Shown here: piece after piece, positions 1 through 64,000 of the stretch
Layout of the letters: each line of letters opens with the position of its first letter
Position numbering within the stretch: the first letter of the stretch is position 1
Origin: Nitrospinaceae bacterium
GTDB taxonomy: Bacteria; Nitrospinota; Nitrospinia; Nitrospinales; Nitrospinaceae
Assembly: GCA_028278405.1 (NCBI GenBank)
Contig: JANQEK010000031.1
Coordinates: 1-64,000 of the forward strand
Length of the DNA stretch: 64,000 nucleotides
Direction of reading: 5' to 3'
Notes under the pieces: model-generated
Databases searched by the model: none
Seen by the model: the letters and a program-made list of their open reading frames with translations, nothing else
What the model was told of the DNA's origin: nothing
Program-made: the position numbers and the translations under genes

Positions 1-61
1 ATTATATACTACCCTGCTTACAATAAGCCTAAAATTTGTAAAATCAGGGTCTTCCTGACAT

Positions 62-1414
62 ATGTTCGACAATTTATCCAATCGCCTTGAGGCGATCTAC
101 AAAAAATTAAAAGGTCGCGGCAAGCTGAAAGAAGCCGATGTCGATGAAGCCCTGAGGGAAATCCGTGTCGCGTTGATCGAAGCGGACGTCAGTTTGCCCG
201 TCATCAAGGATTTTCTGGCGGCTGTGCGGGAGAAGTCCATCGGTCAGGAAGTGTTAAGGAGTCTGACACCCGGCCACCAGATGGTCAAGATCGTCAACGA
301 CGAACTCGAGCAATTGCTGGGGGGCGAGGTCAGCGACATTCAGTTTTCCGATAAGCCGCCCACCATCATTTTGATGGTCGGTCTGCAGGGGTCCGGTAAG
401 ACCACTACAGTCGGTAAACTGGCTAAAATATTCAAGAAGGAAGGCAAGAACTGTCTGCTGGTGCCGGCGGACGTGTATCGCCCGGCGGCTATCGAGCAGT
501 TGAACGTATTGGGACGCGATCTGGAGATCGACGTCTACCAGGCCGGGGACAATAAGGATCCGGTCAGCATCTGCGCCAACGCGGTGAAGCAGGCCCGCGA
601 TGAGATGCGCACGGCAGTGATTCTCGATACTGCGGGACGTCAGCACATCGATGATGCGCTGATGGACGAGATCAAGGCCATCAAGGAAAAAATTGAACCG
701 CACGAAGTGCTGTTCGTTGCCGATTCCATGATGGGACAGGAAGCGGTGAACGTGTCGAAGGCGTTTCACGACGCGGTCGGTATCGATGGCGTGGTGTTAA
801 CGAAGATGGATGGTGATGCGCGTGGTGGCGCGGCGTTGTCGATCAAGTCCGTTACCGGCCAGCCCATCAAGTTCATCGGGACCGGCGAAAAGCTGGAGGC
901 GTTGGAGCCGTTTCACCCCGACCGTATTGTGTCGCGGATTCTTGGTATGGGCGACGTGATGACCCTGGTCGACAAGGCCCAGGACGCCTATGAAGTTGAG
1001 CAACAGGAAGAGCTTGAAAAGAAATTAAAGAAGAACGCGTTTGATCTTGAGGATTTTCGCGATCAGCTTCAGCAGATTCGTAAAATGGGTTCGATTCAGG
1101 ATTTGCTGAGCATGGTGCCCGGCGCGAGCAAGATGATGAAAGGCATCAAGGTGGACGATGGAGCGTTTGCTCGTATCGAGGCCATCATCAATTCGATGAC
1201 CCCGCACGAACGGTCGCATCATAATGTCATCAATAGCAGCCGCAAAAAACGCATCGCCAACGGAAGCGGTACCACGGTCAGCGAAATCAACAAACTGATG
1301 AAACAGTTCTCGCAGATGAAAAAAATGATGAAGAAAATGTCTTCCGGAAACTCCCGGGGTTTTAATCTGGGAGGTTTGATGGGAGGCCGGGGAGGTATGA
1401 ACCCCTTTGGCTGA
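62..1414 (+). CDS. ffh: Signal recognition particle protein Ffh (SRP54 GTPase)
   Basis: Ffh binds 4.5S RNA and signal sequences of nascent membrane proteins and docks with FtsY; cytoplasmic GTPase. The 450-residue product has the family's usual length and order: N domain (about 1-95), G domain (about 100-295) with P-loop GLQGSGKTT at 107-115, DTAGRQ near 189 and TKMD at 247-250, then the methionine-rich M domain ending in MKKMMKKM and a Gly-rich tail. The usual DTAGRL is DTAGRQ here. It is the first gene of a translation and export operon and lies 47 nt before rpsP. Only 61 nt of upstream sequence is visible; TATACT (5-10) or TACAAT (19-24) could be a -10 box, but no -35 can be judged. Confidence 0.97.
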
Positions 1415-1461
1415 AGTTTTTTTATACACTAATCTTTTTTCCATTAACGCAGGAGGAAACA

Positions 1462-1707
1462 TTGGCAGTAGTTATTCGATTGAGTAGACGAGGAGCAAAA
1501 AAGAGACCCTTCTATAGGGTGGTTGCGACTGATTCACGTTCTCCGAGAGACGGCAAGTTTCTTGAAGTGCTGGGCACCTACGACCCGTTGAAAGCTGAAG
1601 ATCAATTTAAAATTGACGCAGATAAAGCGCAGAGTTGGATACAAAAAGGAGCATTGCCCTCCAGGACCGTGACATCATTATTGAAAAAAGCCGGAGTTAC
1701 CGTATAG
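1462..1707 (+). CDS. rpsP: 30S ribosomal protein S16
   Basis: S16 is a structural protein of the small ribosomal subunit. The 81-residue product has the typical N-terminus ([18 protein letters not shown]) and the conserved LGTYDPL segment. The start codon is TTG at 1462, chosen because a perfect AGGAGG (1451-1456) lies 5 nt upstream and the residues match the family N-terminus. It sits between ffh and the KH-domain gene, the common bacterial order ffh-rpsP-khpA-rimM-trmD-rplS. Confidence 0.97.
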
Positions 1708-1812
1708 AGGACGGCATCCTTTTGATCTTCGTGTCTCACACTATGCTGTGAAAACGATTGATCCCACTGGACCATAAGATCGGTTTTGCGGCGGACCTGG
1801 GAGGTATCGGGC

Positions 1813-2043
1813 ATGAAAGATCTTATCAGTGTCATCGCGAAAGCATTGGTGGATTTTCCGGATCAGGTGGAAATCAAGGAAGTGGAAGGCGACAAAACCA
1901 CGGTCCTGGAACTGAGAGTGGCCAAGGAAGATTTGGGAAAGGTGATCGGCAAACAGGGCAAAACCGCCCGGGCCATGCGCACCATTTTGAATGCCAACGC
2001 GACCAAGTTGAAAAAGAGAGCGGTTTTGGAAATTGTTGAATAA
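1813..2043 (+). CDS. khpA: KH-domain RNA-binding protein KhpA (YlqC family)
   Basis: This is a small single-KH-domain RNA-binding protein found between rpsP and rimM in many bacteria; in Gram-positives it pairs with KhpB and affects cell elongation and sRNA binding. The 76-residue product carries the KH GxxG loop in [11 protein letters not shown] (about residues 41-51), followed by RAMRTIL. The ATG at 1813 is preferred over one at 1786 because GGAGG (about 1800-1804) is well spaced from it and the length matches the family. It ends 3 nt before rimM, so the two are probably translationally coupled. Confidence 0.92.
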
Positions 2044-2046
2044 TTC

Positions 2047-2565
2047 ATGGATTGGGTTCCGATAGGCGACATTACGAAAACCCACGGATTGAAGGGAGAG
2101 GTCAAACTTCGGCCTTCAGTAACCGATCCAAGTCTGGTTCAGGGAGCACATCGCGCCCGCATCGTCGGGAATGATGGTGAGTCTTCCGAGACGGTGCTGG
2201 AGAAAGTCCGCGGGCAGGGCGGACGATGGATTGTCAAGTTCAAGGATTGTAAAACCATTGAAGAGGCTCAGGTCCTGGTAGGACAGTCTCTCGAAATATG
2301 CGGAGAGGATTTTAAACCTCTCCCGGAAGGCGAATATTACTGGTTCCAGATTGAAGGCCTTGAGGTTTTTGACGAGGAAGGCCGGTATTACGGAACGGTG
2401 AACGAAATCATTGTCACTGGCAGTAATGATGTCTATGTGGTTCAGGATGGCGACAAAGAACTCCTGCTTCCGATGATTGACTCCGTGGTCAAGTCCATTG
2501 ATCTCAAGGAGAATAAATTGATTTTTCATATCATCGAGGGATTGCTTGAAGACCATCCGGTTTGA
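2047..2565 (+). CDS. rimM: Ribosome maturation factor RimM
   Basis: RimM assists maturation of the 30S head, near S19 and 16S rRNA helices 31 and 33b. The 172-residue length is normal. The N-terminal barrel starts with the conserved [15 protein letters not shown], and the C-terminal PRC-barrel region contains [12 protein letters not shown] and [10 protein letters not shown]. It sits between khpA and trmD and overlaps the trmD start by 20 nt, indicating coupled translation. The partner protein gene rpsS is not in this window. Confidence 0.96.
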
Positions 2566-3250
2566 CATTATATCGATTTTCCCCGGGATGTTTGATTCCC
2601 CGTTTCGGGAAAGTCTGCTGAGCAAAGCGCAAGACAACGGTATCGTCGAGATCAGAACGCACGATCTTCGCGAGTACACACTGGACAAACACAACCGTGT
2701 GGACGACACCCCTTACGGCGGTGGGGTGGGGATGGTGATGAATATCGAGCCCATCGACCGGGCTCTCGAAGCGGTTAAAAAGGATCGTCCCAAAGCGCAC
2801 AGTATTCTGTTGTCGCCCGGCGGTTATCGCTTCGATCAGAAGAAAGCCTGGGAGCTTTCTCGCAAAGACGAAATTGTTCTCGTGTGCGGGCGTTACGAAG
2901 GGGTCGACGAGCGGGTTTCTGATCTGGTCGACGAAGAGTTGTCGATCGGCGACTATGTGTTGAACGGCGGCGAAGTGCCCGCCATGGTCGTAGTCGAAGC
3001 CGTCGCCCGTCTGGTTCCCGGCGTCGTTGGAGACGAACAGTCGCTGGCCGAGGAATCCTTTTCCGGTGAGATGCTGGAATATCCGCAGTACACGCGTCCA
3101 CGGGAGTATAAAGGGCGCGTGGTTCCGGAAGTGCTGGTGTCCGGCGACCACAAGAAAATTGAAGCGTGGAAGCGGCAGGCCGCGCTTGAGAAAACGGCAA
3201 AATATCGTCCCGATTTGTACCGCAAGCTAAAATCGGACGGTTCCGAATAA
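2546..3250 (+). CDS. trmD: tRNA (guanine-N1-)-methyltransferase TrmD
   Basis: TrmD methylates G37 at N1 in tRNAs reading CNN and some other codons, using S-adenosylmethionine, and so prevents +1 frameshifting. The 234-residue product has the N-terminal [11 protein letters not shown], the conserved [13 protein letters not shown], and the trefoil-knot SAM site with [17 protein letters not shown] and GDYVLNGGE. The start is a TTG (2546) inside the end of rimM; this reading gives the family N-terminus ([12 protein letters not shown]). A SPOUT-type methyltransferase gene follows 21 nt downstream. Confidence 0.96.
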
Positions 3251-3271
3251 ACCCGTGCAATACGGCTTAGA

Positions 3272-3856
3272 TTGACCGAATCGGTTCATACGAATATTGA
3301 CATCGCGCTGGTTCATTTCCCGGTCTACAACAAATCGGGAGATATTGTCACTTCGTCGGTGACAACGCTGGACGTGCACGATATTTCGCGTATCTGCCGG
3401 ACGTATGCAGTCAATACGTTTTATGTGGTGACGCCGTTGGAGACCCAGCAGAAGCTGGTGAACCGAATGATGGAGCATTGGCTGGAAGGGTACGGCTCGG
3501 AATACAATCCGACGCGCAAGGAAGCCCTCCTCAGCACCCGGGTGGTCAACGTGCTGGACGAAGCGGTGGCGGACATCACCCAACGCCGGGGGAAACAACC
3601 GAAAACGGTCATCCCCGACGCCAAGCGGTTTCCACATAGCCGGTCTTATCCGGAAGTGCGGGCGGCATTGAATACAGATCATCCTCATCTTCTGGTATTT
3701 GGGACGGGATGGGGGTTGGAAAAAGGGATTGTGGAGCGGGCTGATCTCATACTGGCCCCGATTGACGGGCTGAGCGGGTACAATCACCTGCCGGTCCGGG
3801 CGGCCATAGCCATTATTCTCGACCGGTTGTTGGGACGGGAAACGCAGGCCGAATAA
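3272..3856 (+). CDS. SAM-dependent RNA methyltransferase, SPOUT-like (PF09936-type)
   Basis: This 194-residue protein resembles the small RNA methyltransferase-like family encoded just after trmD in Geobacter, Desulfovibrio and relatives. Visible landmarks are IALVHFPVYNKSGDIVTSS near the N-terminus, TTLDVHDISRICRTY, LVFGTGWGL (probably the cofactor loop) and the C-terminal knot-like ILAPIDGLSGYNHLPVRAAIAI. The exact RNA target is unknown to me. The start is a TTG at 3272, since no ATG precedes the conserved N-terminus. It lies in the trmD-rplS operon, which supports an rRNA or tRNA modification role. Confidence 0.8.
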   Translation: MTESVHTNIDIALVHFPVYNKSGDIVTSSVTTLDVHDISRICRTYAVNTFYVVTPLETQQKLVNRMMEHWLEGYGSEYNPTRKEALLSTRVVNVLDEAVADITQRRGKQPKTVIPDAKRFPHSRSYPEVRAALNTDHPHLLVFGTGWGLEKGIVERADLILAPIDGLSGYNHLPVRAAIAIILDRLLGRETQAE

Positions 3857-3924
3857 TTATTTTATTGTGAGTTTGGGCGGATATTGATATGATCCGCGCT
3901 TTTCAGTCGAAGGAGACAGGTTTC

Positions 3925-4374
3925 ATGAATTTGGTGGATCAGATTGAACGTAAGGAAATGAAGGAAAAGGTCCCTGAAATACGCATTGGGGATACGGCTC
4001 GCGTGCATATTCGCATTGTTGAGGGAAGCAAGGAACGCGTCCAGGTGGTCGAAGGCGTGGTCATCAAAATGCGCGGCAGCCAGAACCGGAAAACCATAAC
4101 GGTTCGCAAAGTGTCGTTCGGTGTGGGCGTCGAACGTATTTTTCCTCTGCATTCTCCGCGGGTGGAAAAAGTGGAAGTGGTTAAGCACTCCAAAGTCCGC
4201 CGCGCCAAGTTGTATTACCTCCGCGAACTGCGCGGTAAGGCGGCACGGCTGAAAGAGGTTCGCGTTCAGTCTACGAAAGCCAAGAAAAAATCCAAAAAGA
4301 AATCCAGTGCAAGTGTCGAAACGGATGTCGAGGCTCCGGTCGAAGAAAAGAAGGAAGCCAAGGCTAAAAAATAA
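3925..4374 (+). CDS. rplS: 50S ribosomal protein L19 with charged C-terminal tail
   Basis: L19 lies at the 30S-50S interface. The core (about residues 1-113) matches the family: [36 protein letters not shown] and [17 protein letters not shown]. The ATG at 3925 is chosen over 3889 because AAGGAGA (3910-3916) is correctly spaced and the N-terminus fits. After the core comes a low-complexity tail of about 35 residues ([11 protein letters not shown], then acidic, then KKEAKAKK), longer than the usual L19 of about 115-120 residues. It is the last gene of the operon and is followed by a terminator. Confidence 0.96.
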
Positions 4375-4401
4375 TTCCGTTTGATATATCCCTGTTTTCC
4401 C

Positions 4402-4433
4402 AACCGGTCTCGATTTCGAGGCCGGTTTTTTTT
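4402..4433 (+). terminator. Rho-independent terminator after rplS
   Basis: An 11-bp stem (AACCGGTCTCG against CGAGGCCGGTT, one G-T wobble) with an ATTT loop runs directly into a run of eight or nine Ts. It ends the ffh-rplS operon and sits 6 nt before the stop of the convergent M48 gene; the minus-strand side lacks a T run, so it should act in one direction. Confidence 0.93.
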
Positions 4434-4439
4434 ATGGCA

Positions 4440-5336
4440 TTATTTCTGGCCGGGTGCGGGAGCCGGATCGATTGGCTTGTTTAGGGGAGGTTGAGCTGAT
4501 TTGTTGTTCATCTCCTGCATTTTCCTGCGGCTCAAGATATATAGGAAAGATTGACCCAGTCCGTGTTTAAGAGGATTGGCCCGGTAAATTTTATTCGCTT
4601 TGGGTAATAGTCGGCGAATGTCTTGTATGCGCGTGGTGTCCGTAGGATGGGTGGACAGGATTTCGGGAGGATTCGATCCCTGCTTCATTTTACTGAACCG
4701 TCCCCAAAACCGCTCGGCTTCTCCCGGGTCGTATCCCGCTTTTGCCATCAATGTCAGGCCGATTTCATCGGCTTCCGACTCATTACTCCGGCTGAAAGGC
4801 AGCGTTAACCCGACAGTTGTGCCGACTCCCAACGCCGCCATGATTTCTTTTTGGTTTTCGTTATTAGACAGGCTGCTGGAAGCCGCCGCCAGAAGTCCGG
4901 TGAGAATCAAAGACCGCGACATTCGTTGGGCTCCGTGGCGGGCGATCGCATGCGCGATTTCATGACCCATCACAGCCGCCAATCCCGCTTCGTTGGCGCA
5001 AACGGGCAGGATTCCGGTATAGATCGCCACTTTACCGCCGGGCAGGGCGAACGCATTTTTCTGGGGAGATTCGATCAGCTTGAACTCCCATTTCAGGTGG
5101 GGCATGGGAGACACGGCTGCCAACTGTCGCCCCACCCGTTCCACAATGGTGATCAATTGCCCGTCTAACGATAGCGTTTCCTTTTTAAGGATCTCGTTGT
5201 AAGCCTCTTCGCCCAGGGCGACTTCCTGTTCAAAAGAGATTAGAACCAGCGAACGGCGTTCGGTGACTGGAGTGGTAACGCAACCTAAAAAGAGGGAAAA
5301 GATCAAAAAAATTGGGATGAAACGCTTTCGTGACAT
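4440..5336 (-). CDS. M48-family metalloprotease, predicted lipoprotein (Loi22/BepA-like)
   Basis: This is a zinc endopeptidase of the M48 family, relatives of which degrade misfolded outer-membrane proteins in the periplasm. The 298-residue product begins with a lipoprotein signal (hydrophobic stretch then lipobox LFLGC, lipidated Cys at about 19). The zinc motif HEIAH is at 125-129 and the third ligand region NESEAD near 186. An upstream in-frame ATG (5585) is rejected because it would bury the signal peptide behind 83 unrelated residues overlapping rnhB. A strong promoter ends 6 nt before this ATG and no Shine-Dalgarno is present, so the mRNA may be leaderless. Confidence 0.9.
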   Translation of the reverse strand: MSRKRFIPIFLIFSLFLGCVTTPVTERRSLVLISFEQEVALGEEAYNEILKKETLSLDGQLITIVERVGRQLAAVSPMPHLKWEFKLIESPQKNAFALPGGKVAIYTGILPVCANEAGLAAVMGHEIAHAIARHGAQRMSRSLILTGLLAAASSSLSNNENQKEIMAALGVGTTVGLTLPFSRSNESEADEIGLTLMAKAGYDPGEAERFWGRFSKMKQGSNPPEILSTHPTDTTRIQDIRRLLPKANKIYRANPLKHGLGQSFLYILSRRKMQEMNNKSAQPPLNKPIDPAPAPGQK

Positions 5337-5342
5337 GAGTTG

Positions 5343-5371
5343 ATTATAGAATCTGCCATCACAATTATCAA
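5343..5371 (-). promoter_or_regulatory. Sigma-70-type promoter of the M48 lipoprotein gene
   Basis: Reading the minus strand, TTGATA (5371-5366), a 17-nt spacer and a perfect TATAAT (5348-5343) form a near-consensus promoter. Only 6 nt (CAACTC) separate the -10 box from the ATG at 5336, so transcription should begin at or beside the start codon. Confidence 0.8.
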
Positions 5372-5434
5372 CGAGCACTTTCCTGTTGCGGGCCAAGAGG
5401 GAATGCCCTATTATCGCCACGAAGGAGCAACTCC

Positions 5435-6043
5435 ATGTGGAACCACGAAAGGGAAGCGGAACATTCCGGATACCGTTCAGTGGCGGGAGTCGATGAGGCG
5501 GGACGCGGGCCTCTTGCAGGACCTGTTGTGGCTGCCGCTGTGGTGTTGCCTCCAGAATTTTCCCTGCCGGGTTTGCGCGATTCAAAAAAAATCTCCCCTG
5601 CCTTGCGCGAAATACTGTACGATCAAATCATTGAAAGATGTACGGGATTCGGGATCGGCCAAGTCGACGAAAATACAATAGACAAAATCAATATCCTGCA
5701 GGCCGCTTTGCTGGCCATGAAAAAAGCAGTGGAACAACTTCCCACGCCGGCGGATATGCTTTTGATCGATGGCAACCGTGGTATCGAGTGCGAAACGCAC
5801 CAGAGAACCATCGTTGGTGGAGACGATGCCAGTCTGTCCATCGCGGCTGCGTCGGTGCTGGCCAAGGTGACACGGGACCGGTTGATGGAACGTTACCACG
5901 AGCAGTACCCTCAATACGAGTTTTCCCGTCACAAGGGATACGGCACCCGGTTGCATCGTGAACGGATTCGACAGTACGGTCCGTGTCCCATTCACCGGAA
6001 AACATTTAAGGGTGTGACGGAGTTTCTGAACCGTCATCCCTAA
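5435..6043 (+). CDS. rnhB: Ribonuclease HII
   Basis: RNase HII cuts the RNA strand of RNA-DNA hybrids and starts removal of single ribonucleotides from DNA. The 202-residue product has the acidic active-site motifs: GVDEAGRGPLAGP (Asp20, Glu21), LLIDGNRG (Asp about 112) and SVLAKVTRDR (Asp about 148), plus the C-terminal YPQYEFSRHKGYGT and HRKTF typical of the family. ATG 5435 has AAGGAG (5422-5427) 7 nt upstream. It is divergent from the M48 gene and is followed 13 nt later by recJ, so the two DNA-repair genes are probably co-transcribed. Confidence 0.96.
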   Translation: MWNHEREAEHSGYRSVAGVDEAGRGPLAGPVVAAAVVLPPEFSLPGLRDSKKISPALREILYDQIIERCTGFGIGQVDENTIDKINILQAALLAMKKAVEQLPTPADMLLIDGNRGIECETHQRTIVGGDDASLSIAAASVLAKVTRDRLMERYHEQYPQYEFSRHKGYGTRLHRERIRQYGPCPIHRKTFKGVTEFLNRHP

Positions 6044-6056
6044 GAAATATATTGGA

Positions 6057-7805
6057 TTGTTTATGCTATCAGCGCTGAATAAAAAATGGATATTCACCAA
6101 CGCAAAGGATGAAGTCGTCCGTCAATTGATGGAGGAGCAGGGCCTTTCTTCCTTACTTGCCCGGTTAATGGTCAACCGAGGGCTTGAAGATCCCGAGGCA
6201 GCCCGGTTTTTCCTGGATGCACAGTTGGACTCGGTGCATGATCCCTTTCTGATGCGGGGTATGGATGTGGCTGTCCGGCGCATCGTACAGGCGATTCAGA
6301 ACCGGGAGACGGTCACGGTTTACGGCGACTATGATGTGGATGGTGTGACCTCCGCTGCATTGGTGGTGCATTTCTTTCGGGAGTTGGGCGCACCATTTGA
6401 CTATTATCTACCCAACCGAATGGAAGAAGGCTACGGCCTCAACGAGAAAGCACTGGAAACCATCAAAGCGCGCGGCAGCAAACTGGTGATCACGGCGGAT
6501 ACCGGCATCACCGCATTACCGCAGGTGGCACATGCCAACAAGATCGGAGTGGATGTTATCGTCACCGATCACCACCAGATTTCTGTGGATGGATTGCCGG
6601 ATGCCCTGGCAATATTGAATCCTCATCAGCCCGAGTGTAATTATCCCTTCAAGTTTTTAAGCGGTGTGGGCATCGTGTTCAAGCTGGCGGCAGGGATTCG
6701 ACGGGGATTGCTGGAAGCGGGTTGGGATGCAGAAAAACTGCCCAATCTCAGAAAGCATCTCGACCTGTTTACTCTGGGTACGATTGCCGATATGGCCCCC
6801 TTGATCGATGAAAACCACGTACTTACGTCGCACGGATTGGAAGCCCTCCGCAACAGCGTCAAACCTGGAGTGATTGCGTTAAAATCCGTTGTCGGTATTG
6901 ATGGTAAAGTCGACTCCTCATCCGTGGGTTTCGGCATGGGACCCCGCCTCAACGCCGCCGGAAGACTGGGTCAACCGGATCGTGGCCTGCATCTGCTGGT
7001 GTCATCCGATCTTAATGAAGCGATGGAGATGGCGAAATCGCTGGAGGCACTCAACCAGGAGCGTAAGGAAACGCAGAAATGGTGTTTTGAAGAAGCGGAA
7101 TACCTGCTGGAGCGACAGGTGGATCTGGAGAACGAAAACGTCATTGTTCTGGCGTCGGAAAATTTTCACCAGGGTGTCATCGGCATCGTGGCCTCCAAAC
7201 TGGCGGAGAAGTTTTACCGACCGGCGATTCTCATTGCTCTTGAAGAGGGTAAAGGTAAAGGCTCGGCGCGAAGTATTCCTTCGTTCAATCTGGTGAAAGC
7301 GATGACGCAATGCTCGGAACATCTTATCCAGTATGGAGGGCACGCTTATGCCGCTGGGTTGAATATCGAGCAGGATCGCGTCGATGCTTTTCGGAAAGCG
7401 ATCAATCAGGTGGGCGATGAATATCTCACCGAAGACTGCCTGGTGGCAGAATTGAAAGTGGACGCCACCTTGGCGATGCAGGACATCACGCAGGACACGT
7501 TCAAGGAAATTGAAAGCCTGGAACCGTTTGGGCAGATGAATAAAGTTCCTGTTTTTATCTCACGGGAAGTCCAGGCGCGCGACGTCAAGTTCGTCGGCCA
7601 AGATGAAAAGCATGTTCGCTTCCGGGCGTTTCAGGGTAACCAGTTCCGCAACGTCATTGGGTTCAATCTGGCCCATGCTTTTCAATCCATAGACGCTAAC
7701 GAACCGGTCGACATCGTTTACGAACTCCGCCGCAACACCTGGAACGGCCGCGATTCTATCGAAATCAAACTCCTAGACCTGCGATCCAGCCACGCTGAAG
7801 ATTGA
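6057..7805 (+). CDS. recJ: Single-stranded-DNA-specific exonuclease RecJ
   Basis: RecJ degrades single-stranded DNA 5'->3' in recombination and mismatch repair. The 582-residue product has the DHH-phosphoesterase motifs: VYGDYDVDGVTSA (Asp91-Asp95 region), TDHHQ (about 170-174), LGTIADMAPL and the DHHA1 GGHAYAAG segment, followed by the C-terminal OB-like domain (about 450-580). The start may be TTG 6057 or ATG 6063; neither has a good Shine-Dalgarno and the choice changes only two residues. It is co-directional with rnhB and convergent with the ABC permease gene 9 nt away, with no obvious terminator between. Confidence 0.95.
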   Translation: MFMLSALNKKWIFTNAKDEVVRQLMEEQGLSSLLARLMVNRGLEDPEAARFFLDAQLDSVHDPFLMRGMDVAVRRIVQAIQNRETVTVYGDYDVDGVTSAALVVHFFRELGAPFDYYLPNRMEEGYGLNEKALETIKARGSKLVITADTGITALPQVAHANKIGVDVIVTDHHQISVDGLPDALAILNPHQPECNYPFKFLSGVGIVFKLAAGIRRGLLEAGWDAEKLPNLRKHLDLFTLGTIADMAPLIDENHVLTSHGLEALRNSVKPGVIALKSVVGIDGKVDSSSVGFGMGPRLNAAGRLGQPDRGLHLLVSSDLNEAMEMAKSLEALNQERKETQKWCFEEAEYLLERQVDLENENVIVLASENFHQGVIGIVASKLAEKFYRPAILIALEEGKGKGSARSIPSFNLVKAMTQCSEHLIQYGGHAYAAGLNIEQDRVDAFRKAINQVGDEYLTEDCLVAELKVDATLAMQDITQDTFKEIESLEPFGQMNKVPVFISREVQARDVKFVGQDEKHVRFRAFQGNQFRNVIGFNLAHAFQSIDANEPVDIVYELRRNTWNGRDSIEIKLLDLRSSHAED

Positions 7806-7814
7806 GTTAATGTT

Positions 7815-10394
7815 TCATTCTGTTCTCACGGACTCTTTAGGGTTGAGGCGTGTGGCGAGGCGCGCAGGGTAGAGTCCGGCCATACAGGCGATCATCCAGA
7901 ACAAAATAACCGCGATCAGGATAAATCCATAGGGAAAGAAGACCTGTATGGTCCAGCCGAAGGATTGCTTGTTGATCACGAAGATCAGAAGATAGGAAAC
8001 GACGATCCCCACCGCCAGTCCCAGTACGGAGCCGATCACTCCCAGCAGGCCCGCCTCGATCAGGATCATTTTTTTCACTTGTTCCTGAAACGCTCCAATA
8101 AAACGTAGAATTCCGATTTCCCTCCGCCGCTCGATGATCAATGAGATCAGTGTATTAAACAGACCCAGAACCGCTACGCCGATGCCGATGATCTCCAGCG
8201 AATAGGTGATGGCAAACGTTTTGTCGAAAATCCGAAGCACTTCGGTTTTCAGTTCCTGGTTGGAACGCACCAGAATGCGCTTCGATTTTCCGACGGTGCG
8301 GATGATTTCCTTACGCACCGCTGGTAATTGTTGCGGGTCTTTCAGGTACACGACAAAGCTGTTAACGTTGGGGTCGTTGTAATGTTTTAAATAAATTCCG
8401 CGATCGATTACGATGTAACCGCGTTCCTGTGAATAATCGTAATAGATAGCCGCGATTTCTGCGTTCAATGGGCCGTTGGGGGTGTTCAGGGTCAGGTGGT
8501 CTCCCCGCTTAACTTCGTGCTTCAGTGAAAACGCTTCGGACACAATAGCGCGGTTCTGTCCCACCATCAATGTTGCAAGTTCCGTCGCAGGTGGACCGTC
8601 CTTGATCACCAGGTTGCCATAGCGCGACAATGCGGCAAAATCTCCGGAGGCCAGAATGGCAGGTTCGTCGTTGTAGGAGATGTTGATGGCGCGGAACAGG
8701 TCCACTGCCTGCACTCCCTCAATATCTCTGAGTGCTGTCACCTGATCGACGGGCAGCGTGTACTGGTAATCGATATTCTTTCCGGCAGCGGCCCGCACAA
8801 ATAAATCGGCGCGCAGTGTCTGATCGATCCATACCACTACCGTCTGGCGAAAACTGTGCACCATGATCGACATGCTGATCACCATCATGAACGCGATGGC
8901 CAGGGAAGCGACAGCAATGGAGTTGCGCCCCACGTTTTGCGAGAGGTTCATGCTGGCCAGTAGACCCTCTCCCTGGAACCACCGTTTGCAAAGGCTATGG
9001 GAAATATCGCGCAGAAACAACAAACCTGAAGGAGCGATGAAGGAGATACCCAATATGATGAAGAACACCGAGAGAAATCCGAAATAAGGAAATTGATTGA
9101 TCGCAGGAAGTTGTGAGCAGATCCCCGCCAGTCCAAAAATCGCCAGTGCGGTAACGGTAAGCTTTCGGTTGCCGCGAAAAACTTTAAGATCGTAGCTGCC
9201 GCGACGCATCACCTGGGTGGGCGAGGTGGTAGCGGCGTCGTAAGCGGGGATGATCGCCGAAGCGAACGACAACCCAACTCCGATCAGAAAGTAGAGGCTC
9301 ACTTGGTCCCAATCGAAGATCACCTCGGTCACTTGCGTCGGGGCATACAGGTTGTTGACAGTGATGGCCACCGCTTCCAGCGAAAACTGAGCCATGTAAT
9401 AACCGAACCCGATCCCGATCAGGGAGCCGATTGCTCCGATCACACCCGCTTCCAACAGAAAAATGGCGGCGATCAACCCCGGAGTGGCTCCCATGGCGCG
9501 CAGGGTTCCGATCTCTGTTCTTCGGCGTACCACCGAAAGGGAAATCATATTGTAAATAAGGTACAGGCCAACCAGTAAAGCCACGAAACTGAGCGCTGAC
9601 AGGTTGTATTGAAACGCCCTCAACATTTTTTCAACCTGTTGGTTTCTGCGTTCCGGCCGGTCCACGCGCAAGTAATCGGGCAGCACCTTGGCAATCATCT
9701 TTTGCATTTTTGGAAAATCTTTACTCTTTAAAAACTCGACTTCGATGCGATCAAGTTTGCCGATTTTACCCAGCACCTTTTGCGCTGCAGCAATATCCAT
9801 GATGACAAAATTGCCGTTCAGCGCTTTAGCGATCCCTTTATGTTCCAGAATGGCGTTGACGTTCAGGGTTTGCTCCCGGTCATTGATAAGGAGGCGAAGC
9901 GGGTCTCCCGGCCGGTAATCGATGCCGGGAATGAACTTTTCGGGGAGGACCACGCCGGCAGGATCCAAAATAATCGGCAGCAGTCCCTTGAGGTCCTGGC
10001 TAGTCGTTTTGAGCGAAAAATCCCTCACGCCGCTGTCCTGCAGCAAATCGGTGCCCATGATTTCGACCACCTCATTGCTGTTCAGTTCCACACCGTAGCC
10101 GCGGATGACGGGATATACCTTGATCCATTCCCGGAGCGGTAGCAGGTTTTTAAAATATTGTTCGTCGAAGGACATGCCCTCCGCCGCGATCACTGCATCC
10201 GCCCGGCCCAAAACCAGATCAATACTTTCACTGAAAGACAGCAAAGTTTGCCGGTTCGCCAATTGAATACTCAAGAAAACCGAAACGCCAATGGCTACTC
10301 CGAAAACGGTCACTACACATCGAAAGGGATCACGGATCAAGGGGCGCAGGATGAGCGCGGTGAATAAATCTTTGAAATAAACCAAAAAACTCAT
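7815..10394 (-). CDS. FtsX/MacB-like ABC transporter permease (duplicated FtsX domains)
   Basis: This 859-residue inner-membrane protein has an N-terminal membrane segment (about 15-40), a large periplasmic MacB-like region, a first FtsX block (about 260-395, with RRRTEIGTLRAMGATP), a second signal-like helix, a second periplasmic region and a final FtsX block (about 735-855, with ERRREIGILRFIGA). This is the tandem architecture of LolCE/YbbP-like permeases that move lipids or lipoproteins out of the inner membrane. The ATPase gene lies 25 nt upstream. No membrane-fusion partner is adjacent, so the substrate cannot be named. Confidence 0.88.
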   Translation of the reverse strand: MSFLVYFKDLFTALILRPLIRDPFRCVVTVFGVAIGVSVFLSIQLANRQTLLSFSESIDLVLGRADAVIAAEGMSFDEQYFKNLLPLREWIKVYPVIRGYGVELNSNEVVEIMGTDLLQDSGVRDFSLKTTSQDLKGLLPIILDPAGVVLPEKFIPGIDYRPGDPLRLLINDREQTLNVNAILEHKGIAKALNGNFVIMDIAAAQKVLGKIGKLDRIEVEFLKSKDFPKMQKMIAKVLPDYLRVDRPERRNQQVEKMLRAFQYNLSALSFVALLVGLYLIYNMISLSVVRRRTEIGTLRAMGATPGLIAAIFLLEAGVIGAIGSLIGIGFGYYMAQFSLEAVAITVNNLYAPTQVTEVIFDWDQVSLYFLIGVGLSFASAIIPAYDAATTSPTQVMRRGSYDLKVFRGNRKLTVTALAIFGLAGICSQLPAINQFPYFGFLSVFFIILGISFIAPSGLLFLRDISHSLCKRWFQGEGLLASMNLSQNVGRNSIAVASLAIAFMMVISMSIMVHSFRQTVVVWIDQTLRADLFVRAAAGKNIDYQYTLPVDQVTALRDIEGVQAVDLFRAINISYNDEPAILASGDFAALSRYGNLVIKDGPPATELATLMVGQNRAIVSEAFSLKHEVKRGDHLTLNTPNGPLNAEIAAIYYDYSQERGYIVIDRGIYLKHYNDPNVNSFVVYLKDPQQLPAVRKEIIRTVGKSKRILVRSNQELKTEVLRIFDKTFAITYSLEIIGIGVAVLGLFNTLISLIIERRREIGILRFIGAFQEQVKKMILIEAGLLGVIGSVLGLAVGIVVSYLLIFVINKQSFGWTIQVFFPYGFILIAVILFWMIACMAGLYPARLATRLNPKESVRTE

Positions 10395-10419
10395 GATGGG
10401 TTACATATCCTTCTGAAGC

Positions 10420-11091
10420 TCATTTCAAGGTGGTCAGCGTGCCGTCGCGGATTTCAAAATGTCGATTACCATATTGTGCGGCCTGTGGATTGTGCGTGAC
10501 CACAACGACAGTGGTTTCGAATTCTCCGCTGACTTGTTTCAGCAGATCGAGAATTTTCACCCCGTTCTCAGAATCGAGATTGCCGGTGGGTTCGTCCGCC
10601 AACAGTAGGGCGGGTTGATGGACCAGGGCACGGGCTATGGCGACCCGCTGCATTTCACCGCCGGACAGCTCAGCGGGAAAGGACCGGGCGCGGTGTTTCA
10701 ATCCGACGTAATCCAATAGCGAATCGATTCGACTTTTCCCCTCCCGCGATGCATGACTGAGTAACAGAGGCAGTTCGATATTTTCTATGACCGATAGAGT
10801 GGGCATGAGATTGAAGAACTGGAACACGAAACCGATCTCTCGTCTGCGAAGCTGGGTAAGGTCGTGGTCGTTCATGCCGGAGAGCGAATGGCCGTTGAGG
10901 TAAATTTCCCCCTGGTCCGGTGTGTCCAGACCGCCCATACAGTTGAGCAGTGTGGTTTTGCCGCCTCCACTGGGACCCATCACCGTAACAAAATCCTTTT
11001 TCTCCAGGCTCAGGCTGACGTCTGAAAGTGCGGCAATGCGGGTCTCCCCGGCCTGAAAATATTTGGAAACCTTGTCGAATCGAACAATCAT
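10420..11091 (-). CDS. LolD-like ABC transporter ATP-binding protein
   Basis: This is a 223-residue ATPase of the LolD/MacB group. It has Walker A GPSGGGKTT (about 40-48), Q-loop VFQFFNLMPTLSV, signature LSGGEMQRVAIARAL, Walker B LLLADEPTGNLD and an H-loop VVVTHN. It is the first gene of a two-gene operon with the duplicated FtsX permease, together forming a type VII (mechanotransmission) ABC system. Lipoprotein release, lipid transport or envelope remodelling are all possible; the sequence does not decide. Confidence 0.93.
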   Translation of the reverse strand: MIVRFDKVSKYFQAGETRIAALSDVSLSLEKKDFVTVMGPSGGGKTTLLNCMGGLDTPDQGEIYLNGHSLSGMNDHDLTQLRRREIGFVFQFFNLMPTLSVIENIELPLLLSHASREGKSRIDSLLDYVGLKHRARSFPAELSGGEMQRVAIARALVHQPALLLADEPTGNLDSENGVKILDLLKQVSGEFETTVVVVTHNPQAAQYGNRHFEIRDGTLTTLK

Positions 11092-11322
11092 GACGGTGTG
11101 GAAAATACTCCTGAGAATGAGCGGTCAATCTTATCAAAGAATGCCCACCAAGTGGGGCTTCTCCCGATCCGAGGCGGCGTTAGTAGAGGAAGGTGGAATG
11201 CATTACGGATGATCACCATACCCTAGCGATCAAATAACTCAATTAAAATCAATTAGTTTGGTCTATACTTAAGGGCAATAAGATAGCTCTTTATAAATAT
11301 TAAATAATTTGTAAAAAATTTA

Positions 11323-11351
11323 TTGACAAATATTTATTTCGGGATTAAATT
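11323..11351 (+). promoter_or_regulatory. Sigma-70-type promoter of the oxidoreductase-aminotransferase operon
   Basis: A perfect TTGACA (11323-11328), a 17-nt spacer and TAAATT (11346-11351) lie in an AT-rich stretch. This and the hairpin at 11389-11425 are the only structures I see in the 363-nt gene-free interval 11092-11454, apart from a weak short inverted repeat near 11143-11160. The predicted transcript has a 5' leader of about 90-100 nt before the preferred start at 11455. Confidence 0.7.
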
Positions 11352-11388
11352 GTCCAGTAGATGAGAAACAAGGGCGCTCTCGTGATTT

Positions 11389-11425
11389 TGAGGAGAGGTT
11401 GTAATGAGTTTCCAGCCTCTCCTCA
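11389..11425 (+). promoter_or_regulatory. 5' leader hairpin covering an upstream Shine-Dalgarno and ATG
   Basis: GAGGAGAGG (11390-11398) pairs perfectly with CCTCTCCTC (11416-11424), and the stem extends to about 13 bp with one G-T wobble. The stem holds the AGGAG (11391-11395) that would serve ATG 11404, and that ATG lies in the 11-nt loop. A second Shine-Dalgarno (11444-11449) and ATG (11455) in the same frame remain free downstream. This looks like a translational control element or a means of choosing between two starts. Confidence 0.6.
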
Positions 11426-11454
11426 TAGAATCAACCAACGAGCAGGAGGATAAA

Positions 11455-12969
11455 ATGGGTGAGACCCAACGAACCATCGATCTGGAGATTGCGCAAAACG
11501 AAATTTTTGACGTGACTATTATCGGCGGAGGAATCAACGGTGCCTGTCTGTACCATCATCTGTGCCGTTTGGGATACCGGGTGTTGCTGGTAGACAAGGG
11601 CGATTTTGCATGCGGTACCAGCCAGGCTTCAGCCATGATGGTGTGGGGCGGCTTGTTGTATCTCCGCAACCTCGATTTTTTAACGGTCGCCAAGTTGTCC
11701 CGCGATCGTGAAGCGATGATCCGGCATATGGGATGTGAGGTATCTCCCACGTTGTTTCGCTACATTCCTTCACGGGACTCGGGACGGAACAAGCATCTCA
11801 TGGCTTCCGCCCTGTACTTCTATTGGATGCTTGGTTTGTGCCATCGGGACCGGCCTCGTGTCGAAAAAACGTTCGCGGAAAAATCTTTTTTAAAGAATAG
11901 CGAGCACGACGATTCCTTTCTTTATCAGGAAGCGGTTTTGAACGGTTCCGACAGCCGGTTTGTACTCAAATGGATCACCGAGCAGGAATCGGACAGAGGC
12001 ATCGCTCTCAACTATTGTGCACTCACCGGAGGAGAATTCCATACCGGAGACAAGTTGTGGCGTTTGACCCTGACGGATGAGGTCACCGGCTGGGCTCGGG
12101 TCTCAAAAAGCCGGTGCGTCATCAATTGCGCCGGGGTCTGGACCGATTCAATCAACCAGCAGTTCCGGATTGAAACGCCTTACCGGCATGTATTCAGTAA
12201 AGGAGTGTTTGTTGGGTTGGAACGGCAGGACCAGCATAACTATCCTCTAATTTTTGACATGGGTGAACAGGGGGATGTTTTGTCTTATATTCCGTGGGGT
12301 CCCATTGCCTTGTGGGGACCGACGGAAACGTATATGCCTACACTCGAAGGTGGATTTTATACCGAACCGGAAGATGTCGATTTTCTTTTGGACCGGGCCA
12401 ACCGACATTTGAAACAGGAAGTCAACCCTCCTGACGTTATCTCTCTCCGCTGCGGAGTGCGGCCGCTGGTGGTTAAAAAGGATTACTCCAAGAATTGTTA
12501 TCCCCTGGACCTTTCGCGCAAACATCAGATCACCAGGAATTCGGAAAAGCCCTGGATTTCCGTATACGGCGGAAAGTTCACCAGTTGTGTTTCAGTCGCC
12601 GAAAAAGTGGAAGAACACATTCGAGGGCTGGTTGAGCCCGGTCGTAAGCCACTGCCGATGCCGCAGAACCAGGCTATCAAAATGGAATGGGATGAGTTTC
12701 CCGGTTTGCCCTCCAAGGTGCCGTCTCTTCGGAGTTGTATTGAAAAGGAGCGGTGTTTGAATCTGGAGGACTATCTGAGGCGCCGGACGAATATTTCCCA
12801 ATGGATACCCCGCGAAGGTCTGGGGAGAAATAACGAAAATGTTCCTCATCTGGAGCAACTGGCATTGCAATTTTCCGGAGGACAGCTGGCGGTTGCTCAA
12901 GAATTGGTTCAGGACTATATCGAAACCGTGGAAAACCGTTTTGACAGTGTGCTGACTCAAGTTCATTAA
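11455..12969 (+). CDS. GlpD/GlpA-like FAD-dependent oxidoreductase
   Basis: This DAO-superfamily flavoprotein has the FAD Rossmann motif GGGINGA (about residues 24-30), LLVDKGDFACGTSQAS and WGGLLYLRN, as in glycerol-3-phosphate dehydrogenases, and a C-terminal region with ISVYGGKFTSC resembling the GlpD GGKxT segment. ATG 11455 gives 504 residues; AGGAGG (11444-11449) lies 5 nt upstream. An in-frame ATG at 11404 adds 17 residues and has its own SD inside a hairpin. The substrate is uncertain: the next gene is a DegT-type aminotransferase rather than glycerol kinase or a GlpF facilitator, so a plain glycerol role is not assured. Confidence 0.8.
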   Translation: MGETQRTIDLEIAQNEIFDVTIIGGGINGACLYHHLCRLGYRVLLVDKGDFACGTSQASAMMVWGGLLYLRNLDFLTVAKLSRDREAMIRHMGCEVSPTLFRYIPSRDSGRNKHLMASALYFYWMLGLCHRDRPRVEKTFAEKSFLKNSEHDDSFLYQEAVLNGSDSRFVLKWITEQESDRGIALNYCALTGGEFHTGDKLWRLTLTDEVTGWARVSKSRCVINCAGVWTDSINQQFRIETPYRHVFSKGVFVGLERQDQHNYPLIFDMGEQGDVLSYIPWGPIALWGPTETYMPTLEGGFYTEPEDVDFLLDRANRHLKQEVNPPDVISLRCGVRPLVVKKDYSKNCYPLDLSRKHQITRNSEKPWISVYGGKFTSCVSVAEKVEEHIRGLVEPGRKPLPMPQNQAIKMEWDEFPGLPSKVPSLRSCIEKERCLNLEDYLRRRTNISQWIPREGLGRNNENVPHLEQLALQFSGGQLAVAQELVQDYIETVENRFDSVLTQVH

Positions 12970-12990
12970 TTAAACTTTAAGAGGTGAAGC

Positions 12991-14280
12991 ATGATTCAGG
13001 TCAAAAACAAACAGTTGGCGATGCTGGGAGGCATGCCGGCGGTGACCGTTGATCATGAACCCGCCAACCGTTGGCCTCTTCTGAGCGAAGAGGATGAGCA
13101 GGCGGTTCTTCAAGTGATGCATGACGGTAATATTTCGACACATCCCGTCATTCGCGAATTGGAACAGGACTATGCCCGACTCACCGGGCGCAGGTATGCC
13201 CTGGCACACAATAACGGCACAGCGGGGTTATTGGCGGCGTTTCAAGCGATAGGATTGCAGCCGGGCGACGAGGTGCTGGTGCCTTCGGCCACGTTCTGGG
13301 CTTCGGTCGTGCCCATGTTGTGGCTTGGGGCGATCCCCGTATTTTGTGAAAGTGAAACCGAACGGATGGGGCTTGACCCGGAGGATGTCCGCAAAAAAAT
13401 TACCGGTAAAACCAAGGCTATTGTCGTGGTCCATCTTTGGGGCTTACCTGCTAAGATGACTGAATTGTTTGAGATCGCTAAAGAACACGATTTAAAGATT
13501 ATTGAAGACGCATCCCATGCGCATGGAGCCGTTTGGAGGGATAGACCCTGCGGTTCGCTGGGCGATATTTCCGTTTTCAGTTTGCAGGGGGACAAACTGT
13601 CACCCGGCGGAGAAGGAGGGATGTTCCTTTGCGATGACTACGAATATTTTGAAAAAGCCGCATGCCTGGGAGACATCACCCGCATCATCGAACTGGAAAC
13701 CGCGGCCCGTAGGTTTGCTGCGACCGGTTTCGGCCTCAAAACCCGTATCGCTCCGTTAAGCGCGGCGATCGCACGTGGACAACTGCGGCGATTGGAGAAG
13801 AACAACCGACTTCGAAACGACAATCTGGAATACCTGTCCCGCGCTTTGGAAACGTTAGGGTTCCATACCTTTCAGGCGCCGGATCATATCGAACGTGTTT
13901 ATTTTGAATTCATGATTCGTTATAATCCGGAAAAGATTATTCTTCCGCGCGATATGCTGATTGCAGCGCTGCAAGAGGAGGGATGTCAGATCACGGTACC
14001 ACGTTATCCATTGCTTCATCAGCAGCCGTTGTTTGTCGAAGGCGCATGGAAAAATATCGCGCGATTGGGTTCTGAGATCAATCTGCCCGAATATGATCCC
14101 AACGCGTTACCTCATACGCAGTCAGCCAATGAAGCGCTTATTAAATTACCGGCGTTTCCCAATGCGGACCGTGAAATTCTGGATCAATACGTCCACGCGT
14201 TTGAAAAAGTGATTGAAGGTGCCCGGGATATTTTGAAGCACCGTTGTCCATCCGGCCTTTCTGGGGGCAAACCATTATGA
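12991..14280 (+). CDS. DegT/DnrJ/EryC1/StrS-family PLP-dependent aminotransferase
   Basis: This 429-residue fold-type I aminotransferase has NNGTAGLLAAF (cofactor phosphate loop, about 74-84), EVLVPSATFWASV, the Asp of IIEDASHAHGA (about 173) and the PLP lysine in SLQGDKLSPGGEGG (Lys202). Members usually aminate keto groups of nucleotide sugars or small polyols; the substrate here is unknown. It lies 21 nt after the FAD oxidoreductase, whose product (a ketone) could be its substrate, and its stop overlaps the next ATG in ATGA. An SD-like AAGAGG lies just upstream of the ATG. Confidence 0.88.
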   Translation: MIQVKNKQLAMLGGMPAVTVDHEPANRWPLLSEEDEQAVLQVMHDGNISTHPVIRELEQDYARLTGRRYALAHNNGTAGLLAAFQAIGLQPGDEVLVPSATFWASVVPMLWLGAIPVFCESETERMGLDPEDVRKKITGKTKAIVVVHLWGLPAKMTELFEIAKEHDLKIIEDASHAHGAVWRDRPCGSLGDISVFSLQGDKLSPGGEGGMFLCDDYEYFEKAACLGDITRIIELETAARRFAATGFGLKTRIAPLSAAIARGQLRRLEKNNRLRNDNLEYLSRALETLGFHTFQAPDHIERVYFEFMIRYNPEKIILPRDMLIAALQEEGCQITVPRYPLLHQQPLFVEGAWKNIARLGSEINLPEYDPNALPHTQSANEALIKLPAFPNADREILDQYVHAFEKVIEGARDILKHRCPSGLSGGKPL

Positions 14281-14642
14281 GAATCAAGCTGTTGTTCATG
14301 GATTATATGCTTCATATGGTACATTTAAGCATTATATTCCTTTGCGTGACTGGATGGATGTTCGAGCCGACACGCACCTTGCATTTGGTGGTGGTTGTTC
14401 TGATCGCGGTTTCCTGGTTCGGGCTGGGAAAATTTTTCGGTTACGGGTACTGTGTCCTCACCGATACCCAATGGCGCGTAAAACGAAAACTCGGACAGGA
14501 ACCCCATGCGGAATCCTACGTTAAATACGTTCTGGACAAAGTCACTGGACGTAATATTGACAAAAATATAACAGACCGATTGACGTTGTATACCTATGCA
14601 GGAGCGGTAATTCTCTCTCTCGTGGTGAATTTTATTCTTTAA
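14277..14642 (+). CDS. Small integral membrane protein, DUF2784-like
   Basis: This 121-residue protein has about three hydrophobic segments (residues about 10-28, 33-52 and 100-120) separated by a charged loop with GYGYCVLTDTQWRVK. The arrangement recalls the DUF2784 family, but this assignment is by eye. The start at 14277 forms an ATGA overlap with the aminotransferase stop; a longer reading from 14244 is rejected because it lies within the upstream gene. It is the third gene of the operon; its role is unknown. Confidence 0.7.
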   Translation: MRIKLLFMDYMLHMVHLSIIFLCVTGWMFEPTRTLHLVVVVLIAVSWFGLGKFFGYGYCVLTDTQWRVKRKLGQEPHAESYVKYVLDKVTGRNIDKNITDRLTLYTYAGAVILSLVVNFIL

Positions 14643-14771
14643 TTCCTTCTTAATATTGGCCTGACCCCCCTTATTTCCCTCCATGTTGAAACAGTGGTGC
14701 CATCCGCCGTTTCCATGTATGATTGCCTGACATTTAACCCGGATTAAATCACTTTGGCATCAGGGCGACTC

Positions 14772-15959
14772 ATGGCAATTTCGCAAAAAGTTCACGATTT
14801 TATGGAGCGGGCTTCCTGGATCCGCAAAATGTTTGAAGAGGGAATTCGCCTCAAGCAGGAATTTGGCGAGGAGAATGTATTCGATTTGTCTTTGGGCAAT
14901 CCGGTGGCGGAACCGCCTTCTGAATTGGTGGAGGCCATGGTTGCCGCCGCGAAGGACGAAACGGCCGGTCAGCATCGTTATATGCCCAACGCCGGATATG
15001 AGGCAACCCGCCAGGCGGTGGCGGAGTCCCTTTCTGCAGAATGTAAGGTTCCCTTATCCCCCGGCGACATCATTATGGTGTGCGGCGCAGCCGGCGGGTT
15101 GAATATCACTCTCAAAACCCTGCTCGATCCCGGCGATGAAGTGATCGTATTCGCCCCTTATTTTGTCGAATATTTGTTTTATGCAGACAACCACGGCGGC
15201 AAGGTGGTAGCGGTGGATACACGAAACGATTTCTCGATCGATTTGGAATCGTTTCGGAATGCAGTGACATCTAAGACTAAAGCGGTGATCATCAATTCGC
15301 CCAACAATCCGACCGGCGTGGTGTATTCTCGAAAGGCCCTTGAAGGGCTGGCCGAAGTATTGCGGGAAAAGTCGAAGGATATCGGACGGCCCATTTATCT
15401 GATCTCCGACGACCCGTACAAAAAGATAGTGTTTGATGGGGTGGAGACCCCGAACATTCTTGATTTGTATGAGAACAGTATTTATATAACCTCGCACTCC
15501 AAGGATCTGGCGGTTCCGGGTGAACGTATCGGTTATGTGGCCGTACACCCGCAAGCCGAAGACGCAGCGGGGGTAATGGCCGGACTCATCTTCTGCAACC
15601 GGGTTCTGGGGTTCGTCAACGCACCGGCTTTGTTTCAGCGTGTGGTGCAAAAGGTTCAGCACGCCACAGTGGATGTCGAACCTTACCGTCGGCGTCGGGA
15701 TTTATTGTATAAAGAGCTCACCGGCATCGGTTATGAGGTGGTGAAACCGCAAGGCGCGTTTTACTTTTTTCCCAAAGCGCCGATTGCCGATGAAGTGGAA
15801 TTCGCCAAACTGCTGGCAGATAAAAAAGTACTGGTGGTCCCCGGACGAGGGTTTGGGACGCCGGGTTATTTCCGGATATCCACCTGCTTCCCCGACCGCG
15901 TCATTGAGGGGGCCTTACCGGGATTAGCAGCGGCCTACCGGGAAGCCACTCATAAATAA
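14772..15959 (+). CDS. Class I PLP-dependent aminotransferase (aspartate aminotransferase-like)
   Basis: This 395-residue aminotransferase has LSLGNPVAEPP near the N-terminus, the NSPNNPTG block (about 175-182), ISDDPY (about 211-216), the PLP lysine in SHSKDLAVPGERIGY (Lys244) and an FRIST C-terminal segment. The amino donor and acceptor cannot be told from sequence; aspartate or aromatic amino acids are likely. A TTG at 14754 would add six residues, but ATG 14772 gives the usual N-terminus. It stands alone, 129 nt after the membrane protein gene and about 105 nt before the MoeZ-like gene. I see no terminator on either side. Confidence 0.9.
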   Translation: MAISQKVHDFMERASWIRKMFEEGIRLKQEFGEENVFDLSLGNPVAEPPSELVEAMVAAAKDETAGQHRYMPNAGYEATRQAVAESLSAECKVPLSPGDIIMVCGAAGGLNITLKTLLDPGDEVIVFAPYFVEYLFYADNHGGKVVAVDTRNDFSIDLESFRNAVTSKTKAVIINSPNNPTGVVYSRKALEGLAEVLREKSKDIGRPIYLISDDPYKKIVFDGVETPNILDLYENSIYITSHSKDLAVPGERIGYVAVHPQAEDAAGVMAGLIFCNRVLGFVNAPALFQRVVQKVQHATVDVEPYRRRRDLLYKELTGIGYEVVKPQGAFYFFPKAPIADEVEFAKLLADKKVLVVPGRGFGTPGYFRISTCFPDRVIEGALPGLAAAYREATHK

Positions 15960-16064
15960 GGTTTTGTGGAATCTTGAATTTATGCTTTGGAATTGAAGGA
16001 TTTTGATAGAATAAGGATATTCAGCGTAGAGAAAACCAGAAAATTTTAAGGATTGGAAACCATC

Positions 16065-17219
16065 ATGAGTTTAAACCCGGATCAAATCAATCGTTACAGC
16101 CGTCATTTGCTTTTGCCGGAAGTCGGTATGGAAGGTCAGGAGAAAATCTGCAACTCCAAGGTTCTGTGTATCGGAACCGGTGGGTTGGGATCTCCCGTGT
16201 CTCTGTACCTGGCAGCCGCGGGCGTCGGCAAGTTGGGATTGATCGATTTCGATGTTGTTGATAAAAGCAACCTGCAACGACAGATTGCCCATGGCGAATC
16301 TACTGTCGGCAAACTGAAAGTCGAATCTGCCAAAAACCGTATCGCCGATCTGAATTCGGATGTGGAAGTGGTTACTTACAACGAGCGTCTCACTTCCGAA
16401 AATGCAATGAGGATTTTTGCAGACTGGGACATCATTGTTGACGGTACGGACAATTTCCCGACACGCTACTTGGCGAACGATGCCTGCGTGTTGCTGAAGA
16501 AGCCTTACGTTTACGGTTGTATCCTGCGTTTTGAAGGGCAGGTGTCTGTGTTCGATTCACGCACGGGGCCCTGTTATCGATGTCTCTATCCAGAGCCGCC
16601 GCCCCCAGGTTTGGTGCCCAGTTGTGCCGAAGGCGGAGTGTTGGGTGTGCTGTGTGGCATCGTCGGCGGGTTGCAGACCAACGAGGCCATCAAGTTGATT
16701 CTCGACAAGGGAGACAATTTGAACGGGCGCCTGGTCATCTTCGATGCGCTGGGGTTGAAGTTTCGCGAAATGAAACTACGCAAGGACAAAAATTGTCCGA
16801 TCTGCGGTGACAACCCGACGATTAAAGAGCTGATCGATTACGAGCAGTTCTGCGGAATCCTGCCGCCTCAGGAAAATCCTGCTGACCGCGAGCTGGAAAT
16901 TGAGCCCGCCCAAGTCAAGCAGATGATGGACAACGGCAAGAACTTTACATTGGTTGATGTGCGTGGCCAGGGTGAATACGAAATCTGCCGCATTGACGGG
17001 TCCACACTGATTCCGTTGGATGTCATCGAGGAAAGAAAAATTGAAAAACTTAACGGACTGAAAAAGGCCGATGAAATTGTGCTTCACTGCAAAGCCGGTG
17101 TGCGCAGTCTGAAAGCCGCTAAAGCCCTGATCGATATTGGGTTTGAGAACGTGAAAAGCATGCGCGGAGGCATCGAAGAGTGGGCTGAAACAATCGACCC
17201 ATCCATGCCACGCTATTGA
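16065..17219 (+). CDS. moeZ: MoeZ/MoeB-type adenylyltransferase with C-terminal rhodanese domain
   Basis: This E1-like enzyme adenylates, then sulfurates, the C-terminal glycine of small sulfur-carrier proteins for molybdopterin, thiamine or thiolated products. The 384-residue product has the ATP-binding GTGGLGSPVSLYLAAAGVG (about 38-56), DGTDNFPTRY, zinc pairs CYRC and CPIC, and the catalytic Cys in VPSCAEGGVLG. The rhodanese domain (about 285-384) carries the active-site Cys in LHCKAGVRSL. Start ATG 16065 has AAGGA upstream; TTG 16053 is less likely. No ThiS/MoaD-like carrier gene is adjacent. Molybdopterin genes moeA and mobBA occur later in the window. Confidence 0.92.
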   Translation: MSLNPDQINRYSRHLLLPEVGMEGQEKICNSKVLCIGTGGLGSPVSLYLAAAGVGKLGLIDFDVVDKSNLQRQIAHGESTVGKLKVESAKNRIADLNSDVEVVTYNERLTSENAMRIFADWDIIVDGTDNFPTRYLANDACVLLKKPYVYGCILRFEGQVSVFDSRTGPCYRCLYPEPPPPGLVPSCAEGGVLGVLCGIVGGLQTNEAIKLILDKGDNLNGRLVIFDALGLKFREMKLRKDKNCPICGDNPTIKELIDYEQFCGILPPQENPADRELEIEPAQVKQMMDNGKNFTLVDVRGQGEYEICRIDGSTLIPLDVIEERKIEKLNGLKKADEIVLHCKAGVRSLKAAKALIDIGFENVKSMRGGIEEWAETIDPSMPRY

Positions 17220-17246
17220 TTATACACCGGTTATAAGCGCTTGGCC

Positions 17247-17275
17247 TTGACATTGCTTTCGCACAGGTTTATGTT
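17247..17275 (+). promoter_or_regulatory. Sigma-70-type promoter before the 17.4-19.2 kb genes
   Basis: A perfect TTGACA (17247-17252), a 17-nt spacer and TATGTT (17270-17275) lie 90 nt upstream of the GTG start at 17365. It would drive the small unknown gene, the isoaspartyl methyltransferase gene and the MEMO1 gene. Confidence 0.55.
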
Positions 17276-17364
17276 GAGCCCAAAGTTAAGATGAAATATT
17301 CGGCAATATCTGTCACAATAGATTTAGAAGGCTAATTCAGATTTTTTCTTGAAAGGGGTTTGTC

Positions 17365-17733
17365 GTGAGTCATTCCAGCGGCCAAGACGGGGATTACGAA
17401 AAGCTGTCGAAAGCGATTACTGAAGCGGTATTGAATTCTCCCAAGGTCAAAAAGATCGTCTCAGAAATTCAACAACGGGATGAGATCTGCCCCCAAAGTT
17501 TCATGGTTCTTGTGTTGAAACTGCAATCCTTGACAGAAGGATTTGAGGTGGAAGTGGAAGAGGCTCAGGAAAAACCCAAAAAGAAATCCCGCCGCACCAA
17601 AAAGAAGGCGACGGAAGAGGCGCAGTACATTGATGGCGCAAGACTTTCAGAGAAAGAAATCGAATTTGAAGAGTTCATCAGTGAACGCTTCGATGCGGAA
17701 GAGTGGCTTAAGAAAAACGGCCTCATCCTTTAG
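17365..17733 (+). CDS. Small charged protein of unknown function
   Basis: The 122-residue product has no family I recognise. Residues about 8-60 look helical and amphipathic ([20 protein letters not shown]), the middle is a strongly basic patch ([14 protein letters not shown], about 70-83), and the C-terminus is acidic and ends in [11 protein letters not shown]. It has no signal peptide or membrane segment, so it is probably cytoplasmic and may bind nucleic acid through the basic patch. The start is GTG 17365 with GAAAGGGG upstream. The following methyltransferase gene probably starts inside its 3' end in another frame (41-nt overlap). Confidence 0.75.
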
Positions 17734-18436
17734 AGTTCTGTTTTTTTCCTTCCTCGCTTCATTCTTCCCGTCTTTTCTATATCCAAAACCCGCACTCCCC
17801 ATAAACTTTGAAGAAGAACGCGCGCGCATGGTGGATGTTGATCTGCGCGGTCGCGATATTGAAGACCCCGGTGTTCTGGCGGCCATGCTCAAGGTGCCGC
17901 GCCATGAGTTTGTAACGGATAATAATAAAAACCTGGCATACGCGGACTTTCCGCTTCCCATCGGGGAAAACCAAACTATTTCTCAGCCCTACATTGTAGC
18001 GCTTATGACCCAGAGCGCTCACTTGCAGCCTGAGGATCGCGTGTTGGAAATCGGTACCGGATCAGGTTACCAGGCAGCCGTTTTGTCGGAACTGGTGAAA
18101 GAGGTCTACACTATCGAAATCATCGAAGCCCTAGCGAATGACGCGCGGTCCGATCTCCAACGATTGGGTTACAAGAATGTCAAAGTGAGGCATGGAGATG
18201 GCTATCAGGGCTGGCAGGAGTTTGCTCCTTTCGATGCTATTCTGTTGACCGCCGCAGCGCCGGAAATTCCACAGCCGTTGATTGATCAACTCAAAGAGGG
18301 TGGACGCATCATCCTGCCCTTGGAAGGAATGCTGTTTCAGGACTTGGTGCGAATCACCAAAGAAAAAGGTCAATTGAAGCGTGAAGAAATTACCGGCGTA
18401 CGCTTTGTGCCTATGACCGGTGAAGTGCGAAATTAG
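17693..18436 (+). CDS. pcm: Protein-L-isoaspartate O-methyltransferase, predicted exported
   Basis: PCMT methylates isoaspartyl residues in damaged proteins using S-adenosylmethionine so that they can revert to aspartate. The catalytic part has [34 protein letters not shown], the SAM motif [11 protein letters not shown] and VRFVPMTGE. In the open frame, ATG 17693 places a signal-peptide-like segment in front (MRKSGLRK, then a hydrophobic [15 protein letters not shown], then PKPALP), giving 247 residues instead of about 210. ATG 17828 would give a 202-residue cytosolic form but drops the conserved NFEEERAR. The upstream gene overlaps by 41 nt and MEMO1 follows after 10 nt. Confidence 0.88.
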
Positions 18437-18446
18437 GGAGACTCAT

Positions 18447-19250
18447 ATGGCTCGTCCACCGGCGGTGGCCGGAAGATTTTATCCTAATGATCCCCAGGAC
18501 TTGCTCGAAGAAGTGCAACGCCATTTGGCGCCAAAAACTCCGACAGGTAGCGCGAAAGGTGTGATCGCTCCACATGCAGGCTTTGTGTATTCCGGGGACG
18601 TTGCGGGGTCGGTGTATTCGCAGGTTGAAATTCCGGACACCGTGATTCTCCTCGGACCCAATCATACGGGGATGGGTGAACGTATTGCCATCTCGTCACA
18701 CGGTTCATGGATCATGCCCTTTGGTGATCTGGAAATCGATACCAACCTTGCGGCCGCTATTCTGGAAAGCCTGCCGATCGCACGTGAGAATGAGGATGCT
18801 CACCGTTTGGAACACTCGCTGGAGACTCAGTTGCCTTTTCTTCAGTATTTCCGCAAGCAGTTTAAATTTGTTCCTATCTGTCTTATGCGTTTGAATCTGG
18901 ACGAGTGCCGCATGCTTGCCAAAGCCATTGTGCAGGCGGTCCGCTCGTATGATCGCCCGGTTCTGATTGTAGCCAGTTCCGACATGACTCATTACGAAAG
19001 TCATGCCCGCGCTTCTGAAAAAGATCATAAAGCGATCGATCAGATATTAAAAATGGACCCGGAGGGATTGTTTCACACAGTCGAAAAGGAAGGGATTACC
19101 ATGTGTGGAGTCAACCCGGCAACCGTGATGCTGTTCGCGTGCAAGGAGCTGGGCGCGACACAAGCCGAGCTGGTCAAATACATGACTTCGGGTGAAATCA
19201 GCGGAAATATGGATCAGGTGGTGGGTTATGCGGGAATGGTGGTGCGTTAA
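18447..19250 (+). CDS. MEMO1-family protein (AmmeMemoRadiSam system protein B)
   Basis: This 267-residue protein belongs to the MEMO family, which shares a fold with extradiol dioxygenases and can bind a metal. Visible landmarks are ARPPAVAGRFYP at the N-terminus, IAPHAGFVYSG, LLGPNHTG, LEHSLETQLPFLQ and ASSDMTHYE, with the conserved histidines of the metal site. In many genomes it accompanies an AMMECR1 protein and a radical SAM enzyme; neither is present here. ATG 18447 has AGGGAG (18435-18440) 6 nt upstream. The biochemical role is unsettled. Its stop overlaps the convergent phosphohexomutase stop by 4 nt. Confidence 0.92.
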   Translation: MARPPAVAGRFYPNDPQDLLEEVQRHLAPKTPTGSAKGVIAPHAGFVYSGDVAGSVYSQVEIPDTVILLGPNHTGMGERIAISSHGSWIMPFGDLEIDTNLAAAILESLPIARENEDAHRLEHSLETQLPFLQYFRKQFKFVPICLMRLNLDECRMLAKAIVQAVRSYDRPVLIVASSDMTHYESHARASEKDHKAIDQILKMDPEGLFHTVEKEGITMCGVNPATVMLFACKELGATQAELVKYMTSGEISGNMDQVVGYAGMVVR

Positions 19251-20608
19251 CCGACCTTTACATCCGGTTGATACTTTTCAAGCTGTTGATTGACGATCTG
19301 CTGATATTCCTTCAATTGGGCTTCTGTTTTTGCTTCGAATCGTAATACAAGCACCGGTTGCGTGTTGGAAGCGCGGACCAGCCCCCACCCATTTTCAAAC
19401 TGGATGCGAACACCGTCGATGTCCACCACCTCATAACTGGAACGGAAATGTTCGGTCAGCTCTTCAACGATTTTGAATTTTAAAGTGTCGGGGCAGTCGA
19501 CACGGATTTCCGGTGTGCTGAAGGTTTTCGGTAAATCCGAAAGCATGTCAGAGAGTTTTTGCGGGGAGGAGGCTACGATCTCCAGAATCCGGCAAGCAGC
19601 AAAAGTCGCGTCATCGAAACCGTAATAGTTGTCTTTAAAACACATGTGCCCACTCATTTCTCCGGCGAGCAACGCTCCGGTCTCCTGCATTTTCTTTTTG
19701 ATCAGCGAATGTCCGGCAGCGGACATCACCGGCACACCCCCGTGTTTTTTGATGTCGTCGTAGAGGTTTTGCGAACATTTCACTTCACCCACCACAGCGG
19801 TCCCCGGATGCGTTTTTAAAATGGAGCGTGCAAACAACACCAGAAGTTGATCGCCCCATAGTAGATTGCCCTCATCGTCGACCACTCCCAACCGGTCGGC
19901 ATCGCCGTCGAACCCGATTCCCAGATCGGCTTTTTCGGATCGGACACGGTTGATCAAGTCCTGCATGTATTCGGGAACAGTCGGGTCCGGGTGATGGTTC
20001 GGAAAATTTCCGTCGGGCTCGCAGAATTGCTCGATGGGATCCAGGCCGAGTTTGCGCAACAGTTGAGGGCCGGTGATCCCGAAACATCCATTGCCTCCAT
20101 CGACCACCACCTTGAGTTTTCGAGGTATTTGAATGACCTTGCAGATTGCGTCCATATACGCTTCACGAATATCGGTTGTACTGGAAGTACCGTTCCCGGT
20201 CTCAAAATCGTTTTTGTCGATCAGGTTTTTCAGTGTCTGGATTTTATCTCCATACAAACTGTGCAGGCCATGGCTGATTTTGAATCCGTTGAACTCCGGC
20301 GGATTATGGCTGCCGGTAATCATCACACCGCCATCGGTTTTCAGATGATGCAGAGAAAAATAAGCAACGGGTGTCGGGACACGGCCAATATCGATCACGT
20401 CGCATCCGGTTGAGTTGAGCGCTCGTGTCATGACTTCACGGAACCCTACCGAACTGGTACGGACGTCCCAACCCAGACTCAAGGTTTTTCCACCCTCGCG
20501 ACGGATGTAGGTACCGATGGCTTTGCCGATCTGCTCGACGTTTTCGGGCGTTAGGTCCTGACCCACGATGCCGCGGATGTCGTACTCTCGAAAGATTTGA
20601 GGATTCAT
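19247..20608 (-). CDS. manB: Phosphomannomutase/phosphoglucomutase (AlgC/ManB type)
   Basis: This enzyme interconverts hexose 1- and 6-phosphates, supplying mannose-1-P or glucose-1-P for surface polysaccharides. The 453-residue product has FREYDIRGIVG at the N-terminus, the active-site serine loop ITGSHNPPEFNG (about 96-107), the metal loop GIGFDGDADRLGVVD (about 238-252), GEMSGHM for sugar binding and a C-terminal VRASNTQPVLVLRFEA phosphate-binding site. It is divergent from wecB, and the surrounding genes also concern nucleotide sugars. Confidence 0.93.
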   Translation of the reverse strand: MNPQIFREYDIRGIVGQDLTPENVEQIGKAIGTYIRREGGKTLSLGWDVRTSSVGFREVMTRALNSTGCDVIDIGRVPTPVAYFSLHHLKTDGGVMITGSHNPPEFNGFKISHGLHSLYGDKIQTLKNLIDKNDFETGNGTSSTTDIREAYMDAICKVIQIPRKLKVVVDGGNGCFGITGPQLLRKLGLDPIEQFCEPDGNFPNHHPDPTVPEYMQDLINRVRSEKADLGIGFDGDADRLGVVDDEGNLLWGDQLLVLFARSILKTHPGTAVVGEVKCSQNLYDDIKKHGGVPVMSAAGHSLIKKKMQETGALLAGEMSGHMCFKDNYYGFDDATFAACRILEIVASSPQKLSDMLSDLPKTFSTPEIRVDCPDTLKFKIVEELTEHFRSSYEVVDIDGVRIQFENGWGLVRASNTQPVLVLRFEAKTEAQLKEYQQIVNQQLEKYQPDVKVG

Positions 20609-20762
20609 GTTTTTAAGGGATTGGTAGTCTGTTATATTAAAAAGATAGGGAAAAACCGGATTTCAGTGACTCTAAGGATAATGCAAATATCCTGATCTGG
20701 CAATCCGCGATTTCATCTAGGGTTAGCAAACCTTGTGAGCCTATTCCATACCCGTTGCGAGC

Positions 20763-21854
20763 ATGAAAATACTGAACATTGTCGGCGCCCGGCCGAATTT
20801 TATGAAAATTGCTCCTATTATGGAGCACATGAAAGCGTCTCCCAAGATCACTCCGGTACTGCTTCATACCGGCCAGCATTACGATCAGAATATGAATGAC
20901 GTTTTTTTTGATCAGCTTGAAATCCCGCGCCCCGATATTGAATTGGGAGTGGGTTCGGGAGAGCAGGCCTGGCAAGTCTCGGAAACAGTTCGGAAATTTG
21001 ATCCGGTGCTGGAAAAGGAATCCCCGGACGCCGTTCTGGTTGTGGGAGATGTGAACGCCACAGTGGCCTGCGCCCTGGCGGCATCCTACCGAAAGATTCC
21101 GGTGATTCATGTGGAGGCGGGTTTGCGGTCGTTCGACTGGAACATGCCGGAAGAAATCAATCGGGTCGTCACCGACCGTTTGTCCGATCTGTTGTTCATC
21201 ACCGAGCCGAGCGGCCGGGAAAATCTTCTGAAAGAAGGAACGCCGCCGGAAAAAATACAGTTTGCAGGCAACGTCATGGTGGACACGCTTTTGAAGCACC
21301 GGGAGAGTGCCGCGCAAACCAGCCGCATTCTCGATCAATTGCAGTTGCCATCGGAAGAATATGCGGTGATAACTTTGCACCGGCCTTCCAACGTGGATCG
21401 AAAAGATGTGTTTGCAGGCATATTGAAAGCGCTGCATCAAATTTCCAGGCAGTTGAAAGTTGTCTTTACCGTGCATCCGCGAACCCGTACGCGTATTGAA
21501 GAGTTCGGTTTGGAGGAATCTGTGAAATCGCTGATTCTGCTGGAACCGCAACCGTACCTGGATATGGTTCGCCTGATGAGTCAGGCCAAGCTGGTGTTGA
21601 CGGATTCCGGCGGCATCCAGGAAGAAACCACGGTTCTGGGTGTGCCGTGCCTGACGATTCGGGAAAATACCGAGCGGCCGGTTACTCTGGACGAGGGAAC
21701 GAACACACTGGTCGGGACTTCCCCGGAAACGATCATCCGGGAAGCGGAACATATCATCAAAACGGGAGGCAAGCAGGGACGTTGCCCGGAGTTGTGGGAT
21801 GGCCGCGCCGCTGAACGTATTGTCCGATTTCTGGAACAATGGCAGCCTCGTTGA
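20763..21854 (+). CDS. wecB: UDP-N-acetylglucosamine 2-epimerase (non-hydrolysing)
   Basis: WecB converts UDP-GlcNAc to UDP-ManNAc for enterobacterial common antigen-like and capsular polysaccharides. The 363-residue product has GARPNFMKIAP, LHTGQHYDQNM, the Asp of VVGDVNAT, HVEAGLRSFDWNMPEE, the catalytic-region TLHRPSNVD and TDSGGIQEE with VLTIRENTERP-like continuation. It is 24 nt upstream of a TTG-started sugar epimerase gene and divergent from the phosphohexomutase, suggesting a small surface-sugar locus. Confidence 0.95.
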   Translation: MKILNIVGARPNFMKIAPIMEHMKASPKITPVLLHTGQHYDQNMNDVFFDQLEIPRPDIELGVGSGEQAWQVSETVRKFDPVLEKESPDAVLVVGDVNATVACALAASYRKIPVIHVEAGLRSFDWNMPEEINRVVTDRLSDLLFITEPSGRENLLKEGTPPEKIQFAGNVMVDTLLKHRESAAQTSRILDQLQLPSEEYAVITLHRPSNVDRKDVFAGILKALHQISRQLKVVFTVHPRTRTRIEEFGLEESVKSLILLEPQPYLDMVRLMSQAKLVLTDSGGIQEETTVLGVPCLTIRENTERPVTLDEGTNTLVGTSPETIIREAEHIIKTGGKQGRCPELWDGRAAERIVRFLEQWQPR

Positions 21855-21878
21855 TCGATTTAAAAAAGGAAAGCTGAG

Positions 21879-22940
21879 TTGGATATTGCATTGGTAACAG
21901 GTTCAGGTGGATTGATCGGATCGGAAGCGGTTCGTTTTCTAATGGACAAGGGATTGGCGGTCCGGGGAATCGATAACGACATGCGCAGCCGGTTTTTCGG
22001 TGATGAAGCGTCGACACAGTGGAACCGTGAGCGGTTGGAGAAAGACTTTCCAGAGTACCGGCACCACGAAAGCGATATCCGTTCCGAGAAAGACATGGAG
22101 CGTCTTTTCAAAGAATATGGAAAAGACATCAAGCTGATCGTTCATTGTGCAGCGCAACCGTCACACGACTGGGCCGCTCGCGATCCCTTGACCGATTTTA
22201 CGGTCAACGCCAACGGAACACTGGTTCTTTTGGAAATGACGCGCCGGCATTGCCCGGAAGCGGTGTTCATCAACATTTCCACCAACAAAGTGTACGGCGA
22301 TACTCCAAACTCCCTTCCCCTTATGGAGCTGGAAACACGATGGGAGATTGATGAAACCCATCCATTTTATGAGCACGGTATCGACGAGTCGATGAGTATC
22401 GACGATACCACTCACAGTTTGTTCGGAGTATCCAAGGCGGCGGGTGATCTGTTAGTACAGGAATACGGACGGTATTTTGATATGAAAACCGCGTGCTTCC
22501 GGGGCGGGTGCTTGACCGGATCAGGGCATTCCGGTACTGAATTGCACGGCTTTCTTTCCTATATTATGATTTGTACCCTGCAGAAAAAACCGTACACCGT
22601 GTTCGGGTACAAGGGCAAGCAGGTGCGGGACAACATCCATAGCTACGATCTGGTGAATGCGTTGTACCATTTTTATCAGAATCCTGGCGTTGCCAAAGTC
22701 TACAACATGGGGGGCGGTCGGCACAGCAACTGTTCGATGCTGGAAGCGATTCAGTTGTGCGAAGAGATCACCGGCAATAAACTGGATTGGTCTTATGAGG
22801 AGCAGAACCGCATCGGCGATCATATCTGGTGGATCAGCGATGTCAGCAAATTCAAGAAGGATTATCCCACCTGGGAATACAAATACGATTTAAAAAAACT
22901 GTTCGAAGAAATCCACGAAGGTCTTACCCAACGTATTTAG
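21879..22940 (+). CDS. NAD-dependent sugar epimerase, CDP-paratose 2-epimerase-like
   Basis: This 353-residue extended SDR has the NAD motif [41 protein letters not shown] and the C-terminal [15 protein letters not shown], which place it near CDP-paratose/tyvelose 2-epimerases. The usual YxxxK catalytic pair reads FGVSK here (Phe in place of Tyr, Lys kept), while STNKVYG supplies another tyrosine nearby. The start is TTG 21879 behind AAGGA (21866-21870); no ATG fits the conserved N-terminus. It is co-directional with wecB. The exact nucleotide sugar is unknown. Confidence 0.82.
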
Positions 22941-22959
22941 CTCTCGCAACGTATATTTC

Positions 22960-23757
22960 CTAATAAGGATCCTGCGTGATACCCCCATCCACTGTGAAAT
23001 TAGTGGCGGTGATCCATGAAGCGTGATCGGACGCCAGGAATAACACCAGTCCCGTCACGTCTTCCGGCATGCCCATGCGTTTTAAGGGAACCGATTCTGC
23101 GGTCCCGTTTTTGATGCCTTCTTCCACTTCATGAAGCGGTTTGCCGGTTTGCTTTGCAACTTCATGCGCTTCATTTTCCCACGACCGGGACCACACCGGG
23201 CCGGGAGATACCGAATTGACTAGAATATGTTCTTCCGCTAGCGTCTGCGCCAGCGACACGGTGAGGTTGGAGAGTCCTGCTTTCATGGCACTGTAATGTG
23301 GAAAGATATCTCCGGGATGAGAACCGGCGACGGATGAGATGTTGATGATGCGCGGCGCGCCCGAGTGTTTCAGGGTGGGAATGAAAAGCCGGCACAAGCG
23401 CACCGCAGGAAGTAGATTGATCTCGAACGAATCCCGCCAGTCCTGATCGGTCAGTTCGTGAAAATCGGTCAGTTTGCCGACAGAACCGACATTGTTGACC
23501 AGCACATCCAGGCCGCCCAGTTCTTCCAACACACGGTCGTGAAATTGCTGGAGCTGCTCGGCTTGAGTGACGTCGACCGATTGCAGGAGATGGCCATTGC
23601 CCTCCATTTCCTCTTCCAGGGCGTGCAGACGGGGTTGGGTGCGGGCGCATCCAGCCACGCGCGCTCCGGCTTTCGCAAATGCCAGCGCCAGTGCCCGGCC
23701 GATTCCTTCTGCAGCGCCGGTGATGAGGACTTTGCGGTCTTTTAAATCCAAATCCAT
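22960..23757 (-). CDS. Short-chain dehydrogenase/reductase (3-oxoacyl-ACP reductase-like)
   Basis: This 265-residue classical SDR has the cofactor loop TGAAEGIGRAL (about 14-24), VNNVGSVG, the catalytic Ser in INISSVAGS and YSAMK (Tyr-x3-Lys), and ends with FTVDGGITQDPY, typical of FabG-like reductases. The substrate is not evident. It faces the sugar epimerase gene with a 19-nt gap and is divergent from a small membrane protein gene, so it is probably a single-gene unit. Confidence 0.9.
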   Translation of the reverse strand: MDLDLKDRKVLITGAAEGIGRALALAFAKAGARVAGCARTQPRLHALEEEMEGNGHLLQSVDVTQAEQLQQFHDRVLEELGGLDVLVNNVGSVGKLTDFHELTDQDWRDSFEINLLPAVRLCRLFIPTLKHSGAPRIINISSVAGSHPGDIFPHYSAMKAGLSNLTVSLAQTLAEEHILVNSVSPGPVWSRSWENEAHEVAKQTGKPLHEVEEGIKNGTAESVPLKRMGMPEDVTGLVLFLASDHASWITATNFTVDGGITQDPY

Positions 23758-23809
23758 GTTAGAATTCTCCCCTTAATTTGACCTTCATCAAAAAAACCTA
23801 AAGGTTTCT

Positions 23810-24166
23810 ATGTTTGCCGATGTCTTTCCCCAAGTCAGCGCCTCGCCTTCTTTAATCTGGGTGGTGGCCGCCATCATATTTAATATCGTCAATATCTTCC
23901 TGGGACTGTACATGGCGTTTTTCAAAAAAGAGAAACACCTGATCCGGATGCATTTGTATCTTTATATCACGATCGTGGTTTGCCTGGTTTTATTCCTGGT
24001 TATGAACGGCGTTCACTCCGAAAACACGATCTGGGAGTACCTGGTCGGCCTCTACTTTATCACACTCGTTCCCATGAGCCGCAAATGGGATATCCTGATC
24101 CATGGCCTGATCGCCGCTGTTGGATTGACCCTCCTACCGTTGTTGGTCCTTTTGCAGATGTATTAA
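23810..24166 (+). CDS. Small integral membrane protein of unknown function
   Basis: The 118-residue product has four likely membrane helices (about 14-36, 45-66, 72-85 and 95-117) and a short charged turn FKKEKHLIR. I recognise no family. The TTT/ATG context lacks a strong SD, but the frame is open and membrane-like throughout and no competing ORF is plausible. It lies between a divergent SDR gene and a convergent ferredoxin gene. Confidence 0.7.
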   Translation: MFADVFPQVSASPSLIWVVAAIIFNIVNIFLGLYMAFFKKEKHLIRMHLYLYITIVVCLVLFLVMNGVHSENTIWEYLVGLYFITLVPMSRKWDILIHGLIAAVGLTLLPLLVLLQMY

Positions 24167-24230
24167 GAAAATTAGAGGGATGGCAGAATAAAAAAAGTGT
24201 GGATTACTTCAGGCAATACGAGGTGAAGAA

Positions 24231-24539
24231 TTACAAATCTTTGAGGGCGGCTTTAACGGTGATGTCGCCGTAAACTTTGGCGCGGCAACCGAGTTTCTGG
24301 TTGGGTCCCAAGCGGTGGATTTTTTCGAGTAGGGAGTGGCCGTTCACATTTTCCAGGGGCTCCACTTCGATCAGGCAGGTGCCGCACATGCCCATACCGC
24401 GGCAGTTCAACTGGGCGGCCATGCCTTTGTACAAGGTGACATCGTTAAACACGGCACCCTTGCGGAGGTTGGCGCCGTAGCCGACTTTGAATTCCTGGGT
24501 TTTGCCGGTTTCAGTATTTTGAACGGTAACTTTGGGCAT
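24231..24539 (-). CDS. 2Fe-2S ferredoxin
   Basis: This 102-residue plant-type ferredoxin domain has the cluster pattern C-x5-C-x2-C in CRGMGMCGTC (about 47-56) and a fourth Cys in LGCRAK near residue 85. It would carry single electrons for a cytoplasmic redox enzyme. The start at 24539 (PKVTVQN) is preferred over 24593, which adds a basic unlike-family extension. It lies 110 nt downstream of cysN on the same strand and may be read through from the cysDN operon; a direct role in sulfur metabolism is only inference. Confidence 0.9.
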   Translation of the reverse strand: MPKVTVQNTETGKTQEFKVGYGANLRKGAVFNDVTLYKGMAAQLNCRGMGMCGTCLIEVEPLENVNGHSLLEKIHRLGPNQKLGCRAKVYGDITVKAALKDL

Positions 24540-24649
24540 CGTTTTTCTTTTTGATTTCCTGAGAAAGGCCTGTGGGCCAAAATGAACGGGCACTTTGTCA
24601 CGTCAGGGAAAAAAAGTCAATTCCATTTTCGTTGCCTGTTTAAGGCCTT

Positions 24650-26479
24650 TTAAATTGAATAGTTATGGCCAGTCAGGATTTTCTGGTCCTTCAGGAAATC
24701 GAGGACTTTCTGGACCGCGGATTCATGGTTTGCCGCTTCTTCGGTGGTCAGCACGAGGTCCGGCTTGCCTTTCGGGAACTTGTCGTTGGTGACCTGGACT
24801 TCCACGATTGGAGTCGGTTCCACCAGTAGGCTGATATTGGAATGGTCCTCCTGGTTGAACACGTTGGAGGTGGAGATGACGACGTGGCCGGCATCGACAA
24901 ATAGCTTGGCGACTTCACCAAAACGTCTGAGGGCTTCCCCGTCGGAGAAATATTTCTCCTGATCCATGTCAGCGCCGAGGCCCACCTGAATGTTACGTCC
25001 ATCGAGTAGGTAGCTCTGGAAATTCTGGTTGAACAGTTTCTCTTCCAATTTTCCCGCGAGGGCGGCTTTGCCGACTCCCGCTTTGCCGGTAACGAGAATC
25101 ATGGCGGCGCGATGGCCGTTGCGGTAAGCCCGCATGTCTGCAGTAACCGCACCCTTGATCCAATGCGAATCGCGGTAGCGCGCTTCGTCCCGGAACCGGT
25201 CGATTTCCGACAGGGGAGTGAAGCCAGTGATGATTCCGCCGCCGCAGACGTCATATTCGTCCACCAGTACAAACCGTCCGGTTTCGGCGATGGTGTTGAA
25301 CAGGTCGAAGGCGATAGGTTGCCGGGTGCGTAAAGTCAACTCTGCGACATCATTTTTGGCGATGAAATCCTGGTCGGGGAGAGTCTCCAGCGTCGAGGCG
25401 TCAATGGCCTTGTTGAACCGGGCTACTTCACATTCCACATTCTGCGTCGTTAGCTTGAGGAGATAGGTTTCTCCTTTTTGCAGATGCTTTTTCCCCATCC
25501 AGAAAACGTTAGCATCGAAGGTGGTGGTAACGACTGGAGGATCGCTTATCAGCGTGCCTACATCTCCACGTTCCACAAAAATCTGTTCGGTCAAAGTGAT
25601 GCCAACAGATTGCGACGCTTCAATGGTTTTCGGCTCTTTGTCTATACTCCAACCTTCAATGGATTTGATAACGCCCTTTTTGTTGGAAGGGGAGAAGAGC
25701 ACTTCGTCGCCGACTTTGGCTGTGCCGGATTCCACCCGGCCGGCGAGAATACGCCGTTCGTCAAATTTGTAAACATCCTGTAGCGGCAGTCGAAACGGCT
25801 GGTTGATTTCCGGGAGTTTGTCTTCGAACTGGTCCAGCATTTCCAGTACGGTGGGTCCCTGGTACCAAGTCATGTTTTCGGAACGTTTGGCGATGTTTTC
25901 ACCCAGTTTGGCCGAGACGGGAATGTATTCCCGTGCTTCTACGCCCATAGTCTTGAGAAATTCGGTGTATTCGGATTTGATCTTGTAGAACACTTCCGGA
26001 TCGTGTTTGACCAGATCCATTTTGTTAACCACCACGACAACCTGCTTCATGCCGAGCAGGCGAAGGAGGTATCCGTGACGTCGAGACTGCTCCTGCACGC
26101 CTTCGTAGGCGTCGATCAGCAGCAGGGCCGCTTCGGCGTTGGCCGCGCCGGTAACCATGTTCTTGAGGAATTCCTTGTGGCCGGGCGCATCGATAATGAC
26201 ATACGGACGCTTCTTGGTTTTGAAAAAAATCTGGGAAGTGTCGATGGTGATGCCTTGTTCCTGTTCTTCTTCCAAAGCATCCAGGAGAAATGCGAATTCG
26301 AATGCCTTACCCTGCTGGTCACAGATATCCTTGATGAAGTCGATTTTACCCGTGGGCAGGCTGTCGGTATCCGCCATCAGGCGCCCCACCAGTGTGGACT
26401 TGCCGTGGTCGACATGGCCGACGATGACCAGCTTCATTTGCTTGCCGGACAGGGGTTCTTTGTGACCGTTGCTTCCCAT
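24650..26479 (-). CDS. cysN: Sulfate adenylyltransferase large subunit CysN with degenerate APS kinase domain
   Basis: CysN is the GTPase subunit that drives CysD in making adenosine 5'-phosphosulfate (APS) from ATP and sulfate. Residues about 15-440 carry the elongation-factor-like GTPase: GHVDHGKST (21-29), DAPGH (97-101) and NKMD (152-155). A C-terminal domain (about 455-609) matches APS kinase by position, but its Walker A is GKAGVGKAA (465-473), lacking the usual Ser/Thr, and the usual DGDNxRxGL reads DGRNIQVGL. The kinase step is thus doubtful. The ATG overlaps the cysD stop by 1 nt (TAATG), indicating coupled translation. Confidence 0.92.
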
Positions 26480-27282
26480 TACATATACCCCCGCGCCCGG
26501 AGCTTCTGCATGGCGTAGGTATCTTCCTGATCCTGCGCGCGGCCGGATCGCTCGGAAGAAGAGGTGTCCTTCAACTCAGCAATGATTTCCTGGACGTTCT
26601 TGGCGTTGGACTCGATCGATCCTGTGCAGGGAGCGCAACCGAGAGACCGGTAACGACGGCCTTCTTCATTGGCAAAATACAGGTCGATGATAGGAATTTT
26701 TTCCCGCTCGATGTATTCCCACACGTTGAGTTCCGTCCAGTGGAGTAACGGATGAATGCGGATGTGAGTGCCTTCGGAGAACGTGGTTTTAAATTGGTCC
26801 CACAATTCCGGAGGTTGGTCTTTGAAATTCCATTCGAAATTTTTATCGCGCGGAGAGAAATAACGTTCCTTCGCGCGGGTGCCTTCTTCGTCCCGGCGAA
26901 TGCCGAGAATGAGACCGGTGTAGCCTTCCTGCTCCATGACTTGGGACAGTCCCTGGGTTTTTAAAGCTTCGCAACAGACAATACGTCCCTTTTCGTGGTT
27001 CATGCCTTCTGCAAGCGCTTTTTTATTTTGTCCGACGACCAGGTTCAGCCCCCATTCCTGGGCGTACTTGTCGCGGTATTCAATCATTTTCGGAATTTTA
27101 AAACTGGTGTCGATGTGCACCAGCGGAATCGGGCAATGCCCGAAAAACGCTTTGCGTGCCAGCCACAGAAGGACGGTGGAGTCCTTCCCGATCGACCACA
27201 GCATGGCCAGGTTTTTGAAATTCTTGTACGCTTCGCGCAGAATGTAAACGCTTTGATTTTCCAGTTCAGTTAAATGGTCCAT
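26479..27282 (-). CDS. cysD: Sulfate adenylyltransferase small subunit CysD
   Basis: CysD is the catalytic subunit of ATP sulfurylase and belongs to the PP-loop family. The 267-residue product has the PP-loop [10 protein letters not shown] (about 30-39), [31 protein letters not shown] and the C-terminal GCAPCTGSI. It is first in the operon with cysN. In nitrite- or sulfur-oxidising bacteria the same enzyme can serve assimilation or run in reverse; no APS reductase gene lies in this window to decide. Confidence 0.95.
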
Positions 27283-27323
27283 ATCAATCGTATTTTTCCC
27301 GTAGGGAGGGTTTGTGTACTCAC

Positions 27324-27352
27324 ACTCTATCGTTTCAACACAATAGAATCAA
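27324..27352 (-). promoter_or_regulatory. Possible sigma-70 promoter of cysDN
   Basis: On the minus strand TTGATT (27352-27347), a 17-nt spacer and TAGAGT (27329-27324) lie about 42 nt before the cysD ATG. Matches to consensus are moderate, so this is a tentative site. Confidence 0.35.
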
Positions 27353-27398
27353 GGGTTTTGACGCTTTTAGAGAGGAAAATCGGGGAACAATCTCCTGT

Positions 27399-28949
27399 TT
27401 AGCTGAAATACCGCTCTACCACGCCCGGAAACTGGCATCGCAGACAGTTGTTTTGGTTGCGGGTGCAGTAATCCTGATACACTTGCATCAAACCCTGCGT
27501 TTTCCGGTCACTGTCCAATTCCTTCAATAACCGCTCCTTGTCCCCGAGGATGTAGTGGCTCATGAACCGGATCCATTGGTTGTCCGCGGTCCGGGTTTTG
27601 GACTGGTATAACGAACTCAACGCCTTTTCCAGAGGCTCCGATTTGCTGGCCCGGGCATAGATCAATGCGACCGGGAGGACGATGTTGATCGTGATTTCCC
27701 GCGACCGATCCGGTCCGACAAGCTGTTGTTTTTTTGATATTTTTTTCCCATCCGGGGTGTAATGCCAGGCCCAGAAGTCGTCCGCTTCCAGACAGAAAAA
27801 GCTCATGACCTTGTTTCGTGTGGCCCCAGTATATCCTTTCTCCCGGATTGTGGGAAGGGTCGACTTCAGGCATTCCAGGGTATCGGCGAACAGGCCGGAT
27901 TCCCAATGGCGGACAATCAGGTGGCTGAGGGCGGCGACCCGGCGATAAGGAAAATTGGCCGGCCGCATTTTACCGAATTTCCATTCTTTCCGGTCCATCA
28001 GGCGGCCCGCAAATGTTTTCCTGTGCCGGTTCCAGGTTTTCTGCAGCTCCGTGAAATAAGCCCGGTCTTTGGCAAAAGAGCCTTTTTGCAGATCCGAAAA
28101 ATCGATGAGGCCAGAGACTCCAAACAATAAAGCCTGAATTAAGGTAACTTTGTTTTTGTTAGATAATCTATAGGAAATAAGCTGCTTGATCTCTTCCAAT
28201 GGCACTTTTTCCGCCAAGGTACGAAAGGGTTGCTTGTTGCTGGGATAACCCATGGCTTCCGCCACGCCTTCGTAGAAGGTCTGTTCGTATCCTTTGGTGA
28301 TGATGCGGTCGTGGAACCGGTCCATCTTGGTTTGGATGCGCGCATCGCCGGCGTTCTTCAGCAGCTCGGTGAACTTTTCCTGAGACAACAGGGTTAGCGG
28401 TTTGTGGCACAGGCCGGTGTTGAATTGATTGAGCAGGGGATAGCTGTCGAAATCCAATTCCTCGTTCAATTGCAGTAGCCCCTGTTTCAGATAATCCTTG
28501 AGCTCCAGTTCGTAGATATGAGGACGCGACAGATTTTTTGCTTTGGGTGGCGTTTCTTTTCGAATGGGTTTGCGGCCGCGGCCTTTCCACATGAACACAT
28601 GCAGGATAACGTCATCGTACTCCTGATTTTCGGAATGACCGTGCGCCTTCCAGTCGCAACCGTAGACGTGAAGCTCGACGTCGCCTTCGTGGAGTTTGCC
28701 GTCCACCCGGATAGCGGCGCTTTTGAAATCCGGTCCGCTTCCAAAATTCCAGTAGCCGGGAAAAATGATTTCCAGCGGCCGTCCGTCGGTGGTTTTCAGC
28801 TCCTGGGCTTCAATCAACTGATCGTTCCATACGCACCGGATGATTTTTTCAGGAATGCGCTCTTCCGTCTCCTCTTCCACCCGGGTGCGGTTACAAAGTT
28901 GCGTAAATTTGATGTAACGGTCGGTAAAGAGATGTGCTTCGGTTCTCAT
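27399..28949 (-). CDS. DUF2851 family protein
   Basis: This 516-residue protein resembles the DUF2851 family, known mainly from Bacteroidetes and related bacteria and without an assigned function. Visible landmarks are FPGYWNFGSGPDFKSAAIRVDG near residue 70, GDVELHVYGCDWKAHGHSEN and the C-terminal cysteines in the NNCLRCQFPGV region (pattern C-x2-C near 505). The DVELHV/DDVILHV stretch suggests a nuclease-like or hydrolase-like core, but that is a guess. The start at 28949 forms an ATGA overlap with cysS; it is cotranscribed with cysS. Confidence 0.82.
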   Translation of the reverse strand: MRTEAHLFTDRYIKFTQLCNRTRVEEETEERIPEKIIRCVWNDQLIEAQELKTTDGRPLEIIFPGYWNFGSGPDFKSAAIRVDGKLHEGDVELHVYGCDWKAHGHSENQEYDDVILHVFMWKGRGRKPIRKETPPKAKNLSRPHIYELELKDYLKQGLLQLNEELDFDSYPLLNQFNTGLCHKPLTLLSQEKFTELLKNAGDARIQTKMDRFHDRIITKGYEQTFYEGVAEAMGYPSNKQPFRTLAEKVPLEEIKQLISYRLSNKNKVTLIQALLFGVSGLIDFSDLQKGSFAKDRAYFTELQKTWNRHRKTFAGRLMDRKEWKFGKMRPANFPYRRVAALSHLIVRHWESGLFADTLECLKSTLPTIREKGYTGATRNKVMSFFCLEADDFWAWHYTPDGKKISKKQQLVGPDRSREITINIVLPVALIYARASKSEPLEKALSSLYQSKTRTADNQWIRFMSHYILGDKERLLKELDSDRKTQGLMQVYQDYCTRNQNNCLRCQFPGVVERYFS

Positions 28950-30397
28950 TTGACTTTCCAAACAGTTCCCTCGGCGTTATCCTCCAACACCACACCCATG
29001 GCCGCCAAGGCATCGCGGCACTCGTCCGCTTTGGCCCAGTCTTTGGTTTCGCGGGCGGCTTTACGCTGCGCGATCAACGCTTCGATTTGATCGACATCCA
29101 GTCCCAGTGTTTCCTTTTTAGCTTCCAGCACACGCGCTTTGTAATTTTTCGGATCGTGGTACAGAAAACCCAGCAAGTGGCAGGCGTATTTCAATGCAGT
29201 TGCGGCGGTATCGAATCCGGCCCAATCGCCTTTTTTCTTTTGCAGGTCGGTCATCGCCTTGTTCAAATGACGCAATTCTTCGTTCATGTGCGCGAGGGCA
29301 ACGGCGGTGTTGAAGTCGTCATTCATAGCCTCTTCGATTTTCTGGATGAACGGTTGCGAACGTATGCCCTCGTTTTCATCCCCGCTGGCCGAAACCTTCA
29401 GCTCGCCCCGTTTTTCCTGGGCGGTGGCGAAAAACTCGTAAAACCGATCCAACGTCTTCTCCGCCTCATTGAGATATTGATCGGCAAAGTCGATGGGTCC
29501 GCGATAGTGGTGGCTCAGCAAAAACAAGCGTAGAACTTCCGGGTGATACCGTTTCAGGATTTCGCGTATGGTAAAAAAGTTGCCGAGCGATTTCGACATT
29601 TTTTCTTCGTTGATGTTGACGAACCCGTTGTGGAGCCAGTATTTGACCGGCGGTGTGCCGGAGCAGCCCTGGGATTGGGCGATTTCATTCTCGTGATGGG
29701 GGAACACCAGGTCCTTGCCGCCGCCGTGAATATCGAACCGTTTCCCTAAGAAATGCCGCCCCATGGCGGAACATTCGATATGCCATCCCGGCCGTCCGGG
29801 TCCCCAGGGGCTGTCCCAGGACGGTTCGCCGGGTTTGCTTTTTTTCCAGAGGGCGAAATCCAGCGGATCACGTTTATGCTCGCCGGGTTCGACGCGGGCG
29901 CCCGCCCTCATATCTTCCAGTTTCCTGCCCGACAATTTGCCGTATTCGGGAAAGTTTTTGATGGAAAAGTAGACGTCACCATCCGCTTCGTAAGCCTTGC
30001 CCTGGTCGATGAGCGACTCCACCATGGCAAGCATGCCGTCGATGTGGTCGGTCGCTTTGGGTTCAGTGGTCGGAACGGCAATGTTCAATTGACCCATGTC
30101 TTCGTAAAACGCTTCGATGTATTTTTTCGTGACCTCCTGCCAATCGATATTTTCTTCGTTGGCGCGTTTGATGATCTTGTCGTCGATGTCAGTGAAATTA
30201 CGGACGTAGTTCACCTCGTAACCGAGGTGCTGAAGGTAGCGGTAAACGGTGTCAAACACGATGGCGGCGCGCGCGTGTCCGACATGGCAGTAGTCATAAA
30301 CGGTGACACCGCACACATACATGCCGACTTTGCCCGGTTGGAGCGGGGTGAATTCCTCTTTTTGTCCGGTCAGGGTGTTATACAGGCGGAGACTCAT
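28946..30397 (-). CDS. cysS: Cysteinyl-tRNA synthetase
   Basis: CysS charges tRNA-Cys. The 483-residue class I synthetase has LYNTLTGQKEEF at the N-terminus, the zinc Cys of MYVCGVTVYD, HVGHARAAI (HIGH motif), GRPGWHIECSAM, DIHGGGKDLVFPHHENE and KMSKSLGNFFT (KMSKS). ATG 30397 is preferred; GTG 30403 would add two residues. It is translationally coupled to the DUF2851 gene, and follows a 174-nt intergenic interval with two inverted repeats. Confidence 0.96.
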   Translation of the reverse strand: MSLRLYNTLTGQKEEFTPLQPGKVGMYVCGVTVYDYCHVGHARAAIVFDTVYRYLQHLGYEVNYVRNFTDIDDKIIKRANEENIDWQEVTKKYIEAFYEDMGQLNIAVPTTEPKATDHIDGMLAMVESLIDQGKAYEADGDVYFSIKNFPEYGKLSGRKLEDMRAGARVEPGEHKRDPLDFALWKKSKPGEPSWDSPWGPGRPGWHIECSAMGRHFLGKRFDIHGGGKDLVFPHHENEIAQSQGCSGTPPVKYWLHNGFVNINEEKMSKSLGNFFTIREILKRYHPEVLRLFLLSHHYRGPIDFADQYLNEAEKTLDRFYEFFATAQEKRGELKVSASGDENEGIRSQPFIQKIEEAMNDDFNTAVALAHMNEELRHLNKAMTDLQKKKGDWAGFDTAATALKYACHLLGFLYHDPKNYKARVLEAKKETLGLDVDQIEALIAQRKAARETKDWAKADECRDALAAMGVVLEDNAEGTVWKVK

Positions 30398-30438
30398 AGG
30401 CACAAAATATCATTCCAGATGGGTAAAATCAAACAGCC

Positions 30439-30457
30439 GGCCAGCGTGACGCTGGCC
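30439..30457. repeat. Perfect inverted repeat between the TPR-cupredoxin gene and cysS
   Basis: GGCCAGCG and CGCTGGCC (8 bp each) flank a 3-nt loop. It may end the TPR-cupredoxin transcript or act in the cysS leader. The minus-strand side is followed by GGCTGTTTGATTTT rather than a clean T run, so a terminator role is uncertain. A second, weaker inverted repeat (GCTCCTT/AAGGGAGC, 30467-30491) lies next to it. Confidence 0.5.
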
Positions 30458-30577
30458 CATTTTTATGCTCCTTCCTTTAAAGAAAGGGAGCGTCATATAC
30501 AATGCTCTTCTTAAAGAGTGCAAATATATAAACGATTTTACGTTTTATGAAAAACTATCTCTTTTCCGGTAGGGCAG

Positions 30578-32560
30578 CTAGGGTTTGGGATTCAGACGGT
30601 TTTCCAGTTCCTTGACGTTGTTTCGTAGCTGGGCCAGGACGCGCTCGGCCTTGAAATTCAGGGATGCGGTTGTAATTTTTTCCTTGGCGCCGATACCGGA
30701 GACTTGTTTGCGTATCTCGTCCATGGCTTGTTCCAGTTTCAGGCTGCGTTGTTCGCTGAAACTTTTGGCGATCGCGCCTTTCAGTCCTTCGCCGTCGTAA
30801 TACTTGGTGATAGCTTTCAGCATGCGTTTACGCGGCATGAATTTTTTGCCCTTGTCCCAATCCTTGATAGCCTGCAGCATTTCCTTTTCAATATTATCGA
30901 CCACCAGGTTGTAGTCGGTGGCATCGACCAGATCGTGTATTTCTCCCGGCTTGGAAGCAGAGGCAATTTTAAAATCGAACTTTTCGTCTTTCCCGGTCAG
31001 CTTGACGCTTCTGACGTTTTTCTCCACGTCTTCCGGATACATCTGCGGATGCCAGAATTCAAGGATGTACTCCTGGCTTTTTACATTATCAAATTGATAT
31101 TCTCCGTCGGCGTTGGTCTGAGCGAAATATCCGTTGGGCACCACGAACACCGTTCCCATCATATCCTTGTGCAGGTTGCATCGCAGAATGACCGGTCCCG
31201 GTGTTTCCAGGCGAATTTCGCGGGAAGCGCCGGCAGCCATGGCGCCCAGATTGAACTGGTTGCCCGAAGATTTGGAATAAATGTTGTGTACTTCACGGTC
31301 ATCATTGACGAAGGTGATTTTGGACCCGATCATCACTACTGAATGGGAAGGCTGAAACTGAAGCTCCCTTTGAAAAATTTTGATAGCTTGTGTTGATTGT
31401 TTGGGAACTTTCAGTTTGCTCTTGGTTTCCAGAATTACTACCCCGCGGTTGTCTACCGGCAAACTATTGATGGTGATCTTGCCTTTGACGTTAGTAACGG
31501 GTTTGATGATTTTGGAATCCGATCCTTCCATCTTGTGGTCGGACCCCTCCGCTTTTTTGGTTTCGTCAGCGGCTCCCTTCGAAGATTTTTGCTCTTTGCT
31601 TTTCTTGGAGGAAGGTACGAGGTTGGCTTCCTGCGGGCCGATGCCTTTTTTCTTCAGTCCCATCGCTGTGAGAAACTGCACCACAAACGGTTTTTCGTAT
31701 TGTTTGTCCAGTTCAATGGCCCGCGTGAAATGCGGTGCCGCCCCCTCAAAATTCTTCTGTAGACTGCGCACAATACCAAGATTGAAATGACCCTGTGCGA
31801 AATCCTCCTTGAGTTCCAGCGCTTTCACGTAATTGGCTTCTTCGTTGGGATAATCCTTTTTCAGGCCATAACTTTTACCCAGGTAGTTGTAGGCCAGATG
31901 ATTTTTGGGATTCAGCTTGAGAGTTTTTTGAAACAGGTCGATGGCCGCATCCGCATTCTTTTCGAACAGGCGCGACATGCCCCAGTTGAAAACGATTTCT
32001 TCATCCTCCGGGGCCAGTTCGTAGGCTCTGGCGAAACGCCGGTTGGCTCCCTTGAATTTTTTCTGCATACGGAGAGCCGCCGCCCAGATGGAAAACAACT
32101 CCGGCGAATTGGGACTCAACTCGGCGGCTTTTTCAAATTCCACTTCAGCCCGTTCATATTTTCCGTTTTCCGCCAGGTTCATCCCTTTGGAAATATGCTC
32201 CAGTGTCTCCCGCGGCAGATCAACCGGGGGTTTGGTCTCTGGAACCACCGGGTCGGAAACTGTTTTGTCAAAATCCTGTGCATTTTGCCCCAGATCGTTT
32301 TGGGCTACCTGCTCGGGGGTATCAGGTCCCCCGGCGGGAGAAGCCGGTTTCTGCTTGCCATTCACCGGGGCCTCCTCCGGCGCCTGGGTGCTGACATCGG
32401 TTTTTTTGTATTTGTTATAGGGAACCAGATTGCCAGAGGGCCGGAACAAATAGACCAGACCCCAGATCATTCCTCCTATCAGAAGGACGTAGAGCAGGGG
32501 TTTAACAACGGGAATGGATTTGGAGACGTGCTCGGTGTGGCGGATTTTATTCTTGCTCAT
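30578..32560 (-). CDS. Membrane-anchored TPR protein with C-terminal cupredoxin domain
   Basis: The 660-residue product has one N-terminal membrane anchor (about 19-40), a Pro/Gln-rich linker, four or more TPR units (about 115-290), a charged linker rich in Lys, Ser and Glu, and a cupredoxin-like domain (about 355-475). The putative type 1 copper ligands are His425 (VHNIYS) and Cys461, His464 and Met467 in CNLHKDMMG. A carboxypeptidase-regulatory-like segment (about 478-535) follows (NADGEYQFDNV). It should face the periplasm and might carry electrons or copper, or sense them; neighbours do not say. It follows the FmdB-type gene after 71 nt. Confidence 0.85.
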   Translation of the reverse strand: MSKNKIRHTEHVSKSIPVVKPLLYVLLIGGMIWGLVYLFRPSGNLVPYNKYKKTDVSTQAPEEAPVNGKQKPASPAGGPDTPEQVAQNDLGQNAQDFDKTVSDPVVPETKPPVDLPRETLEHISKGMNLAENGKYERAEVEFEKAAELSPNSPELFSIWAAALRMQKKFKGANRRFARAYELAPEDEEIVFNWGMSRLFEKNADAAIDLFQKTLKLNPKNHLAYNYLGKSYGLKKDYPNEEANYVKALELKEDFAQGHFNLGIVRSLQKNFEGAAPHFTRAIELDKQYEKPFVVQFLTAMGLKKKGIGPQEANLVPSSKKSKEQKSSKGAADETKKAEGSDHKMEGSDSKIIKPVTNVKGKITINSLPVDNRGVVILETKSKLKVPKQSTQAIKIFQRELQFQPSHSVVMIGSKITFVNDDREVHNIYSKSSGNQFNLGAMAAGASREIRLETPGPVILRCNLHKDMMGTVFVVPNGYFAQTNADGEYQFDNVKSQEYILEFWHPQMYPEDVEKNVRSVKLTGKDEKFDFKIASASKPGEIHDLVDATDYNLVVDNIEKEMLQAIKDWDKGKKFMPRKRMLKAITKYYDGEGLKGAIAKSFSEQRSLKLEQAMDEIRKQVSGIGAKEKITTASLNFKAERVLAQLRNNVKELENRLNPKP

Positions 32561-32631
32561 GTAAGCCTTATGAAAATAGAGCTATATAAATCAATAAGTT
32601 AGCTCTAAGCCCGTTGGCTGGGTTTGGGTTC

Positions 32632-32895
32632 TTAATCGTGATATTCAGACACGTGCTTGGGTATTGGAAGATTCAAAACCCCTTTGTCGGGCAACTCGTC
32701 AGCGGTTACCGGTCCTGCTTTCACGGCGCTGGACTCAGTCCTCGGCGGTATTTTGGATGAAAAAGAGGACATTTGAGGGTGCACATTGGAGGAATTACAC
32801 TCCGAACAAACGGTTTCCTGCTTGTTGACCGAGGCCGATTGCAGCAGTGTGAAGTCCTTCCGGCAATCTTCACAATAATATTCGTATAAAGGCAT
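32632..32895 (-). CDS. FmdB-type zinc-ribbon protein
   Basis: The 87-residue product starts with the FmdB zinc ribbon PLYEYYCEDCRKDF, with Cys8-x2-Cys11 and Cys29-x2-Cys32. The rest is a Ser/Pro-rich tail without a recognised domain. FmdB proteins are small regulators or accessory factors linked historically to formamidase operons; in this context no partner is evident. It precedes the TPR-cupredoxin gene and has its own likely promoter. Confidence 0.85.
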   Translation of the reverse strand: MPLYEYYCEDCRKDFTLLQSASVNKQETVCSECNSSNVHPQMSSFSSKIPPRTESSAVKAGPVTADELPDKGVLNLPIPKHVSEYHD

Positions 32896-32947
32896 CTAAA
32901 TACCCGAAAATCCCTAAATCTAGGCTTGCAAAGTTAAGAGTATTAGG

Positions 32948-32977
32948 ATTTAATCATACCTCTAAACGGCCTGTCAA
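32948..32977 (-). promoter_or_regulatory. Possible sigma-70 promoter of the FmdB-TPR-cupredoxin pair
   Basis: On the minus strand, a perfect TTGACA (32977-32972), an 18-nt spacer and TTAAAT (32953-32948) precede the FmdB-type gene by about 52 nt. The -10 match is only partial. Confidence 0.4.
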
Positions 32978-33067
32978 TTGGATTTTAAGCCCTTCCTGAT
33001 CTTTGGCCTCCGCTCCGGACCCCTTTGTTTCCGAAGGATGAAAACCGGATAAATCTTCGAACATTGC

Positions 33068-34243
33068 ATGAAAAAATTAACCGCTAAATCGCTCGTCAAA
33101 AAATCGCTTCAAAGTCATCTCAAAGGAAAGTCCGGTTACCTGTCGGATCACTGGATCGAGTTGGGTTGTCATCAGGGCATCATTCAAACGGCCAGTACAT
33201 TGTGGGATTCCCAGATTCAACCGGTCAGCCTGGATTTGCGACTGGGAGAGAAGGCTTACCGGGTCCAGAGCAGTTTTCTGCCGGAGAATGAAACGGTGGC
33301 GGCCAAATTGAAAGACCTTCAGCTTTATGAGGTGGACCTTCGGGATGGAGGCATTCTTGAGAAAGGGGCCATTTACCTGATTCCGCTGCTGGAAGAGTTG
33401 GATCTGCCGTCTTCGGTCTATGGGGTCACCAATCCAAAAAGCTCTACCGGGCGGTTGGACATGTTCACGCGGGTGATCATCGACCATGGTCACCGGTTTG
33501 ACGAAATCACACCCGGCTACAAAGGCAAACTTTACCTGGAAGTCATTTCCCGGTCTTTTCCCGTGAAGGTGAAAGAGGGAATCACCCTCAACCAACTGCG
33601 CCTTTTTCAGGGTGATCCGGGGATACCCGATCCCAAGCTGAAAAGCCTGATTCGCAAAAAACCGATTCTTTACGATATCAAGGGACCTCCCGTCAAAACA
33701 GAGAAAGTGAAAATTGATGGCGGATTGTTCATCAGTGTGGATTTGGCCGGGCAGGGAAAAAACCCTGTCGTTGCGTACAAGGCCAAAACCAATAGCAGTG
33801 TGATCGATCTCTCGAAAAAAAATTATTACAAGCCGGAGGATTTCTGGGAGCCGGTGCATCTGACCGGCAGGAAAAGCCGGTTGATCCTGGAGCCGGAAAG
33901 TTTTTACATCATGATGTCCAAGGAAAAGATTTGTATTTGGCCCGATTTGGTCGGGGAGATGATCGCTTACGAACCCAACAGCGGCGAGTTGCGGACTCAC
34001 TATGCCGGATTTTTCGATCCCGGCTTCGGCTGGCAGGGCACGTCATCGATCAAGGGGCAGGGGACCCGTGCGGTGATGGAAGTCCGCCCGCATGACGTAC
34101 CATTCATGATTGAAGACGGTCAAACGTTCTGCCGCCTGAAATTTGAGCGAATCATCGACAAACCCACCCGGGTCTATGGGAAGAAAATCGATTCCCATTA
34201 CCACTCCCAGGGTCTTACTCTCAGTAAATATTTCAAAAACTGA
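33068..34243 (+). CDS. dcd: 2'-deoxycytidine 5'-triphosphate deaminase (PF06559 type)
   Basis: This dCTP deaminase family member makes dUTP for thymidylate synthesis. The 391-residue product is longer than the ~190-residue E. coli Dcd, fitting the two-domain family common in alphaproteobacteria. Landmarks are QIQPVSLDLRLGEKAYRVQSS near residue 50, the core GVTNPKSSTGRLDMFTR with its Ser/Arg motif, LYLEVISRSFPVKV and FCRLKFERI near the C-terminus. ATG 33068 is an isolated start with no strong SD. It is divergent from the FmdB gene and 69 nt upstream of scpB. Confidence 0.9.
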   Translation: MKKLTAKSLVKKSLQSHLKGKSGYLSDHWIELGCHQGIIQTASTLWDSQIQPVSLDLRLGEKAYRVQSSFLPENETVAAKLKDLQLYEVDLRDGGILEKGAIYLIPLLEELDLPSSVYGVTNPKSSTGRLDMFTRVIIDHGHRFDEITPGYKGKLYLEVISRSFPVKVKEGITLNQLRLFQGDPGIPDPKLKSLIRKKPILYDIKGPPVKTEKVKIDGGLFISVDLAGQGKNPVVAYKAKTNSSVIDLSKKNYYKPEDFWEPVHLTGRKSRLILEPESFYIMMSKEKICIWPDLVGEMIAYEPNSGELRTHYAGFFDPGFGWQGTSSIKGQGTRAVMEVRPHDVPFMIEDGQTFCRLKFERIIDKPTRVYGKKIDSHYHSQGLTLSKYFKN

Positions 34244-34312
34244 GGGTTCCAATTTAAATTTTGCGGTGGCTTTACATACAGGATAAAATGACCCGAACAA
34301 CGAGGATTTGCC

Positions 34313-34981
34313 GTGGAACCTAACGAGTTAAAACCCATTGTCGAAAACCTCCTGCTGGCTTCCGACCAGCCGGTCAGCGCGGATTTGTTGTACCAGACGT
34401 TTCTGGGACGGTCCAGCAAAGAAGATTTGCAAGCTGTCTTGAAAGAACTACAGGAGGACTACCAATCCAAAAACCTGCAGATTGTTGAAGTGGCCGACGG
34501 GTTTCAGTTGTGCACGCGATCGGAGTATTCGGACTGGATTCGAAAACTTTTGAAACTGGATAGAAGTTTCAAGCTTTCGCGGGCGGCGTTGGACACACTG
34601 GCCATCATCGCTTACAAGCAGCCGTTGACACGTGCGGAAGTCGATGAAATCCGCGGGGTGGACTCGAGTGGTGTTGTGCGCACTCTTCTCGAGAAAAAAA
34701 TTATCAGTCCCGCTGGTCGCAAGAATGTTCCCGGCAAGCCCATGATGTTTCGCACCACCCAGAAATTTCTCGAATACTTCGGCCTGCGTGATCTGAGTGA
34801 AATGCCGACTCTGGAAGATTTCAACGAAGAGCTTGAAGGACAGGTCGAACCCGAGCAGGGTGAATTGACATTCAATAATCAGGACAATGATCTGCCTCCT
34901 GCCGATACCGATCTCCCCGAGGAAACCGTCGGCGAAGAAGCATCCACCGGAGCCCGCGACCCGGAAACGGGCAATGCTTGA
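34313..34981 (+). CDS. scpB: Segregation and condensation protein B
   Basis: ScpB binds ScpA and SMC in the chromosome-condensing complex through two winged-helix domains. The 222-residue product has ENLLLASDQPVSADLL, the conserved FKLSRAALDTLAIIAYKQPLTRAEVDEIRGVDSSGVVRTLLEKKII and FRTTQKFLEYFGL. A Glu/Asp-rich tail follows. The start is GTG 34313. scpA and smc are not in this window; the next gene, rluB-like, overlaps scpB by 8 nt, a common pairing. Confidence 0.95.
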   Translation: MEPNELKPIVENLLLASDQPVSADLLYQTFLGRSSKEDLQAVLKELQEDYQSKNLQIVEVADGFQLCTRSEYSDWIRKLLKLDRSFKLSRAALDTLAIIAYKQPLTRAEVDEIRGVDSSGVVRTLLEKKIISPAGRKNVPGKPMMFRTTQKFLEYFGLRDLSEMPTLEDFNEELEGQVEPEQGELTFNNQDNDLPPADTDLPEETVGEEASTGARDPETGNA

Positions 34982-35741
34982 TATTCAATCCTCCGTTCCT
35001 GTTCCTATGGCACTACGCTTACAGAAAATCATCGCCAACGCCGGTATCGCTTCCAGGCGTGAGGCGGAACGTCTGATCGACGAAGGCCGGGTAACGGTTA
35101 ATGGCACCGTTGTGCGTCAACAGGGAGTGCTGGCTGACCCGGACGCGGACCGGATCAAGGTCAATGGCCGGTTGATTCCCGCTCCGGAAAAGAAGGTCTT
35201 CATTTTATTCAACAAGCCTCGGGGTTGTTTGACCACGGTGAAAGATGATAAAGCCCGGCCGACGGTAATGGATTTTTTCAAGGATTTGCCGGCGCGCGTG
35301 TATCCGGTCGGTCGCCTCGATTTCAATACCGAAGGTCTATTGTTGTTTACCAACGATGGCGACTTGTCAAAAAAACTGCTGGCTCCCAAATCCAAAGTTC
35401 CACGCACTTATCTGGTGAAGGTCCGTGGTGTGCCTGAGGAAAAAGCTCTAAACCGGTTACGCCGGGGAGTGCGGTTGGATAACCGCCCCACCGGTCCCAT
35501 GAATGTTCATATCAAAAGAACGACAGGTAAAAATAGTGTCCTGTCCATAAAGCTGACGGAAGGAAAGTACCGTCACCTCAAACGAGTTTGCGAGAAGGTT
35601 GGACATCCGGTTGTTAAGATCAACCGCACCGAATTCGGCAAGCTCAACCTGAAGGAGGTTCCGCTGGGAGCCTACCGTTTTTTGACCCCAAAGGAAATCC
35701 GTTCGTTGAATGCACTGGTCCGTGAGGCCGACAAGAAATGA
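34974..35741 (+). CDS. rluB: RluB/RsuA-family pseudouridine synthase
   Basis: This enzyme isomerises uridine in large-subunit rRNA (23S U2605 in the case of RluB). The 255-residue product has an S4 RNA-binding domain (RLQKIIANAGIASRREAERLI) and a catalytic domain with NKPRGCLTT, YPVGRLDFNTEGLLLFTNDGDL (catalytic Asp) and KVRGVPE. ATG 34974 overlaps the end of scpB; ATG 35007 would fit the family N-terminus as well. Neither has a strong SD, so I keep 34974 with moderate confidence. It is translationally coupled to the next gene (ATGA overlap at 35738). Confidence 0.94.
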   Translation: MLDIQSSVPVPMALRLQKIIANAGIASRREAERLIDEGRVTVNGTVVRQQGVLADPDADRIKVNGRLIPAPEKKVFILFNKPRGCLTTVKDDKARPTVMDFFKDLPARVYPVGRLDFNTEGLLLFTNDGDLSKKLLAPKSKVPRTYLVKVRGVPEEKALNRLRRGVRLDNRPTGPMNVHIKRTTGKNSVLSIKLTEGKYRHLKRVCEKVGHPVVKINRTEFGKLNLKEVPLGAYRFLTPKEIRSLNALVREADKK

Positions 35742-36787
35742 TCCGTATCCTCAATGAAATTTCTTATAAAAAACTTGCTCCGGGTTTTCGGGCCGTGGTG
35801 TCTCTGCTGGTTCTTTTTGGTTTTCTTGCAGGGGATGCCTGGGCGAAGGGCGAGCCTCAATTGATCTATGAAGTGGAAGGCAAAGCCTCTGTTAAAAACG
35901 GCAACTACAGCCGTGGGCGTGCCCTGGCGGTGGGTTACGCATTTAAAAACGCATTGACTGAAGCCCTGCAGGACCTTTTGGGGGGTTCCGCCTATCGTCG
36001 CAACCGGAAAGCGCTGGCAAAAATGTTGAAGCGTCCTAAAAAATATGTCAAGCAATACCGGTTTTTGGAATTTTATGACAGCGATGTAGAACAATTCAGC
36101 CGGGTCAAACTGGAGATCGTGTTTTTTCCTGAGGCCATCAACCGGGCGCTCAGCAAGCTGGGGATTCTGGCTTCACTGGTCAAGCCCAATACCGCTGTGG
36201 TTTTGATCAGCGAGAAAAGCCTGTCTGCGGAAGTTCCACCGGACTTCTGGGAATACGTTCCCATTTCCGAGGTAGCTATCCTGCAAAAATTTCTGGCGGC
36301 TGGGGTGAAGGTGACGACGCGTGAAAAAATCAGCGAAATGGTCGACGAGGGTGTGGTGTTTGAAGCCATGCAGGGAGATCTCGATGCCGCTGTAGACATT
36401 GGCTTGAAAGCAAAAGTGGATATTGTTATTGTAGGTACGGCGGTCACGACGCGTTTGGGCGAGAAAAATGAAGAGGGTTTGACCACCGTGCAGGCCAATC
36501 TTACCTTGCGAGCCGTTTCCACCACCCAATCCACCGTGATTGCGGCCAGAAGTGATTTTGCATCGGTCGAAGCTGAAGAAGAGTTCAAGGGAGAACTAGA
36601 GGCGTTTGAAGTGGTCGGAAAAAAAATGGCTATCTTTTTCCTGGACTCGATGAAACGTTACTGGGAACCCAAACCTCAACCCGATGTCGTGGTGGGTACA
36701 GGTGAACCCGGCCCCGAAGATCCCGAACTGCTGGATCCCCCCTCTACACCTTCGGGCTCTACTCCTTCCATAATGGAAGATCTCTGA
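35738..36787 (+). CDS. Predicted exported protein of unknown function, FlgT/LpoB-like fold
   Basis: The 349-residue product has a signal-like N-terminus (hydrophobic VVSLLVLFGFLAGDAWA, about 20-36, cleaved after AWA). It contains an ALVGYAFKNALTEALQ-like N-terminal region, a segment AVVLISEKSL, REKISEMVDE and KVDIVIVGTAVT, and a proline-rich C-terminal tail. The repeated VxVLI and IVIVG patterns recall the FlgT/LpoB/CsgG-like periplasmic lipoprotein folds, but I would not assign a role. It overlaps rluB by 4 nt and is 2 nt upstream of the permease gene. Confidence 0.75.
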   Translation: MIRILNEISYKKLAPGFRAVVSLLVLFGFLAGDAWAKGEPQLIYEVEGKASVKNGNYSRGRALAVGYAFKNALTEALQDLLGGSAYRRNRKALAKMLKRPKKYVKQYRFLEFYDSDVEQFSRVKLEIVFFPEAINRALSKLGILASLVKPNTAVVLISEKSLSAEVPPDFWEYVPISEVAILQKFLAAGVKVTTREKISEMVDEGVVFEAMQGDLDAAVDIGLKAKVDIVIVGTAVTTRLGEKNEEGLTTVQANLTLRAVSTTQSTVIAARSDFASVEAEEEFKGELEAFEVVGKKMAIFFLDSMKRYWEPKPQPDVVVGTGEPGPEDPELLDPPSTPSGSTPSIMEDL

Positions 36788-36789
36788 CT

Positions 36790-37854
36790 ATGGACCCCAA
36801 AAACAAGAAACTGTTGATCACCTTCCTGGTTTCCCTGGGAGTGGCATTGGTTTTTCTGTATCTGGCGCGCCGGGTGGTGACGCCTTTTTTCATTGCTTTC
36901 GCTTTGGCTTATCTGCTGGATCCTCTGGTGGATAAAATGGAACAGTGGAAACTGTCCCGCACGCCGGCGGTGATTCTTCTCTTGGCCTTGTTTTTTCTGG
37001 TGACGCTGGCGGGAACTGTGGTTTTGGTTCCGCTGTTGCGTGTGCAGATGGAACATCTGGCCGCCAATCTTCCCAATTACCTGCAACTCCTTCAGGATTG
37101 GGGACGCCCCTTGATCGAAAATATTGCCTGGTTGGAGCCGGGTAAAATCCAGGAAGCCGTGAACGAAGGAATGAAAAAGATGGGGGAACTTCCCGTTCAG
37201 ATTCTCGGAAACCTGACGGATTTTCTATGGTCTTCGCTTTCCAGTTTGTTCAACGCGATTCTGGTGGCTGTGAATATGTTCATTATTCCGGTGGCCATGT
37301 TTTATCTTCTGCGCGATTTCGACTATATCAATACCAAAGTAACGAATATGGTTCCTCCACGTATCCGCGATCAGTTCATCGATATTTTCAAGGAAATCGA
37401 CCGGGTCCTGTCGCGTTTTGTGCGCGGTCAACTGATGGTGGCTACCTTGATGGCGGGTTTGTACAGCGCCGGACTCTTCGCCTGTGGAACACCCATGAGT
37501 TTGTTCATCGGGATCCTGGCCGGATACGCTAATCTGGTTCCCTACCTCGGCCTGGTATTCGGCTTTGTGCCGGCGGCCGTGCTGACTTTTCTGCAGTTTC
37601 AGGAGTTCAGTCCGATTCTAGGTGTGGTCGTCGTGTTTGCGGTGGTGCAGATGCTGGAAGGAATGGTCATTACTCCCCGCGTGGTGGGCGATCAGGTGGG
37701 ATTGCATCCGGTAGCGATCATGCTGGCGGTGCTGGTGGGCGCAGAACTGTTTGGTCTGCTCGGTGTTTTTCTCGCGGTACCGGCGGCGGCGGTGATCAAT
37801 GTCCTGATGCGCCGGGGTATCGGCTGGTATAAAAAATCTCCCGCATACACCTGA
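36790..37854 (+). CDS. AI-2E family transporter (PerM/YdbI-like permease)
   Basis: This 354-residue membrane protein has about eight predicted helices (for example LLITFLVSLGVALVFLYLA near the N-terminus), the ALAYLLDPLVDK motif, VPLLRVQMEHLAANLP and the C-terminal IGILAGYANLVPYLGLVFGFVP and QMLEGMVITPRVVG, typical of this family. Members export autoinducer-2 or other solutes, or serve as Na+/H+ antiporters. It starts 2 nt after the preceding stop and ends 1 nt before the mqnC stop on the opposite strand, with no terminator between. Confidence 0.93.
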   Translation: MDPKNKKLLITFLVSLGVALVFLYLARRVVTPFFIAFALAYLLDPLVDKMEQWKLSRTPAVILLLALFFLVTLAGTVVLVPLLRVQMEHLAANLPNYLQLLQDWGRPLIENIAWLEPGKIQEAVNEGMKKMGELPVQILGNLTDFLWSSLSSLFNAILVAVNMFIIPVAMFYLLRDFDYINTKVTNMVPPRIRDQFIDIFKEIDRVLSRFVRGQLMVATLMAGLYSAGLFACGTPMSLFIGILAGYANLVPYLGLVFGFVPAAVLTFLQFQEFSPILGVVVVFAVVQMLEGMVITPRVVGDQVGLHPVAIMLAVLVGAELFGLLGVFLAVPAAAVINVLMRRGIGWYKKSPAYT

Positions 37855-37855
37855 A

Positions 37856-38926
37856 TCAAACAAACTCGTAACGCATATTCCGTTTCTGCGGCGTATGCCC
37901 GCTGTCGGTGATCAGTCGACAGATTTCCTTCTCGTCCAGGTGATAAATGGTACCCGCTTCGGACACCACGTTTTCCTCCATCATCACACTTCCCATGTCA
38001 TTCGCGCCATAGTACAAAGCCATTTGGCCGATCTTTGGTCCCTGTGTGACCCACGAAGACTGAATGTTATCGATGTTATCCAGCACGATGCGGGAGATGG
38101 CAAGCGTGCGCAGGTAGTCCAGTCCCGTGTTGGAAGGTGGTTCAATGCGGCCCGCCAGGTCCGTTTGTCCGGGTTGAAACGGCCAGGGGATAAACGCGGT
38201 AAACCCCCCTGTTTTATCCTGTTGATCGCGGATGCGAAGCAGGTGTTCGATGCGCTCCTCCAGAGTTTCCACATGACCGTACATCATGGTAGCTGTGGTT
38301 GAGAGTCCCAGTCGATGTGCCTGGTCCATCACCTCCAGCCACTGATCGGAAGAACATTTTTTAGGACTGATAATCTTGCGAACCCGGTCGACCAGAATTT
38401 CTCCGCCGCCGCCGGGAATGGAATCCAGCCCTGCGGCGATCAGACGCTCCAGCGTTTCCTTCAAGGGAATCTTCGAAATTTTGGTGATGTGGACAATTTC
38501 CGGCGGAGACAGGGCGTGCAGGTGAACATCAAACCGATCTTTAAGCCGCTTGAACAAATCCTCAAAATAATCGATGCGCAAATCCTTGTGATGACCGCCC
38601 TGCATTAAAATCTGCCGTCCACCGATAGCGATCATCTCTTCCACTTTGTTGGCAATGGTTTCGAACGGCAGGACGTAGGCTTCGTCATGGCCTTCATGAC
38701 GATAAAAGGCACAGAAGGAGCAGTCGGTGATGCAGACGTTGGTGTAATTGATGTTGCGGTCAATGATGTAGGTGACCACATCACTGTCGGTTTCACGGCG
38801 TTTGCGGGAGAGACGTGTCGCCACGTTACCAAGCAGATTCATATCTGTGCATTCAAATAACTGCACGGCTTCAGAATCGTTGATGCGCTGGCCTTCAAGT
38901 GATTTTTGTAAAATGGATTCAATCAT
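37856..38926 (-). CDS. mqnC: Cyclic dehypoxanthinyl futalosine synthase (MqnC, radical SAM)
   Basis: MqnC closes the ring to form cyclic DHFL in the futalosine pathway of menaquinone synthesis. The 356-residue product has the radical SAM cluster motif C-x3-C-x2-C at Cys65, Cys69 and Cys72 (in CITDCSFC), followed by AFYRHEGHDEAY, QGGHHKDLRIDY, IPGGGGEILVDRVR and a C-terminal TPQKRNMRYEF like that of MqnC. No other mqn gene lies in this window. It is followed on the same strand by 23 nt and an upstream parvulin gene. Confidence 0.93.
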   Translation of the reverse strand: MIESILQKSLEGQRINDSEAVQLFECTDMNLLGNVATRLSRKRRETDSDVVTYIIDRNINYTNVCITDCSFCAFYRHEGHDEAYVLPFETIANKVEEMIAIGGRQILMQGGHHKDLRIDYFEDLFKRLKDRFDVHLHALSPPEIVHITKISKIPLKETLERLIAAGLDSIPGGGGEILVDRVRKIISPKKCSSDQWLEVMDQAHRLGLSTTATMMYGHVETLEERIEHLLRIRDQQDKTGGFTAFIPWPFQPGQTDLAGRIEPPSNTGLDYLRTLAISRIVLDNIDNIQSSWVTQGPKIGQMALYYGANDMGSVMMEENVVSEAGTIYHLDEKEICRLITDSGHTPQKRNMRYEFV

Positions 38927-38949
38927 GAGGCTGGGCGGCGATGTCAGGA

Positions 38950-39297
38950 TTAACGGAGAGAGACTTGGTGGATGCCGTCGATTCCGGTATCGCCCATCTG
39001 CTCTTCTTCGGTGACGACAAACACATGGTATCCGAATTTGCTGTGCACGGGTCCACCCACTTCACCAAGAGGTTGTTCCATAGCGGCGTCTTCCAGTTCC
39101 TTGGCGTTGGTATTGAACTCGAGGAACCCGAGGTCTCCGCCCTTGTCACGGGTCCCGCAGGCGCTGTATTTTTTTGCCAGCTTCCCGAACGTTTTGAAGA
39201 GCAGTTCCCGGTCGTCGATTTCCTTCAACATATCGCAGATGGTCTGAGCCAAGTCCTGTGTGGTCAATAGTATATGGCTGACACGGATGGATCGCAT
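38950..39297 (-). CDS. Stand-alone PpiC/parvulin-type peptidyl-prolyl isomerase
   Basis: This 115-residue single-domain rotamase has VSHILLTTQDLAQTI, FGKLAKKYSACGTRDKGGDLGFLEF (the parvulin core) and LGEVGGPVHSKFGYHVFVV. There is no signal peptide, so it is likely cytoplasmic, like E. coli PpiC (93 residues). A short C-terminal extension (QMGDTGIDGIHQVSLR) follows the domain. It is 23 nt upstream of mqnC in the same orientation and may share a transcript with it. Confidence 0.9.
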   Translation of the reverse strand: MRSIRVSHILLTTQDLAQTICDMLKEIDDRELLFKTFGKLAKKYSACGTRDKGGDLGFLEFNTNAKELEDAAMEQPLGEVGGPVHSKFGYHVFVVTEEEQMGDTGIDGIHQVSLR

Positions 39298-39387
39298 GGT
39301 TGTTAAACAATCCTTTCATTGAATACAAATGGATGAAAGAAATTGTACCTTTTTTGAGGATTTAAACAAGATTATATGGAGGGTTTG

Positions 39388-39419
39388 AAAAGAGCCCGAA
39401 ATTTAGCGCGGGATTCTCT
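39388..39419 (-). terminator. Weak possible terminator after the parvulin-side intergenic region
   Basis: On the minus strand, AGAG-AAT-CCCG pairs with CGGGCTCT around a ten-base loop, followed by only four Ts. It lies after the cobA-hemD stop and before the parvulin gene start, so it could end the pckA-cobA transcript. The bulge and short T run make this uncertain. Confidence 0.3.
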
Positions 39420-39468
39420 CGCTTGGAGATGATTTATCTTTATTCTTTACAACAAGTTATGGGCCTTT

Positions 39469-41004
39469 TCATGGTCGGCCAAAATACTTTTCCAACGCGG
39501 CGATCAGACCGTTCACCGTATACTCTTTGGCCATGATGTCGACTTTCAATCCGGTTTTCTCTGCGGTTTTGGCCGTCACCGGTCCGATACAGGCGACAGA
39601 AATCTTCTTGAGTTTTGGACGAAGTTCTTCGCCGATCAGTTCCATGAAGTGTGTCACTGTTGAGGATGAAGTGAAGGTGACGGCATGAATGCTTCCCTCT
39701 TTTAAGCGGCGAGCCAATTCGCCGGTATCGGTCTGTGGCCGGACAGTCCGGTAAGCCGGTGCGACATTGATGGTTGCGCCTTGTGCCCGTAATTGGTCGG
39801 GCAGGGTTTCGCGGGCAACCGCGGCGCGCGGCAGCAGAAACCGTTTTCCTTTGATATTTTCTTTGCCGATGCTTTCGATCAACGATTCAGCGACGAAATT
39901 TTCCGGAACGACATCCACGGGAATACCCAACGCGTTGACCGCCTGTTCAGTTTTGGGTCCGATCGCGTATAGCCTCAATCCTTTTAATTCGCGTACGTCT
40001 TTCTTGTTTTCCTTAAGGCGCTGAAGGAAAAATTTAACGCCGTTGACGCTGGTGAAGATCAAGCCGTCGTAACTGTCCAGTGTTTGAATCGCATCGTCCA
40101 ACGGTTTCCAGTCTTTCGGTGGTACGGTTTCGATCACGGGAAATAAAAACGGTTCAGCTCCGCGCTCTAGCAGCCCGTTCACGAAAGCTTCCGATTGTTC
40201 TTCCGGGCGAGTGATTACCAGAGTTTTACCGAACAACGGCAGAGTTTCGTACCAATCGGTGTGCGATTTTAAATTAACGACTTCTCCCACAATGGTCAGT
40301 GCTGGGGGTTTGATGTTTTCTTTCGTGGCGATATCGGCGATGGTGTTCAATGTTCCAGTCCACGTTTTCTGCCGATAGGTTGTTCCCCATTGGATTACCG
40401 CAATGGGTGTGTCGGGGGATTTGCCGTACTTCATCAAATTTTCCGTGATGCGCTTTAGTTTGCGGGCACCCATCAGAAAGATGAGGGTCCCCGAACGGCT
40501 GGCAATCTTTTCCCAGTCGATGTGCTCATCTTCTTTGCCCTTTTCGTTGCTTCCGGTAATGATCGAAAGGGTCGAAGAAAAATCGCGGTGGGTCAGCGGG
40601 ATTCCCGCATAAGCCGCAACACCGATAGGGGAGGTGACTCCCGGCACGACGACAAATGAGATACCCGCTTCTTTGAGAGCGTGGGTTTCTTCTCCGCCCC
40701 GGCCGAAGATGAACGGATCGCCGCCCTTCAGCCGCACGACGGTTTTACCGAGTTTCGCTTTTTCGATCAGCAGGGCATTGATCTGGTCTTGGGAGAGTGT
40801 GACCCGTCCTTCCTTTTTCCCGGCGTAGATGAATTCTGTTTCCGGTGGGGTGAAGCGCAGGAGCCGTTCATTGGCCAGATGATCGTAGATGACAACATCC
40901 GCCCGTTCCAGCCACTCTTTACCGCGCAGGGTCAACAGGCCCTCGTCACCGGGTCCGGCTCCGACTAATGCGACTTTTCCGGTTGTGTGCGAGCGGTCAG
41001 TCAT
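39469..41004 (-). CDS. cobA-hemD: Fused uroporphyrinogen-III C-methyltransferase and uroporphyrinogen-III synthase (CobA-HemD)
   Basis: The N-terminal half (about 1-250) is a SAM methyltransferase making precorrin-2: VALVGAGPGDEGLLTLRG, VIYDHLANERLL, GDPFIFGRGGEE, PGVTSPIGVAAYAGIPLTHRDFS and FLMGARKLKRI. The C-terminal half (about 255-510) resembles HemD: LVITRPEEQSEAFV, LIFTSVNGVKFF, YAIGPKTEQAV and AVTFTSSSTVTHFMEL. It links siroheme/heme d1/B12 branching to heme synthesis and is the last gene of the pckA-pdxA-rsmA unit. It starts 8 nt inside the end of rsmA. Such fusions are common outside the gamma-proteobacteria. Confidence 0.93.
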   Translation of the reverse strand: MTDRSHTTGKVALVGAGPGDEGLLTLRGKEWLERADVVIYDHLANERLLRFTPPETEFIYAGKKEGRVTLSQDQINALLIEKAKLGKTVVRLKGGDPFIFGRGGEETHALKEAGISFVVVPGVTSPIGVAAYAGIPLTHRDFSSTLSIITGSNEKGKEDEHIDWEKIASRSGTLIFLMGARKLKRITENLMKYGKSPDTPIAVIQWGTTYRQKTWTGTLNTIADIATKENIKPPALTIVGEVVNLKSHTDWYETLPLFGKTLVITRPEEQSEAFVNGLLERGAEPFLFPVIETVPPKDWKPLDDAIQTLDSYDGLIFTSVNGVKFFLQRLKENKKDVRELKGLRLYAIGPKTEQAVNALGIPVDVVPENFVAESLIESIGKENIKGKRFLLPRAAVARETLPDQLRAQGATINVAPAYRTVRPQTDTGELARRLKEGSIHAVTFTSSSTVTHFMELIGEELRPKLKKISVACIGPVTAKTAEKTGLKVDIMAKEYTVNGLIAALEKYFGRP

Positions 41005-41785
41005 GGTTCGTTTCGATCAAGTTGGAGAGAACAGCAAATTCTTCCAGCGTCAGGGTTTCCCCCCGGCGGTCCAACTGGATGCCGGCGGCCTCTATTTTTT
41101 TTATATCCATTTGGTAGGGTTTGTTCAAGCCTTTCAGGTTGTTCCGGAGCATTTTTCGCTTGTGAAAGAATGCTGTGTTCACGACATGGTGAAACGTTTT
41201 GAGGTTGTCGACGGATACCGGCGGTTTCTCCAGGGGAGTCAGACGGATTACCGACGAGTGTACCTTCGGGGGCGGATAAAATGACTCTCTTTTTACTTCC
41301 AAAAGACGCTCCACGTGGCAGTGGAACTGCGTGAATACCGATAACGATCCGTAGGCCCGGGTCTCCGGTCGGGCTACGAGGCGGTCTACCACTTCTTTTT
41401 GGAGCATCAGCGTCATGTCTGTGATGTGCTCCTTGTAGTGGATCAGCCGTTTCATAATGGGCATGGCGGCGTAATAGGGAAGGTTTGATACGACCTGATA
41501 GCGGTTTCCTGCAGTTCCATAGTCGTAGGTCATCGCATTAGCTTCCACCAGTTGGAATTTTGAATTCTTACCGAACTGCCGGCGCAGAAGCCCGCACAGT
41601 CTGGGGTCGACTTCCACTGCCATCAGAGATCCGGCCTGTTTCAGCAGGAGTTGAGTCAGGATTCCTTTACCGGGCCCGATTTCCACCACCTGCCCATCCG
41701 GTTGAATGTTGGCTAGGCGAACGATTTCAGAAGCGATATTTGAATCGGTCAGGAAGTTCTGCCCGAGTGGTTGTTTTTTTCTCAT
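40997..41785 (-). CDS. rsmA: 16S rRNA dimethyladenosine transferase RsmA (KsgA)
   Basis: RsmA dimethylates A1518 and A1519 of 16S rRNA. The 262-residue product has QPLGQNFLTDSNIA, the SAM motif VVEIGPGKGILTQ, VEVDPRL, VSNLPYYAAMPI (the N-L-P-Y motif) and MLQKEVVDRLVARP, followed by a C-terminal helical domain. It overlaps pdxA by 4 nt and cobA-hemD by 8 nt, so the three are likely one coupled operon. Confidence 0.96.
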   Translation of the reverse strand: MRKKQPLGQNFLTDSNIASEIVRLANIQPDGQVVEIGPGKGILTQLLLKQAGSLMAVEVDPRLCGLLRRQFGKNSKFQLVEANAMTYDYGTAGNRYQVVSNLPYYAAMPIMKRLIHYKEHITDMTLMLQKEVVDRLVARPETRAYGSLSVFTQFHCHVERLLEVKRESFYPPPKVHSSVIRLTPLEKPPVSVDNLKTFHHVVNTAFFHKRKMLRNNLKGLNKPYQMDIKKIEAAGIQLDRRGETLTLEEFAVLSNLIETNHD

Positions 41786-42780
41786 GAGGATACAAAAGAA
41801 GATTGAGCGAGTGCCGTCGCAATCTTGAGTGCTTCCAGTAAGCTGTCCGGTTTGGCGATACCACGGCCGGCGATGTCGAACGCAGTGCCGTGGTCTACCG
41901 ACGTGCGGATGATAGGCAAGCCCAGGGTGATATTGACCGCACGGTCCATCGACGCCATTTTGATCGGGATCATGCCCTGATCGTGATACATGGTGATGAC
42001 GGCGTCGTAAGAGGCTTCATGAATTCTACCGAACAAGGCGTCTGCAGAAAATGGACCGGAGACTTCAATGTTTTCCTTCTGAGCGGCTACGATGGCCGGG
42101 ATAATGATATTGGATTCTTCGTCGCCGAAAATGCCTCCGTCGCCGCTGTGCGGGTTGAGCCCGGTAACCGCTAGGTTCGGATGCTCAATACCCACCTGCG
42201 TCAGCCATTGATGGGTCAATCGGATGGCTTTCAGAATGCGGTCACGTGTTAAGAGATCTTTAACATCACTCAGGGGAACGTGAGTGGTGGTCAGCACCAC
42301 ACGCAGGCTTCCTCCTGCCAGCATCAACGCAACTTCGGGAGTGTGTGTGAAGTCCGCCAGCATTTCCGTATGACCTGGATACTTGAATCCTGCAAGATGT
42401 ATGGCTTCCTTGTTGATGGGGCCTGTGGTGATGGCATGTACCCGATGCGCGGTCGCCAGATCGACGGCTTTGCGAATGTACTCGACCGCGGCTTTTCCCC
42501 CTTCGGCGGAGGCGTAACCCATTTTTAGATTTTCAGGAACGTTCTGGAGATCCAACACTTCCAGCACACCGGGCTCTCGGCGTGTTTCATTGAGGTCTTT
42601 GATGGGATGGATCGAAAGATGTGGCGCCCATTGCGATGCGTGCTGCTGGAGCCACGCAGCATCGCCGATGACCACAATGCGGCAGGCACTAGACGGAGTG
42701 GTCAGTCCCTTGACAATAATTTCCGGGCCGATCCCTGAGGGGTCGCCCATGGTGATGGCAATGAGCGGACGGTTTTTCAC
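41782..42780 (-). CDS. pdxA: 4-hydroxythreonine-4-phosphate dehydrogenase PdxA
   Basis: PdxA makes the amino-ketone precursor of pyridoxal phosphate in the DXP-dependent route. The 332-residue product has IAITMGDPSGIGPEII at the N-terminus, ITTGPINKEAIHLAGFKYPGHTEMLAD, LTTTHVPL, LNPHSGDGGIFG, the metal-binding His of MYHDQG, and RTSVDHGTAFDIAG. pdxA-rsmA pairing with 4-nt overlap is common. PLP-dependent enzymes are frequent in this window. Confidence 0.96.
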   Translation of the reverse strand: MKNRPLIAITMGDPSGIGPEIIVKGLTTPSSACRIVVIGDAAWLQQHASQWAPHLSIHPIKDLNETRREPGVLEVLDLQNVPENLKMGYASAEGGKAAVEYIRKAVDLATAHRVHAITTGPINKEAIHLAGFKYPGHTEMLADFTHTPEVALMLAGGSLRVVLTTTHVPLSDVKDLLTRDRILKAIRLTHQWLTQVGIEHPNLAVTGLNPHSGDGGIFGDEESNIIIPAIVAAQKENIEVSGPFSADALFGRIHEASYDAVITMYHDQGMIPIKMASMDRAVNITLGLPIIRTSVDHGTAFDIAGRGIAKPDSLLEALKIATALAQSSFVSS

Positions 42781-42827
42781 GATTTAGTCACCCCCCAGCG
42801 TGACCTGTAACTTCCCTCGTCTAGGGT

Positions 42828-44471
42828 TTACTTGATTTGTTTGATCGCGGCTTTTTTGCCGGCGGGTAACTGCGGTCCCGCCGCAATAACATCCGGTCCG
42901 ACGCTGTCTTCGTATTCCTTGAAGTTTTCGACAAATTGCTCCGCAAGTTCGCGGGCTTTTTCATCGTAGGCTTCAGGATTTTTCCAGGTGCCTCTGGGAT
43001 CGAGTACTTCGTTGGGCACTCCGGGACAGGATTCGGGAACCTGAAGGCCGAAAATCGGGTCCGTTTTCAGTTGTACTTTCTTTAGGTCGCCGTTCAGAAT
43101 CGCGTTGATCATGGCACGGGTATGGGCAATTTCCATCCGGTTGCCGACACCGTAGGGTCCTCCTGTCCAACCGGTGTTGACCAGCCAGCAGTCGACCTTG
43201 TGCTTGTCGATTCTTTCACCCAATAGGTTGGCATAGACCGACGGATGCAGGGCCATGAAGGGCGCACCGAAGCAGGTGCTGAAAATGGCTGAGGGTTCAC
43301 GACTCATACCACGTTCGGTTCCAGCTACCTTGGCGGTGTATCCGGAAATGAAATGATACATGGCCTGCTCGGGAGTCAGTTTAGCCACCGGCGGCATGAT
43401 GCCGTAAGCGTCACAGGTCAGCATGATTACGTTTTGGGGATGGCCGCCCCGCCTGTCCGGCACCGAATTACTGATGTGCGTCAGCGGATAACCCGCGCGG
43501 GTGTTTTCCGTGAAACTGGAATCGTCCAGATCCAGCCGCCGTGTGTTGTAGTCCATGGCCACGTTTTCCAAAAGAGTTCCGAATCGACGCGTACATTCGA
43601 AAATTTCCGGTTCCGCTTCTGGATTGAGTTTGATCACCTTGGCATAACAGCCGCCTTCAAAATTGAATACGCCGTCTTCGCTCCAGCCATGCTCATCGTC
43701 TCCGATCAGTTTGCGGGTGGAGTCTGCCGACAGAGTGGTTTTACCCGTTCCGGACAGGCCGAAAAAGATAGCGGTGTCACCCTTGTTTCCCAGATTGGCC
43801 GAGCAGTGCATGGACAGTACGTTGTGCTTGTAGGGCAACAGGTAATTGAGAATGGAGAAGACGGATTTCTTGATTTCACCTGCGTACCGGGTGCCCCCGA
43901 TCAGGACCAACTGTTTGCTGAAATCCACAATGACAAAAGTTTCGGAATTAGTGCCGTCGATTTCCGGAACCGCTTTGAAGTTGGGCAATCCAATGATCGT
44001 AAACGCCGGGCTGTGGTTCTCCAGCTTTTCCAGGTCCCTGATTTGGATGAACATGTTGCGCGCGAATAGGCTCTGCCAGGCCATTTCCGTGATCACGCGG
44101 ATATGGAGCTGGTAATTCGGATCGGATCCGCCCAGGCAGTCCTGCACATAAAGATTTTTTCCTTGCATGTAAGCCAGGACGCGAGCATACAGTGCATCAA
44201 ACTTGTCAACGGGAAACGGTTTGTTGACCTTACCCCACCAGATATTGTCCTGACTGGTGGGCTCCTGAACGATAAATTTATCGTTGGGGGAACGGCCGGT
44301 ATGTTCACCGGTTTTAACACAAATCGGTCCCAGGTGGGAAATAACACCCTCTTGGTTTCTCACAATATGTTCGTATAATTCGGGGGTTGTCAGGTTCCAG
44401 AAGATCTCCTTGGCGTTTTTGATGCCGTGATGTTCCAGCCCGACTTTATGTTTTAAGACTTTTTTTGGCAT
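42828..44471 (-). CDS. pckA: Phosphoenolpyruvate carboxykinase (ATP)
   Basis: ATP-type PckA converts oxaloacetate to phosphoenolpyruvate in gluconeogenesis, or the reverse. The 547-residue product has TGRSPNDKFIV (substrate loop), GGTRYAGEIKKSVFS, the P-loop GLSGTGKTTLS (about 235-245), LIGDDEHGWSEDGVFNFEGGCYAK (metal and ATP) and GRCGSPFM-like continuation with PYGVGNRMEI. It heads the unit with pdxA 47 nt downstream. The reverse CO2-fixing direction is used by some autotrophs. Confidence 0.96.
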   Translation of the reverse strand: MPKKVLKHKVGLEHHGIKNAKEIFWNLTTPELYEHIVRNQEGVISHLGPICVKTGEHTGRSPNDKFIVQEPTSQDNIWWGKVNKPFPVDKFDALYARVLAYMQGKNLYVQDCLGGSDPNYQLHIRVITEMAWQSLFARNMFIQIRDLEKLENHSPAFTIIGLPNFKAVPEIDGTNSETFVIVDFSKQLVLIGGTRYAGEIKKSVFSILNYLLPYKHNVLSMHCSANLGNKGDTAIFFGLSGTGKTTLSADSTRKLIGDDEHGWSEDGVFNFEGGCYAKVIKLNPEAEPEIFECTRRFGTLLENVAMDYNTRRLDLDDSSFTENTRAGYPLTHISNSVPDRRGGHPQNVIMLTCDAYGIMPPVAKLTPEQAMYHFISGYTAKVAGTERGMSREPSAIFSTCFGAPFMALHPSVYANLLGERIDKHKVDCWLVNTGWTGGPYGVGNRMEIAHTRAMINAILNGDLKKVQLKTDPIFGLQVPESCPGVPNEVLDPRGTWKNPEAYDEKARELAEQFVENFKEYEDSVGPDVIAAGPQLPAGKKAAIKQIK

Positions 44472-44697
44472 TCCAGGACTCCATCCACAGAGGAAATTTT
44501 AAAATATATTACAGCGCCGCCGGAAAGGGCTCCGGGGCTTGAATATACAGGGAAATAGCAAAAATCGACCAATAAGTTCATGGTATCATAAGTGCTGGCC
44601 GTTTTAAAAACTTTTGTATTTATTAGCCGGAACTGGCAGATTTTGAGCGCTCCAGGGTTGAGGTCGATGTCTTTTGACATTGCTCCAGATACGGAAT

Positions 44698-45600
44698 ATG
44701 ACTACGGAAACTCAGCAATTTAAAATTCTGAACCGATCCCGGTCTTCTTATAATGATATTTTCGTCGTCGAGCGAGAAAACCTGAGGGAAATGTGGTTCC
44801 AGGGCAAAGGACGGTTCTATTTGCAGACCCGGATCGACCTGGATCGGCCGGTTGACCTGGCACTGATCTATACCCGTCTTTTGCTCGCTCCTTTGATGTG
44901 GAACCCGAATCCCTCCCGAATTTTGATGATCGGCCTGGGAGGCGGTGTGCTTCCCCGGTTTTTGAGCGGAGTCTACCCGGGCATCCAGATAGATGTGGTG
45001 GAAGTGGACGGTCGCGTGACAGAACTGGCCCGGCGTTATTTCGGTTTCAAAACGGGTTCGGGGATACGGGTTTTCGAAAGTGATGGACGCGCTTTTGTTA
45101 AACAAAGCCGCCAAAAGTATGACTTGGTGCTGTTGGATGCTTTTAAAGGCGGGTCTGTGCCGTATCATTTAAAGACCCTGGAATTTTACCGCGAAATCGC
45201 GCAGTCTCTGACGGAAGAGGGTATTCTGGCCACCAACCTGTATGGAAAAAGCAATATGTTGAAACCGCGCGACTGGAAAACTTTGGAATTGGTGTTTCAG
45301 CAGGTTTCTTTTTTTGAAGATCCGGAGCGCGTGGCGACGGTTTGCGTGGCAAATCTCAGGGATAACGGGGTGGCTTTGGAAGTGCTCCGGAAATATACTT
45401 CCAATTTGCCCAAGAGCGTTCAACGAAACTTGTCCTGGATCGAAAATACGGATATGATCCAAAACGGGAGTTTAGTTGAATCCAGCGGCTCTGTGTTTGA
45501 GGATGATTTCGAAGCTTCTGAATTTCTCAAGGCCGTGAAGCGGAACAACCGGAACGACCCCTTCTTCGACCATCCCTACCCGATCCGAAATTCGAGTTGA
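44698..45600 (+). CDS. Spermidine synthase-like SAM-dependent methyltransferase-fold protein
   Basis: This 300-residue protein resembles spermidine synthases: MIGLGGGVLPRFLSGVYP (SAM-like cofactor loop, about 80-97), VVEVDGRVTELARRYF, LVLLDAFKGGSVPYHL and a Rossmann fold, with a C-terminal extension to residue 300. The polyamine-binding residues are not easily checked by eye, so the amine substrate is uncertain; many relatives have unknown function. ATG 44698 is chosen over TTG 44674. It lies divergent from pckA and 57 nt upstream of prfB. Confidence 0.8.
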   Translation: MTTETQQFKILNRSRSSYNDIFVVERENLREMWFQGKGRFYLQTRIDLDRPVDLALIYTRLLLAPLMWNPNPSRILMIGLGGGVLPRFLSGVYPGIQIDVVEVDGRVTELARRYFGFKTGSGIRVFESDGRAFVKQSRQKYDLVLLDAFKGGSVPYHLKTLEFYREIAQSLTEEGILATNLYGKSNMLKPRDWKTLELVFQQVSFFEDPERVATVCVANLRDNGVALEVLRKYTSNLPKSVQRNLSWIENTDMIQNGSLVESSGSVFEDDFEASEFLKAVKRNNRNDPFFDHPYPIRNSS

Positions 45601-45657
45601 CTGCAGATTTCAGTAGTGACCATAGATACCATTAACATTTTTGTCAGGGAGTGATTC

Positions 45658-46762
45658 ATGATTGACGAGCTGAAAAAACAGCATCAGGAAATGATCCAAC
45701 GTATCGAGCGCATCCGGGGGTTTCTTTGACGTCGATAACAAATTAAAAGAACTTGAATCGCTCGATAAAGAAGTAGCTGCCCCTGATTTCTGGAACGATA
45801 ACGAGGCCGCCCAGAAAACCCTGCAAAAACGTTCGAACCTTCAGCGCAGTGTCAATCTCTGGAAAGATCTGGCCAAAGAAAACGAAGATTTGGAAGCCAC
45901 ATTGGTTTTGTTGGCCGAAGAGGAAGATGACTCCCTGCTGAAAGAATGTGAGACAACGGTTGCCAGTTTGGAAAAGCAGCTGGAAGCGGCGGAACTGAAA
46001 GCCATGCTTTCCGGTGAGAGTGATGGCAACAACGCTATTCTCGCCATCAATTCCGGTGCAGGTGGTACCGAGTCGCAGGACTGGGCGGAAATGTTACTGC
46101 GCATGTACATCCGCTGGGGCGAGCGGAACGATTACAAAACCGAAGTCCTCGATATGCAGTACGGCGAAGAAGCGGGGATCAAGAGCGCCACGGTCAATTT
46201 CACCGGTGATTACGCCTACGGATATCTGAAGGCGGAGATTGGGGTGCATCGGCTGGTGCGCATTTCTCCCTACGATTCCAACAAGCGGCGGCACACGTCC
46301 TTTGCTTCGGTGTTCGTGTACCCGGAGATCGCCGATGATGTGGAAGTCGAAATTAATCCTGATGATCTTAAAGTAGATGTCTACCGCGCTTCCGGTCCGG
46401 GAGGCCAGGGGGTCAACACAACGGACTCTGCCGTGCGCATCACTCACCAGCCGACGGGAATTGTGGTGCAGTGCCAGAATGAGCGGTCCCAGCACAAGAA
46501 CAAGGCCTCGGCTATGAAAGTCCTCCGGGCCCGTCTTTACGAAGTGGAAATGGAAAAGAAAGACGAAGAGAAAAAGGCCAAGGAAAAAGAGAAGAGAAAA
46601 ATTGAATGGGGAAGTCAGATTCGGTCCTATGTTTTACATCCGTACCGCATGGTCAAGGATTTGCGGACCAATGTTGAAATGGGTAACGTCGATGCAGTGC
46701 TGGACGGCGATATCGACCGGTTTATCGAGGCTTATTTATTAAAAGAAGACGTTACCGCCTAA
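45658..46762 (+). CDS. prfB: Peptide chain release factor 2 with programmed +1 frameshift
   Basis: RF2 ends translation at UAA and UGA. The first 23 codons run from ATG 45658 to CTT (45724-45726) and meet TGA (45727-45729). A +1 shift resumes at GAC 45728, giving 367 residues in all, close to the 365 of E. coli. The shift context GGGGG TTT CTT TGA C resembles the E. coli site. The product has the GGQ motif in GPGGQGVNTTDSAV. The stop-recognition motif SPF reads SPY here (RISPYDSNKRR). AGGGAG upstream of the ATG supports the start. Confidence 0.95.
45714..45730 (+). promoter_or_regulatory. RF2 autoregulatory frameshift site
   Basis: The internal SD-like CGGGGG (about 45715-45720), slippery CTT (45724-45726), in-frame TGA (45727-45729) and following C form the classical RF2 feedback site: low RF2 lets the ribosome slip +1 on CTT/TTT and read GAC. 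Confidence 0.93.
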
Positions 46763-46777
46763 GCGGCGGTTTTCAAT

Positions 46778-47785
46778 ATGAAACCGATTTTACATCCATC
46801 TTTGGTGAACGATCCATTGGGCGATCCTGGATTGTTCGTCCAGTTTCTTTATGAAAAGCGGGCGTTTCTCTTCGATCTGGGAGATCTGTCGCCGCTTACC
46901 AATGCCGACCTGTTGAAGGTGTCGCACGTATTTGTCAGCCACACCCATATCGATCATTTCATTGGGTTCGACCGGTTTTTGCGTATCGTGTTCGGACGCG
47001 AAAAAACGATTACCCTGTACGGCCCGGAAAACTTCATTGCTAATGTGGAGGGCAAGCTAGCCGGGTTCACCTGGAATCTGGTGGACCGTTACGACGAGTC
47101 GATCACTCTCGAAGTGGTGGAGGTGCATCCGGATCGGTTGCGCAAAGCAACCTTCCGTGCAATTGAAAAATTTCAGAGAAAGGATGAGCGAGAGGAGCCG
47201 TGGGATGGCGGCTTACTACTGGACGAACCGGTGTTATCGGTTTCGGCGGAAATCCTGGAGCATCGCGTGCCTTGTCTGGGTTTTGCCATCAAGGAGAAGT
47301 TTCACGTCAATATCAATAAAGATCAATTGACGGCCATGCATCTCGAGCCGGGAGAATGGCTGAACCGGTTCAAACAGAATATCTATGAAGGTGCACCCGA
47401 CGATTTTTTGGTTCAGGTTCCGATGGGAGGCAACGGGTCGCAGGAGACAAAGGAATTTACGCTGGGGACATTAAAGGAAAAGCTGGTGAGCATCACGCCG
47501 GGGCAGAAAATTGCGTACATTACGGACACCGTCTATACGCCGGAAAATATTCCACGGATTGTCAATTTGGTTCGTGAGGCAGATCTCCTGTTTTGCGAAT
47601 CTCCGTTTACCGCCGATGAGGAAGACCGTGCGCAGGACCGGCGTCATTTGACCACCCATCAGGCGGGCTTACTTGCCAAAGAAGCCGGTGTCAAACAACT
47701 GAAGACCTTTCATTATTCCAAGCGCCACTCCCACCAGACCGAACGCCTGGTCCGTGAAGCCCAGGAAACATTCCAAAGCAAGTAA
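46778..47785 (+). CDS. rnz: Ribonuclease Z-like metallo-beta-lactamase-fold protein
   Basis: RNase Z trims the 3' ends of tRNA precursors. The 335-residue product has the zinc motif FVSHTHIDHFIGFDRF (HxHxDH), DTVYTPENIP (Asp ligand), LLFCESPFT and the terminal FHYSKRH (His ligand). It resembles the long bacterial ElaC/RNase Z-like group, slightly longer than the 305-310 residues usual. It follows prfB by 15 nt and is convergent with a glycosyltransferase gene 8 nt away. Whether it acts on tRNA or another ester is not certain. Confidence 0.85.
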   Translation: MKPILHPSLVNDPLGDPGLFVQFLYEKRAFLFDLGDLSPLTNADLLKVSHVFVSHTHIDHFIGFDRFLRIVFGREKTITLYGPENFIANVEGKLAGFTWNLVDRYDESITLEVVEVHPDRLRKATFRAIEKFQRKDEREEPWDGGLLLDEPVLSVSAEILEHRVPCLGFAIKEKFHVNINKDQLTAMHLEPGEWLNRFKQNIYEGAPDDFLVQVPMGGNGSQETKEFTLGTLKEKLVSITPGQKIAYITDTVYTPENIPRIVNLVREADLLFCESPFTADEEDRAQDRRHLTTHQAGLLAKEAGVKQLKTFHYSKRHSHQTERLVREAQETFQSK

Positions 47786-47793
47786 TTCGAGCG

Positions 47794-49005
47794 CTATTCA
47801 AAGAGTCCAAGTATGTGGTCGCGGTAGTCTTTGCCGATCGTTTCCCAATCGTAGGGTTGTACGGAATCGCGCGCGTTTTGGGAGAGGGTGGCGGCATCGG
47901 CATTCAGGGCCTGCTTCATTTTTTCTGCGAGGTTTTTGCCGTCTTCAGGTTTGGCTAGGAATCCGTTGTGACCGTCGAAGATCACATCCGTTGCGCCGGC
48001 GACGCGGGTTGCAACCACCGGTTTGCCGCAAGCGAGCGCTTCCAGCAGGACCACTGGTAATCCTTCGGTTTCTCCAGTGGAGTCGATGATGGACGGAACG
48101 ACGACCAGGTCGGTCATATGAAAATAGTTTTTCACCGCTTCTTTACCTTGCTGTCCGGCAAAGGTGACTCTTGCTTCCAATCCCAATCGTTTCGTTTCGC
48201 GTTTGAGCGCACTTTCCAGTAAACCGGTGCCGACGATGACCAAATGGCAGTCGGATTGATTTTTGGCAATGGAGTGAAAGGCCTTGAGTAGATAGATGAC
48301 GCCTTTTTTTTCGTTCAGTTTGCCGACGTACAAAATGACTTTTCCGCCAGACAGGTTCAATTTGTTGCGGAGCGTGACCGGGTCTGAAGAATTTTCATAA
48401 TAGTAAGTGTCGATTCCCATGGGCAACACCTGGCAATCGATTTTGTGATGGACCAGCCGTTCCAGCATATGCCGGTTGTAGGAACTGACACTGTATATAA
48501 GGTCAGAACGTTGGACTATGCGTTCCGCCATATGCTTGCCCAAGGGCAGACGGCGCAAAGCGAATAATCCTGCGGCATGAATGGTCAACACCTGTTTACA
48601 GGGTAGTCGTGGGAGAAGAGACGCGATAAAGCCCTGGGGAATCATCCAATGGCTGTTGACGATGTCGATCTGATGTTCGCGGACGACCCGACGCAGAGCC
48701 ATCCATTGGCAGAATAAAAAGAAAGGGACCTGGAAGAATGCCCAGGGATTGGATTTCAGGCTGGCCATCATTCCGGTACCATAAGCCAGGCTCTGTTTGG
48801 ATTCAGGAAAAAAGTAGGGAAACCGGATGACCTGAATTCCTTCTAAATTCTCGGATTTGGCCGCGCCGGGAGTATGCGGTACCAAGGCGTATACTTCGAA
48901 GTACCTCCGGAGCTCCACACCCAGTTCCAGAACGAAGCGTGGAATTTCCTTGTCGTTTTCCCAGCGGGGAAAAGTGGATGCAAATAAAAGCAGTTTCTTT
49001 TTCAT
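47794..49005 (-). CDS. Glycosyltransferase family 4 protein
   Basis: This 403-residue GT-B glycosyltransferase has an N-terminal LLLFASTFPRWENDKEIPRF start, HWMIPQGFIASLLP, and a C-terminal glycosyltransferase domain with VGKLNEKKGVIYLLKAF (about 240-256), VVVPSIIDSTGETEGLPVVLLEALACGKPVVATRVAGATDVI (nucleotide-sugar donor region with the E-x7-E pattern). The sugar and acceptor are unknown; it probably acts at the cytoplasmic face of the membrane in surface-glycan assembly. It lies 75 nt downstream of a second GT4 gene that is interrupted by a frameshift. Confidence 0.9.
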   Translation of the reverse strand: MKKKLLLFASTFPRWENDKEIPRFVLELGVELRRYFEVYALVPHTPGAAKSENLEGIQVIRFPYFFPESKQSLAYGTGMMASLKSNPWAFFQVPFFLFCQWMALRRVVREHQIDIVNSHWMIPQGFIASLLPRLPCKQVLTIHAAGLFALRRLPLGKHMAERIVQRSDLIYSVSSYNRHMLERLVHHKIDCQVLPMGIDTYYYENSSDPVTLRNKLNLSGGKVILYVGKLNEKKGVIYLLKAFHSIAKNQSDCHLVIVGTGLLESALKRETKRLGLEARVTFAGQQGKEAVKNYFHMTDLVVVPSIIDSTGETEGLPVVLLEALACGKPVVATRVAGATDVIFDGHNGFLAKPEDGKNLAEKMKQALNADAATLSQNARDSVQPYDWETIGKDYRDHILGLFE

Positions 49006-49080
49006 TTTTGAGAAATAGAGGGCAAGGAGTTTATTGGGCTATGTTCCGGGTTCGGGTGAATTCTTTTAACCAGTATAGGG

Positions 49081-50219
49081 TTACTTTAGCGAACCGTAAA
49101 GCTCCATGTAACGGTCCATGACCGCGTTCCAACCGAACCCTTCCAATACCTTTTTGCGGATATGATGGCCGAATTTTTGGCGGGTTTCCGGGTTGCTGAG
49201 TTGCAGAATCCGGTCGCAAATCATATCCGGATCGGCGGGTACGATGAATCCGTTTTCTCCGGATGAGACAATCTCGTTGGCCAGGCCTACCGGGGTGGAG
49301 ATAATCGGCAGTCCGCTGGCTCCAGCTTCCAGTAGCGTTCTGCCGGATGTTTCGTAGGCGGAAGGATTGATGAACAGATCGGCATCGGAAAAGCAGCTAT
49401 TCAGGTCCTCCGGAGAGGGATTCCCTAAAAAGTCCACTCGATCCTCGATTCCCACTGACTTGGCAAGTTTTTTAAGTTCGCTGAGATATTTGGTTGAGTC
49501 GTCAGCCTCACCGATTGGATTTGTGGCGACGAGGGTAACCCGGAAAGGGAGAGTCAGTTTGCGTGCGGCTCTGAGCAACAATTCCACGCGTCGCAACCGG
49601 GTTATCGGCCCGGCAAACAACAGATTCAAGGGCGCTCCCTGCCTCGAGGAGCGATCGATTTTCGGATCGGGATCTTCGATGCCATCGGGGATGATATGCA
49701 GTTTGTCCTTATGGATACCGAATTCCAACGCTTCTTCATACTCTGTTTGAGAGGACACCACGACGGCATCGGCCCGCTTGGCGGTAATTCCAAAGGTCAG
49801 TCCATCATAGAGTTTATGAGAAAGAGGATTGGAAGAGGGCTGATGGTGCTTCTTGTGATCCACCAGGGATCCATGAGTGCTTAGAACAAAGGGTTTGTTG
49901 CGAATCAACGCAAAAAAAAAGAGCAGTCGGTTTGGAAGGTGCGGTATTGGTGACTGTGAAGGATGTGATATCGGTGCAGGTAGGTCATCATTCCGAAACT
50001 GACCTTGTATTGCCCAAGCGACCATTGAACAGGAACCCGTGTGATCTGAACCTGTCCCAACAGTTCTTTTTTTACGGACCGATCGCCCTCAGTGGAAACC
50101 GTTGTGAGCAATGGCGACCGAATGCCTTTTTGTTCCAACCGATTGGAAATCTGCCAGGCTTGCTGGGCAGATTCCAAGCTGTTCGGATGGAAAGAGTCGA
50201 TGGTTCTCAGGATTCTCAA
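49081..50219 (-). pseudogene. Glycosyltransferase family 4 gene with a frameshift at a T9 run
   Basis: Two frames together make one GT4 protein. The first (50219 down to a TGA at 49905) gives 104 residues: an N-terminal ILRTIDSFHPNSLESAQQAW segment ending in YHILHSHQYRTFQTDCSFF. The second frame continues with FFALIRNKPFVLSTHGSLVDHK and the donor-binding SAYETSGRTLLEAGASGLPIIST, to a stop at 49081. The frames meet at a run of nine Ts on the minus strand (plus-strand As 49912-49920). One extra T, or a -1 slip, would restore a 379-residue protein. It could be an inactive gene, phase variation, productive slippage or an assembly error. Confidence 0.8.
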
Positions 50220-50353
50220 GATTTCGCCGGGCCGGAGGATATTCGGGCCTGGAAGAGCATCTTTTGCGAGACAAACACTCCCAGGCGGTTGATCTGACCG
50301 AATATTCTAGCCCAGATGCACTGCGAAGTAAACCAAGTCCAATGAAATGTCAC

Positions 50354-50737
50354 CTAGCTTTGGCGTACCAGGTTTGCGTTCCGAAGATATTTTTTCTCTT
50401 TAGTGGTGGAACGACGTAATCGAGCTGACAATGCCTTCACAAAAGGAAGCCAGACCTTGGGATCTTTGCGAGCCATTGCATTTATATCGCTACGTGAAAT
50501 CAAAGTGACCTTACTGCTTTCCAAAGCTGTGGCGGTTGCCGAGCGGGGACCGCCGTCGATCATTCCAATTTCACCGAAGACTTCATTTTTTCCCAGAATG
50601 TCGATGACCTCGACATTGCCGTCCTTGCGTTTTCGGGACACTTCCACCTGTCCGTCTTCAATGATAAATGCATAGTCACTACGGTTGCCTTCGTGAAAAA
50701 TCACTTGTCCCTTTTTCATATACTGAGTCGCTGTCAT
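50354..50737 (-). CDS. Cyclic nucleotide-binding domain protein
   Basis: This 127-residue protein is essentially a single cNMP-binding domain: KKGQVIFHEGNRSDYAFIIEDGQVEV, then FGEIGMIDGGPRSATATALE, which matches the phosphate-binding cassette with its Glu and Arg. There is no DNA-binding domain or catalytic domain, so it may sense cAMP/cGMP or serve as a docking unit. The Shine-Dalgarno region on the minus strand reads GGGGGAGATTGAACT before ATG 50737. A 271-nt interval to the next gene (50738-51008) shows no convincing promoter or RNA. Confidence 0.9.
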   Translation of the reverse strand: MTATQYMKKGQVIFHEGNRSDYAFIIEDGQVEVSRKRKDGNVEVIDILGKNEVFGEIGMIDGGPRSATATALESSKVTLISRSDINAMARKDPKVWLPFVKALSARLRRSTTKEKKYLRNANLVRQS

Positions 50738-51008
50738 AGTTCAATCTCCCCCGAGAATGATTAGAGATTAATATTGTGGATATGTTCAAGATATGTTGCA
50801 AAACGCTGGCCAACCGCCAATGGTTACAGACATTTATGTATAAAACCCTTAAAATCAAATAATTTTAAATTTTTGAAAGTGTCTGGAGACAGGGGGGATA
50901 AAAAGAGAATGTGTAAAAAATGATAAATTGCCAGGGAGGTAATAAAAAAAATTACAACAAACGTAAGATCGCCTTGTGTATCTGTCTCTTACCGTTTTTC
51001 TGAAATCG

Positions 51009-52046
51009 CTAGGCCAGGTTTCGGTTAATCCACAGGATCATTTCGTTCAGGCGTCCAAAATAGTGTTTGTTGAATTGAAAAACCAGCCGGGGCAGGCTGG
51101 GATATTCGTTCTGGGCTTTTTCCGGTTCCAGCGCTTCAGATGTCTGGAAATCTCCCTTTAAGAGAATATCCCGGAATTCGTGGTTCAGGTATTCCACGAT
51201 TGCGGGGGACAATGCCTTGGTGAACCGGAGAACGGTATACTCCTTGACATAACGCAGTGAATGGTAGTGGCGATAGTAATCTTCAAGATGCTGAACCGCA
51301 TCTTCCACGGAATGAGTGATGTGGAACAGGTTCATATCGATGGATGATATGTATCCTTTGGGTAGGAGTTCCTCTTCGATCTGGCGAACAAGTCTTTCCC
51401 AATAGGTTTCATTTTTGGGTTCTACCAGAATAATCGGACGCGGCATGCATTTGCCGGTTTGGAACAAGGTCAGATTTTCAAATCCTTCATCGAGCGTACC
51501 GAATCCTCCGGGAAAGAGTATGGTGGCTTCGGATTCCTTGATGAACATCAGCTTGCGCGTAAAAAAATACTTAAACTGCATCAGTTTGGAATCGCCTTCG
51601 ATGTGGAGATTGGCGCGTTGTTCCTTGGGCAGTCTGATATTGATTCCGAAACTGTTTTCGCGCCCGGCTCCCCGGTTGGCCGCTTCCATGATGCCTCCAC
51701 CGGCGCCGGTGATGACCATATGACCTTTTTCGACCAGTGTCCGTGCGGTTTCCAGGGCCATTTGATAACTGGGGTCCGACTCCGGAGTGCGGGCGGAACC
51801 AAAAATTACCACTTTGCGCTTTGCACGATAGGGTAAAAATACCCGGTAGGCATGGCGCAGTTCCTTGAGCGTGTTATTGGTCAACTTGAAATCCCCCCGG
51901 TCCTTGTGTTCCAAACCCATTTTCACCACGGTGGTCAGAATTTCCTTCAAAAGGTCCGGAGCTGTCGGGTTGCCGCAGAAATCGACCAGATTCTGAATCA
52001 TCTGATCGGCCTGGGGATCCCCCACATTGTAGTTCGAATTAGGCAT
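51009..52046 (-). CDS. LOG-family Rossmann-fold protein (TIGR00730-like) with extensions
   Basis: The core (about 75-250) resembles LOG-family nucleotide 5'-monophosphate phosphoribohydrolases: VVIFGSARTPESDPSYQMA, GHMVITGAGGGIMEAANRGA and the motif FPGGFGTLDEGFE. At 345 residues it is much longer than the usual ~190: an N-terminal helical part and a C-terminal region of about 95 residues of unknown fold flank the core. Such proteins cleave nucleotide monophosphates or make cytokinin-like bases; which substrate it uses is unknown. It is divergent from the small membrane protein gene. Confidence 0.85.
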   Translation of the reverse strand: MPNSNYNVGDPQADQMIQNLVDFCGNPTAPDLLKEILTTVVKMGLEHKDRGDFKLTNNTLKELRHAYRVFLPYRAKRKVVIFGSARTPESDPSYQMALETARTLVEKGHMVITGAGGGIMEAANRGAGRENSFGINIRLPKEQRANLHIEGDSKLMQFKYFFTRKLMFIKESEATILFPGGFGTLDEGFENLTLFQTGKCMPRPIILVEPKNETYWERLVRQIEEELLPKGYISSIDMNLFHITHSVEDAVQHLEDYYRHYHSLRYVKEYTVLRFTKALSPAIVEYLNHEFRDILLKGDFQTSEALEPEKAQNEYPSLPRLVFQFNKHYFGRLNEMILWINRNLA

Positions 52047-52102
52047 TGCACTTCTCCGTTGAATCGATTATTTTTGAGCTTGAATGAAACAAGGAACGGA
52101 TC

Positions 52103-52330
52103 ATGGACGACCCCAAAAAACCTGAACCCCCCGTTAACGATAAGCTCCTGGTGTATTCCATCATAGGTCTGCTGGCGATCGGATTTTTAAGCGTTCTGTT
52201 CATAGCAGTCCCCTGGCTGCTCCACGACGGTTCCCCGAGCTGGAAGGAAATTTTGATCGATGATTCCATCATCATTGGAGTCATCATCATGTTTGTTTAC
52301 GGGTTTTATATGAACACCAAGATGCATTAG
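52103..52330 (+). CDS. Small two-helix membrane protein of unknown function
   Basis: The 75-residue product has a Lys/Pro-rich N-terminus (DDPKKPEPPVNDK), a first helix (about 15-40) and a second helix (about 52-70), with a short polar loop. Start ATG 52103 is preceded by GGAACGGATC rather than a strong SD. It is divergent from the LOG gene and 62 nt upstream of yajQ, and may share the yajQ transcript. Confidence 0.65.
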   Translation: MDDPKKPEPPVNDKLLVYSIIGLLAIGFLSVLFIAVPWLLHDGSPSWKEILIDDSIIIGVIIMFVYGFYMNTKMH

Positions 52331-52392
52331 CCGCTATTTAGCCCCGGGTGAGGGCATTTTCTCTTTTATTCATTGTACAGGACACGGTACCG

Positions 52393-52890
52393 ATGGCAAA
52401 AAATTGTTCTTTTGATATTGTTTCCAATGTCGATCTTCAGGAAGTGAAAAACGCAATCAATCAGGCTACGATGGAAATTCGTCAGCGGTTCGACTTCAAA
52501 GGCAGTAAAAGCGAAATCACCATCGATGAGAAAGTTCCCGCACTCAATCTGGTTTCAGACGACGAGCATAAAATGAAATCAGTCGTTGATATCCTGGAAG
52601 GAAAACTGATCAAGCGCAAGGTTTCACTGAAAGCTCTCAGTTATGGGAATGTGGAACCGGCCGGCGGGAATACGGTCCGGCAGGTGATACAACTGCAGCA
52701 GGGTATTCCCCAGGAGAAGGGCAAGGAAATCGTCAAGGCGATTAAGGGAATGAAGATCAAAGTCCAGGGACAGGTGATGGATGATCAGGTGCGGGTTACC
52801 GGGAAAAGCCGGGATGATCTGCAGTCAGTGATTGCTGAAATCAAGGCAAAAGATTTTGGTATCGCCATGTCATTCACCAATTATCGGTGA
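52393..52890 (+). CDS. yajQ: YajQ-family nucleotide-binding protein
   Basis: YajQ proteins bind cyclic di-GMP or other nucleotides and affect regulation of virulence or phage genes in some species. The 165-residue product has the typical N-terminus [50 protein letters not shown] and a C-terminal [22 protein letters not shown] 52393 gives the family N-terminus; 52348 is a longer in-frame start with no support. Its end overlaps the end of the convergent carotenoid gene by 21 nt. Confidence 0.95.
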
Positions 52891-53697
52891 ATCCGCCGGC
52901 TTCGTTTCTTTTTCTTTGCTGAATACCTTGATCACAGGAAGGGACAAAATAAAAAGCGCCAGGCCCAACCCGCAGAATCCCAAGACAAGCTCTCCGATAT
53001 AAAACGTTACTCCCAGGGAAAAGACCAAAACTCCAAAGTACACCGCCGGTCCCAGAAGGGCCTGCCCCGGCACCTGCCGCATTCCCATATCCCGGAATCC
53101 CCGGCGCATCAGCCAGGCATCGATGCGTGTGAAGCTGAAAAGAATGGCAAACCCGACGACAAACCAGCCACCGAAATTAGTGAGTGGAATATTGAAATAT
53201 TCTCCCTGCTCGCGGTATGTGTATATTTGACCCAGGAACCAGCGGTCGCCTAAAAATGAAACCGGATCGATCACAACGTCCAGCAACATCATCAGAACGG
53301 CTCCAGTCAGGATCACACGCCAGGAATGCTTGATGGCGTTCGTTTCCACAAGCTGGATATCCCATCCTTGCTTTTTCAAGGGACACCACAGGAACAGGCT
53401 CAAGGTATAGCTGAAGTAGGACAGAAAGCTGAAAGAAATGGAGTCCATGAAAGGAACATTGGAAAACCACAATTCCTGATCACGGGTGGTTTCAATATAG
53501 GTGTAATACCCGAAGGGAAACCCGTTGCGAGTCGAGGAATACTCCGCCATAAACGCAATCCCGAAACCCAAGGCCGTAAAAAGGACCGTCCGCTTGACTC
53601 CTATATGGAGGATGGCGATGACCAGATAACTCAAAAGAAAAACAAATACGTAAGGGCGAAGCCAAATCGTTCCCAGCAGAAGTTCCAGAAATTCCAT
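52870..53697 (-). CDS. CruF-like carotenoid biosynthesis membrane protein (DUF422)
   Basis: The 275-residue polytopic membrane protein resembles the carotenoid 1',2'-hydratase family CruF/DUF422: [42 protein letters not shown] and several hydrophobic helices. CruF relatives hydrate acyclic carotenoids or bacterioruberin precursors. No carotenoid genes are adjacent, so the pathway is unproven here. It is downstream of the SurA-like gene with a 60-nt gap and overlaps the yajQ end by 21 nt on the opposite strand. Confidence 0.85.
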
Positions 53698-53757
53698 GGG
53701 TTTGCAGTCAGTGAGTGGAGTGAATCATGTTATTGAGGATTCTGTCGCGAGCGGCTC

Positions 53758-54810
53758 TTAATAAAACAGCTGGATATCAGCCCGCTCTCTCATTTTGGAG
53801 ACCATCTTCCGATGCTCGCTCAGGGTTTTCTTCCGTAACAGGGCATTCATGATATCCGCTTTAACTTCGGACAATTTTATGTGCCCGGCGGGAATGAGTT
53901 TCGTCCATTTCAGGATATGGTATCCATAGGGGGAACGGATTGGTCCGCTGATTTGGTGTTGTTTCAGCTTCTTCAATTCATTGGCCAGGGACTCCGGCAG
54001 CTCACTCAACGCCACGGTTCCCCAGCTTCCGCCTTTAGAACCGCTTTTGCCGTCTTCAGAATGCTCTTTGGCCAGTGCAGCAAAATCTGCTCCATCCTGC
54101 AATTGGTAATCCAGGCCCCGGATTTTCTCTTTGGCATCCTCATCCAGCAGGGCATTTAAATGTTCCGCCTTTTTACGCAGTGCGGGGTCTTGAATCGTTG
54201 TGCCGTGTGAGGCCGATTGCAGGGCGGCCACGAAAATATGGTGCACTTCGTATTTCTCCGGAGTCTGAAACTTGTTCAGATTTTCCTTGTAAAAAGCTTC
54301 GACCTCCGCATCTCCCACCTTTACATTCGGAACCACTTCCTGGCGGATAAGCGCCTCCTCCACCATTTGCTTTTCGAATTTGGTCTTGAGCAGGTCCATC
54401 GTCAGGCCCTGTATATCCAGTGCCGTACGGAGCATTTGCTGGGAGGGAAACTGCTGTCGGACTTCCTGGACACGCTGCTCCAGTAGTTCGGATTTAATAA
54501 GGATGTTCTTTCTCCGGGCTTCCTGAAAAATCAATTCCTGGTCCACCAGGCGCGCCAGCGCCTGGTGGGAAAACTCGTCCATCTCTTTTTCTGTCAGGGT
54601 CTTGTTTTTCTGCCGGTTCATCAGGCGGTAAACCTTGATCTCGCTGATCAGCAATTTTGAATCCAGCGCTACGCCATTGACCAAAGCGATTTTGTCGGGA
54701 ATGGTTTTTCCATTGACCTGAAAAGGTTCCGCAAGCGCCGCGGCCGGCACTGCGAGAATCAGCATCAGGCCCAGAGCCAGAGAGCGGGCAAAGTTGGCTG
54801 TCAGATTCAT
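53758..54810 (-). CDS. SurA-like periplasmic peptidyl-prolyl isomerase/chaperone
   Basis: This 350-residue protein has a signal peptide (hydrophobic ALGLMLILAVPAAALA, about 12-27), a SurA-N-like helical region (about 40-180, with DQELIFQEARRKNILI) and a parvulin domain (about 190-305) with VHHIFVA, FAALAKEHSEDGKSGSKGGSWGTV and GPIRSPYGYHILKW. It should help fold outer-membrane proteins in the periplasm. It follows the small exported protein gene by 6 nt and precedes the CruF-like gene. Confidence 0.92.
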   Translation of the reverse strand: MNLTANFARSLALGLMLILAVPAAALAEPFQVNGKTIPDKIALVNGVALDSKLLISEIKVYRLMNRQKNKTLTEKEMDEFSHQALARLVDQELIFQEARRKNILIKSELLEQRVQEVRQQFPSQQMLRTALDIQGLTMDLLKTKFEKQMVEEALIRQEVVPNVKVGDAEVEAFYKENLNKFQTPEKYEVHHIFVAALQSASHGTTIQDPALRKKAEHLNALLDEDAKEKIRGLDYQLQDGADFAALAKEHSEDGKSGSKGGSWGTVALSELPESLANELKKLKQHQISGPIRSPYGYHILKWTKLIPAGHIKLSEVKADIMNALLRKKTLSEHRKMVSKMRERADIQLFY

Positions 54811-54816
54811 CCGGTC

Positions 54817-55341
54817 TTACTCCTTCTCCGAAATCGGAGGCAGTTCCGACCACCATTGCCCCCAGCGCACCGAGGCAATACGATCCTTGAAGTATTCGCC
54901 AGGATGATACCATACCCGATAAAGGCCCGGTCCGGTGTCCGATTGCTTCACCTCCACCCACTGGCGCGGAGGCAGATTTTCCAGGTCTCCTACGGCTATC
55001 GGCCGGTCATCCTGTTTGACCAGGATCAAATACCCCTGACTGAGGTTAAAGTCCTGAGACCCGTAGAGTGTTACCGTGGTTCCTTCAGGCCCCGTCAGGT
55101 CGATCAGGTAACTTCCGGTCTGGTTATTCGAATTGTATCGTTTAAAGTTCTTTCGGTTGTCGTTTTCGTTCAGAATAAAAACTTCGGAGCACCATCCACA
55201 GGGTCCGTAAAGGTACGGGTCCACTTTTTGAAGCCAGAGATTTGCTCTTAATTTTGTTTCAGCCCAGGCGGGGCCGTATAAAACGCTCAGCAGAAGGCAT
55301 CCGGTTAAAAACACTCTCAAATACTTATATGGGTTCTTCAT
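54817..55341 (-). CDS. Exported protein of unknown function, CGWC motif
   Basis: The 174-residue product has a signal peptide (LRVFLTGCLLLSVLYGPAWA, about 9-28). The mature part contains YLYGPCGWCSEVF, where CGWC is a C-x2-C pair like a thioredoxin-type or metal-binding site, then a beta-rich region (VTLYGSQDFNLSQGYLILVK) and a Trp/Tyr-rich C-terminus. I recognise no family; the exact CGWC position is not the canonical thioredoxin one. It is the first gene of a unit with the SurA-like gene. Confidence 0.75.
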   Translation of the reverse strand: MKNPYKYLRVFLTGCLLLSVLYGPAWAETKLRANLWLQKVDPYLYGPCGWCSEVFILNENDNRKNFKRYNSNNQTGSYLIDLTGPEGTTVTLYGSQDFNLSQGYLILVKQDDRPIAVGDLENLPPRQWVEVKQSDTGPGLYRVWYHPGEYFKDRIASVRWGQWWSELPPISEKE

Positions 55342-55421
55342 GGTTCGATCCCCCTATTGATTGGATTCTTTAGGGTCATTATATCTAAAATCAGGAGGGA
55401 AAGGGGGTGGGAATCCAGGAC

Positions 55422-55455
55422 AAAAAAAATCCCCGGGCGAAACCGCCCGGGGATT
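55422..55455 (-). terminator. Rho-independent terminator after the porin gene
   Basis: On the minus strand, AATCCCCGGGCG pairs perfectly over 12 bp with CGCCCGGGGATT around a GTTT loop, then runs into eight Ts. It ends the transcript of the porin gene 23 nt after its stop. Confidence 0.95.
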
Positions 55456-55477
55456 GGAAAGTCTAATTCAAAAGAAC

Positions 55478-56953
55478 TTAGAACATGACATCAAACATCA
55501 GGTAGAACCAGTCCGCATCCTCAGGATTCTGAGCACGTCCGCCCTGCCCGACCACAGCATTGTAATCGGTCAACAGTTCATTGGCGAACATGTGCGAATA
55601 CCCAAGAGAAATCTTGGTGCTTGGGCTGTACTTGTGCACCAGGGTGATGTCGATTTCATTACCCAGGGTGGATGAGCTGGTGGCAGTGGGTCCAGCGACC
55701 ACTGCGGAACAAGTTCCACAGACATCGTCTTCAGCCACCTGGAACAGATGCCAGTCCACTTTCAAGGTTGTTTTAGCCATCGGCTGCAGAGACAGTTTCA
55801 CTGCATAGTCGATCAAACCACCCAGAGGATGAGTTCCGATTGAGCCGAGGCTGCCGTGAAGGAAGAAGTCCTGCAGACCATAGTATTTATGACCTGTGTC
55901 GAACAGGGTATTGAAAGTACCGAAGTCACCTGCGGCGAGATCTGAGCTATCGGTACCGCTCAGATAGTCGAACCACAGAGTAATGCCGGGTTTCATGGCG
56001 ATGTTTTTCGCCTTGTAGCCAACCCGCAGACCGAACATGTAGGCATCAAAGTCACCAATTGCACCCGTAACCGGAACGGCGTTGAAACCGGATTTACCGG
56101 TCTGGTAGTAGAACTCACCGCGGTAGCTGATGTCACCAAAACCACCCGCCTGGCGGGCACCGATGGTGAAGAAATCCGCGCTGTTGGCGGTTCCTGCGGG
56201 TGCTACTCCTGCACCATTCGGACAAGCGGTCGAGTTACAGTCTTCATCCACCATAACGAAATAGAGCGAAGTGGAGGAATTTTCTCCCAAGAGCTTTTGG
56301 AAGTTGGCCCAAATAGCGTACGTTTCGGTATCATCCACGTCATCGGATGAGATACCCGGAAACGCTCCGGCGGCACCAGCTCTTGAGGACTGTTCAACAT
56401 TGGCGCTGTAAATAAACTTAACCGTATGGTTGCCGTGGCTATGGTTCAGGATAAAACCATCATGCGACATCATACCCTGGGTCCATACCGTGTTACCGAA
56501 CAGGCGATGCCCATCCAGAATGATTTCCTGGCGGCCCATTTGCAGATCAACCGGTGCGCCAAAAAAATTGTTCAGGATGAAATACGCCTGATGGACTCCG
56601 ACATCCGTTCGGGTGTCGTTAGGGCTCAGCGGGTTGCTGGCTCGAAAGCCCAGGTTGGTTCCCGCTCCCGGAGGGGTAATAACCCCGGCTAAGGCGCCAG
56701 CGTTGGTTACGCTACCCCAGCGGGTGTTCGCCTGGAGCTGAATGAACGCACTGGCGTTGTCACTGATTTTTGCTTTGGCTTGCAGACGTGTCAGCACGTC
56801 AACGTACTGGGCATCCTGAGCACCCACGTTCCAGTACTCATACCGGGGACGAATCCGACCGCCCATGGTGATGTCTGCCGCATCCGCAGTCATGGCTCCT
56901 ATCATCAGGAAGGAAACCACACCCGCGAAGGCTGTAAAGAATTTTCTTCTCAT
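55478..56953 (-). CDS. Alginate export-family outer membrane porin
   Basis: The 491-residue product has a signal peptide (RRKFFTAFAGVVSFLMIGAMTADA), then ADITMGGRIRPRYEYWN and alternating hydrophobic strands ending in a C-terminal aromatic residue (DWFYLMFDVMF), the usual porin end. The domain resembles the AlgE/alginate_exp barrel. Small loops such as DSDDVDDTETYAIW and the CGTC pair lie in exposed segments. ATG 56953 has GGAGGAGG upstream, a very strong SD; 56992 would extend before the signal peptide. The terminator and strong SD suggest high expression. Confidence 0.9.
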   Translation of the reverse strand: MRRKFFTAFAGVVSFLMIGAMTADAADITMGGRIRPRYEYWNVGAQDAQYVDVLTRLQAKAKISDNASAFIQLQANTRWGSVTNAGALAGVITPPGAGTNLGFRASNPLSPNDTRTDVGVHQAYFILNNFFGAPVDLQMGRQEIILDGHRLFGNTVWTQGMMSHDGFILNHSHGNHTVKFIYSANVEQSSRAGAAGAFPGISSDDVDDTETYAIWANFQKLLGENSSTSLYFVMVDEDCNSTACPNGAGVAPAGTANSADFFTIGARQAGGFGDISYRGEFYYQTGKSGFNAVPVTGAIGDFDAYMFGLRVGYKAKNIAMKPGITLWFDYLSGTDSSDLAAGDFGTFNTLFDTGHKYYGLQDFFLHGSLGSIGTHPLGGLIDYAVKLSLQPMAKTTLKVDWHLFQVAEDDVCGTCSAVVAGPTATSSSTLGNEIDITLVHKYSPSTKISLGYSHMFANELLTDYNAVVGQGGRAQNPEDADWFYLMFDVMF

Positions 56954-57072
56954 GCTTACCTCCTCCAAGTAATCAACCAGATTAGACATCAAAAAACTTC
57001 TTTAAAACCTTTTATCACGAAGTCTAACTATCAATAATACAATAATTTAACAGAAAACCTATAGAAAAACGC

Positions 57073-57090
57073 ATTACCTTTGAAAGTAAT
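57073..57090. repeat. Imperfect palindrome upstream of the porin gene
   Basis: ATTACCTTTGAAAGTAAT is a near-palindrome (ATTAC-CTTT-G-AAAG-TAAT, one unmatched base), about 120 nt before the porin start. It could be an operator but no factor can be named. Confidence 0.3.
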
Positions 57091-57147
57091 CCGGGTTTGA
57101 CTGTTCAGTTTTCCCTCCTCAACAACCAGATATAGGGGAGATAACTA

Positions 57148-59004
57148 CTATCTACCCCATATATGGGTGTAGATCGTGCTGATTTTTTTTTCCACTAAAA
57201 AGCCCCCGTGGTCCGCTACATGAGCCATGTGCACCAGCTTTCGCCCTTTGGTTGCAGTGTCCACGGCCTGAAAGGCTGCCATGTACCCCCTCTGTTTTTT
57301 TGTCTCATAGGCCTTTTCAAGGCCTTCAGGGGTTATCCTCAATATCACCAGACTGCTGTTTTTGACGATTACCAGCTTTGAAAGAAAACTTCCAGTACGG
57401 TGATTCTTGGGTACCAATAGAAATTTTTGTGCGTTGTGCTGAATGAGCTGAAGCTTGCCCTTAAAGTGTATCGGTTGGGGGGCACTCGGGTAGTCAATGA
57501 ATGTCCCGTCAACCACATCTTTGAGCCCCACTTCAATCAAACGGGGGTCATGGCCGAAATACTCGTTCGAGCTCACGAGAAGGCGACCGCCGGGAGAATA
57601 TACTCTCAAATGGTAATTATTGTCAAGGAATATTGTTTCCTTGGATTTAGAGGGAGTGATACGTCCTTGGGCGAGCCCATAAACAGTCAGGTCTTTATAA
57701 TCCCCCACAGAGGGGTTGAGCTCGGATTCCACTGAATATCCCCCACTTATAGGGTGCATTTTCTGGATTCCTGGCTGAAAAGGTCTTTCAAATCCGGGGC
57801 GCTGGGAAATGAGAACAGGGAGATTGTCGAAATCACGGAGAACCCGGAAATAGCGATTTACGTTTTCCCAAATGGGAGTGAGCCCTCTTCGCCCCGGAAT
57901 AGCCTCCAACACAAACGAAGCGAGGTTGTCTCCCAGCGAATCGGTCACAAAGATTTCGTCGCGGCCGTTGCCGTTGATGTCCGCCACGTCCACCGAGAGA
58001 AACTGGTGAACGCCTTTCTTAAATTTAACCTTTCCAACTCTTTTAAATTTTCCGTTCTGATAGCGATAGATCATAACGCGGTGGTCGTCGATGATGACAT
58101 AGTCTTGGCGCCCTTTCCCGGTCAGGTCACCCACTGCAAAGTCGACAATTTCAAATTCAAAATCTTGTTTGCCTACAAAACGAACCGGCCCTCTATCCTT
58201 CTTGCTGAAATCGGATTGTATTTCCTGTTCCGTTACTGGGGGTAAACCGGCTGCTGGCAGAGAGGGAATCAGCACACGTGCTTCTTTCAATACGCTGCCC
58301 ACATCCGATGACACCAGGCGGTAGCTCAATACGGTTTTCCCTTTTAAGGAGCGAACACGGGTGAACAGGATGGAATCCGCCGATACCTTCCGTCGAAGAC
58401 GTTCGAGGTTTTCCGGTCGGGTCAGTGCGGGCAGGGAGATTTCGTTTTCCAGCAACCAGACATCCAGATTGAATTCGGGGACTTCGAAACGAGTGTGGCG
58501 GTTGAGCTGCGTTTCGATTTCCAGGCCCAGAGCCTGGGCATTGCCCGTTACCCCGGGATCCGCCTGTACGGGGGCCACAAGCAGTTTAACCTTCTTAAAA
58601 AGACTGCGCACTCCATCCCCTTTCTGCGCCCGTACTCCGGGGGTGGCGATTTGGGCGAGAGAGTAATCCTTGCGTACTTCCAATATCCGGATCTGACCCA
58701 GATCGGTTTCTTCATGACCGACAGTTTTTTTAGTGACCGGGTGGGTGATGGGTTTTCCGTAGCGAATCAGTTTGAGCGTTTGACCCGGTGAAATGTCTTG
58801 ACCGCGTTTAAGATCGATCGCCACCCGGTCACCCTTTACCGAAAGGACATAACCTTCCAGAACAGGAAACAAAGTCTCAATCTGACGGACCATGCGTTCG
58901 ACTCCTGTCGTCCTGTTGTCAGCCGGTGCGTCCTGGCTGAAAGCCAGCAGGAGGGTAATTAAAGGAATCCACAATTTGAAATATCTTGAGTAGTGATAAC
59001 GCAT
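57148..59004 (-). CDS. Exported protein with FG-GAP/VCBS-like repeats, cotranscribed with moeA
   Basis: The 618-residue product has a signal peptide (hydrophobic LWIPLITLLLAFSQDAPA, about 10-27). A first region (about 45-170) contains SPGQTLKLIRYGKPI and GDRVAIDLKRGQD, and a middle region (about 125-260) recalls CsgG/TolB-like folds (VKLLVAPVQAD, NRHTRFEVPE). The C-terminal part carries repeat-like ligand loops: DLTGKGRQDYVIIDD and DINGNGRDEIFVTDS, which match FG-GAP/VCBS propeller loops. ATG 59004 is chosen because GGAGG is 7 nt upstream; ATG 59010 overlaps the moeA stop. Function is unknown. Confidence 0.8.
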   Translation of the reverse strand: MRYHYSRYFKLWIPLITLLLAFSQDAPADNRTTGVERMVRQIETLFPVLEGYVLSVKGDRVAIDLKRGQDISPGQTLKLIRYGKPITHPVTKKTVGHEETDLGQIRILEVRKDYSLAQIATPGVRAQKGDGVRSLFKKVKLLVAPVQADPGVTGNAQALGLEIETQLNRHTRFEVPEFNLDVWLLENEISLPALTRPENLERLRRKVSADSILFTRVRSLKGKTVLSYRLVSSDVGSVLKEARVLIPSLPAAGLPPVTEQEIQSDFSKKDRGPVRFVGKQDFEFEIVDFAVGDLTGKGRQDYVIIDDHRVMIYRYQNGKFKRVGKVKFKKGVHQFLSVDVADINGNGRDEIFVTDSLGDNLASFVLEAIPGRRGLTPIWENVNRYFRVLRDFDNLPVLISQRPGFERPFQPGIQKMHPISGGYSVESELNPSVGDYKDLTVYGLAQGRITPSKSKETIFLDNNYHLRVYSPGGRLLVSSNEYFGHDPRLIEVGLKDVVDGTFIDYPSAPQPIHFKGKLQLIQHNAQKFLLVPKNHRTGSFLSKLVIVKNSSLVILRITPEGLEKAYETKKQRGYMAAFQAVDTATKGRKLVHMAHVADHGGFLVEKKISTIYTHIWGR

Positions 59005-59006
59005 AG

Positions 59007-60215
59007 TCATACCTCCAGCAGTTGAACGGTCACCCGTTCACCGCTCTTAAGCTCATCTTTCTCCAACGGAAATACCAGCAGGCCGTTGGCATTGACGGTG
59101 GATTTGAGAACACCCGATCCCTGTTCTTCTGCAGGAGCGACGGTGTACTCCCCGCTGTCCCACGAAACTACGGCGCTCATGAAATGCAGGCGGCCGGTTC
59201 TCTTGTGAATCGTGCGGGTCAGTTTGGCCTGAACGGTTCGCGGGAGGATTTCCCCGGCACCCATCATTTTTTTGATGGCCGGACGCGCGAACTGTTCAAA
59301 GGAAACAAAAGATGAAACGGGATTACCCGGCAGTCCGAAAATCGGCGTCTCATCAATTTTACCGAAAGCGAGAGGTTTGCCCGGTTTCATCGCCACTTTC
59401 CAGAACGCCATTTCATTGCCCAGCTTGTCGAGGGTGGCTTTCACAAGATCATAGTCGCCTACCGATACGCCGCCTGATGAAACGACGATGTCGCATTTCA
59501 GTGCCCAGTCGAATTTTTCCAGCAAATCCTTCTCGTCGTCTTTGGCAACCCCGAGGTAACAGGGAATGCCGCCGGCGGAGCGGATCTGTGCCGCCAGCAT
59601 ATAACCGTTGCTGTTGTAGATGCAGGGACCCGTCGGGTTGCCGTCCAGTTCGACAATTTCGTCGCCGGTGGAAAGAATCGCTACGGTCGGACGTTGACTG
59701 ACGTAAATGTTGGACCGGCCCACGACAGCCATCATCCCGATATGCGAGGGGGTGATAGCGACACCTTTGCGAATAACCACGTCGCCCTCTTTCACGTCTT
59801 CTCCGGCAAGACGGATATTTTCGCCGACCTCGGTTTTATCTTTCGCGAGAATGCCGTTGCCGTTTTTATCGGTGTCTTCCTGCATCAATACCGCGTCGGC
59901 TCCCGGTGGGATGGGCGCTCCGGTCATGATGCGGATGGCCTGGTTGTTTTTCAGGGTGACTTCGGCGACCGACCCGGCGGGGACGTTATCCACCACTTCC
60001 AGCTTGACGGGATTGTCGGGTGTTGCAGACTGAATGTCGGCGGTGATCACTGCGTAACCATCCATGGCAGAGTTGTCCATGGGAGGATTATTGCGCTGCG
60101 CAATGATGTCCTCAGCCAGAATACGTCCCAGAGCGTCATCCAGGGAAACCTTTTCAACGCCCTTGAATTCAATTTTGGAGAGTATGATCTCCCTTGCTTC
60201 GTCGACCTGGATCAT
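59007..60215 (-). CDS. moeA: Molybdopterin molybdenumtransferase MoeA
   Basis: MoeA inserts molybdate into adenylylated molybdopterin. The 402-residue product has the typical first domain (DALGRILAEDI, NNPPMDNSAMDGYAV), the MPT site with RIMTGAPIPPGADAV, STGDEIVEL, SSGGVSVGDYDLVK and MKPGKPLAFGK, then the C-terminal barrel. It sits between mobBA (5 nt upstream) and the exported VCBS-like gene, forming a molybdenum-cofactor operon that would serve nitrite oxidoreductase or other molybdoenzymes elsewhere. Confidence 0.96.
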   Translation of the reverse strand: MIQVDEAREIILSKIEFKGVEKVSLDDALGRILAEDIIAQRNNPPMDNSAMDGYAVITADIQSATPDNPVKLEVVDNVPAGSVAEVTLKNNQAIRIMTGAPIPPGADAVLMQEDTDKNGNGILAKDKTEVGENIRLAGEDVKEGDVVIRKGVAITPSHIGMMAVVGRSNIYVSQRPTVAILSTGDEIVELDGNPTGPCIYNSNGYMLAAQIRSAGGIPCYLGVAKDDEKDLLEKFDWALKCDIVVSSGGVSVGDYDLVKATLDKLGNEMAFWKVAMKPGKPLAFGKIDETPIFGLPGNPVSSFVSFEQFARPAIKKMMGAGEILPRTVQAKLTRTIHKRTGRLHFMSAVVSWDSGEYTVAPAEEQGSGVLKSTVNANGLLVFPLEKDELKSGERVTVQLLEV

Positions 60216-60220
60216 TACCG

Positions 60221-61348
60221 CTAACCCTCTTCCTGCTCGCGTTGGGTGCGAGCGACTTCATATTCTTCCGGAGTATTTACGTTGGTGAAATGGGTCCGGT
60301 CGGATGGCGACACCGTCACATGTTTGAACGGCAGTTCGTTGATGATACGCGTCAGGGACAACTCGCGGCGCGACAAGGCTTCGAACAGCGGTACAATGAA
60401 CTTCGGTTCATAAATGGCGCACATGGGTTCCACACCGATCCCTCCTTTCTGTAAGAAACAGGTACCATAGCGCAACGGATCGCGCTCGTCGACGATGCGT
60501 TTGATGGCGTCCTCCTGAAGAAACGGCATGTCACAGGCGGTAATCAACCAGGCTTTTTCAGGATGCGTTCCCATGAGCGTGGCAAGCCCGCCAACCGGGC
60601 CCAAACCGTAATGCTCGTCGTTGATGCGTCCGCAGCGTTCCAGTCCCTCGATACCCTCCAGATCCTGTTCTTGCCGGGCAGAGAGATATACCTGGTCGCA
60701 GAAATTGGAGAGCATGGTTACCATGCGCTCGGTTTCCGACTGCCCCTGATAGGAAAGCGAAAACTTGGGTTTGCCCATGCGTTTGCTTTGGCCGCCGATG
60801 AATACACCTCCGAGCAGCGGGCTGGTGCAGTTGTAAAAATGCTCTTTCACAAACTGGTAGATCTGATCGGCCTCGTCGCGGTGGAACAGGGGAATACCAC
60901 GCTCCGTGAACGAGGTGTCCTCGATCACCCCCTGATGAATGATGGCCTTGATGCCGGGATCATCAGCGGAAATGGGCAGCTTGCCGTCTGCGTCGAGAAA
61001 CACGATCTTGTCGAACGGTGATTTTTTGTAGCCTTCGATCAGGATACAATCGCACTGCTCCAACGCGTGGGTGATAGTGCGTTTCTTGAACGGGTTATCG
61101 CCGATGACTGCGAAATGCTCGGGATCGTTGATGGTGATGATGCCTGCTCCAGCCTCCGCTCCCCGCTGAGTGTCCTTGCCTTTTTTATCCATCTGGAACC
61201 GGTGAGCGTCATGTTTGTAATAGCCGACGCGGATTCGGTCTTCTTTAAAACGGCGGATCAGGTGCTCGAGCAATGTGGTTTTTCCCACTCCGGAAAATCC
61301 CGCAAAGCAGATGAAAGGGGTTTTGAATCGTTCCCAGTACCGGTCCAT
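60221..61348 (-). CDS. mobBA: Fused MobB-MobA: molybdopterin-guanine dinucleotide synthesis
   Basis: Residues about 1-165 are MobB-like: a P-loop GFSGVGKTTLLEHLI (about 18-32) and YYKHDAHRF, a GTP-binding adapter. Residues about 175-370 are MobA-like: GGVFIGGQSKRMGKPK (nucleotide loop), GLGPVGGLATLM and LITACDMPFLQED, which attach GMP to molybdopterin to form MGD. Fused MobBA is an uncommon but known architecture. It precedes moeA with a 5-nt gap. Confidence 0.92.
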   Translation of the reverse strand: MDRYWERFKTPFICFAGFSGVGKTTLLEHLIRRFKEDRIRVGYYKHDAHRFQMDKKGKDTQRGAEAGAGIITINDPEHFAVIGDNPFKKRTITHALEQCDCILIEGYKKSPFDKIVFLDADGKLPISADDPGIKAIIHQGVIEDTSFTERGIPLFHRDEADQIYQFVKEHFYNCTSPLLGGVFIGGQSKRMGKPKFSLSYQGQSETERMVTMLSNFCDQVYLSARQEQDLEGIEGLERCGRINDEHYGLGPVGGLATLMGTHPEKAWLITACDMPFLQEDAIKRIVDERDPLRYGTCFLQKGGIGVEPMCAIYEPKFIVPLFEALSRRELSLTRIINELPFKHVTVSPSDRTHFTNVNTPEEYEVARTQREQEEG

Positions 61349-61621
61349 AAAAATGCCTTATCCCTTAAAAAACAAACAGGCATGGACCCTGTGCTCGGGG
61401 TCCGTTAACCCATTCAAATATCGGAAATTATGTGTATTATTCTCAATTCCGCAGGTGCTGTCAACTGGATTTATCGGAGCAGGTCTCTCTGAAGGTGAGT
61501 ACTCATTTCAATTGTTGCTCTAGTATTGCAATAGCTTAATGCAATGTTTCATTAGGTTTCCCGCCGAATTTTAAAAATACCTAATTACTTGAAAAATAAC
61601 AACTTTTTGATTTCCTCGCAA

Positions 61622-61638
61622 TTGGCACAATCCTTGTA
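61622..61638 (+). promoter_or_regulatory. Sigma-54 (-24/-12) promoter of nirK
   Basis: TTGGCAC (61622-61628), AATCC, TTGTA (61634-61638) match the -24/-12 consensus (TGGCAC-N5-TTGC[AT]) with the final C replaced by T; the GG and G are 12 nt apart. The nirK ATG is 48 nt downstream. In the 337-nt gene-free interval 61349-61685 this is the only motif I can support; the rest shows no clear operator. Confidence 0.7.
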
Positions 61639-61685
61639 ATAAGAGGTGTAGGATTTTATCAACCTTGTGAATGGGGAGAACCTAC

Positions 61686-62711
61686 ATGAACGAAAAGATG
61701 ATGCGGGCCGTACTCGCGTGCTTGCTGATGATATGGGGATTGACGGGCTGCAGTACTTCAACCAGCTTTGCTCATAATGCGGGTCATGGTGATTCGGGTA
61801 AAGAAGTGGGAACGTTAACGGCTGCGCCGAATGTACCGCCTCCGATCACGCGAGGAGGTAACAAAACGGTCGTCCTCCACTTTGAAGCCAAGGAGTATAT
61901 CGGGGACCTTGCTGACGGTGTCAAATACAACTACTGGAGTTTTAATGGAACGGTGCCGGGTCCCATGGCGCGGGTTCGTCTCGGGGATACAGTGGAGTTT
62001 CACCTGAGCAACCCGGCTTCCAACACCCAGCAACACAATATCGATATCCATGCGGTGAACGGTCCGGGCGGCGGCGCGGCGGTCAATACCGTTTCTCCTG
62101 GTGAATCGAAGGTATTTACTTTCAAGGCGCAGGCACCGGGTCTGTTTATCTATCATTGTGCAGCAGGATCAATTGTGGATCACATTTCCAACGGCATGTA
62201 CGGATTGATTCTGGTGGAACCGGAAGGCGGCTTGGCCAAAGTGGACCGCGAGTTCTATGTGATGGAAAGCGAATTTTTCACAGGGGAGCCCGATGAAAAA
62301 GGGGTGGCCGCATTCGATATCACCAAGGGGCTGGCGGAGCATCCGACCTATGTGGTGTTCAACGGGCGCGAAGGCGGTCTCATGGGAAAGAATGTTCTCA
62401 AAGCCAAAGTGGGTGAGAATGTTCGTATGTATTTTGGCAACATCGGTCCCAACGGGATTTCTTCATTCCATATTATTGGCGAGATTTTCGACAAGGTATA
62501 TCAGGAAGGCGGGCTCGGCGGGAATGTTCATACCGGCATTCAAACGACGCTGGTGCCTTCGGCCGGTGCGACTGTTGTCGAGTTCAAAGTGGATGTGCCG
62601 GGTGCCTATACGCTGGTGGACCACAGCATCTTTCGTGTGGCCAAAGGGGCCATCGGACAATTGGTAGTGGAAGGATCGGAAAACCCCGGAGTGTTTCGGT
62701 CGGGGAAATAG
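61686..62711 (+). CDS. nirK: Copper-containing nitrite reductase NirK, AniA-like lipoprotein
   Basis: NirK reduces nitrite to nitric oxide. The 341-residue product has a lipoprotein signal (LTGC, lipidated Cys22) and two cupredoxin domains. Type 1 copper ligands are His117, Cys158, His166 and Met171; type 2 ligands are His122, His157 and His313; catalytic Asp120 (HNIDIH) and His262 are present. The 8-residue Cys-to-His spacing and lipoprotein form are like Neisseria AniA. ATG 61686 has GGGGAG 7 nt upstream, behind a sigma-54 promoter. A matching sigma-54 activator is encoded convergently downstream. Confidence 0.96.
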   Translation: MNEKMMRAVLACLLMIWGLTGCSTSTSFAHNAGHGDSGKEVGTLTAAPNVPPPITRGGNKTVVLHFEAKEYIGDLADGVKYNYWSFNGTVPGPMARVRLGDTVEFHLSNPASNTQQHNIDIHAVNGPGGGAAVNTVSPGESKVFTFKAQAPGLFIYHCAAGSIVDHISNGMYGLILVEPEGGLAKVDREFYVMESEFFTGEPDEKGVAAFDITKGLAEHPTYVVFNGREGGLMGKNVLKAKVGENVRMYFGNIGPNGISSFHIIGEIFDKVYQEGGLGGNVHTGIQTTLVPSAGATVVEFKVDVPGAYTLVDHSIFRVAKGAIGQLVVEGSENPGVFRSGK

Positions 62712-62752
62712 CACAGGGTCGTCATTTCCCTGCCTAATCACTCTCCTCAGAG

Positions 62753-62790
62753 CCTCCTGTGGACGCCATAACGTTCACAGGGGGTTTTTT
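62753..62790 (+). terminator. Rho-independent terminator after nirK
   Basis: CCTCCTGTGGAC pairs with GTTCACAGGGGG over 12 bp (two G-T wobbles) and runs into TTTTTT. It lies between the nirK stop and the convergent regulator stop. Confidence 0.85.
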
Positions 62791-62792
62791 AT

Positions 62793-64000
62793 TTAAGTAG
62801 AGAGCTTAAACTCTTTCATTTTCCGCCAGAGGGTGATGCGGTGGACGTTGAGGCGCTCGGCCGCGCGGGTCTGGTTGTTCTCGCAGGCTTTCAGGGCGTC
62901 TTTGACAACTTTTTTGGTCAGCCATTTGCGTCTTCTTTTGATTTTTTCGCTATCGCTGTTGTTCTGCAGGTATGCCGGCAGGTCGCGTAACTCGATGTCC
63001 GGGCCAAGGGCTTTGATACAGGCGTGTTCGATGGCGTTTTCGAGTTCGCGTACATTGCCCGGCCAGGAGTGGTCCATCAGTTTGCCTAACGTTTTACCGG
63101 ACAGGTTGCTGAGGCGTTTCTTGTGTTTCGATTTCCACCGCTCGACAAAACGGTTGGCCAGTGAAGGGATGTCTTCTTTGCGTTCCCGCAGGGGAGGCAT
63201 GTGAATTGGGAAGACATTCAGCCGGTAATAGAGATCCTCGCGAAACCGGCCGGCGTCGACTTCCCGTTTAAGGTTCTTGTTGGTGGCGGCGATGATGCGG
63301 ATATCAACTTTGCGGGTGCGGTTTTCGCCGACCCGTTCGATCTCCTTCTCCTGCAGGACACGCAGGAGCTTGACCTGGATGTTGGGGCTCATGTCGCCGA
63401 CTTCGTCGAGAAAGATGGTGCCTTGATTAGCCTCCTCGAAGCGGCCGATGCGTTCCTGGAGGGCACCCGTAAACGCCCCTTTAACGTGGCCGAACAATTC
63501 GCTTTCCAACAGGCTGTCGGAAAAAGCCGAGCAGTTGACCTTGATCAGGTTTTCCCCGGCGCGCGGACTTTCGTAGTGGATGGCACTGGCCACGAGTTCT
63601 TTCCCGGTGCCGCTTTCTCCGTCGATAAAAACTGTGGAATCGTAGCAGGCCACGTTCTGGATGGTCCTGAACACTTCCTTCATCTGCGGGCTTTTTCCAA
63701 CCATATGACGAAACGAATGCGTCTCCTGCAATTCTTTTTTAAGGCGGGTGACTTCGGTGACGTCGGTCAGGGAAACCAGGACTTCAGTATTGCCCTCCTG
63801 ATCCTTGCGCAACAACCCCGCTTTGAAATCGCCAACCCGTCTCACGCCATCCTTGCGGACAAAGGGAGAGTTGAAATTGACTTTTTCATTTTTGGCATCC
63901 CGGACCGTCATGCAAAGATCGCAGTTGTTCAGGCACAGGCTTTTGTCAAACAGGGTGGTGCACCGTTTTCCGAGGACGTCCCGGCTGAGGTGACCGGTGA
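62793..64000 (-). CDS. Sigma-54-dependent transcriptional activator with PAS domain, 5'-truncated by the window
   Basis: The gene enters from beyond position 64000; about 402 residues are visible. The part before ATG 63911 stays open in frame and holds a cysteine cluster in a PAS-like context: C-x8-C-x3-C-x2-C in the 17 residues just before that ATG (63962-63912). Then come the PAS-associated VLVSLTDVTEVTRL, the AAA+ domain with GESGTGKE (Walker A), GAFTGA (sigma-54 contact), GTIFLDEVGD (Walker B) and a C-terminal Fis-type helix-turn-helix (NNQTRAAERLNVHRITLW). It probably activates the nirK sigma-54 promoter, facing it across the terminator. The sensed signal is unknown. Confidence 0.93.
   Translation of the reverse strand, partial: TGHLSRDVLGKRCTTLFDKSLCLNNCDLCMTVRDAKNEKVNFNSPFVRKDGVRRVGDFKAGLLRKDQEGNTEVLVSLTDVTEVTRLKKELQETHSFRHMVGKSPQMKEVFRTIQNVACYDSTVFIDGESGTGKELVASAIHYESPRAGENLIKVNCSAFSDSLLESELFGHVKGAFTGALQERIGRFEEANQGTIFLDEVGDMSPNIQVKLLRVLQEKEIERVGENRTRKVDIRIIAATNKNLKREVDAGRFREDLYYRLNVFPIHMPPLRERKEDIPSLANRFVERWKSKHKKRLSNLSGKTLGKLMDHSWPGNVRELENAIEHACIKALGPDIELRDLPAYLQNNSDSEKIKRRRKWLTKKVVKDALKACENNQTRAAERLNVHRITLWRKMKEFKLST

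Follow-up and report, generated by a model that had tools for sequence, protein, structure and literature searches.

An oxidoreductase gene in the window (the whole 64-kb stretch of DNA that was analysed) probably has one main translation start, the ATG at 11455, which would lie behind a fast-evolving hairpin in an untranslated leader. We give this reading a probability of roughly two in three; that a single start is used in vivo, and that the hairpin has any effect on stability or expression, is what we infer. Since the protein most likely starts only at 11455, the hairpin is most likely an ordinary structure of the 5' leader and not a proven switch.

Features of the oxidoreductase locus, numbered from the first letter of the window
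Feature	Position	Strand	Basis
AT-rich stretch 5' of the -35 hexamer	11293..11322	+	Alignments of 4 and of 6 upstream regions
Sigma-70-type promoter, TTGACA - 17 bp - TAAATT	11323..11351	+	Consensus scan, 10/12
Leader hairpin	11389..11425	+	Arms 11389-11401 / 11413-11425, loop 11402-11412; folding, shuffles, inverted-repeat finder
Purine-rich Shine-Dalgarno-like GAGGAGAGG, wholly within the stem	11390..11398	+	Unpaired probability about 0; opening cost about 16 kcal/mol
Upstream ATG, in frame and within the loop; main start probably elsewhere	11404..11406	+	No in-frame ATG counterpart in three congeneric orthologues
AGGAGG, Shine-Dalgarno of the main start	11444..11449	+	GGAGG in 4/4 leaders; opening cost about 1.7 kcal/mol
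FAD-dependent oxidoreductase, DAO / glycerol-3-phosphate dehydrogenase-like superfamily, 504 aa from the conserved ATG	11455..12969	+	Pfam DAO 4.7e-26; PDB 2qcu match
DegT/DnrJ/EryC1-type aminotransferase, next gene of the conserved operon	12991..14280	+	Pfam; same order in L009 and L010

A stable hairpin inside a short leader

The oxidoreductase matches the NCBIfam glycerol-3-phosphate dehydrogenase models well below their cut-offs. It is followed by the aminotransferase and then by a DUF2784 protein, with a LolD-like ABC transporter gene diverging upstream, and this gene order is identical in two relatives (L009 and L010); in a third (L008) it holds up to the end of the contig. A literature search on the gene or its leader in Nitrospina returned nothing.

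Read directly, the -35 hexamer TTGACA occupies 11323-11328 and the -10 hexamer TAAATT 11346-11351, with a spacer of 17 bases. The first-pass annotation had placed such a promoter before the hairpin; it is indeed there and is conserved in four species, in that alignment recovers both hexamers at exactly 17-bp spacing in L008, L009 and L010, the -10 of L008 reading TAGATT. The AT-rich stretch 5' of the promoter is conserved within the genus and partly so in 50%-identical homologues from another family (alignments of four and of six sequences), and might, judged from these alignments, be an UP element or a regulator site. Counting its overlap with the -35 hexamer it spans 11293-11328 (..TTAAATAATTTGTAAAAAATTTATTGACA), and TAAATA and ATTTATT-like blocks are common even to the other-family homologues, at 50% protein identity. 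As a regulon motif the AT-rich box gave 0 matches in the genome, with a pattern so strict that it missed the window's own copy, and this negative carries little weight.

Downstream of this promoter, GAGGAGAGG at 11390-11398 and CCTCTCCTC at 11416-11424 form the pairing arms of the hairpin, and both direct reading and folding bear out the perfect 9-base pairing within a stem of about 13 bp that had been described there. Ten of the 13 pairs are uninterrupted Watson-Crick pairs, followed by three that include one G-U near the loop; on the outer side, past a 2-nt bulge, the minimum-energy fold adds 5-6 more pairs (at about 11384-11388 / 11428-11432). The core has an energy of -22.1 kcal/mol, and with the outer extension the hairpin reaches -26.1 kcal/mol, a value attained by none of 150 shuffles for a hairpin ending 20-26 nt 5' of the ATG (mean -5.0). 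The fold of the whole leader has an energy of -37.2 kcal/mol, whereas its shuffles average -26.5 (z -3.46; 0/200 shuffles as good).

Within the 64-kb window, on which these counts are based, we found four perfect stems that have 10 bp or more and enclose a loop of 3-20, compared with about one expected under a first-order Markov model. Because about one such stem is expected per 64 kb, stem length by itself is unremarkable; the unusual feature is the placement of the hairpin inside a 97-nt leader. Further perfect inverted repeats of 10-12 bp lie at 15222-15256, 54543-54568 and 55428-55455.

Two in-frame ATGs, one behind a buried Shine-Dalgarno

The ATGs at 11404-11406 and 11455-11457 share a frame and are 17 codons apart. 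As the first-pass annotation had it, the AGGAG serving the upstream ATG is in the stem and the ATG itself in the loop, and a separate free AGGAGG precedes the downstream ATG. Both points hold: the first site is virtually never unpaired (probability about 0), whereas the second is largely open. In the predicted transcript, which runs from about 11358, opening the first Shine-Dalgarno costs 15.7 kcal/mol versus 1.7 kcal/mol for the second. If the first site is kept open by force, the 3' arm is released and masks part of the second Shine-Dalgarno, whose unpaired probability falls from 0.48 to 0.24; a search for an alternative fold that covers the second site while the first is open found only this partial loss of access and no strong competing fold. 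As far as folding predictions go, a stem with so high an opening cost (about 16 kcal/mol) and no strong competitor does not look like a switch.

Orthologous leaders keep the downstream start

Among 12 genomes of the family, a full orthologue is present in the window's genome and in three others of the same genus, so that the comparison set comprises four leaders (the window, L008, L009 and L010). The three congeneric orthologues, at loci labelled Nitrospina sp. or Nitrospinota bacterium, are at 78-79% protein identity. All four leaders conserve the -35 hexamer, the 17-base spacing, the -10 hexamer, the AT-rich stretch, the downstream GGAGG and the main ATG, whereas the stretch between the -10 and the Shine-Dalgarno is not conserved in the alignment, and the sequence of the 13-bp stem is not conserved in L008, L009 or L010.

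While the ATG at 11455 is found in all four species, an in-frame ATG equivalent to 11404 exists in one. At the equivalent place L008 carries an out-of-frame GTG (with the main frame closed by a stop), the ATG of L009 opens a frame that stops ahead of the main start, and L010 has a CTG in frame; the frame 5' of the main start is interrupted by stops in L008 and L009 and open in L010, where a GTG or CTG could serve as a start. The N-terminal extension is thus not conserved, because no counterpart of the upstream ATG would yield the extended protein. In homologues of about 50% identity, which belong to another family of the order, the leader is short and lacks this hairpin.

Hairpins and covariation in relatives

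In each of the four leaders a hairpin of some kind can form whose end lies 21-25 nt 5' of the main start. The leaders of L008, L009 and L010 are, however, not more stable than their shuffles (z 0.4, 0.07 and 1.5, respectively), and their hairpins at this specific position are not significantly stronger than those of shuffles (fractions 0.22, 0.09 and 0.26). The hairpin near the start is outcompeted in L008 by another, more stable fold. MAFFT combined with RNAalifold over the four leaders gave no consensus structure.

Comparison of L008 with L010, whose leaders allow a base-by-base alignment, reveals an 8-bp stem that carries two compensatory double changes, A-U to G-C and U-A to C-G, and is the only one of eight helices of at least 6 bp with any double change. 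Such changes arise in 0.14-0.34% of random redistributions of the substitutions (nominal p 0.001-0.003); once the eight helices are allowed for, p is roughly 0.01-0.03. We fitted the L008/L010 alignment to the structure by hand, whereas MAFFT places the gaps elsewhere, and the covariation evidence is moderate for that reason; the window's own stem does not align pair by pair with the L008/L010 stem. Covariation among orthologous leaders, which the first-pass annotation had proposed as a check, therefore has a divided outcome: the window stem is not conserved and there is no four-leader consensus, but two compensatory changes stand in the L008/L010 stem of the hand-made alignment. Because of these changes in two relatives, a leader hairpin at this place may be selected, a weak hint that comes from sequence comparison.

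Weighing other explanations

The first-pass annotation had interpreted the layout as a structural switch choosing between two N-termini, in which opening of the hairpin by temperature, a ligand, a protein or an antisense RNA would allow a start at 11404 and add 17 N-terminal residues. The buried Shine-Dalgarno is well placed, its ATG is in frame, and opening the first site does reduce access to the second (0.48 to 0.24). Yet the orthologues lack an extended form, with stops closing the frame in L008 and L009 and no ATG at that place in L010, the cost of opening is about 16 kcal/mol, and no Rfam family matches; we consider the switch very unlikely. Nothing was found in support of the related suggestion of a ligand-responsive element, given neither an Rfam match nor a consensus structure over the four leaders.

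It is also unlikely that the leader is itself translated, with a short upstream frame that spans the hairpin and is coupled to the main gene. An ORF at 11361-11453 (30 codons) does cross the hairpin and ends one base short of ATG 11455; L009 has a 13-codon ATG ORF whose stop lies 4 bases before the main ATG, and L008 an 18-codon GTG ORF that overlaps it, so that ORF stops adjoin the main start in the window and L009 and the ORF of L008 runs into it. In addition, codons 2-6 (RFSFP) of the L008 and L010 leaders differ at three third positions only, all of them synonymous. These codons lie at about 2952-2969 in L008 and 2953-2970 in L010 and are a weak hint of leader coding. Against coupling, frames, lengths, starts and peptides all vary by species, there is no conserved peptide in the window or L009, and the 30-codon ORF would begin only a few bases from the 5' end of the mRNA.

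If the inverted repeat served some regulator as its DNA operator, about 30-65 bases downstream of the transcription start, the 10-bp perfect arms would be suitable, but neither the orthologous leaders nor the rest of the genome contain the repeat, and the conserved part of the region lies upstream of the promoter instead; an operator is extremely unlikely. A chance hairpin in the neutral leader of one species, without selected function, would fit with the expected number of such stems per 64 kb, with a stem sequence that is not conserved and with hairpins in relatives that are no better than shuffles. It would not account for the extreme stability within a short leader or for the compensatory changes at the same place in two relatives, and we regard it as improbable.

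Copies and comparison with known systems

At gathering scores, an Rfam 15 search of the whole window gave no match. BLAST and pattern searches found no second copy of the leader or stem in the 3.16 Mb genome, and we rejected a repeated genomic element (REP/MITE-like) given this single copy. Of 60 relatives, two (L029 and L030) have a single occurrence of the pattern GAGGAGAGG-N5-25-CCTCTCCTC. These matches were rejected as counterparts of the leader: both are found away from the orthologous operon, in gaps next to gene ends, and are terminator-like. The hairpin studied here is not an intrinsic terminator or attenuator because no U-run follows the stem, where TAGAATCAACC stands instead, and a terminator scan of the + strand finds none at the hairpin.

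Like 5' leader stem-loops that sequester a Shine-Dalgarno, the stem buries a Shine-Dalgarno-like sequence and holds a start codon in its loop; unlike in those, the buried site is the non-conserved one and the conserved downstream start is free. With the riboswitches and RNA thermometers classified in Rfam it shares a leader position and possible control of ribosome access. It differs from both in having no Rfam match, conserved consensus structure or alternative fold, in a stem far too stable for a thermometer of the melting type, and in a main Shine-Dalgarno that is not sequestered: rather than sitting in a marginally stable stem, the main site opens at 1.7 kcal/mol and the hidden one at 15.7. 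Hairpins that stabilise mRNA at the 5' end or provide a standby site are stable structures of the untranslated leader upstream of an exposed Shine-Dalgarno. The present hairpin is likewise stable, 5' of an exposed Shine-Dalgarno and in an untranslated leader, but is predicted to lie about 27-31 nt from the predicted 5' end and not at the end itself. The leader of Bacillus glpD contains an inverted repeat and is subject to antitermination by GlpP. Here too an inverted repeat precedes a glycerol-3-phosphate-dehydrogenase-like gene; the differences are that no U-run follows the stem and that the protein scores well below the GlpD cut-offs.

Discussion

In the reading we favour, a single main start behind an untranslated hairpin, the transcript would begin at about 11358 (a predicted position) and ribosomes would use the exposed AGGAGG at 11444 to make the oxidoreductase from ATG 11455. 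The hairpin at 11389-11425 would end about 22 nt (its core 29 nt) 5' of the main start, and because of this distance initiation there should not be blocked. Its direct effect would be to lock away a purine-rich sequence that could otherwise be a second ribosome-binding site, for ATG 11404, probably an accidental or relict upstream start that the hairpin keeps closed. Some leader hairpin has probably been kept in the genus while the sequence drifts fast, and candidate roles for it are protection of the mRNA, holding open a standby site, and silencing of upstream starts; it may also act on a leader reading frame. A genus-specific regulatory RNA, whose sequence turns over quickly while place and fold are kept and which steers ribosomes to a leader frame or directly to the oxidoreductase start, strikes us as highly improbable.

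As this case shows, a conspicuous hairpin that sequesters a ribosome-binding site can become much less attractive as a two-start switch when it is set beside close relatives. The comparison also corrects the probable start of the oxidoreductase, which would have 504 aa from ATG 11455, not 521. Should leader hairpins prove to be retained throughout the genus, they would add a little to what is known about the control of expression in relatives of the nitrite oxidiser Nitrospina.
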